Source of the DNA: Planctomycetota bacterium
GTDB taxonomy: Bacteria > Planctomycetota > MHYJ01 > JACPTZ01
Length of the DNA: 64,000 nt
Direction: 5' to 3'
Assembly (NCBI GenBank): GCA_016192525.1
Contig: JACPTZ010000041.1
Coordinates: 1-64,000 of the forward strand
Shown: positions 1 to 64,000 of the stretch, piece after piece
Layout of the letters: the number at the start of each line of letters is the position of its first letter
Position numbering within the stretch: the stretch's first letter is position 1
Position numbers and translations under genes: made by a program
The notes under the pieces: model-generated
Database searches by the model: none
What the model was told of the DNA's origin: nothing
The model's input: only the letters and a program-made list of their open reading frames with translations

Positions 1-150
1 GACGCGGAGGGGGGGGAGACGCGGAGGGGGGGGAGACGCGGAGGGGGGGGAGACGCGGAGGGTGGGGGAGACGCAGAGGGGGCGGAGACGCGGAGGGGTT
101 CTCGCGGAGACGCGGAGACGCGGAGGGGGTCTCGCGGAGGCGCGGAGAGC
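1..150. repeat. G-rich imperfect tandem repeat (unit like GACGCGGAGGGGGGGGA)
   Basis: Repeated 'gacgcggaggggggggga' units read directly at the window start; poly-G runs. Confidence 0.9.
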
Positions 151-238
151 GCTTTCCACGCGGGCCTCGGGCCCCTCGTGACGAGCGCGCACCATTGACG
201 GTCTCTACCGGGGTTGCTATCCTCCCGACGAACGCCCC

Positions 239-967
239 ATGCCGACCCTCCTGCGCGAATACCCGCGTCTCCTCGGCATCCCGTTCCTGCTGTTCGGGGT
301 GTTCCCCTGGTACTTCGTCCTGAACGCCTCGACCGATTCCGCCTCTGCGGCGCGGCTCGCCCTCCCTCTCGATCGCGCCATCGTCTGCATCCCCGCCTGG
401 GAGTACGTCTACGCCCTGGTCTACCTCTTTCTCGTCCTGCCGGCCTTCGTCGTGCGGGACCGCGAACTCCTCGCCCGCATCTGCTGCGCGTACGGGATGT
501 CCATGATCGTCTCGTTCGCGATCTTCTACCTCTATCCGGTCACGATGGACCGCCCCGAGGTCCCGGTCACCGATTTCACCTCCTGGCTGCTTCGGCTCCA
601 GTACCAGATCGACGGGCCGAACAACTGTTTTCCGTCCATCCATCTCTCGATCGCCTTCTCCTGTGCCTTCGGAGTGACCAAGGCGGACCGCAAGCAGGGG
701 CCGTGGCTCATCGCCATCGCCGCCGTGATCGGGATTTCGACCCTCTTCGTGAAGGCGCACTACATCGCGGATGTGATCGGCGGCATCACTGTCGCGGTGA
801 TCGCGTACTGGATCTGGATCCGGCCCTATCCCACCGACGGTCGGCCCGTCGACGAACTCGCCCATCCCGCGCGATTCGGCCTGCTCGGGGTCTCGGCGCT
901 CTACCTGGCGTCGTGGGGCCTCATCTACGGGGCCTATCAGGCGGGGTGGACGCCGTGGAGGGGGTGA
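239..967 (+). CDS. PAP2-superfamily phosphatase / inositolphosphotransferase-like membrane protein
   Basis: ORF 242 aa; 'NNCFPSIHLSIAFSCAFG' and 'KAHYIADVIGGI' match PAP2 active-site motifs; several TM segments. Confidence 0.8.
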   Translation: MPTLLREYPRLLGIPFLLFGVFPWYFVLNASTDSASAARLALPLDRAIVCIPAWEYVYALVYLFLVLPAFVVRDRELLARICCAYGMSMIVSFAIFYLYPVTMDRPEVPVTDFTSWLLRLQYQIDGPNNCFPSIHLSIAFSCAFGVTKADRKQGPWLIAIAAVIGISTLFVKAHYIADVIGGITVAVIAYWIWIRPYPTDGRPVDELAHPARFGLLGVSALYLASWGLIYGAYQAGWTPWRG

Positions 968-1040
968 GCCGTCGCTTGCGCTTCCCGCGCCGGAATGCTA
1001 GACTGCGGGTGTTGAGGCGTGTCCCCTTCAGGAGAGTGTC

Positions 1041-1217
1041 ATGGCAAAGATTCTGGGAAGCCTTCTCGGTGGAGGCCTGGGCCTCGGCGTCGGGGCCGCC
1101 ATCCTCGCGAGGCAGGAATGCGTGACCTGAATCAGCCCGGCGGTGATCTCCACGGTCGTGGGGATCGTCGGCGGCCTGCTCGTGGCGGGACTCTGGAAGA
1201 AGCCGCCCGCCGCCTGA
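1041..1217 (+). CDS. putative small membrane protein with in-frame UGA at codon 30 (candidate selenoprotein or interrupted ORF)
   Basis: SD AGGAGAG then ATG: MAKILGSLLGGGLGLGVGAAILARQECVT(UGA)ISPAVISTVVGIVGGLLVAGLWKKPPAA(stop). Hydrophobic on both sides of the UGA; ends 2 nt before the convergent gene's stop codon. Confidence 0.4.
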
Positions 1218-1218
1218 T

Positions 1219-2463
1219 CTACCTCAGTACCGCGCTCGCAAACGTGACGGTCGACTTCGTGTCGGGATCGAGCGTTTGACCGTAGGTGAGCACTTCGGCC
1301 TTCGAGGCGTCCACCGTCCGAAGGAGGGTGTAGATCGCCGGATAGCCGCAGATGTGGCGGGCGTCGCCGTCCTTCGCGATGCCGGCGTAGAAGGCGGCGG
1401 GATCGCGGGCCACGACCGCATCGAGCAGCGACCGGTCGGCGGCCTCGATCTTCGGGAGCCGCTCCAGAGTGATCGCCTCCTCGTCGCCGAACTGCGGCCC
1501 CTGATGGGCGAGGTCCACGCCGGCGACCACGCACACCTCTTCCCCCCTCGACTGCACCATCTCCCTGAGCGTTCGGATGAAGTCCTCGATCTCCGGGGTC
1601 TTCTCCGGCGGCTTCCTGGCGTCCATCGACTCCGAGTGCGTTCCGCACAGGATCGGCACGATCCGGATCCTGCGCCTTCCCTGGAAGAGGTGCTGGAGGA
1701 AGACCACCTGGAACTCGATCGAGTGCTCGTCCCGATGGACGTACTCGGCCTCGAAGCAGGGGCGACCGTACCGGCGGGCGAGTTCATCGACGAAATCGAC
1801 GTCGGTCGGCGCCACCCCGTAGGGCGTCTCGAAGTCCTTCCGCGTGAGGGTAAAGACCTCGCCGAGGCCGGTATGGGCGATGCCGAGGACGACGAAGAGG
1901 GTGGCCTTCGGGCATCCCTCCGCGAGCGCCTTGTAGGCCCAGCCGTAGGCGGGTCCGCCGCGGTGATAGTCGATATGCGGGGCCATGAGTCCCCGCACCG
2001 GCCGGGCGGCGCTGTTCGGGACCGGCTTCGACCCGGGGCCCTTCGCGGCCGTGTAGAAGGAGTCAAGCCTCTGGCGCAGGGCTGTCGGATCGGTGGGGTA
2101 GCCCCCGCCGGCGTGGGAGGCGACGCGCACCGTCGAGGCTGCGAACTCGTCCCGCACCCTCTGGAACGCCTGACGGAAGCGCGGGGTGTCGAGAAACAGG
2201 GCGTCGTCGAGCTGATCGATGATCTTCTCGATGTCGTCGGCCGGGATGATGGCGCCGAACCGTTTCGCCACCTCCGACTGGACGTCGCGGAGGTCGCGCA
2301 CGCCGTCGCACATCGCCATCACGACATAGGCGGGAACCGGGAGCCCGAGCATCACCTGGCTGAGGTGGAGGGGGTCGCGCAGGAGGACGACCGGCCCCTG
2401 TTCGCCCCGGGTGGGGACGGTCTCGACGGGGCGGAGACGCGGCAGCGGGCCTTCGCGGGGCAT
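1219..2463 (-). CDS. MEMO1/AmmeMemoRadiSam system protein B family with N-terminal PqqD-like domain
   Basis: 414 aa; 'GLMAPHIDYHRGGPAYGWAYKAL', 'VVLGIAHTGLG' typical of MEMO family; N-terminal 'YVVMAMCDGVRDLRDVQSEVAKRFG' resembles PqqD wHTH. Confidence 0.8.
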   Translation of the reverse strand: MPREGPLPRLRPVETVPTRGEQGPVVLLRDPLHLSQVMLGLPVPAYVVMAMCDGVRDLRDVQSEVAKRFGAIIPADDIEKIIDQLDDALFLDTPRFRQAFQRVRDEFAASTVRVASHAGGGYPTDPTALRQRLDSFYTAAKGPGSKPVPNSAARPVRGLMAPHIDYHRGGPAYGWAYKALAEGCPKATLFVVLGIAHTGLGEVFTLTRKDFETPYGVAPTDVDFVDELARRYGRPCFEAEYVHRDEHSIEFQVVFLQHLFQGRRRIRIVPILCGTHSESMDARKPPEKTPEIEDFIRTLREMVQSRGEEVCVVAGVDLAHQGPQFGDEEAITLERLPKIEAADRSLLDAVVARDPAAFYAGIAKDGDARHICGYPAIYTLLRTVDASKAEVLTYGQTLDPDTKSTVTFASAVLR

Positions 2464-2464
2464 C

Positions 2465-2845
2465 CTACTCCTGGTGGCGTTTCTTCCCGCGTTCGTGAAG
2501 GGCCTGGTGGCGCAGGTCGTGGAGGAGTTCGACCACCTGCGACTGCACCTCGGGCGAGTGTCGGACCGTGAGCCGGCCGGCTTCGCATCCGAGCGAGTGC
2601 CCCTCCCAGTCCCAGGTTCCGGTCGCGATGCCGTTGCGGATGCGGTCGCAGAGTTCCTTCTCGCTGAGGGGGTGCTTTCCGCCGGCGAAGTCGGAGACGT
2701 CGTAGATCTTCACGACCGGCGGTTTCTGGGGCACCGGCTCCGTGCAGTTCCGGCACGCCGGGTCCAGGGGCGGCGTATGGAAATGGCAGCCGGCGATCAG
2801 TCCCGCCAGGCAGACCGCCACGACGAGGGTCTGTCGATGCGTCAT
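2465..2845 (-). CDS. putative lipoprotein
   Basis: 126 aa, N-terminal signal with lipobox-like 'LAGLIAGC'; adjacent to MEMO gene. Confidence 0.6.
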   Translation of the reverse strand: MTHRQTLVVAVCLAGLIAGCHFHTPPLDPACRNCTEPVPQKPPVVKIYDVSDFAGGKHPLSEKELCDRIRNGIATGTWDWEGHSLGCEAGRLTVRHSPEVQSQVVELLHDLRHQALHERGKKRHQE

Positions 2846-2875
2846 CAGAAGCCTCCTGAAGTTCCTGAGGCCGCG

Positions 2876-3445
2876 CTACACTCCCAGCCGGTCGGCCTCC
2901 GCCTGGAGCGCCGAGAGGACCTCCGCGATGTGCGCGTCGAGGTCCACCCCGAGTTCCGCCGCTCCCTTCACGACGTCGTCCCGGTTCACCCCCGCCGCGA
3001 ATCGCTTCTCCTTGAGCTTCTTCCGGACCGCCTTCACGTCGACGTCCTTCACCGACTTCGACGGCCGGACGAGCGCCACCGCGATGCAGAAACCGGTGAG
3101 TTCATCGCAGGCGTACAGCATCTTCGCGAGCGGCGTATCGCGCGGGACACCGGTGTAATCGGCATGTCCGAGGATGGCCCGCACCACTTCTTCCGGCGCC
3201 CCGCGCCGGGCGAGCACCTCGCACCCGAGGCGGGGGTGCTGCTCGGGGGAGGGGTGTTTCTCGTAGTCGAAGTCGTGCATGAGGCCCGCGAGGCCCCACG
3301 TCTCCTCGCTCGCCCCGTTCTTCCGGGCGAAGTGGCGCATCACCGCCTCGACGGCCAGGGCGTGCCGCCGGAGCGATTCGCCCGCCGTCCACTCGCAGAG
3401 GAGCGCCCACGCCTCGTCGCGCGTCATGGCGGGGGAGATTAGCAC
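2876..3445 (-). CDS. HD-domain (HDIG-type) phosphohydrolase
   Basis: 'LAGLMHDFDYEKHPSPEQHPRLG' and 'AILGHADYTG' HD motifs. Confidence 0.75.
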   Translation of the reverse strand: MLISPAMTRDEAWALLCEWTAGESLRRHALAVEAVMRHFARKNGASEETWGLAGLMHDFDYEKHPSPEQHPRLGCEVLARRGAPEEVVRAILGHADYTGVPRDTPLAKMLYACDELTGFCIAVALVRPSKSVKDVDVKAVRKKLKEKRFAAGVNRDDVVKGAAELGVDLDAHIAEVLSALQAEADRLGV

Positions 3446-3520
3446 GGCCGGGGCGGGGGGTCAATGACGTGCAGCGGCCTTCCTTGACGCTCCGCCGCGC
3501 GGCCGCTACGATTCCGCCCC

Positions 3521-4870
3521 ATGACCCGCCGCCTCCTCGTCATCGACTGCGCCGGCCTCTCCTACGGACTTCTCAGGCATACCGCCGCCTTTCCGAATCT
3601 CACCGCCCTCGCCCGCCAGGGGGGGGGGCCGTGGCCGCTTCGACCGACGTTTCCCGCGGTGACGTGCAGCGTCCAGGCCACGCTCACCACCGGCGTCCCC
3701 CCCGCGAAGCACGGGATCATCGCGAACGGTTACTTCGACCGGGAGCGGCTCAGGACCCAGTTCTGGGAGCAGTCGGACCGGCTCGTCCAGTCGGAGCGGA
3801 TCTGGGAGACGCTTCGCTCCCGCGTCGAGCACTTCACCAGCGCGATGCTCTTCTGGCAGAACTCGATCGGGTCGTCGAACGACGTCGTGCTCACCCCCGC
3901 CCCGATCCACAAGCACCACGGCGGGATGATCCAGGACTGTTATGCGAGGCCGGCCGGGCTCTATCAGGACCTCGTCGCGAAGTTCGGGAAGTTCAGCCTC
4001 TGGTGGTACTGGGGTCCGCTCACCTCCATCAAGGCGACGCAGTGGATCGGCCGGGCCACCGCGGAGGTGTTGAGGAGGCACGCCCCGAACCTCTGCCTCA
4101 CCTACCTGCCGCACCTCGACTACAACCAGCAGCGGTGGGGTCCGGACGACCCGCGGCTCGCGGAGGATTGTCGTGCGCTGGACGCCGTTCTGGGCGAACT
4201 GCTCGACGCCGCGAAGGGCGCCGGATACGAATCGATCGTCCTGTCGGACTACGGGATGACGGCGGTTCGCGCCGCGGTGCCGGTCAACCGGATTCTCCGC
4301 GAGGCCGGGTTTCTCTCGGTCCGCCGGGTGGGGCCGCAGGAGTGGCTCGACTTCGCGGAGTCGCGGGCCTGGGCGATGGCCGACCACCAGATCGCGCACC
4401 TCTTCGTCCGGCGCGAGGAGGAGGCCGCCGTCGGGGACCTCCTCCGGGGCACGTCCGGCGTGGAGCGGGTTCTGGATCGGGCGGCGCAGCGGGAGGCGGG
4501 GATCGACCACGCCCGGTCCGGCGAGCTCGTGGCGATCGCGTCACGCGACGCCTGGTTTTCCTACCCCTGGTGGGCCGACGAGCGGGCGGCGCCCGACTTC
4601 GCGAGTCACGTCGACATCCACAACAAGCCCGGCTACGACCCCTGCGAGCTGTTCTGGCAGTGGTTTCCGCCGCTTCACGTCCCGAACGCCCCGGAGCGGA
4701 TCCGCGGCTCGCACGGCCGTGTCCCGGACTCGCTGGAATCGCACGGTATCTGCGTCACCGGATTTCCCCCGCCCTCCGGCCCAACCTCGCCTGAGGGAGT
4801 CACCGATGTCGGGGTGTACGAGATGGTCCGGGATCATCTCGCGAGACGGAAGACATCGGCGGGCGGGTGA
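3521..4870 (+). CDS. alkaline phosphatase/type I phosphodiesterase (nucleotide pyrophosphatase family)
   Basis: 449 aa; 'VIDCAGLSYGLL...FPAVTCSVQATLTTGVPPAKHGIIANGY', 'IVLSDYGM', 'ADHQIAHLF' typical of the family. Confidence 0.8.
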   Translation: MTRRLLVIDCAGLSYGLLRHTAAFPNLTALARQGGGPWPLRPTFPAVTCSVQATLTTGVPPAKHGIIANGYFDRERLRTQFWEQSDRLVQSERIWETLRSRVEHFTSAMLFWQNSIGSSNDVVLTPAPIHKHHGGMIQDCYARPAGLYQDLVAKFGKFSLWWYWGPLTSIKATQWIGRATAEVLRRHAPNLCLTYLPHLDYNQQRWGPDDPRLAEDCRALDAVLGELLDAAKGAGYESIVLSDYGMTAVRAAVPVNRILREAGFLSVRRVGPQEWLDFAESRAWAMADHQIAHLFVRREEEAAVGDLLRGTSGVERVLDRAAQREAGIDHARSGELVAIASRDAWFSYPWWADERAAPDFASHVDIHNKPGYDPCELFWQWFPPLHVPNAPERIRGSHGRVPDSLESHGICVTGFPPPSGPTSPEGVTDVGVYEMVRDHLARRKTSAGG

Positions 4871-4911
4871 GCGCCTTCGGGTCTGAGGGAATCGATTCAA
4901 AGGAGTGTCTC

Positions 4912-5910
4912 ATGCCGGGTACCGTCTTCATCGACCGCTTCGAGAGCCGCGTCCTCAGGAGGAATCCGCTCCGTGATCCGCACCTCCGCCGGATGCCGGT
5001 CTATCTCCCGCCCTCCTACGGCCGGTCGACGCGACGCTTTCCCGTCATCTACGTCCTCACCGGCTTCACCGGCTCGGGCGAATCGCACCTCAACCGCCGC
5101 CCGTGGAGCGAGACCTTCCCCGAGCGGTGCGACCGGCTCATCCGGCAGCGCAGGATGAAGGAGGCGATCGTCGTCTTCCCCGACTGCTTCACCCGGTATG
5201 GCGGCAGTCAGTACCTGAACTCCTCCGCGGTGGGACGGTACGAGGACTACGTCGTCCGCGAGATCGTCCCGCACATCGACCGTACCTTCCGCACTCTCCC
5301 GCGCCCGGGTTCCCGGGCCGTGATGGGGAAGTCGAGCGGCGGGTACGGCGCCATCGTGCTGGGGATGCGCCACCCGGACGTCTTCGGCCTCGTCGCCTGT
5401 CAGAGCGGGGACATGTACTTCTGCTATTGCTACTTCCCCGACATCCCGAAGTACCTCTCCGCGCTGCCGAGGCACGGCGGCACCACGGCGAAGTTCCTCC
5501 GGAAGTTCTGGAAGTCGCCGAAGAAGTCCGGCGAGCAGATGATGATGATCAACCTCGTGGCGATGTCCGCCTGCTACGCCCCGAATCCGAAGTCGCCGCT
5601 GGGCTTCGATGTTCCGTGGGACGAGAAGACGGGGCAGTTGCGGTGGGACGTGTGGCGCCGGTTCATCAAGTGGGACCCGGTCGCGATGATGGACCGCTAT
5701 CGCGCGAACCTTCGGCGTCTCCGCTTCATCTTCCTCGACTGCGGGACGAGGGACGAATTCCAGCTCCATCACGGCGCCCGCATCTTCTCCCGCCGCCTCC
5801 GCGAGTGGGGCCTCCCCCACGTCCACGAGGAGTTCGACGACGGCCACATGGACATCCCGTACCGCAACGACCGCGCGCTGGAGCTGCTGTCGCGAAAGTG
5901 GCAGGGCTGA
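4912..5910 (+). CDS. alpha/beta-hydrolase-fold esterase (putative esterase D / enterochelin esterase-like)
   Basis: 'FPVIYVLTGFTGSG', 'AVMGKSSGGYGAIVLGMRHPDVFG'; internal ATG at 4912 preferred over ORF start 4867. Confidence 0.75.
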   Translation: MPGTVFIDRFESRVLRRNPLRDPHLRRMPVYLPPSYGRSTRRFPVIYVLTGFTGSGESHLNRRPWSETFPERCDRLIRQRRMKEAIVVFPDCFTRYGGSQYLNSSAVGRYEDYVVREIVPHIDRTFRTLPRPGSRAVMGKSSGGYGAIVLGMRHPDVFGLVACQSGDMYFCYCYFPDIPKYLSALPRHGGTTAKFLRKFWKSPKKSGEQMMMINLVAMSACYAPNPKSPLGFDVPWDEKTGQLRWDVWRRFIKWDPVAMMDRYRANLRRLRFIFLDCGTRDEFQLHHGARIFSRRLREWGLPHVHEEFDDGHMDIPYRNDRALELLSRKWQG

Positions 5911-6323
5911 TTTGGAGTGCGGCCTCGCGCCGCTCTCTGGAGTGCGGCGACTCGTCGCCGCCTTGCGCGGCGCAGCCCGCTTGCCCGTCCCCGAGCCGCG
6001 AAGCGGCCGCGACTTGCCCCTGACCATGCCCGGTTTCTGTTGTTTCTGTGGTTGTTGTTTCGGTTGTTGTTGTTTCTGTTTCTCTGGCAGGGCGTTGCCC
6101 CGGCTTTACGACGGGGTATTCGTCCACGAACAGGCCCAGCGGGCTGATCACCGAGTGCCCGTCGGGCCGGGCGCGTTTCACGGGGTCAGGCCCCGAAAAG
6201 CGTCTGCCCGCCATCCGGGTGGCGGGGGAACAAGTTCCCGCACTCCAAATGGACGCTTTCGCCTTGACTCCCTTCACTGGCCGGGCATAAACTGGCGTCC
6301 ATCATCCTGGAGGGAGGAACCTC

Positions 6324-7214
6324 ATGCGTCCCCTGCTCGTCTGCTTCGCCCTTGCGCTCCTGCCGTCCGCGGCCCTCGCCACCCCGGATGACGAGCGCGT
6401 TAAGGAACTGCTCCAGAGTGAGGACTACACCGTCACCTGGGGCTCCCCGCCCACCTACGACGCCGGGGCCGAGCTGGAGATCGGAGACGGGAGCGGCCAC
6501 GGCGGCACGCTCGGCTGGCGGCGCTTCCGGCCCGGGGCGGACGGGGTGGAGGTGCTTCACCTCCAGTTTGACGAAGGGTGGAAACCGTATAAATCGAAGT
6601 GGCCGCCGGACGAGGCCCCGCTCGTCATCAAGCGCGCGAGGATGAAGACCGGGGCCTATGAGGCCCTGCTGCGGCAACTGGCCGTCGTGGCCGCGGCCGG
6701 GCTCGAACGGGTCTTCAAGGGGTCGATCACGGGTTCCTCAAGTGATTTCTGGGTTCAGGTCCGTCTCGCGGAGAAGGAGAAGTCGCTGCTCGATCTCGAG
6801 TGGGCGGGATACCGGGGCAGTTCCAACCAATTGAAGTACGCCAGGCCCCAGGCCGCGGTCACCCTCGCGCGCGAGGCGGTCAAGGACCTCGAATTCAAGG
6901 AAGGGCCTCTGACGGACGAAGAGCGCGGCTGGCTCAGCGCCAAGTTCCTCCGGGACTGGGCGAAGTTCAAGGATCTGGAGTTCCACTGGTGGGTGAGGGA
7001 GCGGTACATCGTGACGATCGGCGCCGTCGGGGACAAGTCGGTCCTCAAGACCCTCCGCGAGATCCTCGGCGGCGATCCCAAGGACCGGTGCGTGTACCAC
7101 GCCATCAACGCGATCACGCGGCTGACGGGGAAGGACGTGCGGGAGAAGCCGGTGGAGGAGATGGACGTCGAGAAGACGCGGGAAAGCGTGTTGAGAATGC
7201 TCGAGGAGGAGTAG
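6324..7214 (+). CDS. hypothetical exported protein
   Basis: 296 aa with signal peptide 'MRPLLVCFALALLPSAALA'; SD ggagggagg upstream. Confidence 0.6.
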   Translation: MRPLLVCFALALLPSAALATPDDERVKELLQSEDYTVTWGSPPTYDAGAELEIGDGSGHGGTLGWRRFRPGADGVEVLHLQFDEGWKPYKSKWPPDEAPLVIKRARMKTGAYEALLRQLAVVAAAGLERVFKGSITGSSSDFWVQVRLAEKEKSLLDLEWAGYRGSSNQLKYARPQAAVTLAREAVKDLEFKEGPLTDEERGWLSAKFLRDWAKFKDLEFHWWVRERYIVTIGAVGDKSVLKTLREILGGDPKDRCVYHAINAITRLTGKDVREKPVEEMDVEKTRESVLRMLEEE

Positions 7215-7245
7215 CTACGGCGCGTGGCGGAGTTTGTCGACGCGG

Positions 7246-8709
7246 CTACCTGTCGGGCTCAGGCGGGAGAAACCTCTGGACATCACGGATTTCATCCCGG
7301 ATGGCGCCTCGGCGCTCCTCCGCCTCGGGTGAGTGATCGTCCTCCGGGATTTTGGAAAGATCCGATTCGAGTTCCAGCAGTCGGCGCGGCGGCTTGACTC
7401 CGTCGAGAATCTCACTCACATACTGAAAACGGCGGATCGTGGGGGAATCCGCCTGACCCCGGGCCATGTCCCGCACCACGGTGGTCCACTCCTGGCGTCC
7501 TTCCGTCGAGACCCAGACCAACAACTCGTCTTGAGCGATTTCTCCCAAGCTTCCGGAGAGCGCCTTTCTGACGATCTCGCGCGTTCCCTTGTCGTCCGGA
7601 AATCTTTGGTAGAAGCGCGCCACTGACCTGGCCGCGCTCTCGGCCAAGCGTACGACTTGACGTCCCTTCAGATCCTGTGGATCCAGAAGGAGACTCAGGA
7701 GGAGTTCCTCTACCCGCTCCCCGTAGGGATACAGGCTCGCCAGAGATTGGAGGGCCGCATCTCGCACGAAGAAGCCCGGGTAGCTTTGCGCAGCCGCAAC
7801 CAGCGCCGCCTCGATCTGGGGGTTTGGCGGATATCGCCCCAGCGAGTCCGCAGCGGCACGGGCAACGAGCGGGCGATGCCGGGTTTCAAGGAAGCGCAAC
7901 AAGACTTCAGTGCGAGCCGGATCGGGGTGAAGTCCGAGGGCATGGACGGCAATCCTCACGTACTCGTCCGGTCTTCCGGAGAGCGCAAAGTCGAGAGTCT
8001 CGCCGAACTCAGTCAAGGGGGAGTCTTGGTCAAGAAGCCCCTTTGAGAAGATCTCCGCAACCTCGCTCGGCCATGGGTTTGCCGTCGGACGATTCAGGCC
8101 AGAGTGCCCCAAGGTGCCGGTCAATCGGCCGGTCTTCGAGTCCCACCCCGGCCAGGGAGCGTACGGAACTCCAAACAGTGCCGCGAGAGCGCTCGCGGCC
8201 GCGCCCGGGTCGTCCAGTCGTCTCGCCTCGGTGGTCAGGAAGGGTACCACCATCGATCGGAGCTTCGGTTCGCGCTCCACGAGGGCCGGGAGGATTCTGA
8301 GCGCACATGCCTGCCGTATTCTTCCGCCATCGCTCTCGGCCCTTTCTGCAATCATCTTCGAGAGCTCGTCGAAGAGCGTGATGGGGTTCTCCTCACGGAT
8401 CCGTCTGGCCAGTAGTCTTGCGAAGGCGTCCATCTCGCGGGCCAGAGCGAGTCCCTCCTTCGTTGCCCCGCGAGCAAGTGCGGGATCCGACGGTTCCAGC
8501 GAATCGCACAATTCGTTTGATGTCGGCGTGGCGTCGGGAAGTGCGAGGGGCACAACTCCAGCGTTTGAAAAGTCGGGAGGTCCCGGTCGTGGAGGAGGTA
8601 GGGGGGATTTCGTTTCCCCCCCACCCCGCGAGCAAGGGGTGGAGGGGGGAGGTGAAACGGAGAGCCACACTCCGACGGCGCAGAGTGCTACGGTTCCGCC
8701 GGCGAGCAT
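7246..8709 (-). CDS. membrane-anchored HEAT-repeat-like protein
   Basis: N-terminal TM 'MLAGGTVALCAVGVWLSV', Pro/Gly-rich linker, alpha-helical repeat-like body; start refined to 8709. Confidence 0.55.
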   Translation of the reverse strand: MLAGGTVALCAVGVWLSVSPPPSTPCSRGGGETKSPLPPPRPGPPDFSNAGVVPLALPDATPTSNELCDSLEPSDPALARGATKEGLALAREMDAFARLLARRIREENPITLFDELSKMIAERAESDGGRIRQACALRILPALVEREPKLRSMVVPFLTTEARRLDDPGAAASALAALFGVPYAPWPGWDSKTGRLTGTLGHSGLNRPTANPWPSEVAEIFSKGLLDQDSPLTEFGETLDFALSGRPDEYVRIAVHALGLHPDPARTEVLLRFLETRHRPLVARAAADSLGRYPPNPQIEAALVAAAQSYPGFFVRDAALQSLASLYPYGERVEELLLSLLLDPQDLKGRQVVRLAESAARSVARFYQRFPDDKGTREIVRKALSGSLGEIAQDELLVWVSTEGRQEWTTVVRDMARGQADSPTIRRFQYVSEILDGVKPPRRLLELESDLSKIPEDDHSPEAEERRGAIRDEIRDVQRFLPPEPDR

Positions 8710-8722
8710 GACTCCGCGCAGG

Positions 8723-9319
8723 CTAATGGTCGATGCTCCACTCAATGGAACCAACTCCATTCGCACCGATCACGAGATCGGCGGTGACCATGGCGTCGTC
8801 GTGATCTGCTCCTGGCCCGCTGCAATCACCCACCACCTCGCCAAAGACAGTGAATCCAGCGTCCAGATCGGTCATCAGCGTCTCGTCGTCTTCCACTTGA
8901 TCTTCGAGGTCGCTCCTATTCGCTGAATCGGGAGTTGTGCTGCGGGGACCCGTACTCAGGCCTCGAATGTCCTTCGGCGTAACCGTCGGCGGCAGGTTCT
9001 CCGCTTCATGCCGCCCTGCAACCAATCGCTTGTTCTCTCGAGTCGTCGTTCCGTCCTCGTTCGTGTTCTCGACTTGAACGATGATCCCCGTTGTCGTAGT
9101 GATGCTGTGAGTCTCCGCGTCGGTCCACGATCGCCACTGCATGACGATCTCAATTCGGGCGCCATGCTTCGTCCACCGGGAAGTCTGCGCCTTCAGGGCG
9201 GTGATGTCCACTCCGATGCTGCAATCCTTGCGATCCTTGGGATCCTCTCCTCCGGTGTCTCCAGGCGCTTCCTCCTGGGCTCGAACCGGAACGCCGCACA
9301 CGAACAGCAGGGTTGCCAC
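8723..9319 (-). CDS. hypothetical exported protein; natural N-terminus probably at 9367 but interrupted by an in-frame TAG
   Basis: Body contiguous; upstream SD AGGAGGAGGAG and ATG at 9367 give MKHTRKQSLG(TAG)GIATVVATLLFVCGVPVRAQ. Confidence 0.5.
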   Translation of the reverse strand: MATLLFVCGVPVRAQEEAPGDTGGEDPKDRKDCSIGVDITALKAQTSRWTKHGARIEIVMQWRSWTDAETHSITTTTGIIVQVENTNEDGTTTRENKRLVAGRHEAENLPPTVTPKDIRGLSTGPRSTTPDSANRSDLEDQVEDDETLMTDLDAGFTVFGEVVGDCSGPGADHDDAMVTADLVIGANGVGSIEWSIDH

Positions 9320-9535
9320 GACGGTGGCGATGCCCTAGCCCAACGACTGCTTCCGAGTGTGCTTCATGGCTCTCCTCCTCCTGAGTGGGTGTGGCACGGA
9401 ACATCCGTGCAGAGTTTGAGGGCACCTGAAGCGTCCACATATAAGAAGAAGAAGACTTCTTCAAGGGAAACTCGCTGGTTCCGTAGATGTCATTAGTCTT
9501 GTTAACAACTTGCCGGCCCGGTAGAATGCGGGCCT

Positions 9536-10921
9536 ATGGAGCCGGCGATCCTCGCCGTCGCGGCGCGGGTTCCGCCTTGGGAGCTGTCGGCGGAAACCGT
9601 GAATCGCGCGTACGGGCGGCCACCCGCCCGGGGCGCCCGGCGCTTCGCTTCCTGGGATGAGGACCCCCCCACCCTCGCCTACGCCGCCGCCGATCGGGCC
9701 CTCCAGTCCTTCGACCGCTCCCGTCTCCAGACCCTCTTCATCGCCTCCACTTCCTGGCCCCGCCATGCCGCGGCCCAGGCGGAACGCGTCGCCGCCGCGC
9801 TCGATCTCCCGGAGGGCGTCGAGGTCGTGTCGCTCGGCGGCGCCTGGCGGTGCGGCGTTTCGGCCCTCCGCCTCGCGTTCGAGTCGCGTCGCCTTCCCGC
9901 CCTGGTCGTCGCCGCGGACCGCCTCACCGAGCCGCCGGGCTCGGACCGGGAGACGGCGGTCGGCGACGGCGCGGCCGCGATCCTCGTCGGCGAGGGTCCC
10001 GGGCTCGCTCAACTTTCCAGCTGGACCTCGACCGCCGATCCGGTCGAGTGGAACTCCGACGATGCCCGCTTCCTGGCCCACCAGGCCACGCGCCTCGCCT
10101 CCCGCGTCCGACGCGAGGAGTGTGGGCGGGCCGGCGTTTCGGCGCCGGGACTCCGACCCGCCCGCGCCGCGGCCTCCGCCCTCGGGCTTCCCGCGTCCGA
10201 CGCCGCCCTGGAGCGGATCGGTTTCTGCGGGGCGGCCCATCCGCTCCTCGCGCTCGTCGAACTCGTGGAGTCGGCGGGGGCACGGGCCGGGCCGGACCCG
10301 GGCTCACGCTCAGCCTCTTCCGGCGAGGCCGCGGCCGGGGGCCGGCCCCGGCCCGGCGGAGGGGACCGGTATCTCTGGGTCTCATGCGCCGAGGGACTCG
10401 ATGCCGCCACGGTGGAGATCACCGGCCCGGTCCCCGAGGCCACCTTTGCGCCGGCCGTCGAACGCGCCCGGCCGGTGACCGAGTACGGCCGATGGCTCGC
10501 CTCCCGGAGCTTCTTCGAGAACGGCGCCGGACGCGGAGTCTTCTCCTCCCCGGCGATCGAGCAGCGCGACTCCGAGTTCCTGATCCGTCTCCACGGGGCG
10601 CGATGCGCCTCGTGCAGGGCGATCCAGACCGTCCCGATGCCGGCCTGCGGCCGATGCGGTTCGACCGCCGCCCCGACCCGCTTCCCGCTCTCCCGCACGG
10701 GGACGGTGTTCTCGTTCACGCACGAGTACTACGTTCCGACCCCGGCGCCGCCTGTCACGATGGCCGTGGTCGATCTCGACGGCGGTGGGCGAATCGTGGT
10801 GCAGGTGGCGGACGCGCCGCCCGAGGCCGTGGCTCTCGGGACCCGGATCCGGCTGGTCCTGCGTCGCCTGCACATGGGCGGTGGCGTTCCGCAGTACTAC
10901 TGGAAAGCGGTGATGGAGTGA
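9536..10921 (+). CDS. HMG-CoA synthase/3-ketoacyl synthase-like protein with C-terminal zinc-ribbon/OB-fold (DUF35) domain
   Basis: 461 aa; C-terminus 'CASCRAIQTVPMPACGRCGS...LSRTGTVFSFTHEYYVPTPAPPVTMAVVDLDGGGRIVVQV' is DUF35-like; N-terminus thiolase-fold. Confidence 0.75.
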   Translation: MEPAILAVAARVPPWELSAETVNRAYGRPPARGARRFASWDEDPPTLAYAAADRALQSFDRSRLQTLFIASTSWPRHAAAQAERVAAALDLPEGVEVVSLGGAWRCGVSALRLAFESRRLPALVVAADRLTEPPGSDRETAVGDGAAAILVGEGPGLAQLSSWTSTADPVEWNSDDARFLAHQATRLASRVRREECGRAGVSAPGLRPARAAASALGLPASDAALERIGFCGAAHPLLALVELVESAGARAGPDPGSRSASSGEAAAGGRPRPGGGDRYLWVSCAEGLDAATVEITGPVPEATFAPAVERARPVTEYGRWLASRSFFENGAGRGVFSSPAIEQRDSEFLIRLHGARCASCRAIQTVPMPACGRCGSTAAPTRFPLSRTGTVFSFTHEYYVPTPAPPVTMAVVDLDGGGRIVVQVADAPPEAVALGTRIRLVLRRLHMGGGVPQYYWKAVME

Positions 10922-12093
10922 CTGACCACATCGCCATCGTCGGCGCCGGTTGTACCCCCTTCGGGGAGCACTTCGACCGGTCGTACACCGACCTCGTCGC
11001 CGAGGCGTGCCGCGAGGCGCTCGGAGAGGCGGGGCTGCAGCCCCGGCAGATCGGCGCCGCCTGGCTCAGCACCGCGTTCCCGGACGTTGGCGTCCACCGC
11101 GGCCGTTCCGGGATGGACCTGGCCGAGTCGCTCGGCGTCGGCGGGATGCCGATCACCCGCGTCTCGAACTTCTGCGCGTCGGGCGGCGACGCGCTCCGGA
11201 ACGCGGCCCACGCCCTCCTCGCCGGACAGGTGGATGTCGCCCTCGCCGTCGGCGTCGAAAAGCAGCGCGACCGGCCGCCGCAGGAGAGCATCGTCAAGCT
11301 CATGGTCGAGACGGGGCATCCGTTCTACCAGAAGGGGTTCACCGCCGCCGGCTCGTTTGCGGTCTTCGCGGTGCGGCGGATGAAGGAGTTCGGCCTCACG
11401 CGCGAGGATCTCGCCGCGGTCTCCGTCAAGAACCATCGGCACGCCGCGGGAAATCCGAAGGCGCACCAGCGGAAGCCGGTCACCGCCGAACAGGTGCTGG
11501 GTTCGCCGATGGTCGCCTGGCCGCTCACCCTGCTCGACTGCTGCCCCACGACCGACGGCGCCTCGGCCCTGGTCCTCGTCCGGGAGGCGGATGCCGCCCG
11601 TTACCGGTCGCGCGTCCTCGTCGCCGGGATGGGATTCTCGGTTTCCTCGGGCTGGGACGCGCCGTTCCACGACGACGCCTTCGACTTCATCGGCTTCCCC
11701 GCCGTCCGCCAGGCCGCCGCGGCCGCCTATGCGCAGGCCGGGATCGGCGATCCCGCGAAGGAGTTCGATCTCGCGGAGGTGCACGACTGCTTCTCGATCA
11801 ACGAACTGATCGCCTGCGAGGACCTCGGCTTCTGCGGGCGGGGCGAATCGCCGCGGCTCCTCCGGGACGGAGTGACCCGTCTCGGCGGCCGGATGCCGGT
11901 CAATCCGAGCGGGGGGCTGCTCTCCTGCGGGCACCCGGTCGGGGCGACCGGGCTCCGGATGGTCTACGAGGTGATGCGACAGATTCAGGGTGTCGCGGAG
12001 GGTCGTCAGGTGTCCGGCGCGCGGCAGGGCGTGACGCAGAACATCGGCGGTCCCGGGGCGGTGGCGTTTGTGTCGGTGTTGAGGAGAATGTGA
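10918..12093 (+). CDS. thiolase / acetyl-CoA acetyltransferase (SCP-x-like)
   Basis: GTG start overlapping upstream stop (GTGA); 'RVSNFCASGGDALRNAAHALLAG', 'NPSGGLLSCGHPVGATGLRM'. Confidence 0.85.
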   Translation: MTDHIAIVGAGCTPFGEHFDRSYTDLVAEACREALGEAGLQPRQIGAAWLSTAFPDVGVHRGRSGMDLAESLGVGGMPITRVSNFCASGGDALRNAAHALLAGQVDVALAVGVEKQRDRPPQESIVKLMVETGHPFYQKGFTAAGSFAVFAVRRMKEFGLTREDLAAVSVKNHRHAAGNPKAHQRKPVTAEQVLGSPMVAWPLTLLDCCPTTDGASALVLVREADAARYRSRVLVAGMGFSVSSGWDAPFHDDAFDFIGFPAVRQAAAAAYAQAGIGDPAKEFDLAEVHDCFSINELIACEDLGFCGRGESPRLLRDGVTRLGGRMPVNPSGGLLSCGHPVGATGLRMVYEVMRQIQGVAEGRQVSGARQGVTQNIGGPGAVAFVSVLRRM

Positions 12094-12104
12094 AAGGAGA
12101 GACC

Positions 12105-12626
12105 TTGGAATTCCACGAACTGCTCCGGACCCGCCGATCGATCCGCGACTTTGAGCCCCGGCCGGTGGAGGCGGAGAAGATGCGGGCCGTTCTCGAGGCG
12201 GCGAACGCCGCCCCGTCCGCGGGCGACCTGCAGGCGTACGAGATCGTCCTCGTGACCGATCCGGGGGTCCGCTCGGCGCTGGCCGCCGCCGCGCACGAAC
12301 AACCCTGCATGCTCGCCGCTCCGGCGATGCTCGTCTTCTTCGCGAATCCGGCCCGGACCTCCGGCCGGTACGGCTGCCGCGGGATCGAACTCTACTGCCT
12401 CCAGGACGCCTCGATCGCCTGCGCCTACGCCCAGCTTCGGGCGACGGACCTCGGACTCGGCTCGGTCTGGGTGGGATCGTTCGAGGACGCGGCCGTGCGG
12501 GCGGCCGTGGGGGCGCACGAACGGCTCCTCCCCGTGGCGATCCTCCCGATCGGCCATCCGGCGGAGTCGCCCGAGCCGACCCCGCGCCGGGGGGTCGAGG
12601 ATCTGGTGAAGTTGGGGAGGTTCTGA
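12105..12626 (+). CDS. nitroreductase family protein
   Basis: 'EFHELLRTRRSIRDFEPRPVE..LEAANAAPSAGDLQAYEIVLVTD', 'IGHPAESPEPTPRR'; TTG start after AAGGAGAG, alternative GTG at 12090. Confidence 0.8.
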   Translation: MEFHELLRTRRSIRDFEPRPVEAEKMRAVLEAANAAPSAGDLQAYEIVLVTDPGVRSALAAAAHEQPCMLAAPAMLVFFANPARTSGRYGCRGIELYCLQDASIACAYAQLRATDLGLGSVWVGSFEDAAVRAAVGAHERLLPVAILPIGHPAESPEPTPRRGVEDLVKLGRF

Positions 12627-12766
12627 ACCTGGGCCGCGCCCACCGGGTGTCATTCCGGGCGTCGCTCCGTAGCACGCGCCACGGGGCGACGCGAGGAGTC
12701 TGGCGTGGACACCGGTACGGGCCGGCGGGAGTCCCCGGGCCGCGGGTGAGCAAGGCGAACCCGCGT

Positions 12767-12935
12767 CGTACGGGGTTACTTCCTTGTCATCCTGAGCTCA
12801 GCCGGCCGCCGTTTGGACGGCTGGGCGAAGGATCACCAGCGTCGGAGTCTGTTAGCCGCACACGCTGGTGATCCTTCGCCTCGGCCTGCGGCCGAGGCTC
12901 AGGATGACAATGGGACGGGACGGTAACCTGGTATT
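12767..12935. mobile_element. MITE-like element copy A
   Basis: TIRs CGTACGGGGTTAC... / ...GGTAACCTGGTATT with inner TTGTCATCCTGAGC / GCTCAGGATGACAA; flanked by CCGCGT (12761-12766 and 12936-12941). Confidence 0.8.
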
Positions 12936-12973
12936 CCGCGTCATGACGCAGCATCAGGATCGTGAGAGTTGAC

Positions 12974-13390
12974 ATGGCCGACCCCCGCCCCGTTCGCGTC
13001 CTCGTCGCCAAGCCCGGTCTCGACGGCCACGACAAGGGGGCCAAGGTGGTGGTGCAGGCCCTGCGCGACGCGGGGATGGAGGTCGTGTACACGGGGCTTC
13101 ACCGCACCCCGGCCGAGATCGCCCGCGCGGCGATCGACGAGGATGTCGACGTCGTGGGGCTCAGCATCCTCTCCGGCGCACACCTGCCGATCTGTCGCGA
13201 CGTCGTGGCCCGGCTCGCGGGGAGCGGGAAGCCGGTGATCGTCGGCGGGGTGATTCCCGTGCAGGACGAGGCGGCCCTCCGCGAGTGCGGGATCGAGCGC
13301 GTCTTCCGGATGGGGGCGCCGTTTGAGGAGATCGTCGAGTGGATACGCCGGAGGTGCCGCGCGTCTTCCTCGAGTCCGGTATCGAGGTGA
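12974..13390 (+). CDS. methylmalonyl-CoA mutase small subunit / cobalamin-binding domain
   Basis: 'RVLVAKPGLDGHDKGAKVVVQALRDAGMEVVYTGLHRTP' (DxHxxG B12 motif). Confidence 0.9.
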   Translation: MADPRPVRVLVAKPGLDGHDKGAKVVVQALRDAGMEVVYTGLHRTPAEIARAAIDEDVDVVGLSILSGAHLPICRDVVARLAGSGKPVIVGGVIPVQDEAALRECGIERVFRMGAPFEEIVEWIRRRCRASSSSPVSR

Positions 13391-14928
13391 AGCCGCTGTA
13401 CACGGCCGACGACGCGACCGGGCACGACCCCGGTCGCCCCGGCGAGTTTCCGTTCACGCGCGGCATTCATCCGCTCATGTACCGCAGGCAGCCCTGGACG
13501 ATGCGACAGTATGCCGGCTTCGGCACCCCGGCGCAGACCAACGAGCGGTTTCGCTCGCTTCTCTCCCACGGCCAGAACGCCCTCAACATCGCCTTCGATC
13601 TCCCGACCCAGCTTGGACTCGATTCCGACGACCCCCGCGCCGAGGGGGAGGTGGGACGCGTCGGCATGGCCGTGGACACGCTCGACGATCTCGAAAGGGC
13701 GCTCGACGGCATCCCGCTCGACCGCGTCTCGACGGCCATGACGATCAACGCCCCGGCGCTCGTTCTCATGTCGATGCTCTTCGCGGTCGCCGAGAAGCAG
13801 CAGGTGCCGATCGGGCAGGTGCGCGGGACGATCCAGAACGACATCCTCAAGGAGTTCGTCGGCCGCGGGGCGTGGATCTTTCCCGTCGGGCCGAGCGTGC
13901 GGCTGGTGGCGGACGCGATCGAGTTCTGCGGCCGGAGCGCCCCGAAGTTCAATGCGGTGAGCGTCTGCGGCTACCACCTCCGAGAGTCGGGCGCCAACCC
14001 GGCCCAGGAGATGGGACTCGCCTTCGAGATCGCCCGGGCCTATCTCGATGCCGCCCTCGCGCGCGGCCTCGCCATCGACGACGTGGCGCCCCGCGTGACC
14101 TTCAACTTCAACGTCTACGGAAATCTCTGGGAGCAGGTGGCCAAGTTTCGCGCCGGCCGCCGCCGCTGGGCCGCGATCGTGCGCGACGAGTATCGCGCCC
14201 GGGACGCCAAGTCGATGCACCTCCGCATGATCGCCGGCGGGGGGGGGAGCGGCCTCACCATCGAGGAGCCCGAGAACAACATCGTGCGCGGCGCCTGCTA
14301 CGCGCTGGCGGCGGCGCTGGGGGGGGCGCAGACCATGGCCCTCTGCTGCTACGACGAGGCGTACACGATCCCCAGCGAGAAGGCCTCCCTTCTGGCCCTC
14401 CGGACGATGCAGATCCTGGCGGAGGAGATGGGGCTCTGCGACACGGTCGACCCGCTCGGCGGTTCGTACTACATCGAGTCGCTCACCGGCGCGATGGAGG
14501 AGCGGATCGTCGCCTCCATGGCCGAGGTTCGCGCGCTGGGCGGGATCGTGAACGCCATCGAGCAGGGCACGATCCAGCGTCGTCTGGCGGGTCAGGCGTA
14601 CGAAATCGAGCGCCGGTTGCGCTCGGGTCAGATGCCCAAGGTGGGGGTGAACCGGCATGCCGCGGGCGGGGCGACTCCCCCCTCCGTGGAGGTTCATCCG
14701 TACGACGCGGCGGCGGCAAAGGCGAAGTCCGCGGGCCTGCGGGACCTGCGGGCGACCCGCTCCGCCGCCGCGGCGGAACGGACCCTTGCGGCGGTGGGAA
14801 GGGCGGCGGAGGGGAGTGAGAATCTGGTGCCGCCGATCCTCGATGCGGTGAAGGCGCGCGCCACCCTGGGCGAAATCACGGCCGCGCTCAAGGAGGTGTT
14901 CGGCGAGTTCCGGGAGCCGGCGTTCTAG
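13339..14928 (+). CDS. methylmalonyl-CoA mutase large (alpha) subunit family
   Basis: 'YTADDATGHDPGRPGEFPFTRGIHPLMYRRQPWTMRQYAGFGTPAQTNERFRSLL...QNALNIAFDLPTQLG'; overlaps small subunit by 52 bp. Confidence 0.9.
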   Translation: MDTPEVPRVFLESGIEVKPLYTADDATGHDPGRPGEFPFTRGIHPLMYRRQPWTMRQYAGFGTPAQTNERFRSLLSHGQNALNIAFDLPTQLGLDSDDPRAEGEVGRVGMAVDTLDDLERALDGIPLDRVSTAMTINAPALVLMSMLFAVAEKQQVPIGQVRGTIQNDILKEFVGRGAWIFPVGPSVRLVADAIEFCGRSAPKFNAVSVCGYHLRESGANPAQEMGLAFEIARAYLDAALARGLAIDDVAPRVTFNFNVYGNLWEQVAKFRAGRRRWAAIVRDEYRARDAKSMHLRMIAGGGGSGLTIEEPENNIVRGACYALAAALGGAQTMALCCYDEAYTIPSEKASLLALRTMQILAEEMGLCDTVDPLGGSYYIESLTGAMEERIVASMAEVRALGGIVNAIEQGTIQRRLAGQAYEIERRLRSGQMPKVGVNRHAAGGATPPSVEVHPYDAAAAKAKSAGLRDLRATRSAAAAERTLAAVGRAAEGSENLVPPILDAVKARATLGEITAALKEVFGEFREPAF

Positions 14929-14989
14929 CCCGGATTAATCATGAAATCTCGCGCACGTCCGGACGACGAAGCGGCTGGGCGGATCCCCG

Positions 14990-15120
14990 AGGCCCCGAGT
15001 AGGCCCCGCAGCACGTGCTGCGGGGCCGTAACGAGGGGCCGGCTCCCGGCGCAGGGCCATTCGCCTGTGCCGCCCCTCGTTACGCGGCCTGCGGCCGCTA
15101 CTCGGGGCTACGGAGCTCTG
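14990..15120. repeat. paired inverted CCCCGAGTAG.../...CTACTCGGGG palindromic repeat
   Basis: Left unit CCCCGAGTAGGCC..GGCCGTAACGAGGGG and right unit CCCCTCGTTACGCGGCC..GGCCGCTACTCGGGG read directly. Confidence 0.85.
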
Positions 15121-15294
15121 GTTCACGAAAAATCCGGGCCAGGCTCTGTCTGAAAACGAGGGACTTGGAAGAGAGTCGGTAGCACAGGCTCTCGAGCCTG
15201 TGCCGCACAGGCCGGATTTCCCGCATCGCACACTCCTCGCGTCGCGCCGGACGGCGGCGCGGCGCTCGGGGGACACGCGAGAGGTACACTGCCC

Positions 15295-17346
15295 ATGATC
15301 CGTCTCGGAATCGATGTCGGCGGCACCTTCACCGACGTGATCGGCACGGACGAACGGGGCCGCATCACGGTTCGCAAGACCTACACCGTCCCCTCGGATC
15401 CCTCCGAAGGGGTCCTCGCCGGCATCGACAAGCTGCTTCGCGCGGCCGGCGCCGGCGCCGAAGCGCTCGGTCTCGTGGTCCACGGCACCACCATCGGCAC
15501 GAACGCCCTGCTCGAGCGGAAGGGGGCGAAGACCGGGTTGCTCACCACCGCCGGCTTCCGCGACGTGCTCGAGATCGGCCGCGTGCAGCGGCCCGCCGAG
15601 GGGCTCTACGACTTCAACGTCGACAATCCCGAGCCGCTCGTCCCGCGTTCGCTCCGCCTCGAGGCGGTCGAGCGGGTCGGCGCCGACGGCTCGGTCGTGG
15701 TCCCGCTCGACGAGGCCTCCGTCCGGTTCGCGGCGGAGGTCTTCCGCACGCAGGGCGTGCAGGCCGTCGCGGTCTGCTTCCTCTTCTCGTTCCTGCGCCC
15801 CGATCATGAGCGACGGGCGCGCGAAATCCTCCAGCGTGAACTGCCGGGCGTTTATGTCTCGATCTCCAGCGACATCTGCCCTGAATTCAGGGAGTTCGAA
15901 CGGACTTCGACCGTCGTCATCAGCGCCTACCTCCAGCCGATCGTCGAGTCGTACGTCGAGCGCCTTTCGCGCCGGATCGGCGACCGCTATCCCGCCACCG
16001 ATCTCCGCCTCGTGCAGGCGAACGGGGGGGCGATGCGCGCTTCCGCGGCGAAGGGGCGGTCGGTGAATCTCGTGAATTCGGGACCGGCGGGAGGCGCCAC
16101 CGCGGCCGCCTTCCTCGGGCGGCTGATCGACGAGCCCCGGATCGTCGCCGTCGACATGGGCGGGACCTCGTTCGACATCAGCCTGATCGCGGAGGGGCTC
16201 GCTCATGTCACGACCGACGCCAACTTCGAGGGATTTCCGATCAAGGTGGCGATGGACGAGGTGAACGTGATCGGCGCCGGGGGCGGTTCGATCGCGTGGA
16301 TCGACCGCGGGGGGGCGCTCACCGTGGGGCCCCGGAGCGCGGGGGCCTCGCCGGGACCGGCCTGCTATGGACGCGGAGGCGGCGAGCCGACGGTCACCGA
16401 CGCCAATCTGGTCCTCGGTCGGATCAGTCCCGACTACTTCCTCGGCGGCGAGATCGCCCTCCGCAAGGACCTCGCGGCGGAGGCCATCCGGCGACACGTC
16501 GGCGAGCCGCTCGGCCTCAGGACGGAGGAGGCGGCCCACGGCATCCTGCGCGTCGTGAACGCCAACATGGGGAAGGGGATCGCCACCCGTACCGTCCAGC
16601 GCGGCTACGACCTGCGTGATTTCGCGCTCCTCGCCTTCGGCGGCGCCGGCCCGCTGCACGCCGTCGAACTCGCGGAGGACCTCGGGATGCGACGGGTCAT
16701 CGTTCCGCCCTACCCGGGCGCTTTCTCCGCGTTCGGTCTCCTGGTCGCCGACACGCGGCATGACTTCGCCCGCACGGTGATGAAGGCCGAGTCCGACCTG
16801 GATCCCTCCTGGCTCTCCTCCGCCTTTCAGGAGCTCGAACAGATGGGACATCGGGAGCTGGCCGAGGACGGGATCGGCGAGGGGGACCGGCGCATTCTCT
16901 GGAGCGCCGATCTGCGCTTCGAGGGCCAGTCGTACGAACTGAACGTGCCGGTCGAGCGGCGCGACCGTCCCGGATCGGGGGACCTGAAGAGAATCCTGGA
17001 CGACTTCGCGCAGATGCACGAGCGCATTTACGCCTTCAAGGCGGTGGACGAGAAGACGGTGATCGTGAGTCTGCGCGTGACGGCCCTCGGACTCTCGCCC
17101 GAGATGAGGCTTCCCCGGCCGTCGCGCGCCGCCGGGGCGGTCAAGGGCCGGCGCCCGGTCTACTTTGCGGGAGACGGGTTCGTCGAGTCAAAGATCTGCG
17201 AGCGCAGCCGGCTCGGGGAGGGAGAGGAGGTGGAGGGCCCGGCCGTGATCGAGGAGGAGATTTCCTGCACCGTGGTCCCGCCCGGCCGCACCCTTCGCCT
17301 GGACGGCTGGGGGAATCTGGTGATTGACTTGAGGGAGAGCCCATGA
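15295..17346 (+). CDS. hydantoinase/oxoprolinase family protein, subunit A (HyuA-like)
   Basis: 'RLGIDVGGTFTDVIGTDERGRITVRKTYTVPSDPSEGVLAGI', 'VHGTTIGTNALLERKGAKTGLLTTAGFRDVLEIGR'. Confidence 0.9.
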   Translation: MIRLGIDVGGTFTDVIGTDERGRITVRKTYTVPSDPSEGVLAGIDKLLRAAGAGAEALGLVVHGTTIGTNALLERKGAKTGLLTTAGFRDVLEIGRVQRPAEGLYDFNVDNPEPLVPRSLRLEAVERVGADGSVVVPLDEASVRFAAEVFRTQGVQAVAVCFLFSFLRPDHERRAREILQRELPGVYVSISSDICPEFREFERTSTVVISAYLQPIVESYVERLSRRIGDRYPATDLRLVQANGGAMRASAAKGRSVNLVNSGPAGGATAAAFLGRLIDEPRIVAVDMGGTSFDISLIAEGLAHVTTDANFEGFPIKVAMDEVNVIGAGGGSIAWIDRGGALTVGPRSAGASPGPACYGRGGGEPTVTDANLVLGRISPDYFLGGEIALRKDLAAEAIRRHVGEPLGLRTEEAAHGILRVVNANMGKGIATRTVQRGYDLRDFALLAFGGAGPLHAVELAEDLGMRRVIVPPYPGAFSAFGLLVADTRHDFARTVMKAESDLDPSWLSSAFQELEQMGHRELAEDGIGEGDRRILWSADLRFEGQSYELNVPVERRDRPGSGDLKRILDDFAQMHERIYAFKAVDEKTVIVSLRVTALGLSPEMRLPRPSRAAGAVKGRRPVYFAGDGFVESKICERSRLGEGEEVEGPAVIEEEISCTVVPPGRTLRLDGWGNLVIDLRESP

Positions 17347-18977
17347 AACCCGATCCGGTCACGACCCAGGTCCTCCGCTACCGGCTCGAGTCGATCGCGG
17401 ACGAAATGGGCTTCACCCTGGTCCGCACTTCGCGCTCCACGATCATCAAGGAGATCATGGACATCACCTGCGCGGTGTTCGACGGGCGCGGCCGGACCCT
17501 CGCGCAGGGACACCATGCCCCGATGCTCCTCACCGGTTTCGAGTTCACGATGGTCGAACTGCTGAAGCGCGTGACCGACTGGCACGAGGGGGACGTCATC
17601 CTCTCGAACGATCCGTACCTCGGAGGGCAGCACCTCACCGACCTGCAAATGTTCACTCCGGTCTTCTTCGAGGGCCGCGTCGTCGGATTCACCGGCAGCA
17701 TCGCGCACCACTCGGACGTGGGCGGATCGGCGCCGGGGACGGTGGCGGGAGGATTGACCGAGATTTTCCAGGAGGGGCTCCGGCTCCCCATGGTTCGACT
17801 CTACCGGGCCGGGCAGGAGGTCACCGACCTGTTCGAACTGCTCCGGGCCAACATCCGCGTCCCGGACAAGACGCTCGGCGACATCCGGGCCCAGGCGGCC
17901 GCCAATTTCGTCGGCGCGCGGCGCTTCCAGGAGACGCTGGCGAGGTACGGCCGGGAGACGGTGGAGGCCTCGACCGCCGCCCTCATGGAGCAGTCGGAAC
18001 GCCGCATCCGGGACGGACTCGCGCGCGTTCCCGACGACACCTACTTCGGCGAGGACTTTGTCGACGACGACGGGGTGACCGACGCTCCGATCCGCGTCTG
18101 CGTGAACATCCGCAAGAAGGGCGATTCGGCGACGATCGACTTCGAGGGGACGAGCCCGCAGGTGCGCGGAAACGTCAACTGTCCGATCGCCACGACGCAT
18201 GCGGCGGTCTACTACGCGCTCATCTGCGTCATCGATCCCCACGTCGCCCCGAATTCGGGATGCTACCGGCCGTTCCGTGTGGAGGCGGCGCCGGGGCTGG
18301 TCGTGAATCCGCATCCGCCCGCGGCGGTCCAGGCGCGGACCACCACCTCCCAGAAGATCTCCGAGGCCACGTTTCGCGCGCTGTCGGCCGCCTATCCCGA
18401 CCGGGTCACGGCCGGCTCGCACGGCAACATCATGACGAACGCCTTCAGCGGGAACTTCCCCGGGACCCGGAAGCGGTTCGTTTGCATCGACATCCAGGGC
18501 GGCGGCGCCGGCGGCCGGCCGGAGAAGGACGGCCGCGACGGGCAGGATTCGCATCTCACGCGATTCATGAACAGCCCGGTGGAGGCGGCGGAACTCGAGT
18601 ATCCGCTCCGGGTCGAGCGCTACGAGTTCATCCCGGACACCGGGGGGGCGGGGAAGCACCGCGGCGGACTGGCGCTCCGGCGGGACATCCGGGCCCTGAC
18701 GGAGATGACCTTCTCCCGATACGCCGACCGGCAGAAGTTCCCGCCGTTCGGAGTCCTGGGCGGAAAGGACGGCGCCATGGGGGCGACCTTCATCAACGAG
18801 CAGCGCGTCCGTTCGAAGGGGATCGACACGCTCAAGCCGGGCGATGTGGTGAGCCTGCGCACCCCCGGCGCGGGCGGATACGGCGACCCGAAAGATCGCG
18901 TTCGAGATGAGGTCATGCGCGACGTGCGGGACGGGAAGGTTTCGGCGGGGCGGGCGAAGGAGGATTACGGCGTCTGA
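17343..18977 (+). CDS. hydantoinase B/oxoprolinase family protein (HyuB-like)
   Basis: 'DPVTTQVLRYRLESIADEMGFTLVRTSRSTIIKEIMDITCAVFD', 'ILSNDPYLGGQHLTD'; ATGA overlap with upstream gene. Confidence 0.9.
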   Translation: MKPDPVTTQVLRYRLESIADEMGFTLVRTSRSTIIKEIMDITCAVFDGRGRTLAQGHHAPMLLTGFEFTMVELLKRVTDWHEGDVILSNDPYLGGQHLTDLQMFTPVFFEGRVVGFTGSIAHHSDVGGSAPGTVAGGLTEIFQEGLRLPMVRLYRAGQEVTDLFELLRANIRVPDKTLGDIRAQAAANFVGARRFQETLARYGRETVEASTAALMEQSERRIRDGLARVPDDTYFGEDFVDDDGVTDAPIRVCVNIRKKGDSATIDFEGTSPQVRGNVNCPIATTHAAVYYALICVIDPHVAPNSGCYRPFRVEAAPGLVVNPHPPAAVQARTTTSQKISEATFRALSAAYPDRVTAGSHGNIMTNAFSGNFPGTRKRFVCIDIQGGGAGGRPEKDGRDGQDSHLTRFMNSPVEAAELEYPLRVERYEFIPDTGGAGKHRGGLALRRDIRALTEMTFSRYADRQKFPPFGVLGGKDGAMGATFINEQRVRSKGIDTLKPGDVVSLRTPGAGGYGDPKDRVRDEVMRDVRDGKVSAGRAKEDYGV

Positions 18978-19110
18978 CGGGGGAGCCCGACTCGTTCGAT
19001 ATGGTGCAGGGGCGGAGCTTCCGCCACACGAATGGAGGACAGGTGCCCCGCCCGCCTGTTCTGCGGCTTAGACTGTCCACAGGAGGGCGGCCGCAAGGGC
19101 CGCCCCTACA

Positions 19111-19617
19111 GTGACTCGCCCTGCCGAGGCGGATGACTCCGTGATCGACTTCGATTCCAGTTCCGGCCGGGTGAGCATCCGCGGGATCCGCTACCTGCTG
19201 ATCCAGCCGGCGACGCTCATCGGATTCCAGAAGGCGGCGGAGGCCTCAGGCGGCCAGGTGGCCGTCTGGCTCGAGGCCGGTGGACGGGCCGGCGGGCGGA
19301 ACTCCTCGGCGAAGATGCGAACGGTCTCGACGCTCGAGGGGCGGGAGTTCGCCCAGGCCTATCTCGACATGGGGCGCGACATCGGCTGGGGCCTGTTCCG
19401 GGTGACGCGATTCGACGCGGCCTCGTTCGAGGTCGAGGTGGCCGGCTCCCCCTTCGCCGAGGCCTACGGGCCGTCGGATCGACCGGTGTGTCACTTCACC
19501 CGCGGCGTGATCGCGGGCCTGGGGGACACGCTTTTCGGCGCCGCGGAGTGCCGGGAGGAGGAGTGTGCGGCGGCGGGGGCCGCCGAGTGTCGGTTTGTGT
19601 GTTGCGGAAAGATGTAG
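19111..19617 (+). CDS. V4R (4-vinyl reductase)-like small-molecule-binding domain protein
   Basis: 'DIGWGLFRVTRFDAASFEVEVAGSPFAEAYG...VCHFTRGVIAGLGDTLFG...EEECAAAGAAECRFVC' V4R-like pattern; start uncertain. Confidence 0.65.
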   Translation: MTRPAEADDSVIDFDSSSGRVSIRGIRYLLIQPATLIGFQKAAEASGGQVAVWLEAGGRAGGRNSSAKMRTVSTLEGREFAQAYLDMGRDIGWGLFRVTRFDAASFEVEVAGSPFAEAYGPSDRPVCHFTRGVIAGLGDTLFGAAECREEECAAAGAAECRFVCCGKM

Positions 19618-19743
19618 GGGCGGGGACCGACCGGTCGCTGGAGGCCGATTCGCCCTGACCGCGCGCGCGTGTTTCTCGCTCGCCGGTTTCATCCGTCATG
19701 ACGAGGTCGGGACCCGCCCGCTGACGGCCCGGAGTCATGTTCC

Positions 19744-20868
19744 ATGATCGAATTCACCCCCGAGGAAGACCAGTTCCGCGCCTCCGTCTCGCGATTCGTG
19801 GATCGCGAGGTGGCGCCCGCGGCCTCCGCGCTCGACGAGCGCGGGGAGTTTCCCCGTGACCTCTTCCACCGCGCCGGCGAACTCGGCTATTTCGGGCTTC
19901 GTTACCCGGAGTCGGTCGGAGGCAGCGGGGCGGCCTTCGTCACCTATCTCATTCTCGCCGAGGAGCTCGGACGCGGTTCGATGAGTCTGGCGGCGGCGGT
20001 CGCCATGCAGGCCATGATGGGGACCGATTTCGTCTTCCGATACGGCACTCCGGAGCATCACCGACGCCTGCTGGGTCCCGCCCTGCGCGGGGAGAAAGTC
20101 GGGGCGTTCTGCCTCTCCGAGCCGAACGCCGGATCGGACCTCGCCCGGATCGAGACGACGGCGCGGGAGACGGCCGACGGCTGGCGGCTGCGCGGACACA
20201 AGATGTGGGTGACGAACGGGACGGTGGCCGACTTCTTCACGGTGGCCGCCTCGATCGACCGCACGCAGGGGCTGAAGGGGCTCCGCTTCTTCCTCCTGGA
20301 GCGCGGCGCCGCCGGCCTCACGGTGGGGCGGAAGATCGCCACGGTGGGACTCCGGGCCGGGGAGCTGACCGAACTGGCGATCGAAGACTGCGCCGGCGTG
20401 CCGCTGGGACAGGCGGGGGTCGCCGATCTCGGCCGGATGCTGGATCAGGTGCGGACGATGACCGGGGCACTGGCGGTCGGACTCGGCCGCGCCGCGCTCG
20501 ACGAGGCGATCCGGTACGCGAAGGATCGCGTCTGCTTCGAGCGCCCGATCGCGAAGTTCCAGGCCATCCGCCACATGCTGGCCCAGGCGGCGGTCGATCT
20601 GGAGGCCTCGCGGCTCCTCGTCATTCAGGCCGGCCGCAGGATCGAGCGGGGCGTCAAGTGCGGTCGCGAGTCGGCGATCGCGAAGCTCTTCGCTTCGGAA
20701 ACCGCGAACCGGATCGCCGACACCGCCACCCGGGTCCTCGCGGGATATGGATTCGCCATGGAGTACCCGGCCCAGCGGTTCTTCCGCGACGCCCGTTTCC
20801 TGCTCATCGGCGGCGGAACCTCCGAGTTGCTGCGGGACGTGATCGCGAAAGATGTGATCGGCGAGTAG
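19744..20868 (+). CDS. acyl-CoA dehydrogenase
   Basis: 'GAFCLSEPNAGSDLARIETTA', 'RLRGHKMWVTNGTVADFFTV', 'GYGFAMEYPAQRFFRDARFLLIGGGTSELLRDVIAK'. Confidence 0.95.
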   Translation: MIEFTPEEDQFRASVSRFVDREVAPAASALDERGEFPRDLFHRAGELGYFGLRYPESVGGSGAAFVTYLILAEELGRGSMSLAAAVAMQAMMGTDFVFRYGTPEHHRRLLGPALRGEKVGAFCLSEPNAGSDLARIETTARETADGWRLRGHKMWVTNGTVADFFTVAASIDRTQGLKGLRFFLLERGAAGLTVGRKIATVGLRAGELTELAIEDCAGVPLGQAGVADLGRMLDQVRTMTGALAVGLGRAALDEAIRYAKDRVCFERPIAKFQAIRHMLAQAAVDLEASRLLVIQAGRRIERGVKCGRESAIAKLFASETANRIADTATRVLAGYGFAMEYPAQRFFRDARFLLIGGGTSELLRDVIAKDVIGE

Positions 20869-21057
20869 CAACCCTTTGGAGGGCGGCGACTCGTCGCCGC
20901 TTTCCGCGGCGTTGGACGCGTCCACCGCCCTTCGCCGCCCTGCGGCGCGTCAGATTCTGTCCTGTCCAACGCCTCAGTGGCCCCAGCGGTTTCAGTGGTT
21001 CCCTTTTTCCGTTGTTCTGAGCCAGGCGCGGCTCCGGCTTCGAGGCAACCGATTCCC

Positions 21058-21957
21058 ATGATCCTTCCCGAACTCACCTGCCATCGCCCCGCCACCCTCG
21101 CCGAAGCCCTCCGGCTCCTCGGGGAACTGGGCGCGGAGGCGGCCGTCGTCTGCGGCGGGACCGACGTGCTCGTCGACATGAAGGAGCGACTGAGGGCTCC
21201 GAAGCATCTCGTCTCGATCCGGCGCATCGCCCCTCTCGGCGAGATGGCCCTCGATCCGGACGGCGCCCTTCGCATCGGCGCCGCGGTGACGGCGAACGCG
21301 ATCGCCGCTTCGGCTCTCGTCCGCCCGGAGGCCCCGGCGCTGGCGGAGGCGGCGGGGACGCTCGCCTCCTATCCGGTCCGGAATCTCGCGACGATCGGGG
21401 GGAATCTCATCTCGGCCGTGCCGTCCTCGGACTTCGCGCCGATTCTCGTCGCCCTCGAGGCGGAGGCGATTCTGGAGGGCCGGGAGGGGAGGCGGGCCGT
21501 GCCGCTCGACAGGTTTTTCCTCGGGGTCCGTCGTACGGTCCGTCAGCCGCACGAGATTCTGACCGCCGTCCGGATTCCCGCGGGGTCGCTCATGTCCGCG
21601 GAGGTCCGGGTCGGCGCCTGTTATCTCAAGTTCGCCTATCGCGGCGCCTCCTCGCTGGCCGTCGCCGGCGTGGCCGCTCGAATCCGGCTGGCGCCGTATC
21701 CGAACAGCGGGTGTCTCGGCTGCAGGGTCGTCCTCGGCGCCGTGGCGCCCACCCCGATTCTCGTCCATCCGGCCGCGGCCTGTCGCTTCGGAAACAGGTT
21801 CAATGCGGAGTGCCTCGGCGAGAACGCGCGACTCGCCCTGGAGCAGGCGCAGCCGATCGACGACATCCGCGGTTCCGCGAAATACCGCCTCGAAATCGTG
21901 GATGCCCTCACCCGTCGCGCGGTGGAAACCGCCGGGAAGAGGGCGAACCGCGAGTGA
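21058..21957 (+). CDS. xanthine dehydrogenase family, FAD-binding subunit (CoxM-like)
   Basis: '[20 protein letters not shown]', '[29 protein letters not shown]'; start refined to 21058. Confidence 0.85.
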
Positions 21958-22000
21958 CGGAAGGCGAACCGTCACAGTCCATCCCGAAAGGTCTGATCCC

Positions 22001-24619
22001 ATGCCCCTCCATCCCCTCACGCTGACGGTCAACGGCGAACCCCGCACGGCGCTCCTCCGCGACAACGTCATGCTGGCCGACTTCCTCCGCGAGCACCTCG
22101 ACCTCACCGGCACCAAGAAGGGGTGCGAGGAGGGGGTGTGCGGGGCCTGCACCGTCCTCGTCGACGGCGAGCCGATGCCCTCCTGCCTCGTCCCCGCCGT
22201 CGAGGTCGAAGGGCGCGCCGTCACCACGATCGAGGGCATCGCGCCGACCGGCGAGCTCCACCCGATCCAGAAGTCGTTCATCCACTTCGGCGGCATCCAG
22301 TGCGGCTTCTGCACCCCGGGCATGGTTCTCTCGGCGGTGGCGCTCGTCCGGAGGAATCCGGATCCCGGCGAGGCCGAGATCCGCGAGGCCCTCGGAGGAA
22401 ACCTCTGCCGGTGCACCGGCTACGTCCGCATCGCCGAGGCCGTCCGGCGCTGGAGGGAATTCGAGCCGGGACGGACTCCGCCGGAGGTGGAGCGAGTCGG
22501 AGATCGCCGCGTGGTGGGAGTGGGGGTGCCGAAGAAGGACGCCCGCGACAAGGCCACCGGCGCCGCCCGTTACACCGCCGACCTCAAACGGCCCGGGATG
22601 CTCCACGCCCGGATCGTCACGAGTTCCCGTCCACACGCGCGCATCACGGGAATCATCACGTCGAAGGCGATGGCGCTGTCCGGCGTGAAGGACATCATCA
22701 CGCGGGCCGACGTGCCGGACATCCTCTACGGGGTGAGCCCCGCACGCTACGATGAGTCGATCTTCACCGACGTCGCGCGCCACATCGGCGACAAGATCGC
22801 CGCCGTGGCGGCCGTCGACGACGAGACCGCCCGACGGGCCGCGGACCTCGTCGAGGTCATGTACGAGGATCTCCCCGCCGTCTTCGACCCGTTTGAAGCG
22901 ATGAAGGAGGGCGCCCCGCGCCTCCACAAGCGCGGCGAGCACAACGTCAACACCCGGGTCGAACAGAGCTTCGGCGACGTCGGAAAGGCCTTCGCGGAGA
23001 GCGACCTCGTCGTCGAGGAGACCTTCACCGGCCATCGCGGCCACCAGGCCCCGATGGAACCGCACGCGGCGGTCGCGGAGTGGGACGGGGACGGGCACCT
23101 CACCGTCTGGACGGCGAACCAGGTCCCTCACTACGTCCAGCACCAGCTCCATCGGGTGCTGGGGCTGCCGAAGGGGAAGATCCGCGTCATCAAGCCGCAC
23201 ATGGGCGGCGGATTCGGCGGGAAGGCGGAGACAACGGTCCTCGAATTCGCGGCGGCGCTCCTCGCGCGGAGGACGAACCGGCCGGTGAAGATCGTCTACG
23301 ACCGGTCCGACATGTTCCGTCACGGCCGCGGGCGGCACCAGCAGTGGATCCGGATGAAGATCGGATTCCGGAAGGACGGCACGATCACCGGGGTCCACTC
23401 GACTTCAACGCTCGACGGCGGGGCCTACACGTCTTACGGGATCATCGCCACCTACTACGCCGGCTGCATGCTCACCATGCCTTATCGCGTTCCGAACTTC
23501 AGATTCGACGGCCTCCGGGTGAGCACGAATCTCCCCGCGCAGGGGGCGCAGCGCGGGCATGGTTGTCCGCAGCCGCGGTTCGCGTTCGAGAGCGTGCTCG
23601 ACATCGCGGCGGCCCGGCTGGGGATCGATCCCGCCGAGCTCCGGCTCCGGAACGCGGTCGAGTCCGGCGAGAGGACCGTCAACGATCTCCAGATTACGAG
23701 TTGTCGATTCCGCGAGTGCGTGGAGCGGGCGCGGCGGATTTCCGGCTGGGACGCCAAGCGGGGGAAACGGCCGCGCGGACGCGGGATCGGGATGGCGGGC
23801 GGGGCCTTCATCTCGGGCGCGGGCTACCCGATCTACCGCTCCGACTTTCCGCACTCGAGCGCCGTGATCAAACTTTCCGAGGATGGGACGGTCGCCACGC
23901 TCTACACCGGCGCCCCGGACATCGGGCAGGGCTCGGATACGGTCCTGGCCCAGATCGCGGCGGAGGCCCTCGGGGTTCGGTATGAGGAGGTGCGGGTGAT
24001 CTCGGCCGACACCGATCTGACGCCCTGGGACCTCGGGGCCTACGCCAGCCGGCTCACGCTCATGGCGGGGAACGCGGTGAAGGGCGCGGCGGAGGCGGCC
24101 CGCGCGCCGGTCCATGCGGCGGCCTCCGAGCTGCTGGGGGTGCCCGTGGAGGAACTGGAGGGCCGGGACGGCGTGATCGGCCCGCGGGAGGCGGCCGCTC
24201 CGGCCCCCGCGGGTGGCACGGGCGGCGCGCCTCTCCAGGTGACCTTCGCGGAGGCCGCGCACCGGGCCTTCTCGCGTCACGGCCCGATCGTGGGGACCGG
24301 GGCCTACTCGCCTCCGAAGCTCGGCGGCGCCTTCAAGGGGGCGGCCGTGGGACCTTCTCCGGCCTACTCGTTCTGCGCGCAGGTGGCGGAAGTGAGCGTC
24401 GATCTCGAAACCGGCCACGTGCGGGTGGAGACCTTCACCGACGTGCACGACTGCGGGACGGTGGTGAATCCGGTGACGCTGCACGGTCAGGTGGAGGGGG
24501 CGCTGGTGATGGGGCTCGGCGAGGCGCTCCTGGAGCAGGTGGTGACGAAGGACGGACAGGTGCTGAACCCGAACCTGCACGAATACCGCGTGCGGGGGAG
24601 GGAGCCTCGCTCCCCGTGA
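22001..24619 (+). CDS. fused 2Fe-2S (CoxS) + molybdopterin-binding (CoxL) xanthine-dehydrogenase-family protein; C-terminus disrupted
   Basis: '[20 protein letters not shown]', '[15 protein letters not shown]', '[11 protein letters not shown]', then CoxL motifs; start refined to 22001. C-terminal motif continues in another frame up to 24726. Confidence 0.85.
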
Positions 24620-24833
24620 TCGGCGCGATCGCCAACGCCGTCGCGGACGCCATCGGCGTCCGGATCACCACGCTCCCCATCACCCCCGAGAAAGTGCTGG
24701 CGGCGATCCGCGGGGCCGGCCGGTAGGTGCTGCATCCGTCGCAAGCCCCCCGCCCGATGCCCCTTGCACATTCCGCCGTTTCAGGCATACTGGCGGCACG
24801 ATTGTCCGGCGTCCCTCGCCGCGGTGACCTCCC

Positions 24834-26651
24834 ATGCCTGACGCTTCCGTGTCCCCCCTCGTCGGCCAGACCCTCGGCAAGTGCCGGATCGAGAAACTTC
24901 TCGGCCGCGGCGGGATGGGGGAGGTCTACCTCGCCAAACACCTCACGCTCAACAAGCCCGTTGCCGTGAAGGTCCTCCCCGCGGGGACCGACGACGGCCA
25001 GCGGCAGGCCATGGTGAAGCGGTTCATCCGCGAGGCCCAGCAGGCGGCGCGGCTGGAACATCCGAACGTCGTTCAGGTCTACGACGTGGGCCTGCAGAAC
25101 GGCCGCCACTTCATCGTGATGCAGTACGTGGCGGGGATGAGCGTCGAGGAGCTGGTGCGGAAGCGGGGTCGCCTCCCCGCCTCTGAGGCCCTCGTGCTCA
25201 TCGGGCAGGCCGCGGCGGGGCTCGGCGCCGCGCATGAACAGAACATCATCCACCGCGACGTGAAGCCGTCGAATCTCCTCGTCGATGAAGGCGGCCGACT
25301 CAAGGTCGCCGACTTCGGTCTCTCCCGCGAGGTGAATGCCGACAGTTCGCTCTCGCAGACGGGTCAAATCCTCGGCACCCCGAACTTCATCTCGCCCGAG
25401 CAGGCGAAAGGGGACCGGGCGCTCGATGGCCGGACGGACATCTACTCCCTCGGCGCGACGCTCTTCTACCTGCTGACGGGCCGGGCGCTCTTCGAGGCCA
25501 CCACGCCGGTCTCGGTCCTCGTCAAGCACGTGACCGAGGCGCCGCCCGCCCTGAGCACCGTCCTCCCGGGGGCCTCTCCCGCGCTGCAGGCCCTTCTCGA
25601 TCGCATGCTGGCGAAGGACCCGGACCGGCGATACCCGAACTGCCAGGCGCTACTCGCGGACCTGAACACCCTGACCTCGGCGAGCGCCCCGGCCAACGCT
25701 TCCACATCGGCGACGGTCATCCGGGGACCCGGCGAGGGCGCGTCGTCTCCGCGAAGCACTCCATCGGCTGAGCCGGCCCTCGCGGGGGGCCGTGCGACTC
25801 CGACGATGGCGGGGATCCAGCCTGCGGCGCCGCGCCGTCGGTGGCTTTGGATCGCGATTCCCGCCGGGGCGATCCTTCTGTTCCTGGGGCTGGCCGCCGC
25901 CGGCTGGACCGCCGGGGCCCCCAGCCGGGCGGCGCTGGCCGATGCCGAGTCGTGGTGGAAGGCGCACCCGCTGGAGTACGTCGAGGCCGCGAGGCGGTTC
26001 GACGACATCTTCAAGCGGTACCCCACAATGCCCGCCGGGAAACAGGCCTCGCGCCGCGCCGAGCAGGTGCGGATGCAATGGACCCAGGAAGCCGAGCAGG
26101 CCGGGCGTCAGTGCCTGGAACGGGCCCGCGAGTTCGAGAAATCGGATGACTACGCCCGCGCGATCGAGGCGATCGCGGCCTTTCCGACCTGCTTCGCCGG
26201 GACTCCGGCGGCGGTCAAGGTCTCCGAGGCGCACGCCGCCCTCAAGGACAAGGCCCTGCAGCACCGGATCGCCGCCCGGGCGGACGAATTTTCCCGCGCC
26301 ATGCTTCACGAGGACATGGCTGCCGCGCTCAAGTATGTCGATCCCGTGTGGGTCAGGGAGGAGGGCCGCAACGGCGTGGAAGTCGGACTCCGGGTGATCG
26401 CCGGGCTGGGGAAACTTCTCAAGGCGAGTCTCCGCGTCACCGACGTCCGGCTCAGCGGTGAACGGGATCGCGCGACCGTCGAGATCGTCGTGCAGGTGGG
26501 AGAGAATCCCCCCAAGACCTCTCCGCCCCAGGAGTGGGTCTGTCGGGAAGGCGAGTGGTATCTCGGAAAGTCACAGAATCCGCCGGATCGACGCCCCAAG
26601 CCGGAGCGCGACCGCCCTCCACGTCGGCCGCCGGACGATTCCCCGAAGTAG
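24834..26651 (+). CDS. serine/threonine protein kinase, membrane-anchored
   Basis: 'LGRGGMGEVYLAKH', 'IIHRDVKPSNLLVDEGGRLKVADFGLSRE', TM 'WLWIAIPAGAILLFLGLAAAGW'. Confidence 0.95.
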   Translation: MPDASVSPLVGQTLGKCRIEKLLGRGGMGEVYLAKHLTLNKPVAVKVLPAGTDDGQRQAMVKRFIREAQQAARLEHPNVVQVYDVGLQNGRHFIVMQYVAGMSVEELVRKRGRLPASEALVLIGQAAAGLGAAHEQNIIHRDVKPSNLLVDEGGRLKVADFGLSREVNADSSLSQTGQILGTPNFISPEQAKGDRALDGRTDIYSLGATLFYLLTGRALFEATTPVSVLVKHVTEAPPALSTVLPGASPALQALLDRMLAKDPDRRYPNCQALLADLNTLTSASAPANASTSATVIRGPGEGASSPRSTPSAEPALAGGRATPTMAGIQPAAPRRRWLWIAIPAGAILLFLGLAAAGWTAGAPSRAALADAESWWKAHPLEYVEAARRFDDIFKRYPTMPAGKQASRRAEQVRMQWTQEAEQAGRQCLERAREFEKSDDYARAIEAIAAFPTCFAGTPAAVKVSEAHAALKDKALQHRIAARADEFSRAMLHEDMAAALKYVDPVWVREEGRNGVEVGLRVIAGLGKLLKASLRVTDVRLSGERDRATVEIVVQVGENPPKTSPPQEWVCREGEWYLGKSQNPPDRRPKPERDRPPRRPPDDSPK

Positions 26652-26669
26652 GGGACCGTCATCCCTGAT

Positions 26670-26837
26670 CGTACGAGGCTACCGTCCCGTTCCTTGTCAT
26701 CCTGGGCCTCGGCCGCAGGCCGAGGCGAGGGATCACCAGCGTGTGCGGTTCGCGGACTCCGACGTTGGCGATCCTTCGCTCAGCCGGCCGGACGGCGGCC
26801 GGCTGAGCTCAGGATGACATTGCGGAAAACTCGTCCC
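26670..26837. mobile_element. MITE-like element copy B
   Basis: CGTACGAGGCTACCGTCCC...TTGTCATCCTG / CAGGATGACA...GGAAAACTCGTCCC; flanked by CCTGAT (26664-26669 and 26838-26843). Confidence 0.75.
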
Positions 26838-26877
26838 CCTGATCGTGCGAGTGGCTGGCCGATGCTGTTCCCCCCGC

Positions 26878-27020
26878 CCCTTCCCTCGTTGCGCCCGCCT
26901 GCGGCAGGCTACTCGGGGGGAGGGGGAGGGGAGCGGCCCTTCCGCATGCAGATGCCCCCCCCCTTGCTACCCTTCCCCCTTCCTCCTGCGCCCTTCGGGC
27001 TACGGAGGACAGGTCGGGGG
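26878..27020. repeat. polyG/polyC palindromic repeat region (CTCGTTGCGCC..GGCTACTCGGGGGG type)
   Basis: 'ccctcgttgcgcccgcctgcggcaggctactcgggggg' plus related pyrimidine-rich inverted copy. Confidence 0.6.
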
Positions 27021-27066
27021 GAGGGAAAAAAGACAGACCACTCGCTGAATGAGCGTAGACGGATCA

Positions 27067-27906
27067 CTACCGCTCCACCGCCTCGCGCGTCGGCCCCACC
27101 CTCACCTCATCGAAGTACACGCTGTTCGTGGTCGTGAATCCCGCCTCCCGGTAGAGACCGATCTTCAGCATGGCGGGGGCGTCGTTGTACATGTTCGGGC
27201 CGAACACGCGTCCGTCCGTTCCCGAGAGCGGGGTGAAGGGTCGTCCGTCCCTCCAGGCCTCCACGTATCCGTCCGGTCCGCGCGACCAGTGAATGCGGAA
27301 GAGGAGGTCGATCCATCTTCCCTTCCCGATCGGCGTGAGCGACATCTGCCGCACCGCTCCTTCCAGCCCGTACTGCAGCGCGATGCAGGGCCTCCCGTCC
27401 CGCACGCCGTAGCAGACGGCCACCATCGGCGGGTGGGCGGGGAAGTTCTCCCAGGTCTCGCCCCGCGCGCGGTCCGGCATGTCGTGGAACTGTCCCATGA
27501 TCTGAAAGAGGGTGTGATCCGGGGTGTCGGCGTAGTCCGCAGGAACCAGGAAACTCCAGGCGTACCACATCTCGCGGCCGACCGGACCGCAGTCGAACAG
27601 TTTGATCTCGGCTCGGTTCCGCTTCGCGGCGATGTCGCCGGGCTGGACCGTGAAGCGGATTGCCCCGGGGCCGAGGCGCACGGGGTCGGACACGATCTGG
27701 AGCCGGCTGATGTCGGCGGCCTCCCCCCCCCAGAGCGGCGCCCGGGGCATCGCGTCGAAGTGCTCCACAAGGCCGGCGTCGAGGAATGAGGGCAGGGGGA
27801 GGGGGGGCGGTGGAGCGGACGGGGCACGGTCGCGTCGGAGGAAGAGGATCGCCGCGGCGGCGACGGCGCCGAAGAGGAGGAGAATTGTCAGAAGCCTGGC
27901 GGACAT
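27067..27906 (-). CDS. heparin lyase I-like / polysaccharide lyase (concanavalin A-like) exported protein
   Basis: 279 aa with N-terminal TM/signal; 'GAIRFTVQPGDIAAKRNRAEIKLF..GREMWYAWSFLVPADY' typical of the family. Confidence 0.65.
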   Translation of the reverse strand: MSARLLTILLLFGAVAAAAILFLRRDRAPSAPPPPLPLPSFLDAGLVEHFDAMPRAPLWGGEAADISRLQIVSDPVRLGPGAIRFTVQPGDIAAKRNRAEIKLFDCGPVGREMWYAWSFLVPADYADTPDHTLFQIMGQFHDMPDRARGETWENFPAHPPMVAVCYGVRDGRPCIALQYGLEGAVRQMSLTPIGKGRWIDLLFRIHWSRGPDGYVEAWRDGRPFTPLSGTDGRVFGPNMYNDAPAMLKIGLYREAGFTTTNSVYFDEVRVGPTREAVER

Positions 27907-28021
27907 CGCGGTCTCCGAAGTCTGGCGGAGAGTCGCCCCACACGGCCGTGCCTCGCCCCCGTCCGTGCCCGGTCGCCCACAGGGAGTGGCCCTGCGAGCC
28001 TTCCCCTGCCGGGACAGGCAG

Positions 28022-29539
28022 CTACTTCGCCGCCCCGGTGAACATCCGTTCCCGGAGATGCACCATCGTCGCCCTCAGCATCCCCCGGACGCCCGTGGAA
28101 CCCTCCTCGCGGACGCGGCGCAGGAGCAGCAGCGAGGCCAGCCGCGTCAGGGTCAGTCCCACGAAAACGACCTGCGCGTTGGTGAACAGGTGACCGCCGG
28201 CGGTGACCGACGGGATCAACTCCAGCACCGCTCCGGCGAGCACCGACCCCGCCGCCTGGCAGATCCCCTGCACCGTGACGAACATCGCGAAGTACATCTC
28301 GCGGCCGCGCGACACCGAGGCGCCGAGCATCATGTTGAAGGCGGCGAGCTCCACCCCCTTCCATGCGATCCCGCTGGAGATGGCGTCCCAGTAGAGCGGC
28401 AGAATAAAATCGGGGGTCGCCACGACGTAACAGAGCGGGTGAAGGCTCGTGGCCGCCACGCAGAGGATGAGGGCGGGTCGGTTTCCGAACCGGTCCATGA
28501 TCCCTCCCCAGTACATGAGCGCCACGATCCCCGCGACATTGGCGATGGCCGTGAAGAAACCGATCGTGGCGAAGTTCATCCGCAGGTCGTGCAGCATGAA
28601 GGGGGTCCAGAGCGGCGCTCCGAAGCCGTTCACGAACCAGAAGAAGGCGGTAAAGCCGAGCAGCCGGCGGAAGGAGCGGTCCCGGAACGGGAGGCGGGCG
28701 AGGCTGGTGAACGGGGGAGGTTTCGGGTCCAGGGTTTCGGGTTTCGGGTTAACGGAAGAAACGGATGAAGAAGAAGCAGAGGAAGCAGAAGAAGAGGAAG
28801 CAGAAACAGAAGAAGGGGAGACAGAAGAAGAAACAGAAGAGGAGAGCGGTTCGGCCTGTCGCGAGAGCAGACCCGCCCCAACCAGGGCCGCCGCGGCGGC
28901 CGCCCCGAAGAGTCCCACGAAGGCCCACGGACGCATCTCCGCCGGCCACCGGCCCGGAGCGAGGCCGAGGAGATCGAGCCATGACGCCCCTCGAGCGACG
29001 GCCTCCGTCCCGGACGGATCGGCGAAGAGATCCAGAAAGACCCCCCCGGAGATCGCGACGGGCACGAAGACGGCGGTGAGCACGAGATTGCGCCGGCCGA
29101 AGTACCGTCCGCGGATACGCTCCGGCACGAGGTCCGCCATCCACGCGTTCCACGCGACGTTTCCGTACGAGAGCAGGGCCTGCGTCATCAGGAAGAGCGC
29201 CAGCGTCACCGCCAGCGCCCATCCCGCGGGCAGGACGAAGGGCACGAGGGCCATCGGGAGCCACAGGCCGCGGGACAGGGCCGCGAGGGCCACCACGAGG
29301 GGTCGTTTGCGTCCGATCGTCTGAAGGCGCTGGGCCGCGGCCAGCGAGACGGCCTGGGCGAGGAGCGGGATCGCCGCCACGAGGCCGATCTCGAACGGTC
29401 CGGCCCCGAGGAAGAGGGCGAATCCGACGAGCAGCGCGCCGCTCGTCAGCGCCAGGTGGGCGCTGGCGAGCGCGCCCTCGATCGTGGAGAGGCGGATCGC
29501 CGCGCGGGTCACCGACGGGGGGAGGCGGGTGGGGTCCAT
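28022..29539 (-). CDS. MFS transporter with Ser-rich central-loop insertion
   Basis: 505 aa, about 12 TM segments; low-complexity 'SSSVSSSVSPSSVSASSSSASSASSSSVSSVNPKPETLDPKPP' in the mid-protein loop. Confidence 0.8.
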   Translation of the reverse strand: MDPTRLPPSVTRAAIRLSTIEGALASAHLALTSGALLVGFALFLGAGPFEIGLVAAIPLLAQAVSLAAAQRLQTIGRKRPLVVALAALSRGLWLPMALVPFVLPAGWALAVTLALFLMTQALLSYGNVAWNAWMADLVPERIRGRYFGRRNLVLTAVFVPVAISGGVFLDLFADPSGTEAVARGASWLDLLGLAPGRWPAEMRPWAFVGLFGAAAAAALVGAGLLSRQAEPLSSSVSSSVSPSSVSASSSSASSASSSSVSSVNPKPETLDPKPPPFTSLARLPFRDRSFRRLLGFTAFFWFVNGFGAPLWTPFMLHDLRMNFATIGFFTAIANVAGIVALMYWGGIMDRFGNRPALILCVAATSLHPLCYVVATPDFILPLYWDAISSGIAWKGVELAAFNMMLGASVSRGREMYFAMFVTVQGICQAAGSVLAGAVLELIPSVTAGGHLFTNAQVVFVGLTLTRLASLLLLRRVREEGSTGVRGMLRATMVHLRERMFTGAAK

Positions 29540-29683
29540 CTGTTTGACGTCACGATTATCCGCTCCGCCCGGTCTCGCGTCCAGCGTTCGACAGGAGTCT
29601 CATCCCGGCTTGACCGACCCCGGGGGCGGGCGCTATGAATGGAGGTGGAAGCCGCCCGGACCGGACGAAACCGGAGGCGAATC

Positions 29684-29878
29684 ATGGAAACGGTACTGAC
29701 GCTCGGAGAGGCGGAGCGACGGGTCCTGCTCGACCTTCTGGACCAGGAGCGCGGCGAACTGCACCAGGTGATCCACCACACTTCGCCCGGGGGACGGGTG
29801 GAGCTGAAGGAACGGCTCCTCGTGGTGGAGCATCTTGTCGCCCGGCTCCGCGAACGCGAGGAAGCCCGTGCGCTCTAG
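29684..29878 (+). CDS. small conserved-looking hypothetical protein (64 aa)
   Basis: ORF METVLTLGEAERRVLLDLLDQERGELHQVIHHTSPGGRVELKERLLVVEHLVARLREREEARAL. Confidence 0.6.
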   Translation: METVLTLGEAERRVLLDLLDQERGELHQVIHHTSPGGRVELKERLLVVEHLVARLREREEARAL

Positions 29879-31893
29879 CCGAGCAGTTCGATCGCCTTCG
29901 CGGCAATGTGCTCCGCGGCCACCTCGAACTCTTTCACCAGTTCCCACGGAGCGCCCGATTCGCCGAAGCGGTCCTTCACGCCGATCGTCCCGAATCGTGG
30001 CGTCTTTCCCCCCCCGAGGTGGCGCAGGATGACGGCCGCGACGGGGAAGGCCACCCCGCCGATCTGGTGTTCCTCCGCCACGATCACCGCCTCGCACTCC
30101 CGCGCCGCGGCGGCCAGCGCGGCCTCATCCAGGGGCTTCACCGTGTGCAGATTGACGATGCGCGTCTCCCACCCCCGCTCCTCCTTCAGGATCCAAGCCG
30201 CCCGCATCGCCTCGGGCACCATCGGGCCGCACGCGACGATCGCCACCCGCTCCCCCTCGCCGCGATAGCGCTCCGCCAGGACCGTCTCGAAGGCGTCGAT
30301 CATCCGCTCCTTCACCCCCCGCATCCGGAGCACGTTTGCCTTGCCGACGATGAAGGGGGTCTCCGCCGTCGAGACCACCGGGGTGGCCTCGCGTGCGAAG
30401 CGCAGATATTTCGGGCCCTCGACCTGGAAGAGGAGCGCGTCGGTGGCCTTCCTCGTCTCCACGGCGTCGCAGGGGACCACCACCGTCACCCCGGGGATTC
30501 CCGCCATGTTCGTGATGTCCTCCAGCGCCTGATGCGTGGCGCCGTCGGGACCCACCGAGACCCCTCCATGCGCCCCGGCCACCAGGACGTTGAAGCGGCC
30601 ATAGGCCACCGTGGTCCGGAACTGGTCCAGGTTGCGGCCCGAGGCGAAGACGCCGTAGGTGCCGAACGTCGGGATCTTCCCCTCCTTCGCCAGCCCCGCG
30701 GCCACGCTCGTGGCGTTCTGCTCCGCGATTCCGAGCGAGAGGAAACGCGAGACTTCCTTCCCCTTCGGGGCCCGCTCCGGGTGGCCCTCGTAGAATTTGC
30801 TGATGGTGATCGAGCCGGAGATGTCGCAGCCGAGGCAGACGATTCGCTCGTCCGATCCGCGCTCCTCCAGCGCCCGGCCGTACCCCATCCGGGTGGGGTC
30901 CATGTCCACCTTCATCACCGGCTGCCGGTTCCACCAGTAGTCCTTGCCGAACTTCGGCATCCGGGTCTCGATCCGGGCGTCCGCCTCCTTCTGCCAGGTC
31001 CCCGCGAGGGCCGTCATTCCGTCGAGATTGACCGTCTCCTGCAGCCCCAGCTGCGCCAGCCCCTTCCGGGCCTCCTCCGGGCTCGGCGCCTTGCCGTGCC
31101 ACCCGGCCACGTTCTCCATGAAGTCCACGCCCTTCCCCTTCACCGTCTTCGCGATGATGGCGGTGGGCCTGCCCTTCATGCGGGACGCTTCGTCGAACGC
31201 CCCGACGATCTCCTCCATCTCGTGGCCGTCGCAGACGACCACGTGCCAGTTGAAGGCCCGGAACTTGTCCACGAGGGGATCGATGTCCATCACGTCCCGC
31301 ACGCGGCCGTCGATCTGGAGCCCGTTCTTGTCGACGATCGAGACCAGGTTGTCGAGCCCGTAGTGGCCCGCGGCCATGGCGGCCTCCCAGATCTGCCCTT
31401 CCTGCATCTCGCCGTCGCCGTTGATGACGTAGGTGCGGTACGGTCGGCGGTCGAGCCGCGCCGCGAGGGCGGTCCCCACGCCGATCGAGAGCCCCTGGCC
31501 GAGCGACCCGGTGGACGCCTCGACGCCGCGGATCTTGAGCCAGTGCGGGTGTCCCTGGAACGGCGAACCGAGCCGCCGCAGGGTGGCCACCTGCTCCGGC
31601 GGGAAGGCGCCGGCCATCGCGAGCCCCAGATAGAGCGCGGGGGCCTTGTGGCCGGTCGACCAGATGATCCGGTCGCGCCCCGACCAGTCGGGATCCGCCG
31701 GGTCGAGGTTGGCCACCTTGAGATAGAGCGCGGCGGTAAAGTCCATCGCGGAGAGCGTTCCGCCCGCATGGCCCGAACCGGCGCAGGCGAGCGCGGCCAG
31801 ATCGTAGCCGCGCATCAGGCGGGCGGCTTCCACGAGACCCTTCACGTCGTACTCCCGGCGGACGCGGCCGGTCTTCGAGTCGATGAGCGGCAT
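29875..31893 (-). CDS. tkt: transketolase
   Basis: 672 aa; 'AALACAGSGHAGGTLSAMDFTAALYL', 'INGDGEMQEGQIWEAAMAAGHYGLDNLVSIVDKNGLQIDG', 'GAHGGVSVGPDGATHQALEDI'. Confidence 0.93.
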   Translation of the reverse strand: MPLIDSKTGRVRREYDVKGLVEAARLMRGYDLAALACAGSGHAGGTLSAMDFTAALYLKVANLDPADPDWSGRDRIIWSTGHKAPALYLGLAMAGAFPPEQVATLRRLGSPFQGHPHWLKIRGVEASTGSLGQGLSIGVGTALAARLDRRPYRTYVINGDGEMQEGQIWEAAMAAGHYGLDNLVSIVDKNGLQIDGRVRDVMDIDPLVDKFRAFNWHVVVCDGHEMEEIVGAFDEASRMKGRPTAIIAKTVKGKGVDFMENVAGWHGKAPSPEEARKGLAQLGLQETVNLDGMTALAGTWQKEADARIETRMPKFGKDYWWNRQPVMKVDMDPTRMGYGRALEERGSDERIVCLGCDISGSITISKFYEGHPERAPKGKEVSRFLSLGIAEQNATSVAAGLAKEGKIPTFGTYGVFASGRNLDQFRTTVAYGRFNVLVAGAHGGVSVGPDGATHQALEDITNMAGIPGVTVVVPCDAVETRKATDALLFQVEGPKYLRFAREATPVVSTAETPFIVGKANVLRMRGVKERMIDAFETVLAERYRGEGERVAIVACGPMVPEAMRAAWILKEERGWETRIVNLHTVKPLDEAALAAAARECEAVIVAEEHQIGGVAFPVAAVILRHLGGGKTPRFGTIGVKDRFGESGAPWELVKEFEVAAEHIAAKAIELLG

Positions 31894-32025
31894 GGGTTGT
31901 TTTCCCTTTTCAGGATCTCCGGCAATGCTCTGAAGAGTTCCAATTCTGCGACTCCGACGGTCCCCAGGCGGGCGGCCGCAAGGGCCGCTCCTACACGGGC
32001 TCTGGGGGAGAGGGGGAGAATCCGA

Positions 32026-33333
32026 TCACACTCCCAGGTTCTCCCCCTTCGTGAAGAAGTCCGCGAACCCGCGCCTGTCCTGCGCGGCGACGGACAGGCG
32101 ACGGATTCCCTCCTGGAGCGAGTTCATGTCGGTGGCGGTCGAGAGCCGGATGTAGTGCCGTCCCTCCGCCCCGACCCGCCCGAACGAGTTCCGGTCCACT
32201 GTCGCGACCCCGTGACGGTAGAGCGCAAACCGCTGGAACAGCGCCGACGGGCTCGTCGCGGTCTGCTTCGCGATCGGGAGCGAACCGATCGCGTCGAGGA
32301 TTCCGAGCGATTCGCAGGCCCCGGAAATGTTGGGGAAGGCGTAGAAGGCCCCCATCGGCTTCGCGCAGGTGAAGCCCGGGATGGCGTTCACCGCCCCGAC
32401 CACGTGGTTCCGCCGCTCCTCGAACTGGCGGACCATGTCCGCAACGACCGGCTTGAGCGCGGGATTCTGATACGCCTCCCGGCCCGCCAGCTGGATGAAG
32501 GGGGGCATGCAGGAGATCACGTTGACGTTCAGGTTCTTGAAGACCTGGGCCTCGTCGACGTTCGGCAGCACCGCGTATCCGAGCCGCCAGCCGGTCATGG
32601 CGAAGGTCTTGGAGTGGCCGGAGACGAGCACCGTCCGCTCGCGCATCCCGCGGCACGACGCAATCGAGAAGTGTCGCGCCCCGTCGAAGAGGATGTACTC
32701 GTAGACTTCGTCGGAGTAGAGGCGGACGGCGTCGTCGCACTTCGCCCGGATGACTTCGGCGATCTCCTCGAGGTCCGGTCGGGTCAGGACCCCTCCCGTC
32801 GGATTGGACGGGCTGTTGATGACGATTACCTTCGTCCTCGGCGTGATGAGGCGTTCGAGATTGGCCGCGGTGAAGCGGAATCCGCGCGACTCTTCAAGGT
32901 GAAGCGGGACCGGTCGGGCGTTGGCGAAAGTCACGCAGGATTCGTAGATCGGGAATCCGGGACTCGGGTAGATGACCTCGTCGCCGGGGTTCACGTAGGC
33001 CATCATCGTGTAGAAGATCGGGGGCTTCGCGCCGGGGGTGACGACGACGGTTTCGGGATCGACCGCGAACCCGCGCGTCTCCGAGACCTGTCGCGCGAGC
33101 GTTTCGCGCAGGGCGGGGAGCCCCTGCGGGTCGCAGTAGTGGGAGTTTCCCGCATCGATCTCCCGCTTGGCGCACTCGTTGATGGGCGGGGCCGAGACGA
33201 AATCGGGCTCGCCGAGGTTGAGGCGGATCACCTTCACTCCGGCGGCCTCGGCGCGGCGGATGTCGGCGCCGACCCGGAAGGCGTTCTCGGTGCCGAGACG
33301 GTTAATCCGTTCGGCGTAGAGGGGACGCGGCAT
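32026..33333 (-). CDS. pyridoxal-phosphate-dependent aminotransferase (class I/II)
   Basis: 'IRLNLGEPDFVSAPPINE', 'VINSPSNPTGGVLTRPDLEEIAE', 'VLVSGHSKTFAMTGWRLGYAVLP'. Confidence 0.93.
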   Translation of the reverse strand: MPRPLYAERINRLGTENAFRVGADIRRAEAAGVKVIRLNLGEPDFVSAPPINECAKREIDAGNSHYCDPQGLPALRETLARQVSETRGFAVDPETVVVTPGAKPPIFYTMMAYVNPGDEVIYPSPGFPIYESCVTFANARPVPLHLEESRGFRFTAANLERLITPRTKVIVINSPSNPTGGVLTRPDLEEIAEVIRAKCDDAVRLYSDEVYEYILFDGARHFSIASCRGMRERTVLVSGHSKTFAMTGWRLGYAVLPNVDEAQVFKNLNVNVISCMPPFIQLAGREAYQNPALKPVVADMVRQFEERRNHVVGAVNAIPGFTCAKPMGAFYAFPNISGACESLGILDAIGSLPIAKQTATSPSALFQRFALYRHGVATVDRNSFGRVGAEGRHYIRLSTATDMNSLQEGIRRLSVAAQDRRGFADFFTKGENLGV

Positions 33334-33336
33334 GGT

Positions 33337-35697
33337 TTACTCCTTTCCGCAGATTTCTCCGGGTGCTTCCACGTCCGCCCACGCCCGCAGCGCCCGCCAC
33401 ACCCGCTCCGGCGTCATCGGGAGTTCCCGCAGGCGGACTCCCGTTGCATTCGCCACAGCATTTGCGATCGCCGCGGCCACCGGGACCAGCGGCGGTTCCC
33501 CGATCCCCTTGGCCCCGAACGGGCCGGAGGGATCGTTCGTCTCGACGATGACGGTCTCGATACTCGGCATGTCCTGCGGCCCCGGCATGCGATAGTCGAG
33601 AAAGTTCGGGTTCGACATCCCCCCCTCCCGCAGAATCACCTCTTCGAGCAGGGCATAGCCGATCCCCTGCATCACGCCGCCCTCGATCTGGCCCTCGACG
33701 TACATCGGGTTGATCGCGCGACCGACGTCGTGCGCGGCCACCACCCGAAGGACCCGCACCTGGCCCGTCTCGACGTCCACCTCGACTTCGGCCGCGTGGG
33801 CGCCGAAGACGTACGCGGCCGATACGTTGCCCTTGTTCTCCGCGTCGACCATGGCGTTCGGCGGATCGAAGTAGGCCCGGCCGATCACGAGCGATCCCTG
33901 GTCGCGGAAGTGCTCGGAGCGCACCACCTTGTCGTACGGGGTGTCCGGAGGAAGTCCCAGCGCCGTCCGCGCCGCCTCGATCTGCCGCTTCGCGTCCTTG
34001 GCGGCCGCGCGGACCGCGTTGCCCGCGATGAACGTGGTGCGCGAGGCATGGACCCCGACGTCCCATGGCCGCACGTCGGTGTCGGCCGGGGCGATCCGGA
34101 CCGCTTCCAGCGGGACGCCCAGTTCCTCCGCCGCCATCTGCGCGGCGACGGTTTCCATCCCCTGCCCGATGTCGGTGGCGCCGACGACCACCGTCGCCTT
34201 CCCGAAGTCGTCGATCTTCACCATGGCCCCGCAGCCGTCAGAGCGGTAAATGCGCGCGCCGCCGCCGACGTGAAACACGGCGGCCACGCCGATCCCACGG
34301 CGGAGGGGGGAACGAGCCGGTTCCGTCCCCTCGATACGCCCCGCCGGACAGATGGCGGGGCTACTCGGGGACTCGGTCTCAGTTTGGGTTGCCGACGCAA
34401 CCAGGTTCTCTCCCGCAGCCCTGAGTAGCGGCCGACCGCCGGGAGGCCGCGTACCGGGGGGCGGCATGCGCTCCCGCACCGCCTCCAGACACTCCTTCAT
34501 CCCGCAGGAAGTGATGCGGGAACCCTGGGGGGTGACCTCGCCCGGCTGGTTTGCGTTCCGCAGCCGCATCTCGACGGGATCGATCCCGATCCGCGCGGCC
34601 AGTTCGTCCATCTGCGACTCGATCGCGAAGGTGATCTCCGGATTTCCAAAGCCCCGGAAGGCCCCCGTCGGCGCCGTGTTCGTGTAGACGGTGCGCGCGC
34701 GATACTTCACGTGCGGGACGCGGTAGAACGAGCCCATCGTGTGCATCATGACGATCGGCGTGACCGCCCCCCACGAGACGTACGCCCCGCAGTCCACGAT
34801 CACGTCGGCCTCGCGGGCGAGCAGGGCGCCGTCGGCGGCCGCCGCGGTGCGCATCCGCACGACCGTCCGCGGGCGGACCGGGTCCGTGGCGAAGTCCTCC
34901 TCCCGGTCCATCGCCAGGCGCACCGGTCGACCGGCCGCGCGGGCGAGGAGGGCGGAGATGATTTCATGCGGGTAGAGGTCGAGCCGCGCCCCGAAGCCGC
35001 CGGCGATCGTGGGCTGGATGATGCGGAGGTCGGAGGGCGGGATCCCCAGCGTGTCCGCCAGATCGCGCTGGATGAGGAAGGGGATCTGGGTCGGGTCGTG
35101 GAGGGTGAGCCGGCCGCGCGCGTCCCATTCGGCCACGGCCCCCGCCGGGCCGAGGCAGCCGTGCGCCTGGGCGGGAAGGCGGAAGGTCCCCTCGACCACG
35201 TGCGCCGCCCGGGCGAAACCCTCCTCCACCCGGCCGTGCGCGTAGTCGTGGGTGCGGACGAGATTCGAGCCGCGGTCCTCGTGGACGAGCGGCGCGCCCG
35301 GATCGAGGGTTCGCTCGGGGTCGAACACCGCGGGGAGCGGTTCGATTTCGAAGCGGATCAGATCGAGCGCCTCCGCCGCCGCATCGGCATCGACGGCCGC
35401 CACGGCCGCGATCTCGTCGCCGATGCGCCGGACCCGGTCCCCCTTCAGCGCCGTCGTGTCCTTCGCGTAGCCGTACCGCTTTGGCGGAATGTCCTGCGAG
35501 GCAAGCACGGCGAACACGCCCGGGGCCTCACGCGCCCGGGAGACGTCGACCGACACGATCCGGCCGTGCGGGACCGTGCTGCGCAGGACCCGTGCCTCCA
35601 GCAGTCCCGGCAGGCGCAGATCCTGAATGTACCGCGAGCGGCCGGTCGCCTTGTCGGCGGCGTCGAGCTTCGGGATGCGTTGGCCGATGAGGGTCAT
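33337..35697 (-). CDS. xanthine dehydrogenase family, molybdopterin-binding subunit (CoxL-like) with in-frame repeat insertion
   Basis: 786 aa; 'QDLRLPGLLEARVLRSTVPHGRI', 'GAFRGFGNPEITFAIESQMDELA', 'GPFGAKGIGEPPLVPVAAAIANAV'; insert near aa 405-460. Confidence 0.9.
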   Translation of the reverse strand: MTLIGQRIPKLDAADKATGRSRYIQDLRLPGLLEARVLRSTVPHGRIVSVDVSRAREAPGVFAVLASQDIPPKRYGYAKDTTALKGDRVRRIGDEIAAVAAVDADAAAEALDLIRFEIEPLPAVFDPERTLDPGAPLVHEDRGSNLVRTHDYAHGRVEEGFARAAHVVEGTFRLPAQAHGCLGPAGAVAEWDARGRLTLHDPTQIPFLIQRDLADTLGIPPSDLRIIQPTIAGGFGARLDLYPHEIISALLARAAGRPVRLAMDREEDFATDPVRPRTVVRMRTAAAADGALLAREADVIVDCGAYVSWGAVTPIVMMHTMGSFYRVPHVKYRARTVYTNTAPTGAFRGFGNPEITFAIESQMDELAARIGIDPVEMRLRNANQPGEVTPQGSRITSCGMKECLEAVRERMPPPGTRPPGGRPLLRAAGENLVASATQTETESPSSPAICPAGRIEGTEPARSPLRRGIGVAAVFHVGGGARIYRSDGCGAMVKIDDFGKATVVVGATDIGQGMETVAAQMAAEELGVPLEAVRIAPADTDVRPWDVGVHASRTTFIAGNAVRAAAKDAKRQIEAARTALGLPPDTPYDKVVRSEHFRDQGSLVIGRAYFDPPNAMVDAENKGNVSAAYVFGAHAAEVEVDVETGQVRVLRVVAAHDVGRAINPMYVEGQIEGGVMQGIGYALLEEVILREGGMSNPNFLDYRMPGPQDMPSIETVIVETNDPSGPFGAKGIGEPPLVPVAAAIANAVANATGVRLRELPMTPERVWRALRAWADVEAPGEICGKE
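34316..34465. repeat. palindromic repeat pair (TACTCGGGG family) inside the CoxL-like CDS
   Basis: CCCCTCGATACGCCCCGCC..GGCGGGGCTACTCGGGG and CCCTGAGTAGCGGCC..GGCCGCGTACCGGGGGG. Confidence 0.8.
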
Positions 35698-35748
35698 GAA
35701 GCGAGTCCACAGTCAGAAGTCGAAAGTCGGAAGTCGAAGCATCATCCG

Positions 35749-36183
35749 TTACGCGCTTGTTGTTTCCCTCCCGGCGGGGGGGGAAGCGGACTGTGCAATC
35801 GCTTCATGAATCTTCGCGTATCCCGTACACCGGCACAGGTTCCCCTCCAGTACCGAGGCGCCCTTCGCCGCCATGATCATGCCGGGGGTGCAGAACCCGC
35901 ACTGGATCGCGCCGGTGCGGATGGGATCGAGCCGGCCCTCCTTCGCCAGCCCCTCGATCGTCGTGATCTCGGCCCCGTCCGCGCTCACCGCGAGCACGAG
36001 ACAGGACACCACCGCCCGGCCATTCAGCAGGACGGTGCAGGCGCCGCACTCGCCCACGCCGCATCCCTCCCGGGTGCCGAGGAGGTCGAGCCGGTCCCGA
36101 AGGACCTCGAGCAGCGTCCGGTGCGGCTCCACGTCCAGCACGGTCCGGCGGCCGTTCACCGTCATGGCTATCGAGTGTCTCAT
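35749..36183 (-). CDS. xanthine dehydrogenase family, 2Fe-2S subunit (CoxS-like)
   Basis: 'GTREGCGVGECGACTVLLNG', '[37 protein letters not shown]'. Confidence 0.93.
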   Translation of the reverse strand: MRHSIAMTVNGRRTVLDVEPHRTLLEVLRDRLDLLGTREGCGVGECGACTVLLNGRAVVSCLVLAVSADGAEITTIEGLAKEGRLDPIRTGAIQCGFCTPGMIMAAKGASVLEGNLCRCTGYAKIHEAIAQSASPPAGRETTSA

Positions 36184-36221
36184 GGTGTCTTGATCCGTCT
36201 CTCCGTTGGGGACCTGTCCTC

Positions 36222-36450
36222 CTGAGAGCCTGAGAAGAAACGCGCCGTCGAGTGGTGCGCCGAATTGTCATCCTGAGCCCTGCCCGCCTCCCCCGAGTAG
36301 GCCGCCGCAGGCGGCCGTACCGAGGGGCCGGCGGGCAGGGCGAAGGATCACCAGTACTGGAGCGAACCTGGCGTATGCGCTCCTGTCCGCCATCTGTGTG
36401 GCGGAGGTGATCCTTCGCGTCGGGCTTCGCCCGACGCTCAGGATGACAAG
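36222..36450. repeat. MITE-related element (GAGAGCCTGAGAAGAAACGCG.. left flank variant) with nested CGAGTAGG palindrome
   Basis: Inner TTGTCATCCTGAGC...GCTCAGGATGACAA plus nested cccccgagtaggccgccgcaggcggccgtaccgagggg. Confidence 0.7.
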
Positions 36451-37227
36451 TCACGGTACTATCTCCAGCGCCCGCCGGGTCAGGACGCGGACCATCTCCC
36501 GTCGATACTCGGCCGAGGCGCGCAGATCGTCGATGGGGGAGCAGCGCGCCGCCGCCTCATCGGGGGACGCGGGGACGCGGAGCGGAGTCGGCGCGGCCGC
36601 CCCCACGGCCACCGTGGCCACTCCATGCGACCGGAAACAGGCGACGCCCACGACCGCCAGGTCCATCGCCCGGCGCGGGCTGAACTTCAGGTAGACGCCC
36701 CGGCCCTCGACCGCCGGGACGCGGACCTGGACGAGCAGTTCGCCGTCGCGCAGGGCGGATCGGCCGGGGCCGGTGAAAAACTCCCCGATCGGGATATCGC
36801 GCCCTCCCGACGGACCGATGGCGCGAAGCGTGGCGTTGAGACAGAGGAGCGGCGGGGCGAGGTCGGCCGCCGGGGAGGCATGGCACAGGTTTCCGCCGAT
36901 CGTGGCGAGAGCCCGCACCTGCGGAGAGGCCATCAGCCGCGCCGCTTCGGCGAGAAGGGGGCAGACGTCGGAGACCGTCGTCGAGGCGGCCAGCTCTTCG
37001 AGGGTGACTCCGGCGCCGATGGCGAGGACTCCATCCTCGAGCGTGAGGTCGCGGAGGCCGTCGATCCTCCGGAGTCCGATCAGCCGGTCGATCCGCCACT
37101 GCCTCCGTCTGAGGCGCGGGATGAGGTCGGTCCCGCCCGCGAGGAGGCGCGTCCGTTCACCGCCGCGGGAGAGAAGGGCGACGGCTTCATCGACCGACCG
37201 GGGCTCCACGTAGTCGAACGGTCTCAT
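36451..37227 (-). CDS. xanthine dehydrogenase family, FAD-binding subunit (CoxM-like)
   Basis: 'MRPFDYVEPRSVDEAVALLSRGGERTRLLAGGTDLIPRL', '[24 protein letters not shown]'; start refined to 37227. Confidence 0.9.
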   Translation of the reverse strand: MRPFDYVEPRSVDEAVALLSRGGERTRLLAGGTDLIPRLRRRQWRIDRLIGLRRIDGLRDLTLEDGVLAIGAGVTLEELAASTTVSDVCPLLAEAARLMASPQVRALATIGGNLCHASPAADLAPPLLCLNATLRAIGPSGGRDIPIGEFFTGPGRSALRDGELLVQVRVPAVEGRGVYLKFSPRRAMDLAVVGVACFRSHGVATVAVGAAAPTPLRVPASPDEAAARCSPIDDLRASAEYRREMVRVLTRRALEIVP

Positions 37228-37730
37228 GCGCCCTCGCCTCCCTTGAGGAAGGCCCGCCGGTTCGCCTCGACTCCATGCGGCGGAGAGAGTCTCTCGAGGG
37301 CCGCGAGGATCTTGTCCCGCGACGGGAAGAGCCGCGGCGCCGCCGCCGCGGCGCGGCCCAGCAGGACGAGATTCGCCCCGCGCGGGGCGTTCAGCTCCCG
37401 GGCGATGGCGGCGGCGTCGCAGCCCTCCGGGGTGTTGACGAAGGCCATCCCGTCCGGACGAAGGAAGGCCTGCGCCGCGTCGGCGCGGCTTCGGTCCAGC
37501 GCGATCGCGGCATCCGCCTTGCCGAGACGCACGAGCGGGCTCTCGAATCCTCCGAACTTGACGTGCGACTCCACGGCTCCGCCCCGCTGGGCCATCCCGT
37601 GCGTCTCCGTCGACAGGACGTCCCACCCCTCCGAGATCGCCGCCTCGGCCAGAACCCGCGTGACGAAGAGTATCCCCTGGCCGCCGAGGCCGAGGATCAC
37701 GATCTGGGTCCGTTGGGGGTGGAGGCACAT
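37224..37730 (-). CDS. iorB: indolepyruvate/2-oxoacid:ferredoxin oxidoreductase, gamma-type subunit (IorB-like)
   Basis: 'QIVILGLGGQGILFVTRVLAEAAISEGWDVLSTETHGMAQRGGAVESHVKFG'; ATGA overlap with downstream gene; start refined. Confidence 0.88.
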   Translation of the reverse strand: MCLHPQRTQIVILGLGGQGILFVTRVLAEAAISEGWDVLSTETHGMAQRGGAVESHVKFGGFESPLVRLGKADAAIALDRSRADAAQAFLRPDGMAFVNTPEGCDAAAIARELNAPRGANLVLLGRAAAAAPRLFPSRDKILAALERLSPPHGVEANRRAFLKGGEGA

Positions 37731-37776
37731 CGGAATCCGGACCTCACCGTGGACGGAGATGATACGGAAGATGAAA

Positions 37777-37945
37777 CGTACGAGGTTACCGTCCCGCCGC
37801 GTTGTCATCCTGAGCCCTGCCCGCCTCCGTCCGGCGGGCAGGGCGAAGGATCACCAGCACTGGAGCGAACCTGGCGTATGGGCTGGCGATCCTTCGCGTC
37901 CGCCTGCGGCGGACGCTCAGGATGACAATGCGGCAACCTCGTACG
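37777..37945. mobile_element. MITE-like element copy C
   Basis: CGTACGAGGTTACCG...TTGTCATCCTGAGC / GCTCAGGATGACAA...GGCAACCTCGTACG; flanked by ATGAAA (37771-37776 and 37946-37951). Confidence 0.85.
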
Positions 37946-38165
37946 ATGAAACGTAAAACGTAAAACGTAAGACGTAAAACGTAAGACGTAAACGTAAGAC
38001 GTAAACGTAAGACGTAAACGTAAGACGTAAACGTAAGACGTAAGACGTAAGAAGCAGAAACAGAGTGCGGACTGATCCTCCTTGCTCTTACGCCCTTCGT
38101 CTTACGTTCGCGCTTTGCGTCTTGCGTTTTCCATTACGCTTTACGTTTCACGTTTTACCGTTCAG
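37946..38165. repeat. ACGTAAAACG/ACGTAAGACG short tandem array with distal inverted array (ACGTTTTACG/CGTCTTACG)
   Basis: Direct reading of about 15 near-identical units, then inverted units ending at the iorA stop. Confidence 0.9.
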
Positions 38166-39932
38166 CCCTCCCCGCGCGCCTGCGCCGACCGCTTCTATCG
38201 CTTCCCGCGGACACATCGACATACACATCCCGCAGTCGATGCACCGGTCGTGATCGATGTACACTTTTCCGTCCCCCGGGTCCTTCACGAGCCCCGGGCA
38301 CTCGCAGTACTTGAGACAGAAGTCGCAGCCGTCGCACTTCTCCGGGTCCACTTCGACCGGCACCTTCTCCTTCGGCGGCGTCTTCAGCGCGCATGGACGC
38401 CGCGCGATGATCACCGCCATTCCGCCGTCGGGCGACTGCGTGAAGGCCCTGGCCCGCTTCACCAGCGCCACCAGGTCGTTCACGGCGTAGGGATCGATCG
38501 TCTCCACGAACCGCACGCCCAGCCCGCGCGCCACCTTCTCGATGTCCGCTCCGGGCGGCGGGGGCTGGAATCCGGTCATCGCCACCGTTCCGTTGTCGAG
38601 GACGACCACGATGAAGCGCGCCCCGGTCACCACGGCGTTCAGGAGCGCGGGGATTCCCGAGTGGAAAAAGGTCGAGTCGCCGATCTCCGCCACGATCGGG
38701 ATGTCGCGGCCGTCGCGCCGGTGGGCGTGATAGAACCCGTTCGCGAGCGTGATCGAGGCCCCCATGTCGAGGCAGGTGTCGAGCGCCTTCTGGTTCACCC
38801 CGAGCGTGTAGCAGCCGATGTCCCCCGCGAAGATGGCGGAGGGGAGGGCGTACCGGATCGCGAAAAAGGCGGCGCGGTGGCCGCATCCGAGGCAGAGGCG
38901 CGGCCGGGGACCGGGATCGGGCGCGACGGAGCGGCGCCGCACGCCGAGAATCTCGGCCACGGCGTCGGGCGTCAGTTCCCCGTGCGAGGGGACGTCTCCG
39001 GTGAGGCGGCCCATGACCCTCGATCGGTCCGGGATCTGGGTCTCGACCGCCGCGTCCGGCTCCTCCAGGACCAGGACCTTCTCGTGTCGCGCGATGAACC
39101 GTCGGATCCGCTCGACCGGGAGCGGATACGGCGTCCCGATCTTGAGGACGGGATAGTCGAGCGCCTCCTCGTCCAGGACGTCTCTCACGGTGGCGGCGGC
39201 GAGCCCGGAGGCGATGATCCCCACCGGTCCCGGGCGCTCATCTTCCGTGTTGAACGGCGATTCCTCGAACTCGCGCCGGATCGCCTCGATCTTCGCGTTG
39301 AGTTCGCGATGGAGGGTGAGGCGAAAGGAGGGCGTGGCGGCCCATCGTCCCGGGTCCTTGACGAACTTCGCGGGCCGGACGGCGCGCTCGATCGGGCCGC
39401 CGTCGATCGGCTGCCGGGCGTGGCAGACCCGGGTGACGGGACGGACCAGGACCGGGACCCGGTGACGTTCGGAGAGTGCGAACGCCGCCCGGACCATCTC
39501 GCGCGCCTCGCGCGGCGACGAGGGGTCGAGGACCGGGACCTTGGCGAAAAGGGCGAAGAGGCGCGAATCCTGCTCGGTCTGGGAGGAGTGCGGCCCCGGA
39601 TCGTCGCACGGGACCACCACGAATCCCCCCACCACGCCGGTGTACGCCGCGCTCAGGAGGGAGTCGCTGGCGACGTTGAGGCCCACCTGCTTCATCGCCG
39701 TCGCGGAGCGCTTGCCGCAGAGGGAGGCGGCCAGGGCGACGTCGAACGCGACCTTTTCGTTGATCGACCACTCGGTCGTGACGTCGAGCCCGAGCGCGTC
39801 CTTCTGGCGGACGACCTCTTCGAGGATTTCGGTGCTCGGGGTGCCGGGATAGGCGGTGACGACCTCACAGCCGGCTTCGAGGAGTCCGCGCGCGATGGCG
39901 CCGTTGCCGAGGAGAAATTCGGGCGCGGACAT
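38148..39932 (-). CDS. iorA: indolepyruvate ferredoxin oxidoreductase alpha subunit (IorA-like)
   Basis: 'FLLGNGAIARGLLEAGCEVVTAYPGTPSTEILEEV', 'GDIGCYTLGVNQKALDTCLDMGASI', C-terminal 2x[4Fe-4S] 'CDGCDFCLKYCECPG..CIDCGMCMSMCP'; start refined. Confidence 0.93.
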   Translation of the reverse strand: MSAPEFLLGNGAIARGLLEAGCEVVTAYPGTPSTEILEEVVRQKDALGLDVTTEWSINEKVAFDVALAASLCGKRSATAMKQVGLNVASDSLLSAAYTGVVGGFVVVPCDDPGPHSSQTEQDSRLFALFAKVPVLDPSSPREAREMVRAAFALSERHRVPVLVRPVTRVCHARQPIDGGPIERAVRPAKFVKDPGRWAATPSFRLTLHRELNAKIEAIRREFEESPFNTEDERPGPVGIIASGLAAATVRDVLDEEALDYPVLKIGTPYPLPVERIRRFIARHEKVLVLEEPDAAVETQIPDRSRVMGRLTGDVPSHGELTPDAVAEILGVRRRSVAPDPGPRPRLCLGCGHRAAFFAIRYALPSAIFAGDIGCYTLGVNQKALDTCLDMGASITLANGFYHAHRRDGRDIPIVAEIGDSTFFHSGIPALLNAVVTGARFIVVVLDNGTVAMTGFQPPPPGADIEKVARGLGVRFVETIDPYAVNDLVALVKRARAFTQSPDGGMAVIIARRPCALKTPPKEKVPVEVDPEKCDGCDFCLKYCECPGLVKDPGDGKVYIDHDRCIDCGMCMSMCPREAIEAVGAGARGGLNGKT

Positions 39933-40095
39933 GAACGGGACTCCGCTGCGGTCGATCCCCCGGAGAGACGTACCCGTCCGGGCGGGGGGAGGGGTGCAGC
40001 GCGCCCGCACGCCGGCGCGTACCCCTCTCCCTACTCTCCTCCCTGCGGGGGGAGGGGAACAACGGCAGACCCACGGCAGATCGATCGTCGACGGA

Positions 40096-40911
40096 TCAAG
40101 AGCGCGATGAGGTCCCCGCCCCGGCCATCCGTCGCGTCGCCCGCTGCCGGGCGAGGACCGCCGCCCCGAGCGCGGTGACCGCCACCGGATCCTTCGGAAC
40201 CAGCACCTCCACCCCGAACTTCCGCCGGCAGGCCTCCACCATTCCCTGCTGCACGGCCACGCCGCCGACGAAGGTGACCGACCCGTTCAGCCCGATCTTC
40301 TTCAGCTGGGTCAGGGCGCGTTCGGCGAGCGACTCGTGGAGCCCGCGGACCACGTCGTTCACCGGCACCCCCTCCGACACGTGGTTGATGATCTCGGACT
40401 CGGCGAGCACCGCGCAGACGCTGGAGATCGGACGGGGGGTCGACGACTCCATGGAGCGCGATCCGAGCGAATCGACGGAGATTTCGAGGTACTTGGCCGC
40501 CCGCTCGAGGAAGGAGCCCGATCCGGCCGCGCACTTCTCGTTGGTATGGAAGTCCCGGACCTTGCCGCCTTCCTTGAGCCGGATCGCCCGGGTGCTCTGC
40601 GCGCCCATGTCGAGCACGTAGAGGGTGTCCGGGAAGAGGAACTGCGCCCCGCGGGCCGCGCAGGTGATGTCGGTCACCTGGACGTCGCGGAAAGTGATGC
40701 TGTAGCGGCCGAGCCCGGTGGCCGCGGTGTAGGCGATGTCGTCCATCGAGAGCCGGGCCGAGGCGAGCGCCTGTTCCAGCGCCTCCCGCGCCACCGCGTC
40801 GAAATTCGCCCGGGTCCGGATCGCGGCGCTGCCGAGGATCTGCCCGTCTTCCCCCAGAAGCAGGGCCTTCGTCCGGCCCGATCCGATGTCGATGCCTGCG
40901 GTGATGAGCAT
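40096..40911 (-). CDS. acyl-CoA dehydratase/benzoyl-CoA reductase activase (BadF/BadG/BcrA/BcrD ATPase family)
   Basis: 'ITAGIDIGSGRTKALLLGEDG', 'YVLDMGAQSTRAIRLKEGGKVRDFHTNEKCAAGSGSFLERAAKYLEIS'. Confidence 0.9.
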   Translation of the reverse strand: MLITAGIDIGSGRTKALLLGEDGQILGSAAIRTRANFDAVAREALEQALASARLSMDDIAYTAATGLGRYSITFRDVQVTDITCAARGAQFLFPDTLYVLDMGAQSTRAIRLKEGGKVRDFHTNEKCAAGSGSFLERAAKYLEISVDSLGSRSMESSTPRPISSVCAVLAESEIINHVSEGVPVNDVVRGLHESLAERALTQLKKIGLNGSVTFVGGVAVQQGMVEACRRKFGVEVLVPKDPVAVTALGAAVLARQRATRRMAGAGTSSRS

Positions 40912-41010
40912 AGTCTGGACTCCTGGACCCCGGCCTCACGCGGACGGACGGGAGACGCCGCTGCGTTCATCAACCCCCGGCATCGGCCGTCCCGGACCGC
41001 CGTCGGAGAA

Positions 41011-41850
41011 CTACGGCGCGTCATCCACCCAGCCGCCGAGCTCCACCTTCACGCCGTCCTTTCGACCCGCCGCCTCCGCCCGCTCGAGGGCGAACAGGGC
41101 GGCGCCGATCGCGCCGATGAAGTGCGAGTCGGCGCTTACGTTGAGCGTCGTTCCGAGTTTCTCCTCGATCGACTTCACCATCCCGATGTTCCGGGCCACC
41201 CCGCCCGTCATCGTGTACTCCGGCTCCATCCCGATCCGGCGGAGGAGCGCGATCGTCCGCGTGGCGATCGACTGGTGCACCCCGGCCAGGATGTCCGGGG
41301 GGGTGCGGTCCTGGGCGAGGTAGCTCATGATGTCGCTCTCGACGAACACCGTGCAGACGCTCGAGAGGCGGACCGGATCGGTGGCCTTGAGCGACACCGG
41401 ACCGATTTCGTCGAGTTTCATGTCGAGCACTTCGGCGGCGGCGGAAAGGAAGCGCCCCGTGCCGGCGGCGCATTTGTCGTTCATCGAGAAGTCGACCACG
41501 TCTCCCGCGGGACCGACGCGGATCGCCTTGGTGTCCTGACCCCCGATGTCGATCACCGTCCGGGTCGTCGGGAAGAGGAAGTGGGCGCCGCGCGCGTGAC
41601 AGGTGATCTCGGTGATCTGGGCGTCGCCGAAGGTGACCTTGTAGCGCCCGTAGCCGGTCCCGACGACGTAGGCGACCTCCTTGCGGTCGATCCCCGCCTC
41701 GCGGCAGAGCGTCTCGAATCCCCGCTCCGCGGCGCGGGAGACGTTCGCGCCCGTATCCACGAGCCCCCGCGCGGCAATGGCGCGGCGGCCGTCGATCAGG
41801 ATCGCCTTCGTCTGGGTCGAGCCGACATCCACACCGGCGGCATAGAGCAT
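41011..41850 (-). CDS. second acyl-CoA dehydratase/benzoyl-CoA reductase activase (BadF/BadG/BcrA/BcrD family)
   Basis: '[19 protein letters not shown]', '[45 protein letters not shown]'; start refined to 41850. Confidence 0.92.
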
Positions 41851-42116
41851 GGGGTGCGTCCCTGTCCTGGACTCACGGAGAACAGCCAACGGACGAGTGC
41901 GGGCACGAGTCCGACCACGAGGTGGGGCTGGCGGCGGCCTCTCGGCCGCACGGCCCGTCGGGCCGTGCCATCCGGAAGTGAGCGCCCGTGCCCCCTTCTC
42001 TTCTTCTGTCTCCTCTGTTGTTCCCCTGATACTCCGTTTCTGTGGTTCTTGTTTCTGCCGTTTCCGTTTTCTCTGTTTGAATTCGCGTCATTCGCGCCAT
42101 TCGCGGTTCCCTTCCG

Positions 42117-43367
42117 TCATACGCTCATGGACACGATCCGGCGATGCTCCAGCGACTCGAAGAAGGCGTCGATCCGGTTCTTCATCTGGGCGTGGGCGTA
42201 GTAACGCGGGTCCTCCAGGTCCGACTCCACCAGGAGCGTCGGCACGTGCCGCTCCCCGACGAAATAGTCCCGCATGTCGCCCTGTCCGGCGGAGAAGAGG
42301 CGGCAGGACTTGATCGAGTGGATCACCAGCGCGTCCGCCTTCCACTCCTCGACGTAGCGGCGGATCTGCGAATAGCGTTCGAGCAGGGAGCGGTTGCAGA
42401 GGTTGTGGACGATCATGTGCTCGGCGATCGACTCGAGCGGCCGCTCCGGGTCGTGCCGGTAGCCCCACTCCCAGATTCCGCCCACGGTCGAGTAGGTCGA
42501 CTGCACCGCCACGGCGCCCCAGGCGGCGAAGAGGTCGCGGAAGCTGCGGTAGTACGGATAGGGGGGGGGGCCTTCGATGACGAGCCGGAACTTCTCCTCC
42601 GGCAGCGGCCCGCGCTTCGCGGCCACGTCGGCCTCGAACTCCTGCACCGCGGCGTCGAAGAAATCGGCGGCGTCCGTCGATCCGCGGAGGACGTTGATGG
42701 GGCCCATCATGTTGATCGAGTCGAAGTAGGCGTCGAACGGGGCGGGCCGGTTCTTGCACAGATCCTTGGCCCGGGCCCATCCCTCCTCGGCGCGGCGCGA
42801 GAGGGCGCAGACCTCGCGCAGGCGGTCGATGTCGAACTTCTTCCCGGTGATCTTCTCGCAGGTGGCGATGAGTTCCTTGAGCTGGGCGACGACGTAGGTG
42901 ATGTCCTCCTTCGACGGCTCCTTCTCCCGCAGGAAGGGGACGTCGATCATGAAGAGCGGCGCCTTGAGGAACTCCGCCGAGTGTTCGAACCACTTGATGT
43001 AGACGTTGCAGCCGACGAAGTTGCAGACGATGAGGTTCGGGGTGGGGATCTTCGCGTCCTTCCCGATCCCGCCCTCCATCGTGTAGCCGACGTCCGCCTT
43101 CACGTAGGCGCAGTTGTCGCTGGAGTAGCCCATTTCCTCGGACTTGAGGATGAGGGGGAGCGACTGCTTCCGGATGGCGAGCTGGAGGGCGTTGACCTCG
43201 GGAAAGATGGGGGCGATGTCGAAGGCGCGCAGGATCTCGACGCAGTTCCCCGTGATCATGATGTACGCCGACGGCGCCCCGGTCTTCGCCGCCTGCGCGA
43301 GGGTGTCGTACCAGGCCCCCATGATGCGCTTCGAGTGCTCGTGGACGGTGCCCTTGTAGTCGGCCAT
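42117..43367 (-). CDS. 2-hydroxyacyl-CoA dehydratase / benzoyl-CoA reductase subunit (BzdO/BcrB-like)
   Basis: 416 aa, 'MITGNCVEILRAFDIAPIFPEVNALQLAIRK', 'HSIKSCRLFSAGQGDMRDYFVGERHVPTLLVESDLEDPRYY'. Confidence 0.88.
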   Translation of the reverse strand: MADYKGTVHEHSKRIMGAWYDTLAQAAKTGAPSAYIMITGNCVEILRAFDIAPIFPEVNALQLAIRKQSLPLILKSEEMGYSSDNCAYVKADVGYTMEGGIGKDAKIPTPNLIVCNFVGCNVYIKWFEHSAEFLKAPLFMIDVPFLREKEPSKEDITYVVAQLKELIATCEKITGKKFDIDRLREVCALSRRAEEGWARAKDLCKNRPAPFDAYFDSINMMGPINVLRGSTDAADFFDAAVQEFEADVAAKRGPLPEEKFRLVIEGPPPYPYYRSFRDLFAAWGAVAVQSTYSTVGGIWEWGYRHDPERPLESIAEHMIVHNLCNRSLLERYSQIRRYVEEWKADALVIHSIKSCRLFSAGQGDMRDYFVGERHVPTLLVESDLEDPRYYAHAQMKNRIDAFFESLEHRRIVSMSV

Positions 43368-43555
43368 GCGTGGTCTTTCTGTCGCGTTTCGGGTTTCGGG
43401 TTTCGAGTTTCGGGTTGAGGGTTCCGAGTTAAGGGTTTCGAGCGTTCAGTGCTTCGGCGCTCCTTCCGTTTCTTCTGTTCCCCATAATCTCCGTTTCTCC
43501 GTCTCCGTTTGAATTCGCGCCATTCGCGTAATTCGCGGTTCGCCCACGTTCGGGG

Positions 43556-44701
43556 CTACTCGAACAGGAGAGACTCCGCGAACGTCTCGATCTCGTTCCG
43601 GGCGCGCTCGAACGTCCACATCTTCTCCTCGAACTCGAGCAGCAGATGCGGGATCTTCTCCCGCTCGCAGACGCGCCGGAAGAGGACGTAGTCGAAAAGG
43701 GCCGGCTCGCAGAACTTGGCGGGGGCGAAGATCACCGCCTGGGCGTTCTTTTCGCGGACCCGCTTTGCCAGGTCTTCATGGCGCGGGCGGGTCATGTCGT
43801 GCCGGACCGAGGACGGACGGCTCTGACGGCAGTAGGCCCCGGCCAGGGCGCGGATCGGATCGCCGGTCTCGGCGACGTCGTTCGCGAACCAGCGCCAGCC
43901 GGCCACGAAGTCGTCGTCGATCACGTAGCATCCGGCGCGCTCGATCACCTCGATCAGGCCCATCGGCGGCTGCTCGCAGAAGGCCCCCTCGACGATCACG
44001 CGGATCCGGTCCATCCGCTTGACGGCGCGCCGCTCCAGGTCGGCGAGCGCCGCTTCGAGGAGCTCCACGTGCTCCTGCGGCGGAAGCAGGGTTCCCGCCC
44101 GGACGAGCTGGTAGGCCTCCACGGAGTTCACCCGCTCCGGGGACTCCTCCCGCATCTGATAGAGGCGTCGCATGAGCGCCCGGGAACGGTTGTAGGCCCG
44201 GATGCTCTCGCGCAGCGCGTCGTCCGTGATCTTCCGCTCGAGCCAGACGGAGATGTTCCTGCGCACCCGCTCCAGCTCCGCGGAGGTGTAATCGAGGCTC
44301 CCCGAGGAGGTGGGATTCTGGGGGAAGTGGATGTAGTCGATGAAGAGGTCCGGAAAGTTGCGGCGATAGACGCTGGCGAGGTTGCGCGCCACGTCGCAGA
44401 TCGAGTGAAAGACCATTCCGCCGATCCCCTCGAGACGCTTTTGAAACGCCAGCTCGAGGGTCGATTTCGCGATGGAGCAGACGAACGACTGGAATCGGGC
44501 GTCGGCGTGGGTGAGCTCCACGCTTCCCCCGGCGCCGAAGATGCCGATGGGGAGCGCACCCGCGGCGTGGAAGATCTCGACCGGGGAGTACACCGGGAAG
44601 CAGCCGATGGCGGGGCCCTTCCAGCGTCGGGCCGCCTCGGTCGGGCCGCCGGCGAGGACCTCACGGCAGCGTGAGAGGATGGGGGGATGCGCGATGGCCA
44701 T
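43556..44701 (-). CDS. 2-hydroxyacyl-CoA dehydratase / benzoyl-CoA reductase subunit (BzdN/BcrC-like)
   Basis: 'AIGCFPVYSPVEIFHAAGALPIGIFGAG', 'DLAKRVREKNAQAVIFAPAKFCEPALFDYVLFRRVCEREKIPHLLLEFEEKMWTFERARNEIETFAESLLF'; start refined. Confidence 0.88.
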   Translation of the reverse strand: MAIAHPPILSRCREVLAGGPTEAARRWKGPAIGCFPVYSPVEIFHAAGALPIGIFGAGGSVELTHADARFQSFVCSIAKSTLELAFQKRLEGIGGMVFHSICDVARNLASVYRRNFPDLFIDYIHFPQNPTSSGSLDYTSAELERVRRNISVWLERKITDDALRESIRAYNRSRALMRRLYQMREESPERVNSVEAYQLVRAGTLLPPQEHVELLEAALADLERRAVKRMDRIRVIVEGAFCEQPPMGLIEVIERAGCYVIDDDFVAGWRWFANDVAETGDPIRALAGAYCRQSRPSSVRHDMTRPRHEDLAKRVREKNAQAVIFAPAKFCEPALFDYVLFRRVCEREKIPHLLLEFEEKMWTFERARNEIETFAESLLFE

Positions 44702-45405
44702 GGCGGTGAGCGGGACCTCGATGCGGCGACGATGGGGCGAGTTCGTTCGGGCGCCCATGAACTCGCAAACCCTGTTCCCGTGCGGTGTCGGGGAGGAGCG
44801 AACCACCCTCCCGAACGAACGCGAACGCGCAGTGTGGCATCCTCCACCGGTGATAGGGGCTCAGGCCGGAGAGGGCGGTGTTCGCGGAGAACTGTTTCTC
44901 GGTTCGGGGTCGCGCACAATTCCCGAGAATCGGGGATTTGGTCACCAACGGTACGGTGGATTGCGGGGCAAGGGACGGAGTTGGGGGCGGTTCACAGGCC
45001 GATCAAGGGGCCAAGCCCTCAATCGGAGAGGTGGAGCCATCTGCCGCGCGAAGGGCGACGCGGAATTACCCGTTCATGTCGTGGATTTTTCCGCGATTGG
45101 GGGGACGAATCCACGGGGCCGGCAAGAGAACCTGGACTGGTGATCCGTCACGGCTAAACCCGCGGGTAGAACCGTCCGTCCTGAGCGAGGGCGCGGCTCC
45201 GTCGCCGCGCCCGAGTCGAAGGACGAGTCGAAGGCCGCGGCCCACCCACCCTTCGACTCGCCCGCCAGACGGAGGCGTGGATAGGCGTTGACGGATCACT
45301 AGGCCCATTCCCGCATCACAGCGCGGCCGCCGGCCGCCACCGATGCGCCGCGTCCACGACGATCCTCGAATGGCCACGAAGGGGCACAAGAGCCACAAGA
45401 CAGAA

Positions 45406-45565
45406 CGTACGAGGTTATCGTCCCTGACGTTGTCATCCTGAGCCCCGTAGCACGTGCTACGGGGCGAAGGATCACCAGTACTGGAGCGAACTTCGCGCAT
45501 GCGTTGGTGATCCTTCGCGTCCGCCTGCGGCGGACGCTCAGGATGACAAGCGGGAACCCCACACG
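45406..45565. mobile_element. MITE-like element copy D
   Basis: CGTACGAGGTTATCG...TTGTCATCCTGAGC / GCTCAGGATGACAAGCGGGAACCCCACACG; flanked by ACAGAA (45400-45405 and 45566-45571). Confidence 0.8.
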
Positions 45566-45596
45566 ACAGAACGGATGGAACCGCGAATGGCGCGAC

Positions 45597-46716
<1,120 letters not shown>

Positions 46717-46970
46717 TCAGGGCGCGCCGGCACGGGCGGGCTGGCCGCCCCGGCTATTCGATCCGACCCGGGTCATTTATGAGAGCCTGGGAGCAACGCC
46801 CCTGAATATGCTCGGGCGAAACGTGAAGTTCGCTCCGTTCCGGGTATGCGTCAGGACGAGTATGCCTCAACTGGATGAGCCGCATTTTGCTTGAAGCGCG
46901 CACCGGCGCGTGCCAGCATGTGCACCCCGAGAGAGGGCGGAACCCCGACGGAAAGGAACTCCAGGCCAGA

Positions 46971-47645
46971 ATGACCCTGACGGTGCGCGAAGTCGCCCGC
47001 CTGTTGAAGATCTCCGAGAAGACCGTTTACCGCTGGATCCGTGAGAAAGAGCTGCCCGCCCGGCTTGTGAGCGAGCAGTACCACTTCAACCGGGCCGAAC
47101 TTCTTGAATGGGCCACCGCCCATCGAGTGGCGGTGGCGCCGGAACTGTTTCAGGAGGCCGAGGACGGCTCCGCGCCGCTCCCGGGCCTCGTCGAGGCCCT
47201 GACCGCGGGCGGGATCGTCCGCGGCCTCACGGGGGCCGATCGCGATGCCGTCCTCCGGGGCGTCGTCTCCGCCATGCCCCTGCCGGAGGGGATCGACCGC
47301 GAGTTCCTCACCCGCATCCTTCTCGCCCGCGAGGCGCTCGGATCGACCGGCGTCGGCGACGGGATCGCGATTCCCCACGTCCGGAATCCGATCGTCCTCA
47401 ACGTGGCCTACTCGAGCGTCACGCTCTGCTTTCTCGAGAAGCCGATCGACTTCGCCGCCATCGACGGCCGCCCCGTCCACACCCTCTTCACGCTGATCAG
47501 TCCGACGACCCGCGCCCACCTCCACCTGATATCCCGGCTGGCCTTCGCCCTCCGCGATCCCGGATTCAAGGAGACGGTGACCCGGCGCGGGACCGGGGAG
47601 GAGATCCTGCGCGAGGCGAAACGGGTGGAGGGGGGGCTCCAGTGA
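46971..47645 (+). CDS. excisionase-type HTH domain fused to PTS EIIA (PtsN/fructose-type) domain
   Basis: 'MTLTVREVARLLKISEKTVYRWIREKELPARLVSEQYHFNRAELLEWA' then 'LLAREALGSTGVGDGIAIPHVRNP' EIIA His motif; start refined. Confidence 0.85.
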   Translation: MTLTVREVARLLKISEKTVYRWIREKELPARLVSEQYHFNRAELLEWATAHRVAVAPELFQEAEDGSAPLPGLVEALTAGGIVRGLTGADRDAVLRGVVSAMPLPEGIDREFLTRILLAREALGSTGVGDGIAIPHVRNPIVLNVAYSSVTLCFLEKPIDFAAIDGRPVHTLFTLISPTTRAHLHLISRLAFALRDPGFKETVTRRGTGEEILREAKRVEGGLQ

Positions 47646-47820
47646 GAGCCTGAGAAGAAATGCGCTGACGAGCGGTGCGTCGAATTGTCATCCTGAGCCT
47701 CGGGCGAAGCCCGAGGCGAAGGATCGCCAGCCGATGCGCCCCAAAGACGCCTACGCTGGTGATCCTTCGCTCCACGCCGCCGAACGGAGGCGGCGTTCCG
47801 CTCAGGATGACAACCTGAGG
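47643..47820. repeat. MITE-related element (GAGAGCCTGAGAAGAAATGCG.. left flank variant)
   Basis: Shares about 55 bp left flank with 36222 copy and inner GTCATCCTGAGC / GCTCAGGATGAC arms. Confidence 0.65.
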
Positions 47821-47987
47821 GCCGTCGACGCTCAGGATGACAGAGTCGCGGACCTATGGACGTGTGAGGGGCGTGGCCCGTTGTGGTGCAGGCGCGCGCC
47901 CCTCTCCCTACCCTCCCCCCGGCGGGGGGAGGGAAACAGCAGAAGGCGCCCCTCTCTGCAGTCACTGGCGGGCCATCAAGGCCAATC

Positions 47988-49970
47988 ATGCTCCCTGTGC
48001 TCACCTCCCTCGCCGTCCTGCTCGTCACCGGCCTCGCCGCGCTGATCGCGCACCGCTCCCCGCGGGCCGCGACGGCCCTGGGTGCGGGCGGGGCCGCGGC
48101 CGGGTCGCTTCTCGGGCTCGTCCCCGCCCTCGGAGTGCTGCTGGGCGACCCCGCGATCTCCCTCCGCGTCCCCTGGCAGGTCCCGGGCGGCGCGTTCTCC
48201 GTCGAGATCGACGCCCTCTCGGCGCTCTTCCTGTTCCCGATCTTCCTGCTGTCCGCCCTGGCGGCGGTCTACGGCGCCGGGTACCTCTGGCCCTCCCGCA
48301 CCACCCGCTCGCTCGGCCCGCCGTGGTTCTTCTACAATCTCCTCGTCGCGTGCATGGTGCTGGTGGTGATCGCCCGCAACGCGGTGCTGTTCCTCATGGC
48401 GTGGGAGGTGATGGCCCTCGCGTCGTTCTTCCTGGTCATCCGGGAGCACGAGAAGGAGGAGGTGCGCGAGGCCGGGTGGACTTATCTGGTCGCCACGCGC
48501 CTCGGGACGGCCTTTCTGCTCGCCTTCTTCGCGTGGATCGGTCGGGAGACGGGCTCGATGGAGTTCGACCGTTTTTCCCGGCACGGGGTGTTCTCCCCCG
48601 CGCTGGCCGGCTCGCTTTTTGTACTCGCCGTCATCGGCTTCGGAACGAAGGCCGGTTTCATGCCGCTCCACGTCTGGCTGCCGGAGGCGCATCCGGCCGC
48701 GCCGAGCCACGTCTCCGCGCTGATGTCCGGCGTGATGATCAAGACCGGCATCTACGGCCTGGTGCGCACGCTCACCTGGCTGGGCCCTCCGCCGGCCTGG
48801 TGGGCCTGGACCCTGATTGCGATCGGTCTTTCGTCGGGGATCCTCGGCGTGCTGTTCGCTCTGGCGCAGAACGATCTCAAACGTCTGCTGGCCTACAGCT
48901 CCGTCGAGAACATCGGGATCATCACCCTCGGGCTGGGGGTGGGCGTGCTTGGAATCCACACCGGCTCGACGACCCTCGCCGTTCTCGGCTTTGCGGGCGG
49001 GCTGCTGCACGTGGTGAACCACGCGCTCTTCAAGGGATTGCTCTTCCTCGGGGCGGGGGCGGTGGTCCACGCCACGGGGACGAGGGAGATCGACCGCCTG
49101 GGGGGGCTGCTGAAGCGGATGCCGGTGACCGCCGCCTGCTTTCTGACGGGCGCGGCGGCGATCTCCGGGCTGCCGCCGTTCAACGGGTTTGTCGGCGAGT
49201 TCCTGATCCTGCTCGGCTCGTTCCGCGGGGCGTCGGTGCTCCCCGCGGAGACGGCGGTCCCCCTTCTCGCCGCGATCGCGGGGCTGGCGCTCATCGGGGG
49301 ACTGGCCGCCGCCTGCTTCTCCAGGGCGTTCGGGATCGTCTTCCTCGGCGAGGCGCGGGGAGAGCCCGTGGCTCACGCCCATGAGCCGGGTCCCGCCCTG
49401 CGCGCCCCGATGTGGATTCTCGCCGTCGCCTGCGTGGCTGTAGGGCTTCTCGGGCCCTGGGTGGTCCGGGCGCTCGCGCCGGCGCTGGAGGTGGTGATGG
49501 GGACGCCGGTCGCTTCGGGGGAAGAGGGGATTCCCACCGGGCCGTTGCTCGGCGTGCTGCTCGCTTCGCTGCTTCTCCTGGCGACGGTCGCCCTGTCGGC
49601 CGCGATCCGCCGGTTCCTGCTCGCGGGTCGACCGGTGACGGAGTCCGTGACCTGGGACTGCGGCTATGCGCGCCCCGGGGCCCGCATGCAGTACACCGCC
49701 TCGTCCTACGCGCAGCCGCTCACGAGCCTGTTCTCGGTCTTTCTCCGGACGCGCCGGGTGGCGGCGCTGCCCGAGGGGATTTTCCCCTCCGGGGCTTCTT
49801 TCGCCACCGAGACGCGGGACGTCTGCCGCGAGTCGGGGTTCCGTCCCGCGTTCGAACGTCTGAGCCGCGTCCTGTGGGCGATGCGTTGGCTCCAGCACGG
49901 GCGGGTGCATCTGTATGTTCTCTACATCGCGCTGACGCTGGTGGTGCTGTTGGTGTGGAAGCTGGGCTAG
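47988..49970 (+). CDS. proton-conducting antiporter-like membrane subunit (HyfB/NuoL-type)
   Basis: 'NAVLFLMAWEVMALASFFLV', 'GTKAGFMPLHVWLPEAHPAAPSHVSALMSGVMIKTGIYGLVR', 'HALFKGLLFLGAGAV'; start refined. Confidence 0.92.
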   Translation: MLPVLTSLAVLLVTGLAALIAHRSPRAATALGAGGAAAGSLLGLVPALGVLLGDPAISLRVPWQVPGGAFSVEIDALSALFLFPIFLLSALAAVYGAGYLWPSRTTRSLGPPWFFYNLLVACMVLVVIARNAVLFLMAWEVMALASFFLVIREHEKEEVREAGWTYLVATRLGTAFLLAFFAWIGRETGSMEFDRFSRHGVFSPALAGSLFVLAVIGFGTKAGFMPLHVWLPEAHPAAPSHVSALMSGVMIKTGIYGLVRTLTWLGPPPAWWAWTLIAIGLSSGILGVLFALAQNDLKRLLAYSSVENIGIITLGLGVGVLGIHTGSTTLAVLGFAGGLLHVVNHALFKGLLFLGAGAVVHATGTREIDRLGGLLKRMPVTAACFLTGAAAISGLPPFNGFVGEFLILLGSFRGASVLPAETAVPLLAAIAGLALIGGLAAACFSRAFGIVFLGEARGEPVAHAHEPGPALRAPMWILAVACVAVGLLGPWVVRALAPALEVVMGTPVASGEEGIPTGPLLGVLLASLLLLATVALSAAIRRFLLAGRPVTESVTWDCGYARPGARMQYTASSYAQPLTSLFSVFLRTRRVAALPEGIFPSGASFATETRDVCRESGFRPAFERLSRVLWAMRWLQHGRVHLYVLYIALTLVVLLVWKLG

Positions 49971-49980
49971 GGGGGGGGTG

Positions 49981-50165
49981 GGGTAAAGCGTAAAACGGAA
50001 AACGTAAGAAGGAGGAGGAAAGAAGAAGCAGAGGACAGCAGAACGGCAGAGATCCATCCCGTCCGCCTCTTGCGTTTCACGTTTTACGTTTCACGTCTTA
50101 GGTCTTACGTTTCACGTTTTACGCTTCACGTTTTACGTTTTACGTTTTACGTTTTGCGTTTGTCC
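49981..50165. repeat. second ACGTAAAACG-type inverted short-repeat array
   Basis: 'gtaaagcgtaaaacggaaaacgtaag ... cacgttttacgtttcacgtcttaggtcttacgtttcacgttttacg...'. Confidence 0.9.
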
Positions 50166-50216
50166 CTTGAGCATATAGACATTGTGCGTCTGATGACGCC
50201 TTCTTGCTGATCTCCT

Positions 50217-51128
50217 ATGAGCCCGACCTGCCTCCTGCCTCCCGTGATCGCCCTGGTCTTTTCGCCTCTTCTCCTCGGGGTGATCAACCGGACGAAGGCC
50301 CGGTTTGCGGGTCGGGCCGGGGCGCCGCTGCACCAGCCCTACCACGATCTCCTGAAGCTCCTCCGCAAGGGGGCGGTCTACAGCCGGACGACGACGTGGC
50401 TGTTCCGCGCCGGGCCGGTGGTCGGTCTGGGCGCCATGCTCGCGGCCTCGGCGCTGGTCCCCTTCGGCGGCCTCGGCGCCCCGCTCGCCTTCGAGGGCGA
50501 CCTCCTGGTGCTCGCGGGACTTCTGGCGCTCGCCCGATTCGTCACGGTGAACGCGGCGCTCGACACCGGATCGAGCTTCGAGGGGATGGGCGCCAGCCGG
50601 GAGGTGCAGTTCTCGGCCCTCGCGGAGCCGGCGCTGTTCCTCGGCCTCGCCTCGATGGCGCGCGAGACGGGCGCGGTCTCGCTCGGCGCGATCTTCGCCT
50701 CGCTCTCGGCGCACCCCTGGGCCGAGAGCGGCCTCGCGCCGCTCCTGGCGGCGGTGGCGCTGGCGATCGTCTTCCTCGCGGAGAACGCGCGGATCCCGGT
50801 GGACGATCCGAACACGCACCTCGAACTCACGATGATCCACGAGGTGATGGTCCTCGACCACAGCGGGCCCGACTTCGCCCTCATCCAGTACGGGGCGGCC
50901 CTGAAGCTCTGGCTGCTCGGATCGCTGGTGGTGGGGATGCTTCTTCCGGTCGGGCCCGGCTCCGCCCCGGCCGGGGTGGCCCTCGCCGGCGGGGGGATGA
51001 TCGCCCTCGCGGTGCTGACGGGGGTGGTGGAATCGGTGATGGCCCGCCTGCGCCTCCTCCGGGTGCCCCAGTTGCTGGTCGGGGCGGGGGCGCTGTCGAG
51101 CCTGGCGCTGGTGCTGGCGTTTGTTTAG
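50217..51128 (+). CDS. complex I subunit 1 / formate hydrogenlyase subunit 4-like membrane protein (HyfC/NuoH-type)
   Basis: 'LGVINRTKARFAGRAGAPLHQPYHDLLKLLRKGAVYS', 'ENARIPVDDPNTHLELTMIHEVMVLDHSGPDFALIQYGAALKLWL'. Confidence 0.93.
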   Translation: MSPTCLLPPVIALVFSPLLLGVINRTKARFAGRAGAPLHQPYHDLLKLLRKGAVYSRTTTWLFRAGPVVGLGAMLAASALVPFGGLGAPLAFEGDLLVLAGLLALARFVTVNAALDTGSSFEGMGASREVQFSALAEPALFLGLASMARETGAVSLGAIFASLSAHPWAESGLAPLLAAVALAIVFLAENARIPVDDPNTHLELTMIHEVMVLDHSGPDFALIQYGAALKLWLLGSLVVGMLLPVGPGSAPAGVALAGGGMIALAVLTGVVESVMARLRLLRVPQLLVGAGALSSLALVLAFV

Positions 51129-51164
51129 CGATCCGTCTGCGTCACTCGGCGAGTGGATTGAATC

Positions 51165-51881
51165 ATGAACCTCGGCCTCGAGACCATCCTCGTCTTCCTC
51201 GTCCTCGCGAACATCGTCGTGCTCGCCTCGAGCCGGCTCACCGCCTGCATCCGGGCGGTGGCCGCGCAGGGGATCGCGCTGGGGATCTTCCCGCTCCTCG
51301 CGCACGACGCCGCGCTCACCGCCCGGGTTCTCCTCCTCGCCGCCGGAAGCATGGTGCTCAAGGGGATCGTCTTCCCGATGCTTCTCTCCCGGGCGGCGCG
51401 CGACGCCGAGGTGCGCCGCGAGATGGAGCCGTTCGTCGGTTACACCCTCTCGATTGTCTTCGGCGCCGCGGCCCTCGCTGTCGCGCTCTGGATCGGATCC
51501 CGGCTCCCGCTCCCGCGCGCCACCTGGTCCCCGCTCGTCGTCCCGGTGGCGCTCTTCACCCTCTTCGTCGGACTGTTCATCATCGTGAGCCGCAAGAAGG
51601 CGCTGAGCCAGGTCCTCGGGTACCTCGTGCTGGAGAACGGGATCTACGCCTTCGGCGTGGCGCTCGCCCTCGAAGAGCCGCTCCTCGTGGAACTGGGCGT
51701 CCTGCTCGACGTCTTCGTGGCGGTCTTCGTGATGGGAATCGCCATCTTCCATATCAGCCGCGAGTTCGATCACATCGATACCGACCGCATGACCACGCTC
51801 CGCGACTGGACGCGAAGGCGGCGCGCCCCGGGGACCGCGCTCTCCGGCAAGGGCGAGGCGGCGGGGGAGGGCGGAAAATGA
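51165..51881 (+). CDS. hydrogenase-4 component E-like (HyfE)
   Basis: 'VLGYLVLENGIYAFGVAL', 'ELGVLLDVFVAVFVMGIAIFHISREFDHIDTDRM'. Confidence 0.88.
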   Translation: MNLGLETILVFLVLANIVVLASSRLTACIRAVAAQGIALGIFPLLAHDAALTARVLLLAAGSMVLKGIVFPMLLSRAARDAEVRREMEPFVGYTLSIVFGAAALAVALWIGSRLPLPRATWSPLVVPVALFTLFVGLFIIVSRKKALSQVLGYLVLENGIYAFGVALALEEPLLVELGVLLDVFVAVFVMGIAIFHISREFDHIDTDRMTTLRDWTRRRRAPGTALSGKGEAAGEGGK

Positions 51882-53356
51882 TCCTCGCCCTCGTGCTCCT
51901 CCCGGCCCTGGCCGGGATCGCGGCCTTTCTGATCAAGGGAACCCTCCCCCGGCGCGCGCTGCTGGTCCTGACCGCGGTGGCCCACACGGGGCTCACGGCG
52001 TGGGCCTGGGCGGATCGCCCCTCCGGCGTCCCCGAAGGGTGGCTGGCGCTCGACGCCCCGGGACTCCTTTTCCTCTCGCTGACGAGCGCGCTGTTTCTGG
52101 CCAGTGCGGTCTACGCCGTCGGCTACCTCTCTCGGGAGAAGGAGGAGGCGCACGCGGACTTCGAGGAGGGGATGTTCTTCACCAATGTTCCCGAGGCGAT
52201 CTTCACGGGGTGCCTGCTGCTCTTCCTCTCGACCATGACGCTCGTCACGGTGAGCCGCCACTTCGGCATCCTCTGGGTGGCGATCGAGGCCACCACGCTG
52301 GCGAGCGCCCCGCTCATCTACTTCCACCGGCACCATCGCTCGCTCGAGGCTACCTGGAAGTATCTGCTCATCTGCTCCGTCGGGATCGCGCTCGCCCTGC
52401 TCGGAAACTTCTTTCTCGCCGTGGCCGCCTCGGGCGGGACGCCGCGGACGCCGGTCGTGCTCGATGCGCTTCTGGCCGACGCGGCCCATCTCAACATCCC
52501 CTGGCTGAAGGCGGCGTTCCTCTGCCTTCTCGTCGGATACGGGACGAAGATGGGGCTGGCGCCGCTCCACACCTGGCTCCCGGACGCGCACAGCGAGGCG
52601 CCGTCGGTCGTCTCCGCCCTCCTCTCCGGCGCCCTGCTCAACTGCGCCTTTCTGGGGATCTTGCGGATGCTGCAGGTGTGTGTCGCGGCCGGGGAGGGGG
52701 CCTTCGGAATGGAGCTGCTCGTCGGCTTTGGTCTGCTCTCGATGGGGGTGGCGGCCGTGTTCATCCTCGGCCAGGCCGACTACAAGCGCATGCTCGCCTA
52801 CTCGAGCGTGGAGCACATGGGGATCCTCGCGCTCGGGGTGGGGCTCGGCGGCGCCGCCACGTTCGGCGCGATGTTCCACGCGATGAACCACTCGCTCACG
52901 AAGGCCATGCTCTTTCTCCTCGCCGGGAACATCCTCGCGGTCTGCCGCACGAAACAGTCCTCCGAGATCCGCGGTCTCGGGCGGCTCCTCCCGGTCACCA
53001 GTGCGCTCTGGCTGGTCGGGTTTCTCGCCATCACCGGATCGCCCCCGTTCGCGCCCTTCCTCAGCGAATTCACCATCCTGCGGGCGGCGATCGACGCGGG
53101 AAGGGGCGGGGTGGCCGCGGCGTATCTCTGCTGTCTCGCGCTGATCTTCATCGGGATGGCCACGGCGGTCCTGCGGATGACGCTCGGGGAGCCGTCCCGC
53201 GGCGCCGTCGTCCCGTCGCCTCGAGAGCCGGCGCTCTCGATCGTCCCGCCGGCGGTGCTGGCGGTGTTCGTGCTGCTCTTCGGGCTCTATCTTCCGCCCG
53301 CGGTTGGGACCGCGCTGGAGGAAGCGGCGGCGGTGCTCGCGGGGGTGCCGAAATGA
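51878..53356 (+). CDS. hydrogenase-4 component F-like proton-pumping subunit (HyfF)
   Basis: 'ATTLASAPLIYFHRHHRSLEATWKYLLICSVGIALALLG', 'GTKMGLAPLHTWLPDAHSEAPSVVSALLSGALLNCAFLGILR'; start refined to 51878. Confidence 0.92.
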   Translation: MILALVLLPALAGIAAFLIKGTLPRRALLVLTAVAHTGLTAWAWADRPSGVPEGWLALDAPGLLFLSLTSALFLASAVYAVGYLSREKEEAHADFEEGMFFTNVPEAIFTGCLLLFLSTMTLVTVSRHFGILWVAIEATTLASAPLIYFHRHHRSLEATWKYLLICSVGIALALLGNFFLAVAASGGTPRTPVVLDALLADAAHLNIPWLKAAFLCLLVGYGTKMGLAPLHTWLPDAHSEAPSVVSALLSGALLNCAFLGILRMLQVCVAAGEGAFGMELLVGFGLLSMGVAAVFILGQADYKRMLAYSSVEHMGILALGVGLGGAATFGAMFHAMNHSLTKAMLFLLAGNILAVCRTKQSSEIRGLGRLLPVTSALWLVGFLAITGSPPFAPFLSEFTILRAAIDAGRGGVAAAYLCCLALIFIGMATAVLRMTLGEPSRGAVVPSPREPALSIVPPAVLAVFVLLFGLYLPPAVGTALEEAAAVLAGVPK

Positions 53357-54825
53357 CCTCCCCGCTCACCCTCCACAACGGCGAGACCTGCGCGGCGGGG
53401 GAGGTGCCGCTCCTGGCGGCCGCGGAGTTCCGCGAGGAGGTCCTGCAGGCGGTCGAGGGCGGGCGCCGCATCGCCGCCCTCTTCGGCCGCCCGGCCGGGG
53501 GAGATCGGGTGCGGCTCGCGGCCGTCCTCGCGAACGGGGCCGAGGGAACTCTCGCGCTGACTTCGGCCGACGTCGAGAAGTCCTTCCACTCGCTCACGCC
53601 CGACTGTCCGCAGGCGCACCTCTTCGAACGCGAGATCGCCGAGCAGTTCGGCCTCGTCCCGGAGGGGCACCCGTGGATGAAGCCGGTGCGGTTCCCGCGG
53701 GGCGGGGCGGCTGTGACCGACTTCTTCCGCGTCCGCGGGGAGGAGGTGCACGAGGTCGCCGTCGGACCGGTCCACGCCGGCGTGATCGAGCCCGGGCACT
53801 TCCGGTTCCAGTGTCACGGCGAGGAGGTGTTTCACCTCGAGATCTCGCTCGGCTACCAGCACCGCGGCGTGGAACGCGCGATGATCGAGGGGAGGGAGGC
53901 GCGCCGGATCCACCTCATCGAGACGCTCGCCGGGGACACCTCGATCGGGCATGCGATGGCGTACGCACGGGCGATGGAGGCGCTCTCGGGGGCGCGGGTC
54001 CCGGCGCGGGCGCAGGCCCTCCGCGGGATCGCGCTCGAACTGGAGCGGCTCGCGAACCACACCGGCGATCTCGCGGCGCTGGCGAACGACGTGGGGTACC
54101 TGCCGACCGCCTCGTACGGCGGCCGGATCCGGGGCGATTTCCTCAACCTCACGGCGCTCCTCTGCGGGAGCCGGTTCGGCCGGGGGCTGGTCCGCCCCGG
54201 CGGGGTGCGGTTCGACCTCGATCCGACGCGCGCCGCGGAACTGGTCGAGCGGCTCGACGCCGCCACCCGGGACGTGGGCGAGGCGGTGAACCTGCTCTGG
54301 GAGACTCCCTCGGTGATGGCGCGGTTTGAAGAGACCGGATCGATTTCGCGCGAGGTTTGCGAGCAGCTCGGGCTCGTCGGTCCGGCGGCCCGCGCCTGCG
54401 GGGTGGGGCGGGACGTGCGGCACGAGTTCCCGTACGGCATCTACCGGTTCTTCCAGATTCCGATGTCGACCTGGGAGACGGGCGACGTCTTCGCGCGGGC
54501 GCACGTCCGCTGGCTGGAGATCCAGCGCTCGATTCCGTTCATCCGCGAGCAGGTGAAGGCGCTCCCGGAGGGCCCGGCGCGGGCGGACGCGGCGCACCCG
54601 CTGGAGGCGGGCCGCCTCTGCGTCTCGCTCGTGGAGGGGTGGCGGGGGGAGATCTGTCACGTGGCGATGACCGATGCCGCGGGGCGGCTGGCCGCGTACA
54701 AGATCGTCGATCCCTCGTTCCACAACTGGACCGGTCTGGCGATGGCGCTGCGGGGTCAGCAGATTTCCGACTTCCCGCTCTGCAACAAGAGTTTCAATCT
54801 GTCGTACTGCGGACACGACTTGTAA
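53353..54825 (+). CDS. group-4-hydrogenase large-subunit homolog (HyfG / NuoCD-like) lacking Ni-binding CxxC motifs
   Basis: 'EVAVGPVHAGVIEPGHFRFQCHGEEVFHLEISLGYQHRGVERAMIEG'; N-terminal site 'HLIETLAGDTSIGHAMAY', C-terminus 'KSFNLSYCGHDL'. Confidence 0.9.
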   Translation: MTSPLTLHNGETCAAGEVPLLAAAEFREEVLQAVEGGRRIAALFGRPAGGDRVRLAAVLANGAEGTLALTSADVEKSFHSLTPDCPQAHLFEREIAEQFGLVPEGHPWMKPVRFPRGGAAVTDFFRVRGEEVHEVAVGPVHAGVIEPGHFRFQCHGEEVFHLEISLGYQHRGVERAMIEGREARRIHLIETLAGDTSIGHAMAYARAMEALSGARVPARAQALRGIALELERLANHTGDLAALANDVGYLPTASYGGRIRGDFLNLTALLCGSRFGRGLVRPGGVRFDLDPTRAAELVERLDAATRDVGEAVNLLWETPSVMARFEETGSISREVCEQLGLVGPAARACGVGRDVRHEFPYGIYRFFQIPMSTWETGDVFARAHVRWLEIQRSIPFIREQVKALPEGPARADAAHPLEAGRLCVSLVEGWRGEICHVAMTDAAGRLAAYKIVDPSFHNWTGLAMALRGQQISDFPLCNKSFNLSYCGHDL

Positions 54826-54846
54826 CGGATCAGGACTTCGATTTGT

Positions 54847-55037
54847 CGTACGAGGTTTCCGCATTGTCATCCTGAGCTCAGCCGGCCGCTCCGCCACACG
54901 CCTGTCCGCCATCCTTGTGGCGGAGATGGCGGACAGGCGTTTGGCCGGCCGAGCGAAGGATCGCCAGCGTCTGAGACTGCGAATCGCACACGCTGGTGAT
55001 CCTTCGCACGCCCTGCGGGGCGAGGCTCAGGATGACA
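54847..55037. mobile_element. MITE-like element, diverged copy E
   Basis: Left TIR CGTACGAGGTTTCCGCATTGTCATCCTGAGC; right GCTCAGGATGACA then diverges; no clean TSD. Confidence 0.55.
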
Positions 55038-55060
55038 CCCTATGGGCATGAGGCTCTTCG

Positions 55061-55996
55061 ATGTTTGACGTACTTCTCGCGCGATGGAATCAGGGACACC
55101 GGACGGTCGGCTTTCCGGCGTCGCCGCCGGCCCTCCCGGACCGTTTCCGCGGCCGGCCGGAGGTCGATCCGTCGAAGTGCCCGGCCGGCTGCCGCGACTG
55201 TGCGGAGGCGTGCCCGACGGGGGCCGTGCGGTTCGACGGGCCGTCGCCACAGGAGCGCCCTCACGCCTGCCCGCCTCTTGTGTGGCGGGGGCGCACCACG
55301 GACGACCCCGGGGGGGAATCGCCGCTCGTAGTGCGCCCCCGCCACACCGACGGCGGGCCGGCGTCAGGGCGCGCCGGCGAGGAAGAGGGCGAAGTGAGGG
55401 GGGGAGGCCCCGGCGTGCAGATCGACCTCGGGCGCTGCCTCTTCTGCACCGACTGTGTGGATGCCTGTCCCCAGGGCTCGATCGCGTACACGACCGACCA
55501 CCGTCTCGCGACCCGCGCCCGGGAGGACCTCATCGCGCGACCCGGCGAGGTGCTGAAACTCGCCGCCGCGCTGGACGAGAAGGCTCGGCGCCTGTTCGGT
55601 CGTTCGCTCAAGTTGAGGCAGGTGAGCGCCGGCGGCTGCAACGCCTGCGAGGCGGACGTGAACGTCCTGAACACGGTGGTCTTCGACCTCGGCCGGTTCG
55701 GGATCCAGTTCGTCGCCTCGCCCCGGCACGCGGACGGGCTGCTCGTCACCGGACCGGTGACGGACAACATGCGGCTCGCCCTGCGGAAGACGTGGGAGGC
55801 GGTGCCGGCGCCGAAGATCGCGATCGCCGTGGGGGCGTGCGCGATCTCCGGCGGCCCGTACGTCGATCACCCGGAGGTCCACAACGGCGCCTCGTGCGAG
55901 GTGCCGATCGACCTCTACATTCCCGGCTGCCCGCCGCACCCGGTCACGATTCTGGACGGCCTCCTGCGTCTGCTCGGCCGTCTCGACGCGAAGTAG
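55061..55996 (+). CDS. 2x[4Fe-4S] ferredoxin domain fused to NuoB/HyfI-like small subunit, with in-frame repeat insertion
   Basis: 'CPAGCRDCAEACPTGAV', 'CLFCTDCVDACPQGSI', 'GGCNACEADVNVL...GACAISGG...IPGCPPHPVTILDGLL'. Confidence 0.9.
   Translation: MFDVLLARWNQGHRTVGFPASPPALPDRFRGRPEVDPSKCPAGCRDCAEACPTGAVRFDGPSPQERPHACPPLVWRGRTTDDPGGESPLVVRPRHTDGGPASGRAGEEEGEVRGGGPGVQIDLGRCLFCTDCVDACPQGSIAYTTDHRLATRAREDLIARPGEVLKLAAALDEKARRLFGRSLKLRQVSAGGCNACEADVNVLNTVVFDLGRFGIQFVASPRHADGLLVTGPVTDNMRLALRKTWEAVPAPKIAIAVGACAISGGPYVDHPEVHNGASCEVPIDLYIPGCPPHPVTILDGLLRLLGRLDAK
55255..55412. repeat. inverted repeat inside the HyfI-like CDS
   Basis: Perfect 16-bp arms: tgtggcgggggcgcac (55281-55296) and gtgcgcccccgccaca (55331-55346), with outer gcccgcc/ggcgggc. 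Confidence 0.85.
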
Positions 55997-56024
55997 CGGC
56001 GATGTGGAGTGCGGCGACCCTTTC

Positions 56025-57920
56025 CTATCCCACCCCGTCCAGCAGCGGCATCAGCATCTTCAGTCTCGCGACCGCGTCCCGAAGCACCGCGGACGCGTTC
56101 TCGCGCAGGACCACATCGGCGTGGATGTCGTAGCGCGTCGGGGTCTTCGTCACGATCACCAGCGAGGCGCCGTTTGACTTTGCTTTCCACGGGAGATAGG
56201 CCGCCGGCTGGACCTCGAGCGAGGTGCCGAGGACGAGGAGGCAGTCACACGCGGCCACGGCCTCGAGGGCGGCCCGGCTCGCCTCGAGCGGCATCGGCTG
56301 TCCGAAGGCCGTCGAGTCGGGCTTGAGGATTCCCTGACAGCCGAGGCAGTACGGGACTCGCACCCCCCCCTCGATCCAGCGGTGCACCTCCGCCCGGTCG
56401 TACCGCTTCCCGCACGCCAGACACGAAACGCTCATCTCGTTCCCGTGCAGCTCGATCACCCGCGCGAGCGAGGTCCCCGCGCGCTGGTGGAGACGATCGA
56501 CGTTTTGCGTGACGATCCGCTCCAGTTTCCCGAGCCGCTCCAGCTCCGCCAGCGCCACGTGGGCCCCGTTCGGCGCCGCGTGGCGGAGGAGGTGGAAGAA
56601 ATCCTCGCTCATCTCCCAGTAGAGGCCCCGCGACTCCTCCGAGGCGATGAAGTTCTCGAAGCGGAAGTGGCGGGCATCGTATTTCTTCCAGGCGATTTCG
56701 TGCGTTCGATAGTCCGGGATGCCGGATTCGGTGCTGATCCCGGCCCCGGTGAAGGCGACGATCCGCCGGGAACGGAGCAGGATCTGCACGAGGCGCCGCT
56801 CCGCCCCATCCGCGGCCGGACCCGGCCGGAGCTCCTCGACCTCGTTCCAGAACCGCCGGGCGAACCGAAACCGCCGGTTCCACTCCGCCGACTCCTCCGG
56901 ACGACCGGCCCAGGCGAGCGGGATGCGCGCCAGGCCCAGCCGCGCCGCCAGGCCCGGCGCGATGCGGTCCAGCGCCAGGACGGTGAGGCAGACCGCCGCG
57001 AAGGGAGTTCCCCAGGCGGGGAGCCCGGCCGCAAGGAGGGTGGTCGAGAGGGAGTGCCAGGCGGGGACGCCCACGACGACGGCGAGGACGGCGAGCGCGA
57101 CGGACGCCGGGTTCAGGGCGAAGAAGAACCCCGCGATCGCCATCGCCAGCGGGATGGAGACGTGGTGGTGCAGCGCCCCGTTCCAGAGCGCGTAGTTCCC
57201 GCCGGCCAGCCAGGATACGGCAAGACTCAGCGCCAGACCTCCCGCCGCCGAGCCGGCGAGGATGCGCGAGTGCACGAGCACCCCGAGGAAGAGGAGGATC
57301 ATCACGGCCCCGTCCCCGGTCACGGCGGTGCGGACCGCGGCCCAGTCCACCTCTTCCCCGCGCGACAGGCGTCCCGTCACATCGAGATCGATCTTGTCCA
57401 GCTCCCAGACGAGGTATCCGGGGGTCACCTCGAATCCCGGGAGGCCGCGGACGGCGAAGAGCAGGGCGTACAGAATGGCGAGCGACGGGAGGCAGAGGAC
57501 CGGGAGATCGAGGGAGGGCCGGGAAAGGATTCGCGCCGACCCCGCCGTGAGAGGAGCGGTCAAGGCCGCGGCGACCGCGAGCAGGGCGATGCCGGCCGGG
57601 GTCTGTTCCCGGAATACGCCCCAGCAGAGTCCGACGAGGAGTCCGTTGAACCCGTAGAGCCCGCTCCTCTCGAGGAGGGGATCGGGACGCAGGAAGCGGG
57701 CGGCGGCGGTGGCGGAGATCAGTCCGACCAGGGAGAGCAGGAACCCCGCCGGACTTCCCACGAGGATCGCCAGGGCGAAGAGCGCCCCGGAGAGCGGGTT
57801 CGCACAGAAAAACGCCTGCCCGTATCCGCGGAGGAGGCTCTCGGCGATTCTTGCCGCGCGGCGTCGGAGAGGGGTGGGGGGGGGCACCTCGAGATTCTCC
57901 AGAGTCCCGGGAACGCTCAC
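56025..57920 (-). CDS. fusion protein: N-terminal urea transporter (UT family)-like domain + C-terminal Sir2 NAD-dependent deacylase
   Basis: UT-like 'QAFFCANPLSGALFALAILVGSPAGFL...ERSGLYGFNGLLVGLCWG' plus multiple TMs; Sir2 'IVAFTGAGISTESGIPDYR', 'IVTQNVDRLHQRAG', 'ELHGNEMSVSCLAC...YCLGCQGILKPD', 'LVLGTSLEVQPAAYLPWKAK'. Confidence 0.88.
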   Translation of the reverse strand: MSVPGTLENLEVPPPTPLRRRAARIAESLLRGYGQAFFCANPLSGALFALAILVGSPAGFLLSLVGLISATAAARFLRPDPLLERSGLYGFNGLLVGLCWGVFREQTPAGIALLAVAAALTAPLTAGSARILSRPSLDLPVLCLPSLAILYALLFAVRGLPGFEVTPGYLVWELDKIDLDVTGRLSRGEEVDWAAVRTAVTGDGAVMILLFLGVLVHSRILAGSAAGGLALSLAVSWLAGGNYALWNGALHHHVSIPLAMAIAGFFFALNPASVALAVLAVVVGVPAWHSLSTTLLAAGLPAWGTPFAAVCLTVLALDRIAPGLAARLGLARIPLAWAGRPEESAEWNRRFRFARRFWNEVEELRPGPAADGAERRLVQILLRSRRIVAFTGAGISTESGIPDYRTHEIAWKKYDARHFRFENFIASEESRGLYWEMSEDFFHLLRHAAPNGAHVALAELERLGKLERIVTQNVDRLHQRAGTSLARVIELHGNEMSVSCLACGKRYDRAEVHRWIEGGVRVPYCLGCQGILKPDSTAFGQPMPLEASRAALEAVAACDCLLVLGTSLEVQPAAYLPWKAKSNGASLVIVTKTPTRYDIHADVVLRENASAVLRDAVARLKMLMPLLDGVG

Positions 57921-57939
57921 TCGCCGGGGTCCGGGGATT

Positions 57940-58335
57940 TCAGACGACCTCTGTTACGTCGGGGTCGCGACGGTCGCGGCCCACGTGCACGGTGGTGTGT
58001 CCGCTCTCGTTCCGGATGGTGATGTTCCATTTTTGGATCGTCCCGGCTCCGAGGATCATCTCGCGACCCAGCTCGTCAGACACGAGAACCTCGTCCTCGA
58101 CCACGCGCTCCCCGATCAGAATGTCGAGGACCGTCGTCCCGGTCACTCCAAGTTTGCCTCCCGCGCTCGCGGTAGCGAGTTCCCTCGACTTTGAATACCG
58201 GAGGACCTGGGTCCCGTGCGGCAGGGCGCTTTCTCGCACGATGGTATGGTGTGACCCCGTATCGAAGAGGGCCGGGACGTGGGCCGTTTCGTCGTTCAGG
58301 TTTCGGAAGGTGACTTCGAGAATGGGCTTGCCCAT
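57940..58335 (-). CDS. retropepsin-like aspartyl protease family protein
   Basis: 131 aa; 'VPALFDTGSHHTIVRESAL' (DTG) and 'MILGAGTIQKWNITI'. Confidence 0.75.
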   Translation of the reverse strand: MGKPILEVTFRNLNDETAHVPALFDTGSHHTIVRESALPHGTQVLRYSKSRELATASAGGKLGVTGTTVLDILIGERVVEDEVLVSDELGREMILGAGTIQKWNITIRNESGHTTVHVGRDRRDPDVTEVV

Positions 58336-58426
58336 GGTGATTCCATGATAGGATTTTCCCCTCGACGTGTCAACCGGATGCCCCGCCCAAATCGTGGGCG
58401 CCTGTGAGGATCCCCCGCCCTCCGAG

Positions 58427-59836
58427 CTACGCGCCCCGGCGCTCTTTCCTTCGCGCCACGAAACTCTTCCGCGTCTCCCTCGTCAGGAGATGCGGCGGGA
58501 TCCGGTCGAGCGCGCGCACGTATTCCGGCGTCTCGCCCTCGCGGATCACCTCCACGCGGTTCCCCGACACGAGCAGCCACGCCGGACGCGGGTAGATGAA
58601 GGTCATCGACTGCGAGTAGTTGTAGGCCCCGACATTCCGCACGACCAGCAGATCGCCCTCGGTGAGCGGCGGGAGCGGGACCGCCGTGCGGATCACGTCG
58701 ATCTGCATGCACAAACATCCCAGCAGGTGGACCTCCTCGAGGCCGAACCGGCTCTCCTTCAGGACCTGGATGTCGTGCTTGTACCAGTACGAGGTCGGAA
58801 GCAGATGCACCCCTCCGTCGACGATCGCCGCCTTCATCCCGTTCGACAACTGTTTCACCGAAACGACGCGTGTCAGAAGAGAGGCCGCCTCGTCCACGAG
58901 GCAGCGGCCCGCCTCGAGGAAGAGCCTCGGACGGGACTTCAGGAAGGGCAGCCTCCGCGTGAGGGGGGTGCAGATCGCTTCCGCGTACTGGTCGAAGGTG
59001 GGGTTCGCCGCTTCGCCTTTCAGGAACTGGGAGTGGAGCGTGTTGGTCGAGGCGAGACCGCCACCGATGTCGAGGTACTCGATCGTGGCGGCGTGACGCG
59101 ATTCCACTTCCGCCGCAAACTGCGCCATCCGGTCCATTCCGCGCGCGTAAAGGCCGGGGTCGTTCACGTAGGTGCCGAGGTGCGCGTGGAGACCGTTCAC
59201 GCGGACGCGTCCGGAGTCGAACGCGCGGCGGCAGGCGTCGGCGGCCTGGCCCGACTCCACGTTGAACCCGAACTTGTCCCACGGCGGGTAGTTCAGGTTC
59301 ATGTTGAGCCGGATCCCCGCGTCCAGCTTCCGCCCCATCCGCCGGGAGAGGCGGATCACGCGGTCGAGCTCCCCGAAGGAGTCGAGGTTGACGATGGATC
59401 CCCGCGTGAAGGCTCGCTCCAGTTCCGCGTCGGTCTTGTGCGGGCCGTTGAAGATCGTCTCCTTCCCCGGCACACCGAGATCTTCGGCGATCCCGTACTC
59501 GAAGCCCGAGACGACCTCGGCCCACGAACCCTCCGACCGGAAGACCGAGCAGATCGCCGAGAGATAGTGCGTCTTGTACGACCAGGCGAGGACCACCTCC
59601 GGGTACCGCCTCGCCACCGCGTCGCGCAGGGAGCGATGCGCCTCACGGAGCCGCCGCTCCGATACCACGTAGACGGGGGTGCCGAACCGGCTCGCCACGT
59701 CGTGGAGCGAGACGCCCTCCAGGCGGTCGAGCGGCGAGGCTGAGTGATTCCGCGAGACCTGCCTCATGAGAGGCCGGACGACGAGGGACTCCAGCGCGGG
59801 GGGATCGTAGGGGAGCGTTGGGGATCGTCGGCTCAT
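58427..59836 (-). CDS. PLP-dependent decarboxylase, fold type III (diaminopimelate/ornithine decarboxylase family)
   Basis: 'SRFGTPVYVVSERRLREAHRSLRDAVARRYPEVVLAWSYKTHYLSAICSVFRSEGSWAEVVSGFEYGIA', 'LHAHLGTYVNDPGLYA', 'EAGRCLVDEAASLLT'; start refined to 59836. Confidence 0.88.
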   Translation of the reverse strand: MSRRSPTLPYDPPALESLVVRPLMRQVSRNHSASPLDRLEGVSLHDVASRFGTPVYVVSERRLREAHRSLRDAVARRYPEVVLAWSYKTHYLSAICSVFRSEGSWAEVVSGFEYGIAEDLGVPGKETIFNGPHKTDAELERAFTRGSIVNLDSFGELDRVIRLSRRMGRKLDAGIRLNMNLNYPPWDKFGFNVESGQAADACRRAFDSGRVRVNGLHAHLGTYVNDPGLYARGMDRMAQFAAEVESRHAATIEYLDIGGGLASTNTLHSQFLKGEAANPTFDQYAEAICTPLTRRLPFLKSRPRLFLEAGRCLVDEAASLLTRVVSVKQLSNGMKAAIVDGGVHLLPTSYWYKHDIQVLKESRFGLEEVHLLGCLCMQIDVIRTAVPLPPLTEGDLLVVRNVGAYNYSQSMTFIYPRPAWLLVSGNRVEVIREGETPEYVRALDRIPPHLLTRETRKSFVARRKERRGA

Positions 59837-60888
59837 GGAGTTCTCCGGGTTCCGGAATCGACGAATGAGGAGTAGACTTCGGACGCGACGGCGACATCCT
59901 CCGTGCCGTGCGCCCCGAGGAGTCCCGCGCGCCAGCGGCCCGGAGTGCACCTCTCGCCCCAGGCGACCGCGACCGCCGCCCGGGGAAGGGGGCATCCCGC
60001 GCGGGAGGCGAGGAGCGACCAGGTCGGGAGGCAGGGGATGCAGCGGGAGAGGACCGGCGTCTCGTCTCCCTGACGGCGGACGAATTCGACCTCCAGCGGG
60101 CCCCGCCACCCGATCGCGCGGGCGAGGCGGGAGGCGAGTTCGAGGAGGTCGGGGGCGGAGACGGTCAGAGCGATCCAGACGGCTCGGTTCTCGGATCGAA
60201 GGAGCACGCGTACGGCCCCGGCCATCACGACCTCCGAGTGAGCGTCCGCGACGAGTCCCACCGACCATTCGTCCCGGTCCCCCGCCTCGCGCGCCGCCCA
60301 CGGGAGGGAGCGGTCCCGGGCCGCCTGCCGGAGCGCTGCTTCGAACTCGGCCTCGGAACGGACCTGCAGTTCGGGCCCTTCCTGCGCGGGTCCCACGCTC
60401 GGCGGATAGCGGAGCCCGGGCCCCGCCGTGGCGGCCGGTCCGTCGACGATGATGCGGTCCCCGCACCAGGGCAAGCCCGCCGTCCGGCAGACCTCGGGGA
60501 GGGACGGTCGGAGCGCCCGGGCGCACGTCGGGGGCGGCGGCAGCGGGACGCGGATTCCGGCCATTTCCAGTCGGGTCGCCAAAGCGGACAGAGAGGGCAC
60601 GGCCGCGGCCTCACCCGGGAGAAGGACGGAACGGGCGCCTCGCGGAGAGATCCGGTGCACGGTCTCCAGGAAGGGAGCGCCGTCCTCTTCGGCGGGATCG
60701 GGGACGATATGGGCCTCGTCAAAGATCGAGTCGAGGTAGTTTCCCGTCGACATCGCCGACGGGGAGAGCGCCACGAGCCTCGGCCGTCGGCCCAGGTTCG
60801 ATTCCCGCAGCGACTCCAGCGCCGCCGCCCCCGCGGAGGGGGCATCGGCGTTCTGCATCCCGTAGACGAATACGATGGCGGGTTTCAT
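59833..60888 (-). CDS. degenerate ATP-grasp-like protein
   Basis: 'SLPWAAREAGDRDEWSVGLVADAHSEVVMAGAVRVLLR', 'AIGWRGPLEVEFVRRQGD..VLSRCIPCLPTW' resembles the ATP-grasp C-terminal pattern of the 63597 ORF; ATGA overlap with decarboxylase. Confidence 0.55.
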   Translation of the reverse strand: MKPAIVFVYGMQNADAPSAGAAALESLRESNLGRRPRLVALSPSAMSTGNYLDSIFDEAHIVPDPAEEDGAPFLETVHRISPRGARSVLLPGEAAAVPSLSALATRLEMAGIRVPLPPPPTCARALRPSLPEVCRTAGLPWCGDRIIVDGPAATAGPGLRYPPSVGPAQEGPELQVRSEAEFEAALRQAARDRSLPWAAREAGDRDEWSVGLVADAHSEVVMAGAVRVLLRSENRAVWIALTVSAPDLLELASRLARAIGWRGPLEVEFVRRQGDETPVLSRCIPCLPTWSLLASRAGCPLPRAAVAVAWGERCTPGRWRAGLLGAHGTEDVAVASEVYSSFVDSGTRRTP

Positions 60889-60904
60889 CGAGGCCTCTTC
60901 CGCT

Positions 60905-61064
60905 TCGGGGATGCGGGTTTCGGGTTTCGGGTTTCGAGTTGAAGAAGAAACAGAAGAAGAAACAGAAGAAGAAACAGATGAGGACGGCTCTCTCGTGCCG
61001 CGGCCTGCACGCTCTCTTGTTGTTTCTGCCTCCTCTGTAACCCGAAACTCGAAACCCGAAACCT
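60905..61064. repeat. GGGTTTCGGGTTTCG / GAAGAAACAG hairpin-type low-complexity repeat
   Basis: Left arm gggtttcgggtttcgggtttcgagtt, right arm aacccgaaactcgaaacccgaaacc; interior purine-rich GAAGAAGAAACAG units. Confidence 0.88.
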
Positions 61065-63600
61065 ACTTCGCCGCCGGGCGAAGTACCGCCAGTCGTTTCA
61101 ATCCCGCGAGCGCCGTCGCATTTTCCGGTGAGAGGCGGAGCGCCTCCAGGAATTCGTTCGCAGCCTGATCGTAGGCGCCGAGATCGAGATGGCACCCGCC
61201 GAGTTCCGCGTGAAGATCCGGGTAGGCGTCGATCGACTTCACCGCCGCGAGGAGGCGCGAATAGGTGGTGGCGGCTTCGTCGATCTTGCCCAGCGCCCGC
61301 TGGGATCGCGCGAGGGCCGTGACGGCGTCACACCCGAGGCTCCACGAAGCGATCATCGGCGGGAGCTTCGACACCTCCCGGTGGAGGATGGAGATCGCCT
61401 TGAGGGGGTCGCCGGCCAGGCTCAGGGACAGGCCGTACCCCGTCTGGGTTTCCTCCTTCATCTCGATCGGGAGGCCGGCCCCTCCTCGCTCCAGCGCCGC
61501 TCCGAAGGCGGTGCAGGCCGCCGCGGGGTATCCGGCGTAGTACCAGCCCCAGCCGGCGGCGGCCTGCAGTTCGGCCGCGCACTTCATCCTGAGAGGATCG
61601 GAGCGCAACCGCTCCCCGTCGAGCAGCGCGGGGCTGATGGCCAGCGCCTTCCGGAAGAGCGCCACGGCCTCGCCCGCCCTGCCGGCCTTCTCCCGGCAAA
61701 GACCCAGGCCGAGGAGCGCCGAAGACGATGTGGGCGAGGCGCCCACGATCTCCTCGAAGGCCCCTCCCGCGAGTTCGGCCTCCCCCGCCCCCCAGAGGCA
61801 CCAGGCGGCGAGCAGACGCGCTTCCCCCGGGCGCGATTCCCTGTCGCCCATCTTCTCGATCGCCGCCAGGGCGTCGTCGTACCGTCCAAGATCGTGCAGG
61901 GCGCTGGCCCGGCCGAACCAGGGATCGGTTCCGGCGTCCAAGGGCATCGACTTGAGGGCGGCCTCGAAGCACGGCAGGGCCTCCTCCGCCCGACCGAGCC
62001 GGACGAAACACCAGCCCAGCAGGTCCTGCAACGCCCAGAGCGCCGCGGCGGGAACCGAATCCCCGAGTCGATCGAGTTCCCCCTTCAGGGTGAGCCGGGC
62101 TCCCGCATAATCGCCGGCGGAATAACTGTTGACCGCACGATCGTAGGCCGCCGTCCGCAAGGCGTCCAGCGCGGCCAGCCCGTCCGACGCATCCGGGTGG
62201 GACGGCGCCAGGGTGGCCGCCTTCTCGAACGCCTCCCGCGCCGAGTCCAGCGACCCCGCCGCATACCGCGACCACCCGAGTCCGCACCACGCGTCCACCC
62301 AGTCCGGGTTCTTCCGGACCACTTCCTCGAAGGCCGGGACGGCGGCCCACGACTGCCCCTTCTTCAGGAAGCACCACGCCCGCAACGAGGCCGCGTCGGC
62401 CCGGATCGTGTAAGAGGTTCCGCCGCTTCCCGCGGTCGGCACGGCCATTTCGAAGAACGGGTGTTGTCCCGGCCCCGCGAGGGCTCGATCGAGTTCGGCG
62501 AGGGCGCTCCCGTAGTATCCCCGGCCGTAGAGGGCGAATCCGAGGCCGGTGCGGGCCTCCGGATCGAGCGGAGCCAGCGCCACGGCGGCGGAGAAGGCCG
62601 TCTGCGCGGCCGCCGCGTACCCGAAGCGGTACCAGGCCCAGCCGATCCTGCAGCGCAGATCGCGCCAGTCGGCGTGCTCCGCCAGGACCGCCGCAAATTC
62701 CGCGTTCTCGCTCATCCACGGGGAGAGGTCCACGGCCGTGGAGAACTCCGCCTTCGCGCCGGCCACATTCCCGTCGCGGGCATGGGCAAGGCCGAGTCCG
62801 AGGTGCGCCTCCGCGTTCGTCGATTCCGCCGTGACCGCCCCCTTGAAGGCCTGGGCGGCCGCGGCCGCGTCCTTGTGACCCAGTCGGGCCCAGCCCAGCA
62901 GGACCTGGTCCGAAGCTGTGAGCTTCTCCGCCTTCTGGAGCCGCGCGAGCGTGGCAAGCGCCTTGTCGTACGTCCCCTGAGCGATCTGGGCCCGGGCCAG
63001 CCCGCGGAGGAGGCCCGACTCGCCCCGCGTCTTCAGGGCCGTCTGGAACCGGGCCTCCGCCTCCTTCGATTCGCCCCGGAAGAGGAGGCACCATCCGATC
63101 ATCTGGTCCAGCCTCCAGCGATCGGACTTCGGAAAACGGTCCGACCTGTCCCGCTCGATGAGGAGGAAAAGGCATTCGGCGCTCTCGTACGACTGCGCCG
63201 AATAGTACGACAGGGCGCGATTGAAGTCCTGCCAGCGCCACGCCGTGATGGCGTCGATCCCCTGCTTCGAGAAGTCGTACGCGGGATTGAGCGCAAGGGC
63301 CTGACGGAACATCTCCTCGGCGGACGCATACTGTCGGAGGTAGTAGTGGCACCAGCCGAGGCCGTCCAGGAGTTCGAACGACTTCGGGTACTTCCTGATC
63401 TCGCGGCGGAATTCGGGCACGGCCTCTTCGTAGCTTCCACCGCGGAAGAGTTCCCAGCAGCTCTTGTCGTCTGCGGCGACCGGAAGGGCGACGAGGGCGA
63501 TGAGGGCGAAGCTGAGGAGGAGCCCGGGCCCCGGGCGTGGCCTCGCCGGTTCCGACGGGTGGACCGGCCCGAGGGACCGGACGGTGAAACCGTTGTTCAT
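61063..63600 (-). CDS. TPR-repeat exported/periplasmic protein
   Basis: 845 aa with signal peptide 'LLLSFALIALVALPVAA'; numerous TPR-like motifs ('GLGWCHYYLRQYASAEEMFRQALALNP'). Confidence 0.9.
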   Translation of the reverse strand: MNNGFTVRSLGPVHPSEPARPRPGPGLLLSFALIALVALPVAADDKSCWELFRGGSYEEAVPEFRREIRKYPKSFELLDGLGWCHYYLRQYASAEEMFRQALALNPAYDFSKQGIDAITAWRWQDFNRALSYYSAQSYESAECLFLLIERDRSDRFPKSDRWRLDQMIGWCLLFRGESKEAEARFQTALKTRGESGLLRGLARAQIAQGTYDKALATLARLQKAEKLTASDQVLLGWARLGHKDAAAAAQAFKGAVTAESTNAEAHLGLGLAHARDGNVAGAKAEFSTAVDLSPWMSENAEFAAVLAEHADWRDLRCRIGWAWYRFGYAAAAQTAFSAAVALAPLDPEARTGLGFALYGRGYYGSALAELDRALAGPGQHPFFEMAVPTAGSGGTSYTIRADAASLRAWCFLKKGQSWAAVPAFEEVVRKNPDWVDAWCGLGWSRYAAGSLDSAREAFEKAATLAPSHPDASDGLAALDALRTAAYDRAVNSYSAGDYAGARLTLKGELDRLGDSVPAAALWALQDLLGWCFVRLGRAEEALPCFEAALKSMPLDAGTDPWFGRASALHDLGRYDDALAAIEKMGDRESRPGEARLLAAWCLWGAGEAELAGGAFEEIVGASPTSSSALLGLGLCREKAGRAGEAVALFRKALAISPALLDGERLRSDPLRMKCAAELQAAAGWGWYYAGYPAAACTAFGAALERGGAGLPIEMKEETQTGYGLSLSLAGDPLKAISILHREVSKLPPMIASWSLGCDAVTALARSQRALGKIDEAATTYSRLLAAVKSIDAYPDLHAELGGCHLDLGAYDQAANEFLEALRLSPENATALAGLKRLAVLRPAAK

Positions 63601-64000
63601 GGGAGAGTCTCCGAAACGCGCCCCCGGACGATGAGGGACGCCAGGTCCGTGGCGGGACGGATGGCGAGGCGCGTGGTGCGGAAGAAGAGTCGCCCGGGGG
63701 GAGGAGTTCTCACCGGACCCACGGGTCGATCGAACAGGAGTCGAAGCAGCGCCATCGGCAGATTGGCGCCGGAGGCGGCGGCGAAGGCGATCCACGCGGG
63801 GAAGCGGGCATTGATCTCGAGCACGACGAACCGGCCCGAGGAGGCCTCCCGCAGCAACTCGACCTCCATCCCGCCCACCCATCGCAGCGCCTCGGCGAGC
63901 CGCTTCCCGATCTCGTGCAGGTCGGGCTCGTCCACGGTGACTCCGGCGAATCCCTTCCCCTTCGCCGTCACCCCGAACTTGCGCATCGCCACGGCCCCGA
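63597..64000 (-). CDS. ATP-grasp family protein, C-terminal part (continues beyond window)
   Basis: 'VTVDEPDLHEIGKRLAEALRWVGGMEVELLREASSGRFVVLEINARFPAWIAFAAASG' ATP-grasp metal/ATP-binding region. Confidence 0.8.
   Translation of the reverse strand, partial: GAVAMRKFGVTAKGKGFAGVTVDEPDLHEIGKRLAEALRWVGGMEVELLREASSGRFVVLEINARFPAWIAFAAASGANLPMALLRLLFDRPVGPVRTPPPGRLFFRTTRLAIRPATDLASLIVRGRVSETLP

Follow-up and report, generated by a model that had tools for sequence, protein, structure and literature searches.

The window analysed here, 64,000 nucleotides of a Planctomycetota contig, contains near its start a small candidate selenoprotein gene between a PAP2-family phosphatase gene and a convergent MEMO-family gene. 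The features of this region are as follows.

239–967, + strand: PAP2-family phosphatase gene (PF14378, E 3e-13), upstream neighbour, outside the proposed mechanism
1030–1036, + strand: Shine–Dalgarno-like AGGAGAG, 4 nt upstream of the ATG, read from the sequence
1041–1217, + strand: candidate selenoprotein gene, 58 codons plus stop, proposed from alignments, shuffles and a two-helix model
1128–1130, + strand: UGA codon 30, proposed selenocysteine (Sec) of C27-x2-U30, proposed from the sequence and 11 TGA-bearing relatives
1137–1174, + strand: SECIS-like hairpin, core stem 1145–1153/1158–1166, loop GGUC at 1154–1157, 23 nt from the UGA
1215–1217, + strand: UGA proposed as the true stop, one base from the MEMO stop codon
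1219–2463, − strand: MEMO-family gene (PF01875, E 1e-42), convergent neighbour, outside the proposed mechanism

The ATG at 1041, upstream of which lies an in-frame TAG at 999, opens a frame of 29 codons that runs into the TGA at 1128–1130 and continues through 28 open codons to a second TGA at 1215–1217. An earlier note on this DNA had pointed to the combination of AGGAGAG, ATG, an in-frame UGA within a CVTU motif and a second stop at 1215–1217 just before the end of the convergent gene. All of these elements were confirmed in the sequence, and the gap between the second TGA and the minus-strand stop codon of the MEMO gene (1219–1221) is a single base. With the first TGA read as U, the frame translates to MAKILGSLLGGGLGLGVGAAILARQECVTUISPAVISTVVGIVGGLLVAGLWKKPPAA. 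In this GC-rich window at least 28 codons remain open past the TGA in 68% of long TGA-ended frames; by itself, the open stretch after the UGA at 1128–1130 is not unusual. The third-position GC content past this TGA is 0.96, compared with 0.90 in the neighbouring genes, and the post-UGA half encodes a second hydrophobic helix. One and the same frame reads as coding on both sides of the UGA, as in a bacterial selenoprotein.

Downstream of the UGA, the sequence GATCTCCAC-GGTC-GTGGGGATC (1145–1166) forms the core of a hairpin that in its extended form (1137–1174) folds at −25.0 kcal/mol, 23 nt past the UGA where the earlier note had counted about 24. The hairpin complies with every constraint of the bSECIS model as given in PMC13188914: an apical loop of 3–9 nt with a G within its first two positions, a stem of 4–16 bp, a distance of 16–37 nt from the UGA and a folding energy of at most −7.5 kcal/mol. 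In a sample of 900 TGAs from the window, 64% comply with the same generic rules, so that passing them says nothing by itself; in GC-rich DNA the model is loose. The stability of this hairpin was matched at 2.4% of the 900 TGAs, and such stability together with a loop that begins with GGU was found at 0.2%. For the stretch as a whole the folding z is −2.4. In the SECIS element of E. coli fdhF, too, the apical loop is GGUC and lies a short way past the UGA; the upper stem of that element in addition has a bulged U, which the window hairpin lacks. We rejected an intrinsic terminator as the reading of this structure because no U-run follows it, and an Rfam scan of the window returned no match.

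The draft assembly to which the window belongs is 82% complete and consists of 227 contigs. Its genes include one for SelA (E 9e-141) and one for the C-terminal 542 amino acids of SelB, a protein that is cut at a contig start and whose winged-helix domains are present. Neither SelD nor a tRNA-Sec with a UCA anticodon was found in this 82%-complete draft, so that a search of the genome for selA, selB, selC and selD bore out the first two genes, selB in truncated form, and did not recover the others. The best match to SelD (L049) was discarded, as its own sequence reads as a ThiL-type kinase.

Apart from plain serine tRNA, the most Sec-like tRNA match in the genome has the anticodon GCA and U73 (L004). 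This 93-nt tRNA, shaped like tRNA-Sec, is encoded on contig C164 (L004 1501–1593, minus strand); its D stem is long with a 4-nt loop, and its acceptor branch is 7/5 by eye. An ordinary tRNA-Cys is also present (L007 1093–1167). Cysteine tRNAs known as selC* tRNA-Cys, some with a UCA anticodon, have been described (PMC7609411), and the L004 tRNA resembles them except for its 7/5 branch as judged by eye. It may be a candidate selC*-type tRNA-Cys from outside the phyla named in that study. With its GCA anticodon, this tRNA should not decode UGA.

Hydropathy and a single-sequence AlphaFold2 model of modest confidence (mean pLDDT 69) place two helices at residues 2–28 and 33–53 of the 58-residue protein, and C27 and U30 fall at the turn. 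A search of solved structures with the window protein gave no useful match. Read from the distribution of charges, the loop of the window protein, which has lysines at both ends, would lie outside.

Searches with the window protein gave no credible match in 24 genomes of its own class, and the genome searches found no close orthologue that could show whether the UGA is retained. A scan of GTDB genomes anchored on the MEMO gene recovered two distant loci, both of which are without the small gene. Among 394 genomes of the phylum there was one credible match (L031), in which a domain of DUF6132 type is joined to thioredoxin; most of the other weak matches were read as unrelated frames and set aside. 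DUF6132 (Pfam PF19628) comprises proteins of about 55 residues with two glycine-rich helices and a pair of cysteines in the loop between them, an architecture also found in the window protein, and both share the motif (N/S)P..ST..G..GLL past the loop pair. The family is often fused to thioredoxin, and Pfam assigns it no function.

Further searches used PF19628 and profiles built from it. In the same 394 genomes, two genes scored above the cut-off with a TGA exactly at the position of the second cysteine of other members: L058 has the loop CGDGQ-U-MMTGSW and L059 the loop CNSGG-U-GLLSDP, where Cys members read CSDGA-C-PLTANP or CQSGT-C-PITSNP. Profile searches of 398 genomes of another class and of the phylum sample added L118, L119–L124, L149 (loop CRPTT-U-MFTGNP; from the window's own class) and L146 (loop GGG-U-PMFCNPYVST). 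From about 790 genomes, all of one phylum, these searches yielded 11 further TGA-bearing genes in which the in-frame TGA coincides with, or lies near, the conserved second cysteine of the family. The C-x2-U spacing of the window protein recurs in L119 (CGTU), L120 (CGSU) and L123 (CGTU). Cys members, many of them with a fused thioredoxin, outnumber the TGA members. Three further genes were not counted: in L100 and L108 the TGA is the ordinary gene end, and the frame of L125 is degenerate.

A check for homologues with Cys or Sec at the UGA residue, which the earlier note had proposed, turned up relatives whose corresponding loop has either Cys or UGA, and the half after the UGA is conserved among them. 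The DUF6132-like family had escaped that note, and with it a lone candidate becomes a recurring one. All nine TGA genomes tested (a set that leaves out those of L146 and L149) encode SelA, versus 15 of 40 Cys-only genomes (Fisher 6e-4, kinship ignored). Loops with an early G at the model distance past the UGA were found for L059 (GGUU), L118 (GGUACG) and L149 (CGUG), and L058 has a GGUAUG loop past its UGA within a 45-nt fold. For the six genes L119–L124 and for L146 we found no convincing model hairpin past the UGA. Codon changes past the UGA between the TGA relatives showed no clear synonymous bias at such divergence and were not used. In L119–L121 charged stretches (KKRR, KRK, KNKK) lie in or before the loop, which by the same sequence reading would lie inside; this suggests that members may adopt opposite topologies. 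A further DUF6132-like frame (L150 1501–1656, genome G062, contig C256) is a sister of L146, which has TGA at the Cys/Sec site, and carries a TAA at that site (FVSRGAGGG-TAA-GITCNPYLAS); it could represent a pseudogene, a sequencing error or a recoded UAA.

How closely the window protein is related to this family was examined with profiles and with pairwise alignments. A Pfam scan gave no PF19628 match for the window protein (its score does not exceed the cut-off of 23.2 bits), and a profile built without the window protein gives it 7 bits, which is not above noise. In pairwise comparisons over 51 members the best scores were 81 with L062 and 77 with L093. Of 400 shuffles that kept composition and helix/loop segments, 3 attained the best score (about 0.01 after correction), and 8 attained the score of the post-UGA half alone against family members. 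L062 and L093, both Cys members, share with the window protein a stretch that includes IST..G..GLL(V/A)A. The window protein has the two glycine-rich helices, the loop with its Cys/Sec pair and the (N/S)P..ST..G..GLL motif, and the residue encoded by its UGA has Cys and Sec counterparts in the related family. The DUF6132 pair is C-x4-C whereas that of the window protein is C-x2-U; the U of the window protein is offset by one or two residues, and its match to the family Cys column depends on gap placement. Because the pairwise similarity comes without a profile match, we regard kinship to DUF6132 as probable and not as formal membership.

The best explanation for these observations, and one we consider likely, is a small two-helix membrane selenoprotein with Sec at UGA30 that is a diverged relative of DUF6132. 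SelB and Sec-tRNA would decode the UGA at 1128–1130 as selenocysteine, with the hairpin at 1137–1174 just downstream as the recoding cue. The predicted product has 58 residues, with C27-x2-U30 in a short loop between two glycine-rich transmembrane helices, and is most likely a diverged relative of DUF6132, in whose loop there is a conserved Cys pair with one Cys exchanged for Sec in relatives. Insertion of Sec at this codon appears to us likely from codon context, hairpin and machinery, with the family as support. The selenoprotein interpretation of the earlier note, a 58-codon CVTU protein made through the UGA, is supported by this analysis, and none of the findings that it had named as speaking against it (a genome lacking Sec machinery, homologues that all end at the UGA, a downstream half without conservation, or TGG, TGC or an indel on re-sequencing) came to light.

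Several other readings of the locus were weighed against this one. Sequencing or assembly could have turned a TGC or TGG codon into TGA by mistake, and the gene would then belong to a small membrane family as a normal member with Cys (CVTC) or Trp at this site. There is a single copy of the gene, from a draft of 227 contigs, and TGC would yield a CxxC motif that is also sensible for such a protein; but an error would not account for a stable GGUC-loop hairpin at the right distance in a genome with selA and selB, nor for the independent occurrence of TGA at this site in 11 relatives, and we consider it improbable. Little probability also attaches to the view that the UGA is a real stop, in which case the locus would encode a one-helix peptide of 29 residues, or nothing, and the DNA beyond would be noncoding and open by chance. 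Chance frames are cheap in this window, as the 68% of long TGA-ended frames that stay open for at least 28 codons illustrates, yet the sequence past the UGA combines a third-position GC of 0.96 with a second membrane helix, its similarity to family members is reached by only 8 of 400 shuffles, and a single base separates the end of the frame from the stop of the convergent gene. It is very improbable that the UGA is read as another amino acid, either by plain read-through (for example as Trp) or as Cys by a special tRNA. The tRNA-Sec-like tRNA of this genome (L004, anticodon GCA, U73) and the UCA-bearing selC* tRNA-Cys of PMC7609411 lend this idea some substance, but a GCA anticodon does not pair with UGA, and SelA, which is needed only for the Sec route, is encoded here as well as in each of the nine TGA genomes tested.

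A different question is whether a selenoprotein unrelated to DUF6132 could have acquired its size, its glycine-rich helices and its redox pair in the loop independently. The missing Pfam match and the failure of the window-free profile to detect the window protein are consistent with such an origin, and glycine-rich helices inflate similarity. However, the resemblance to L062 and L093, of which IST..G..GLL(V/A)A is a part, holds up against shuffling that preserves segments, the sole credible match in the 394-genome search with the window protein was of DUF6132 type, and the helix–loop–helix size and the place of the redox pair are equal. We judge an independent origin to be unlikely.

As for the function of the two-helix selenoprotein, the C27/U30 pair might cycle between a selenenylsulfide and the thiol/selenol form and so shuttle electrons between a protein of thioredoxin type and an acceptor in the membrane or periplasm. 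We propose this redox-relay role tentatively, by analogy with the thioredoxin fusions and the neighbouring peroxidase and reductase genes of relatives. The gene for an exported glutathione peroxidase (GPx) adjoins the Sec member in genomes G344 (L133) and G750 (L132), and in G344 the gene for an exported methionine sulfoxide reductase (MsrA) lies beyond it. In a single family of another class, four genomes from several genera have queF directly after the Sec member and on the same strand (L136, L137, L139, L140; read from sequence and confirmed with Pfam in one). The neighbours of the window's candidate gene, the PAP2 phosphatase and MEMO genes, do not suggest a redox role.

In a table of 119 prokaryotic selenoprotein families and subfamilies from 2026 (PMC13188914, Table 1), DUF6132/PF19628 is absent. 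No NCBIfam model fits these proteins, and we found no paper on DUF6132 in the open-access literature; an annotated case may exist elsewhere. Selenoproteins in marine Planctomycetes are the subject of an earlier study (PMC4807772). Like catalogued bacterial selenoproteins, the window gene has a CxxU motif and a UGA followed at a typical distance by a SECIS-like hairpin, in a genome with selA and selB. Two membrane Sec proteins invite comparison: the MerT-like mercuric transport protein (PF02411, C/SxxU), which also has a CxxU motif, and the YeeE/YedE transporter (PF04143, GUxSG); the window protein matches neither PF02411 nor PF04143. A broader reading is possible, though we hold it to be rather doubtful: DUF6132-like proteins may constitute a recurring uncatalogued selenoprotein family of minimal two-helix redox relays, in which Cys gave way to Sec on several occasions and which carry electrons between thioredoxin and exported peroxidase or MsrA partners, with the window protein as a diverged C-x2-U form. 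If the selenoprotein interpretation is right, it would add a selenoprotein family of minimal size, offer an initial clue to what DUF6132 does (thiol/selenol redox at the membrane) and provide a 58-residue model for why Sec serves at the membrane boundary. Since gene callers take UGA as a stop, selenoprotein genes of very small size are the ones most readily overlooked.

Two minor observations concern other parts of the window. The MEMO-family protein (1219–2463, minus strand) is extended at its N-terminus by about 110 residues that match PqqD weakly, and the start of the contig (1–148) carries tandem repeats built on two units, one of 17 bases, GACGCGGAGGGGGGGGA, and one of 30 bases.
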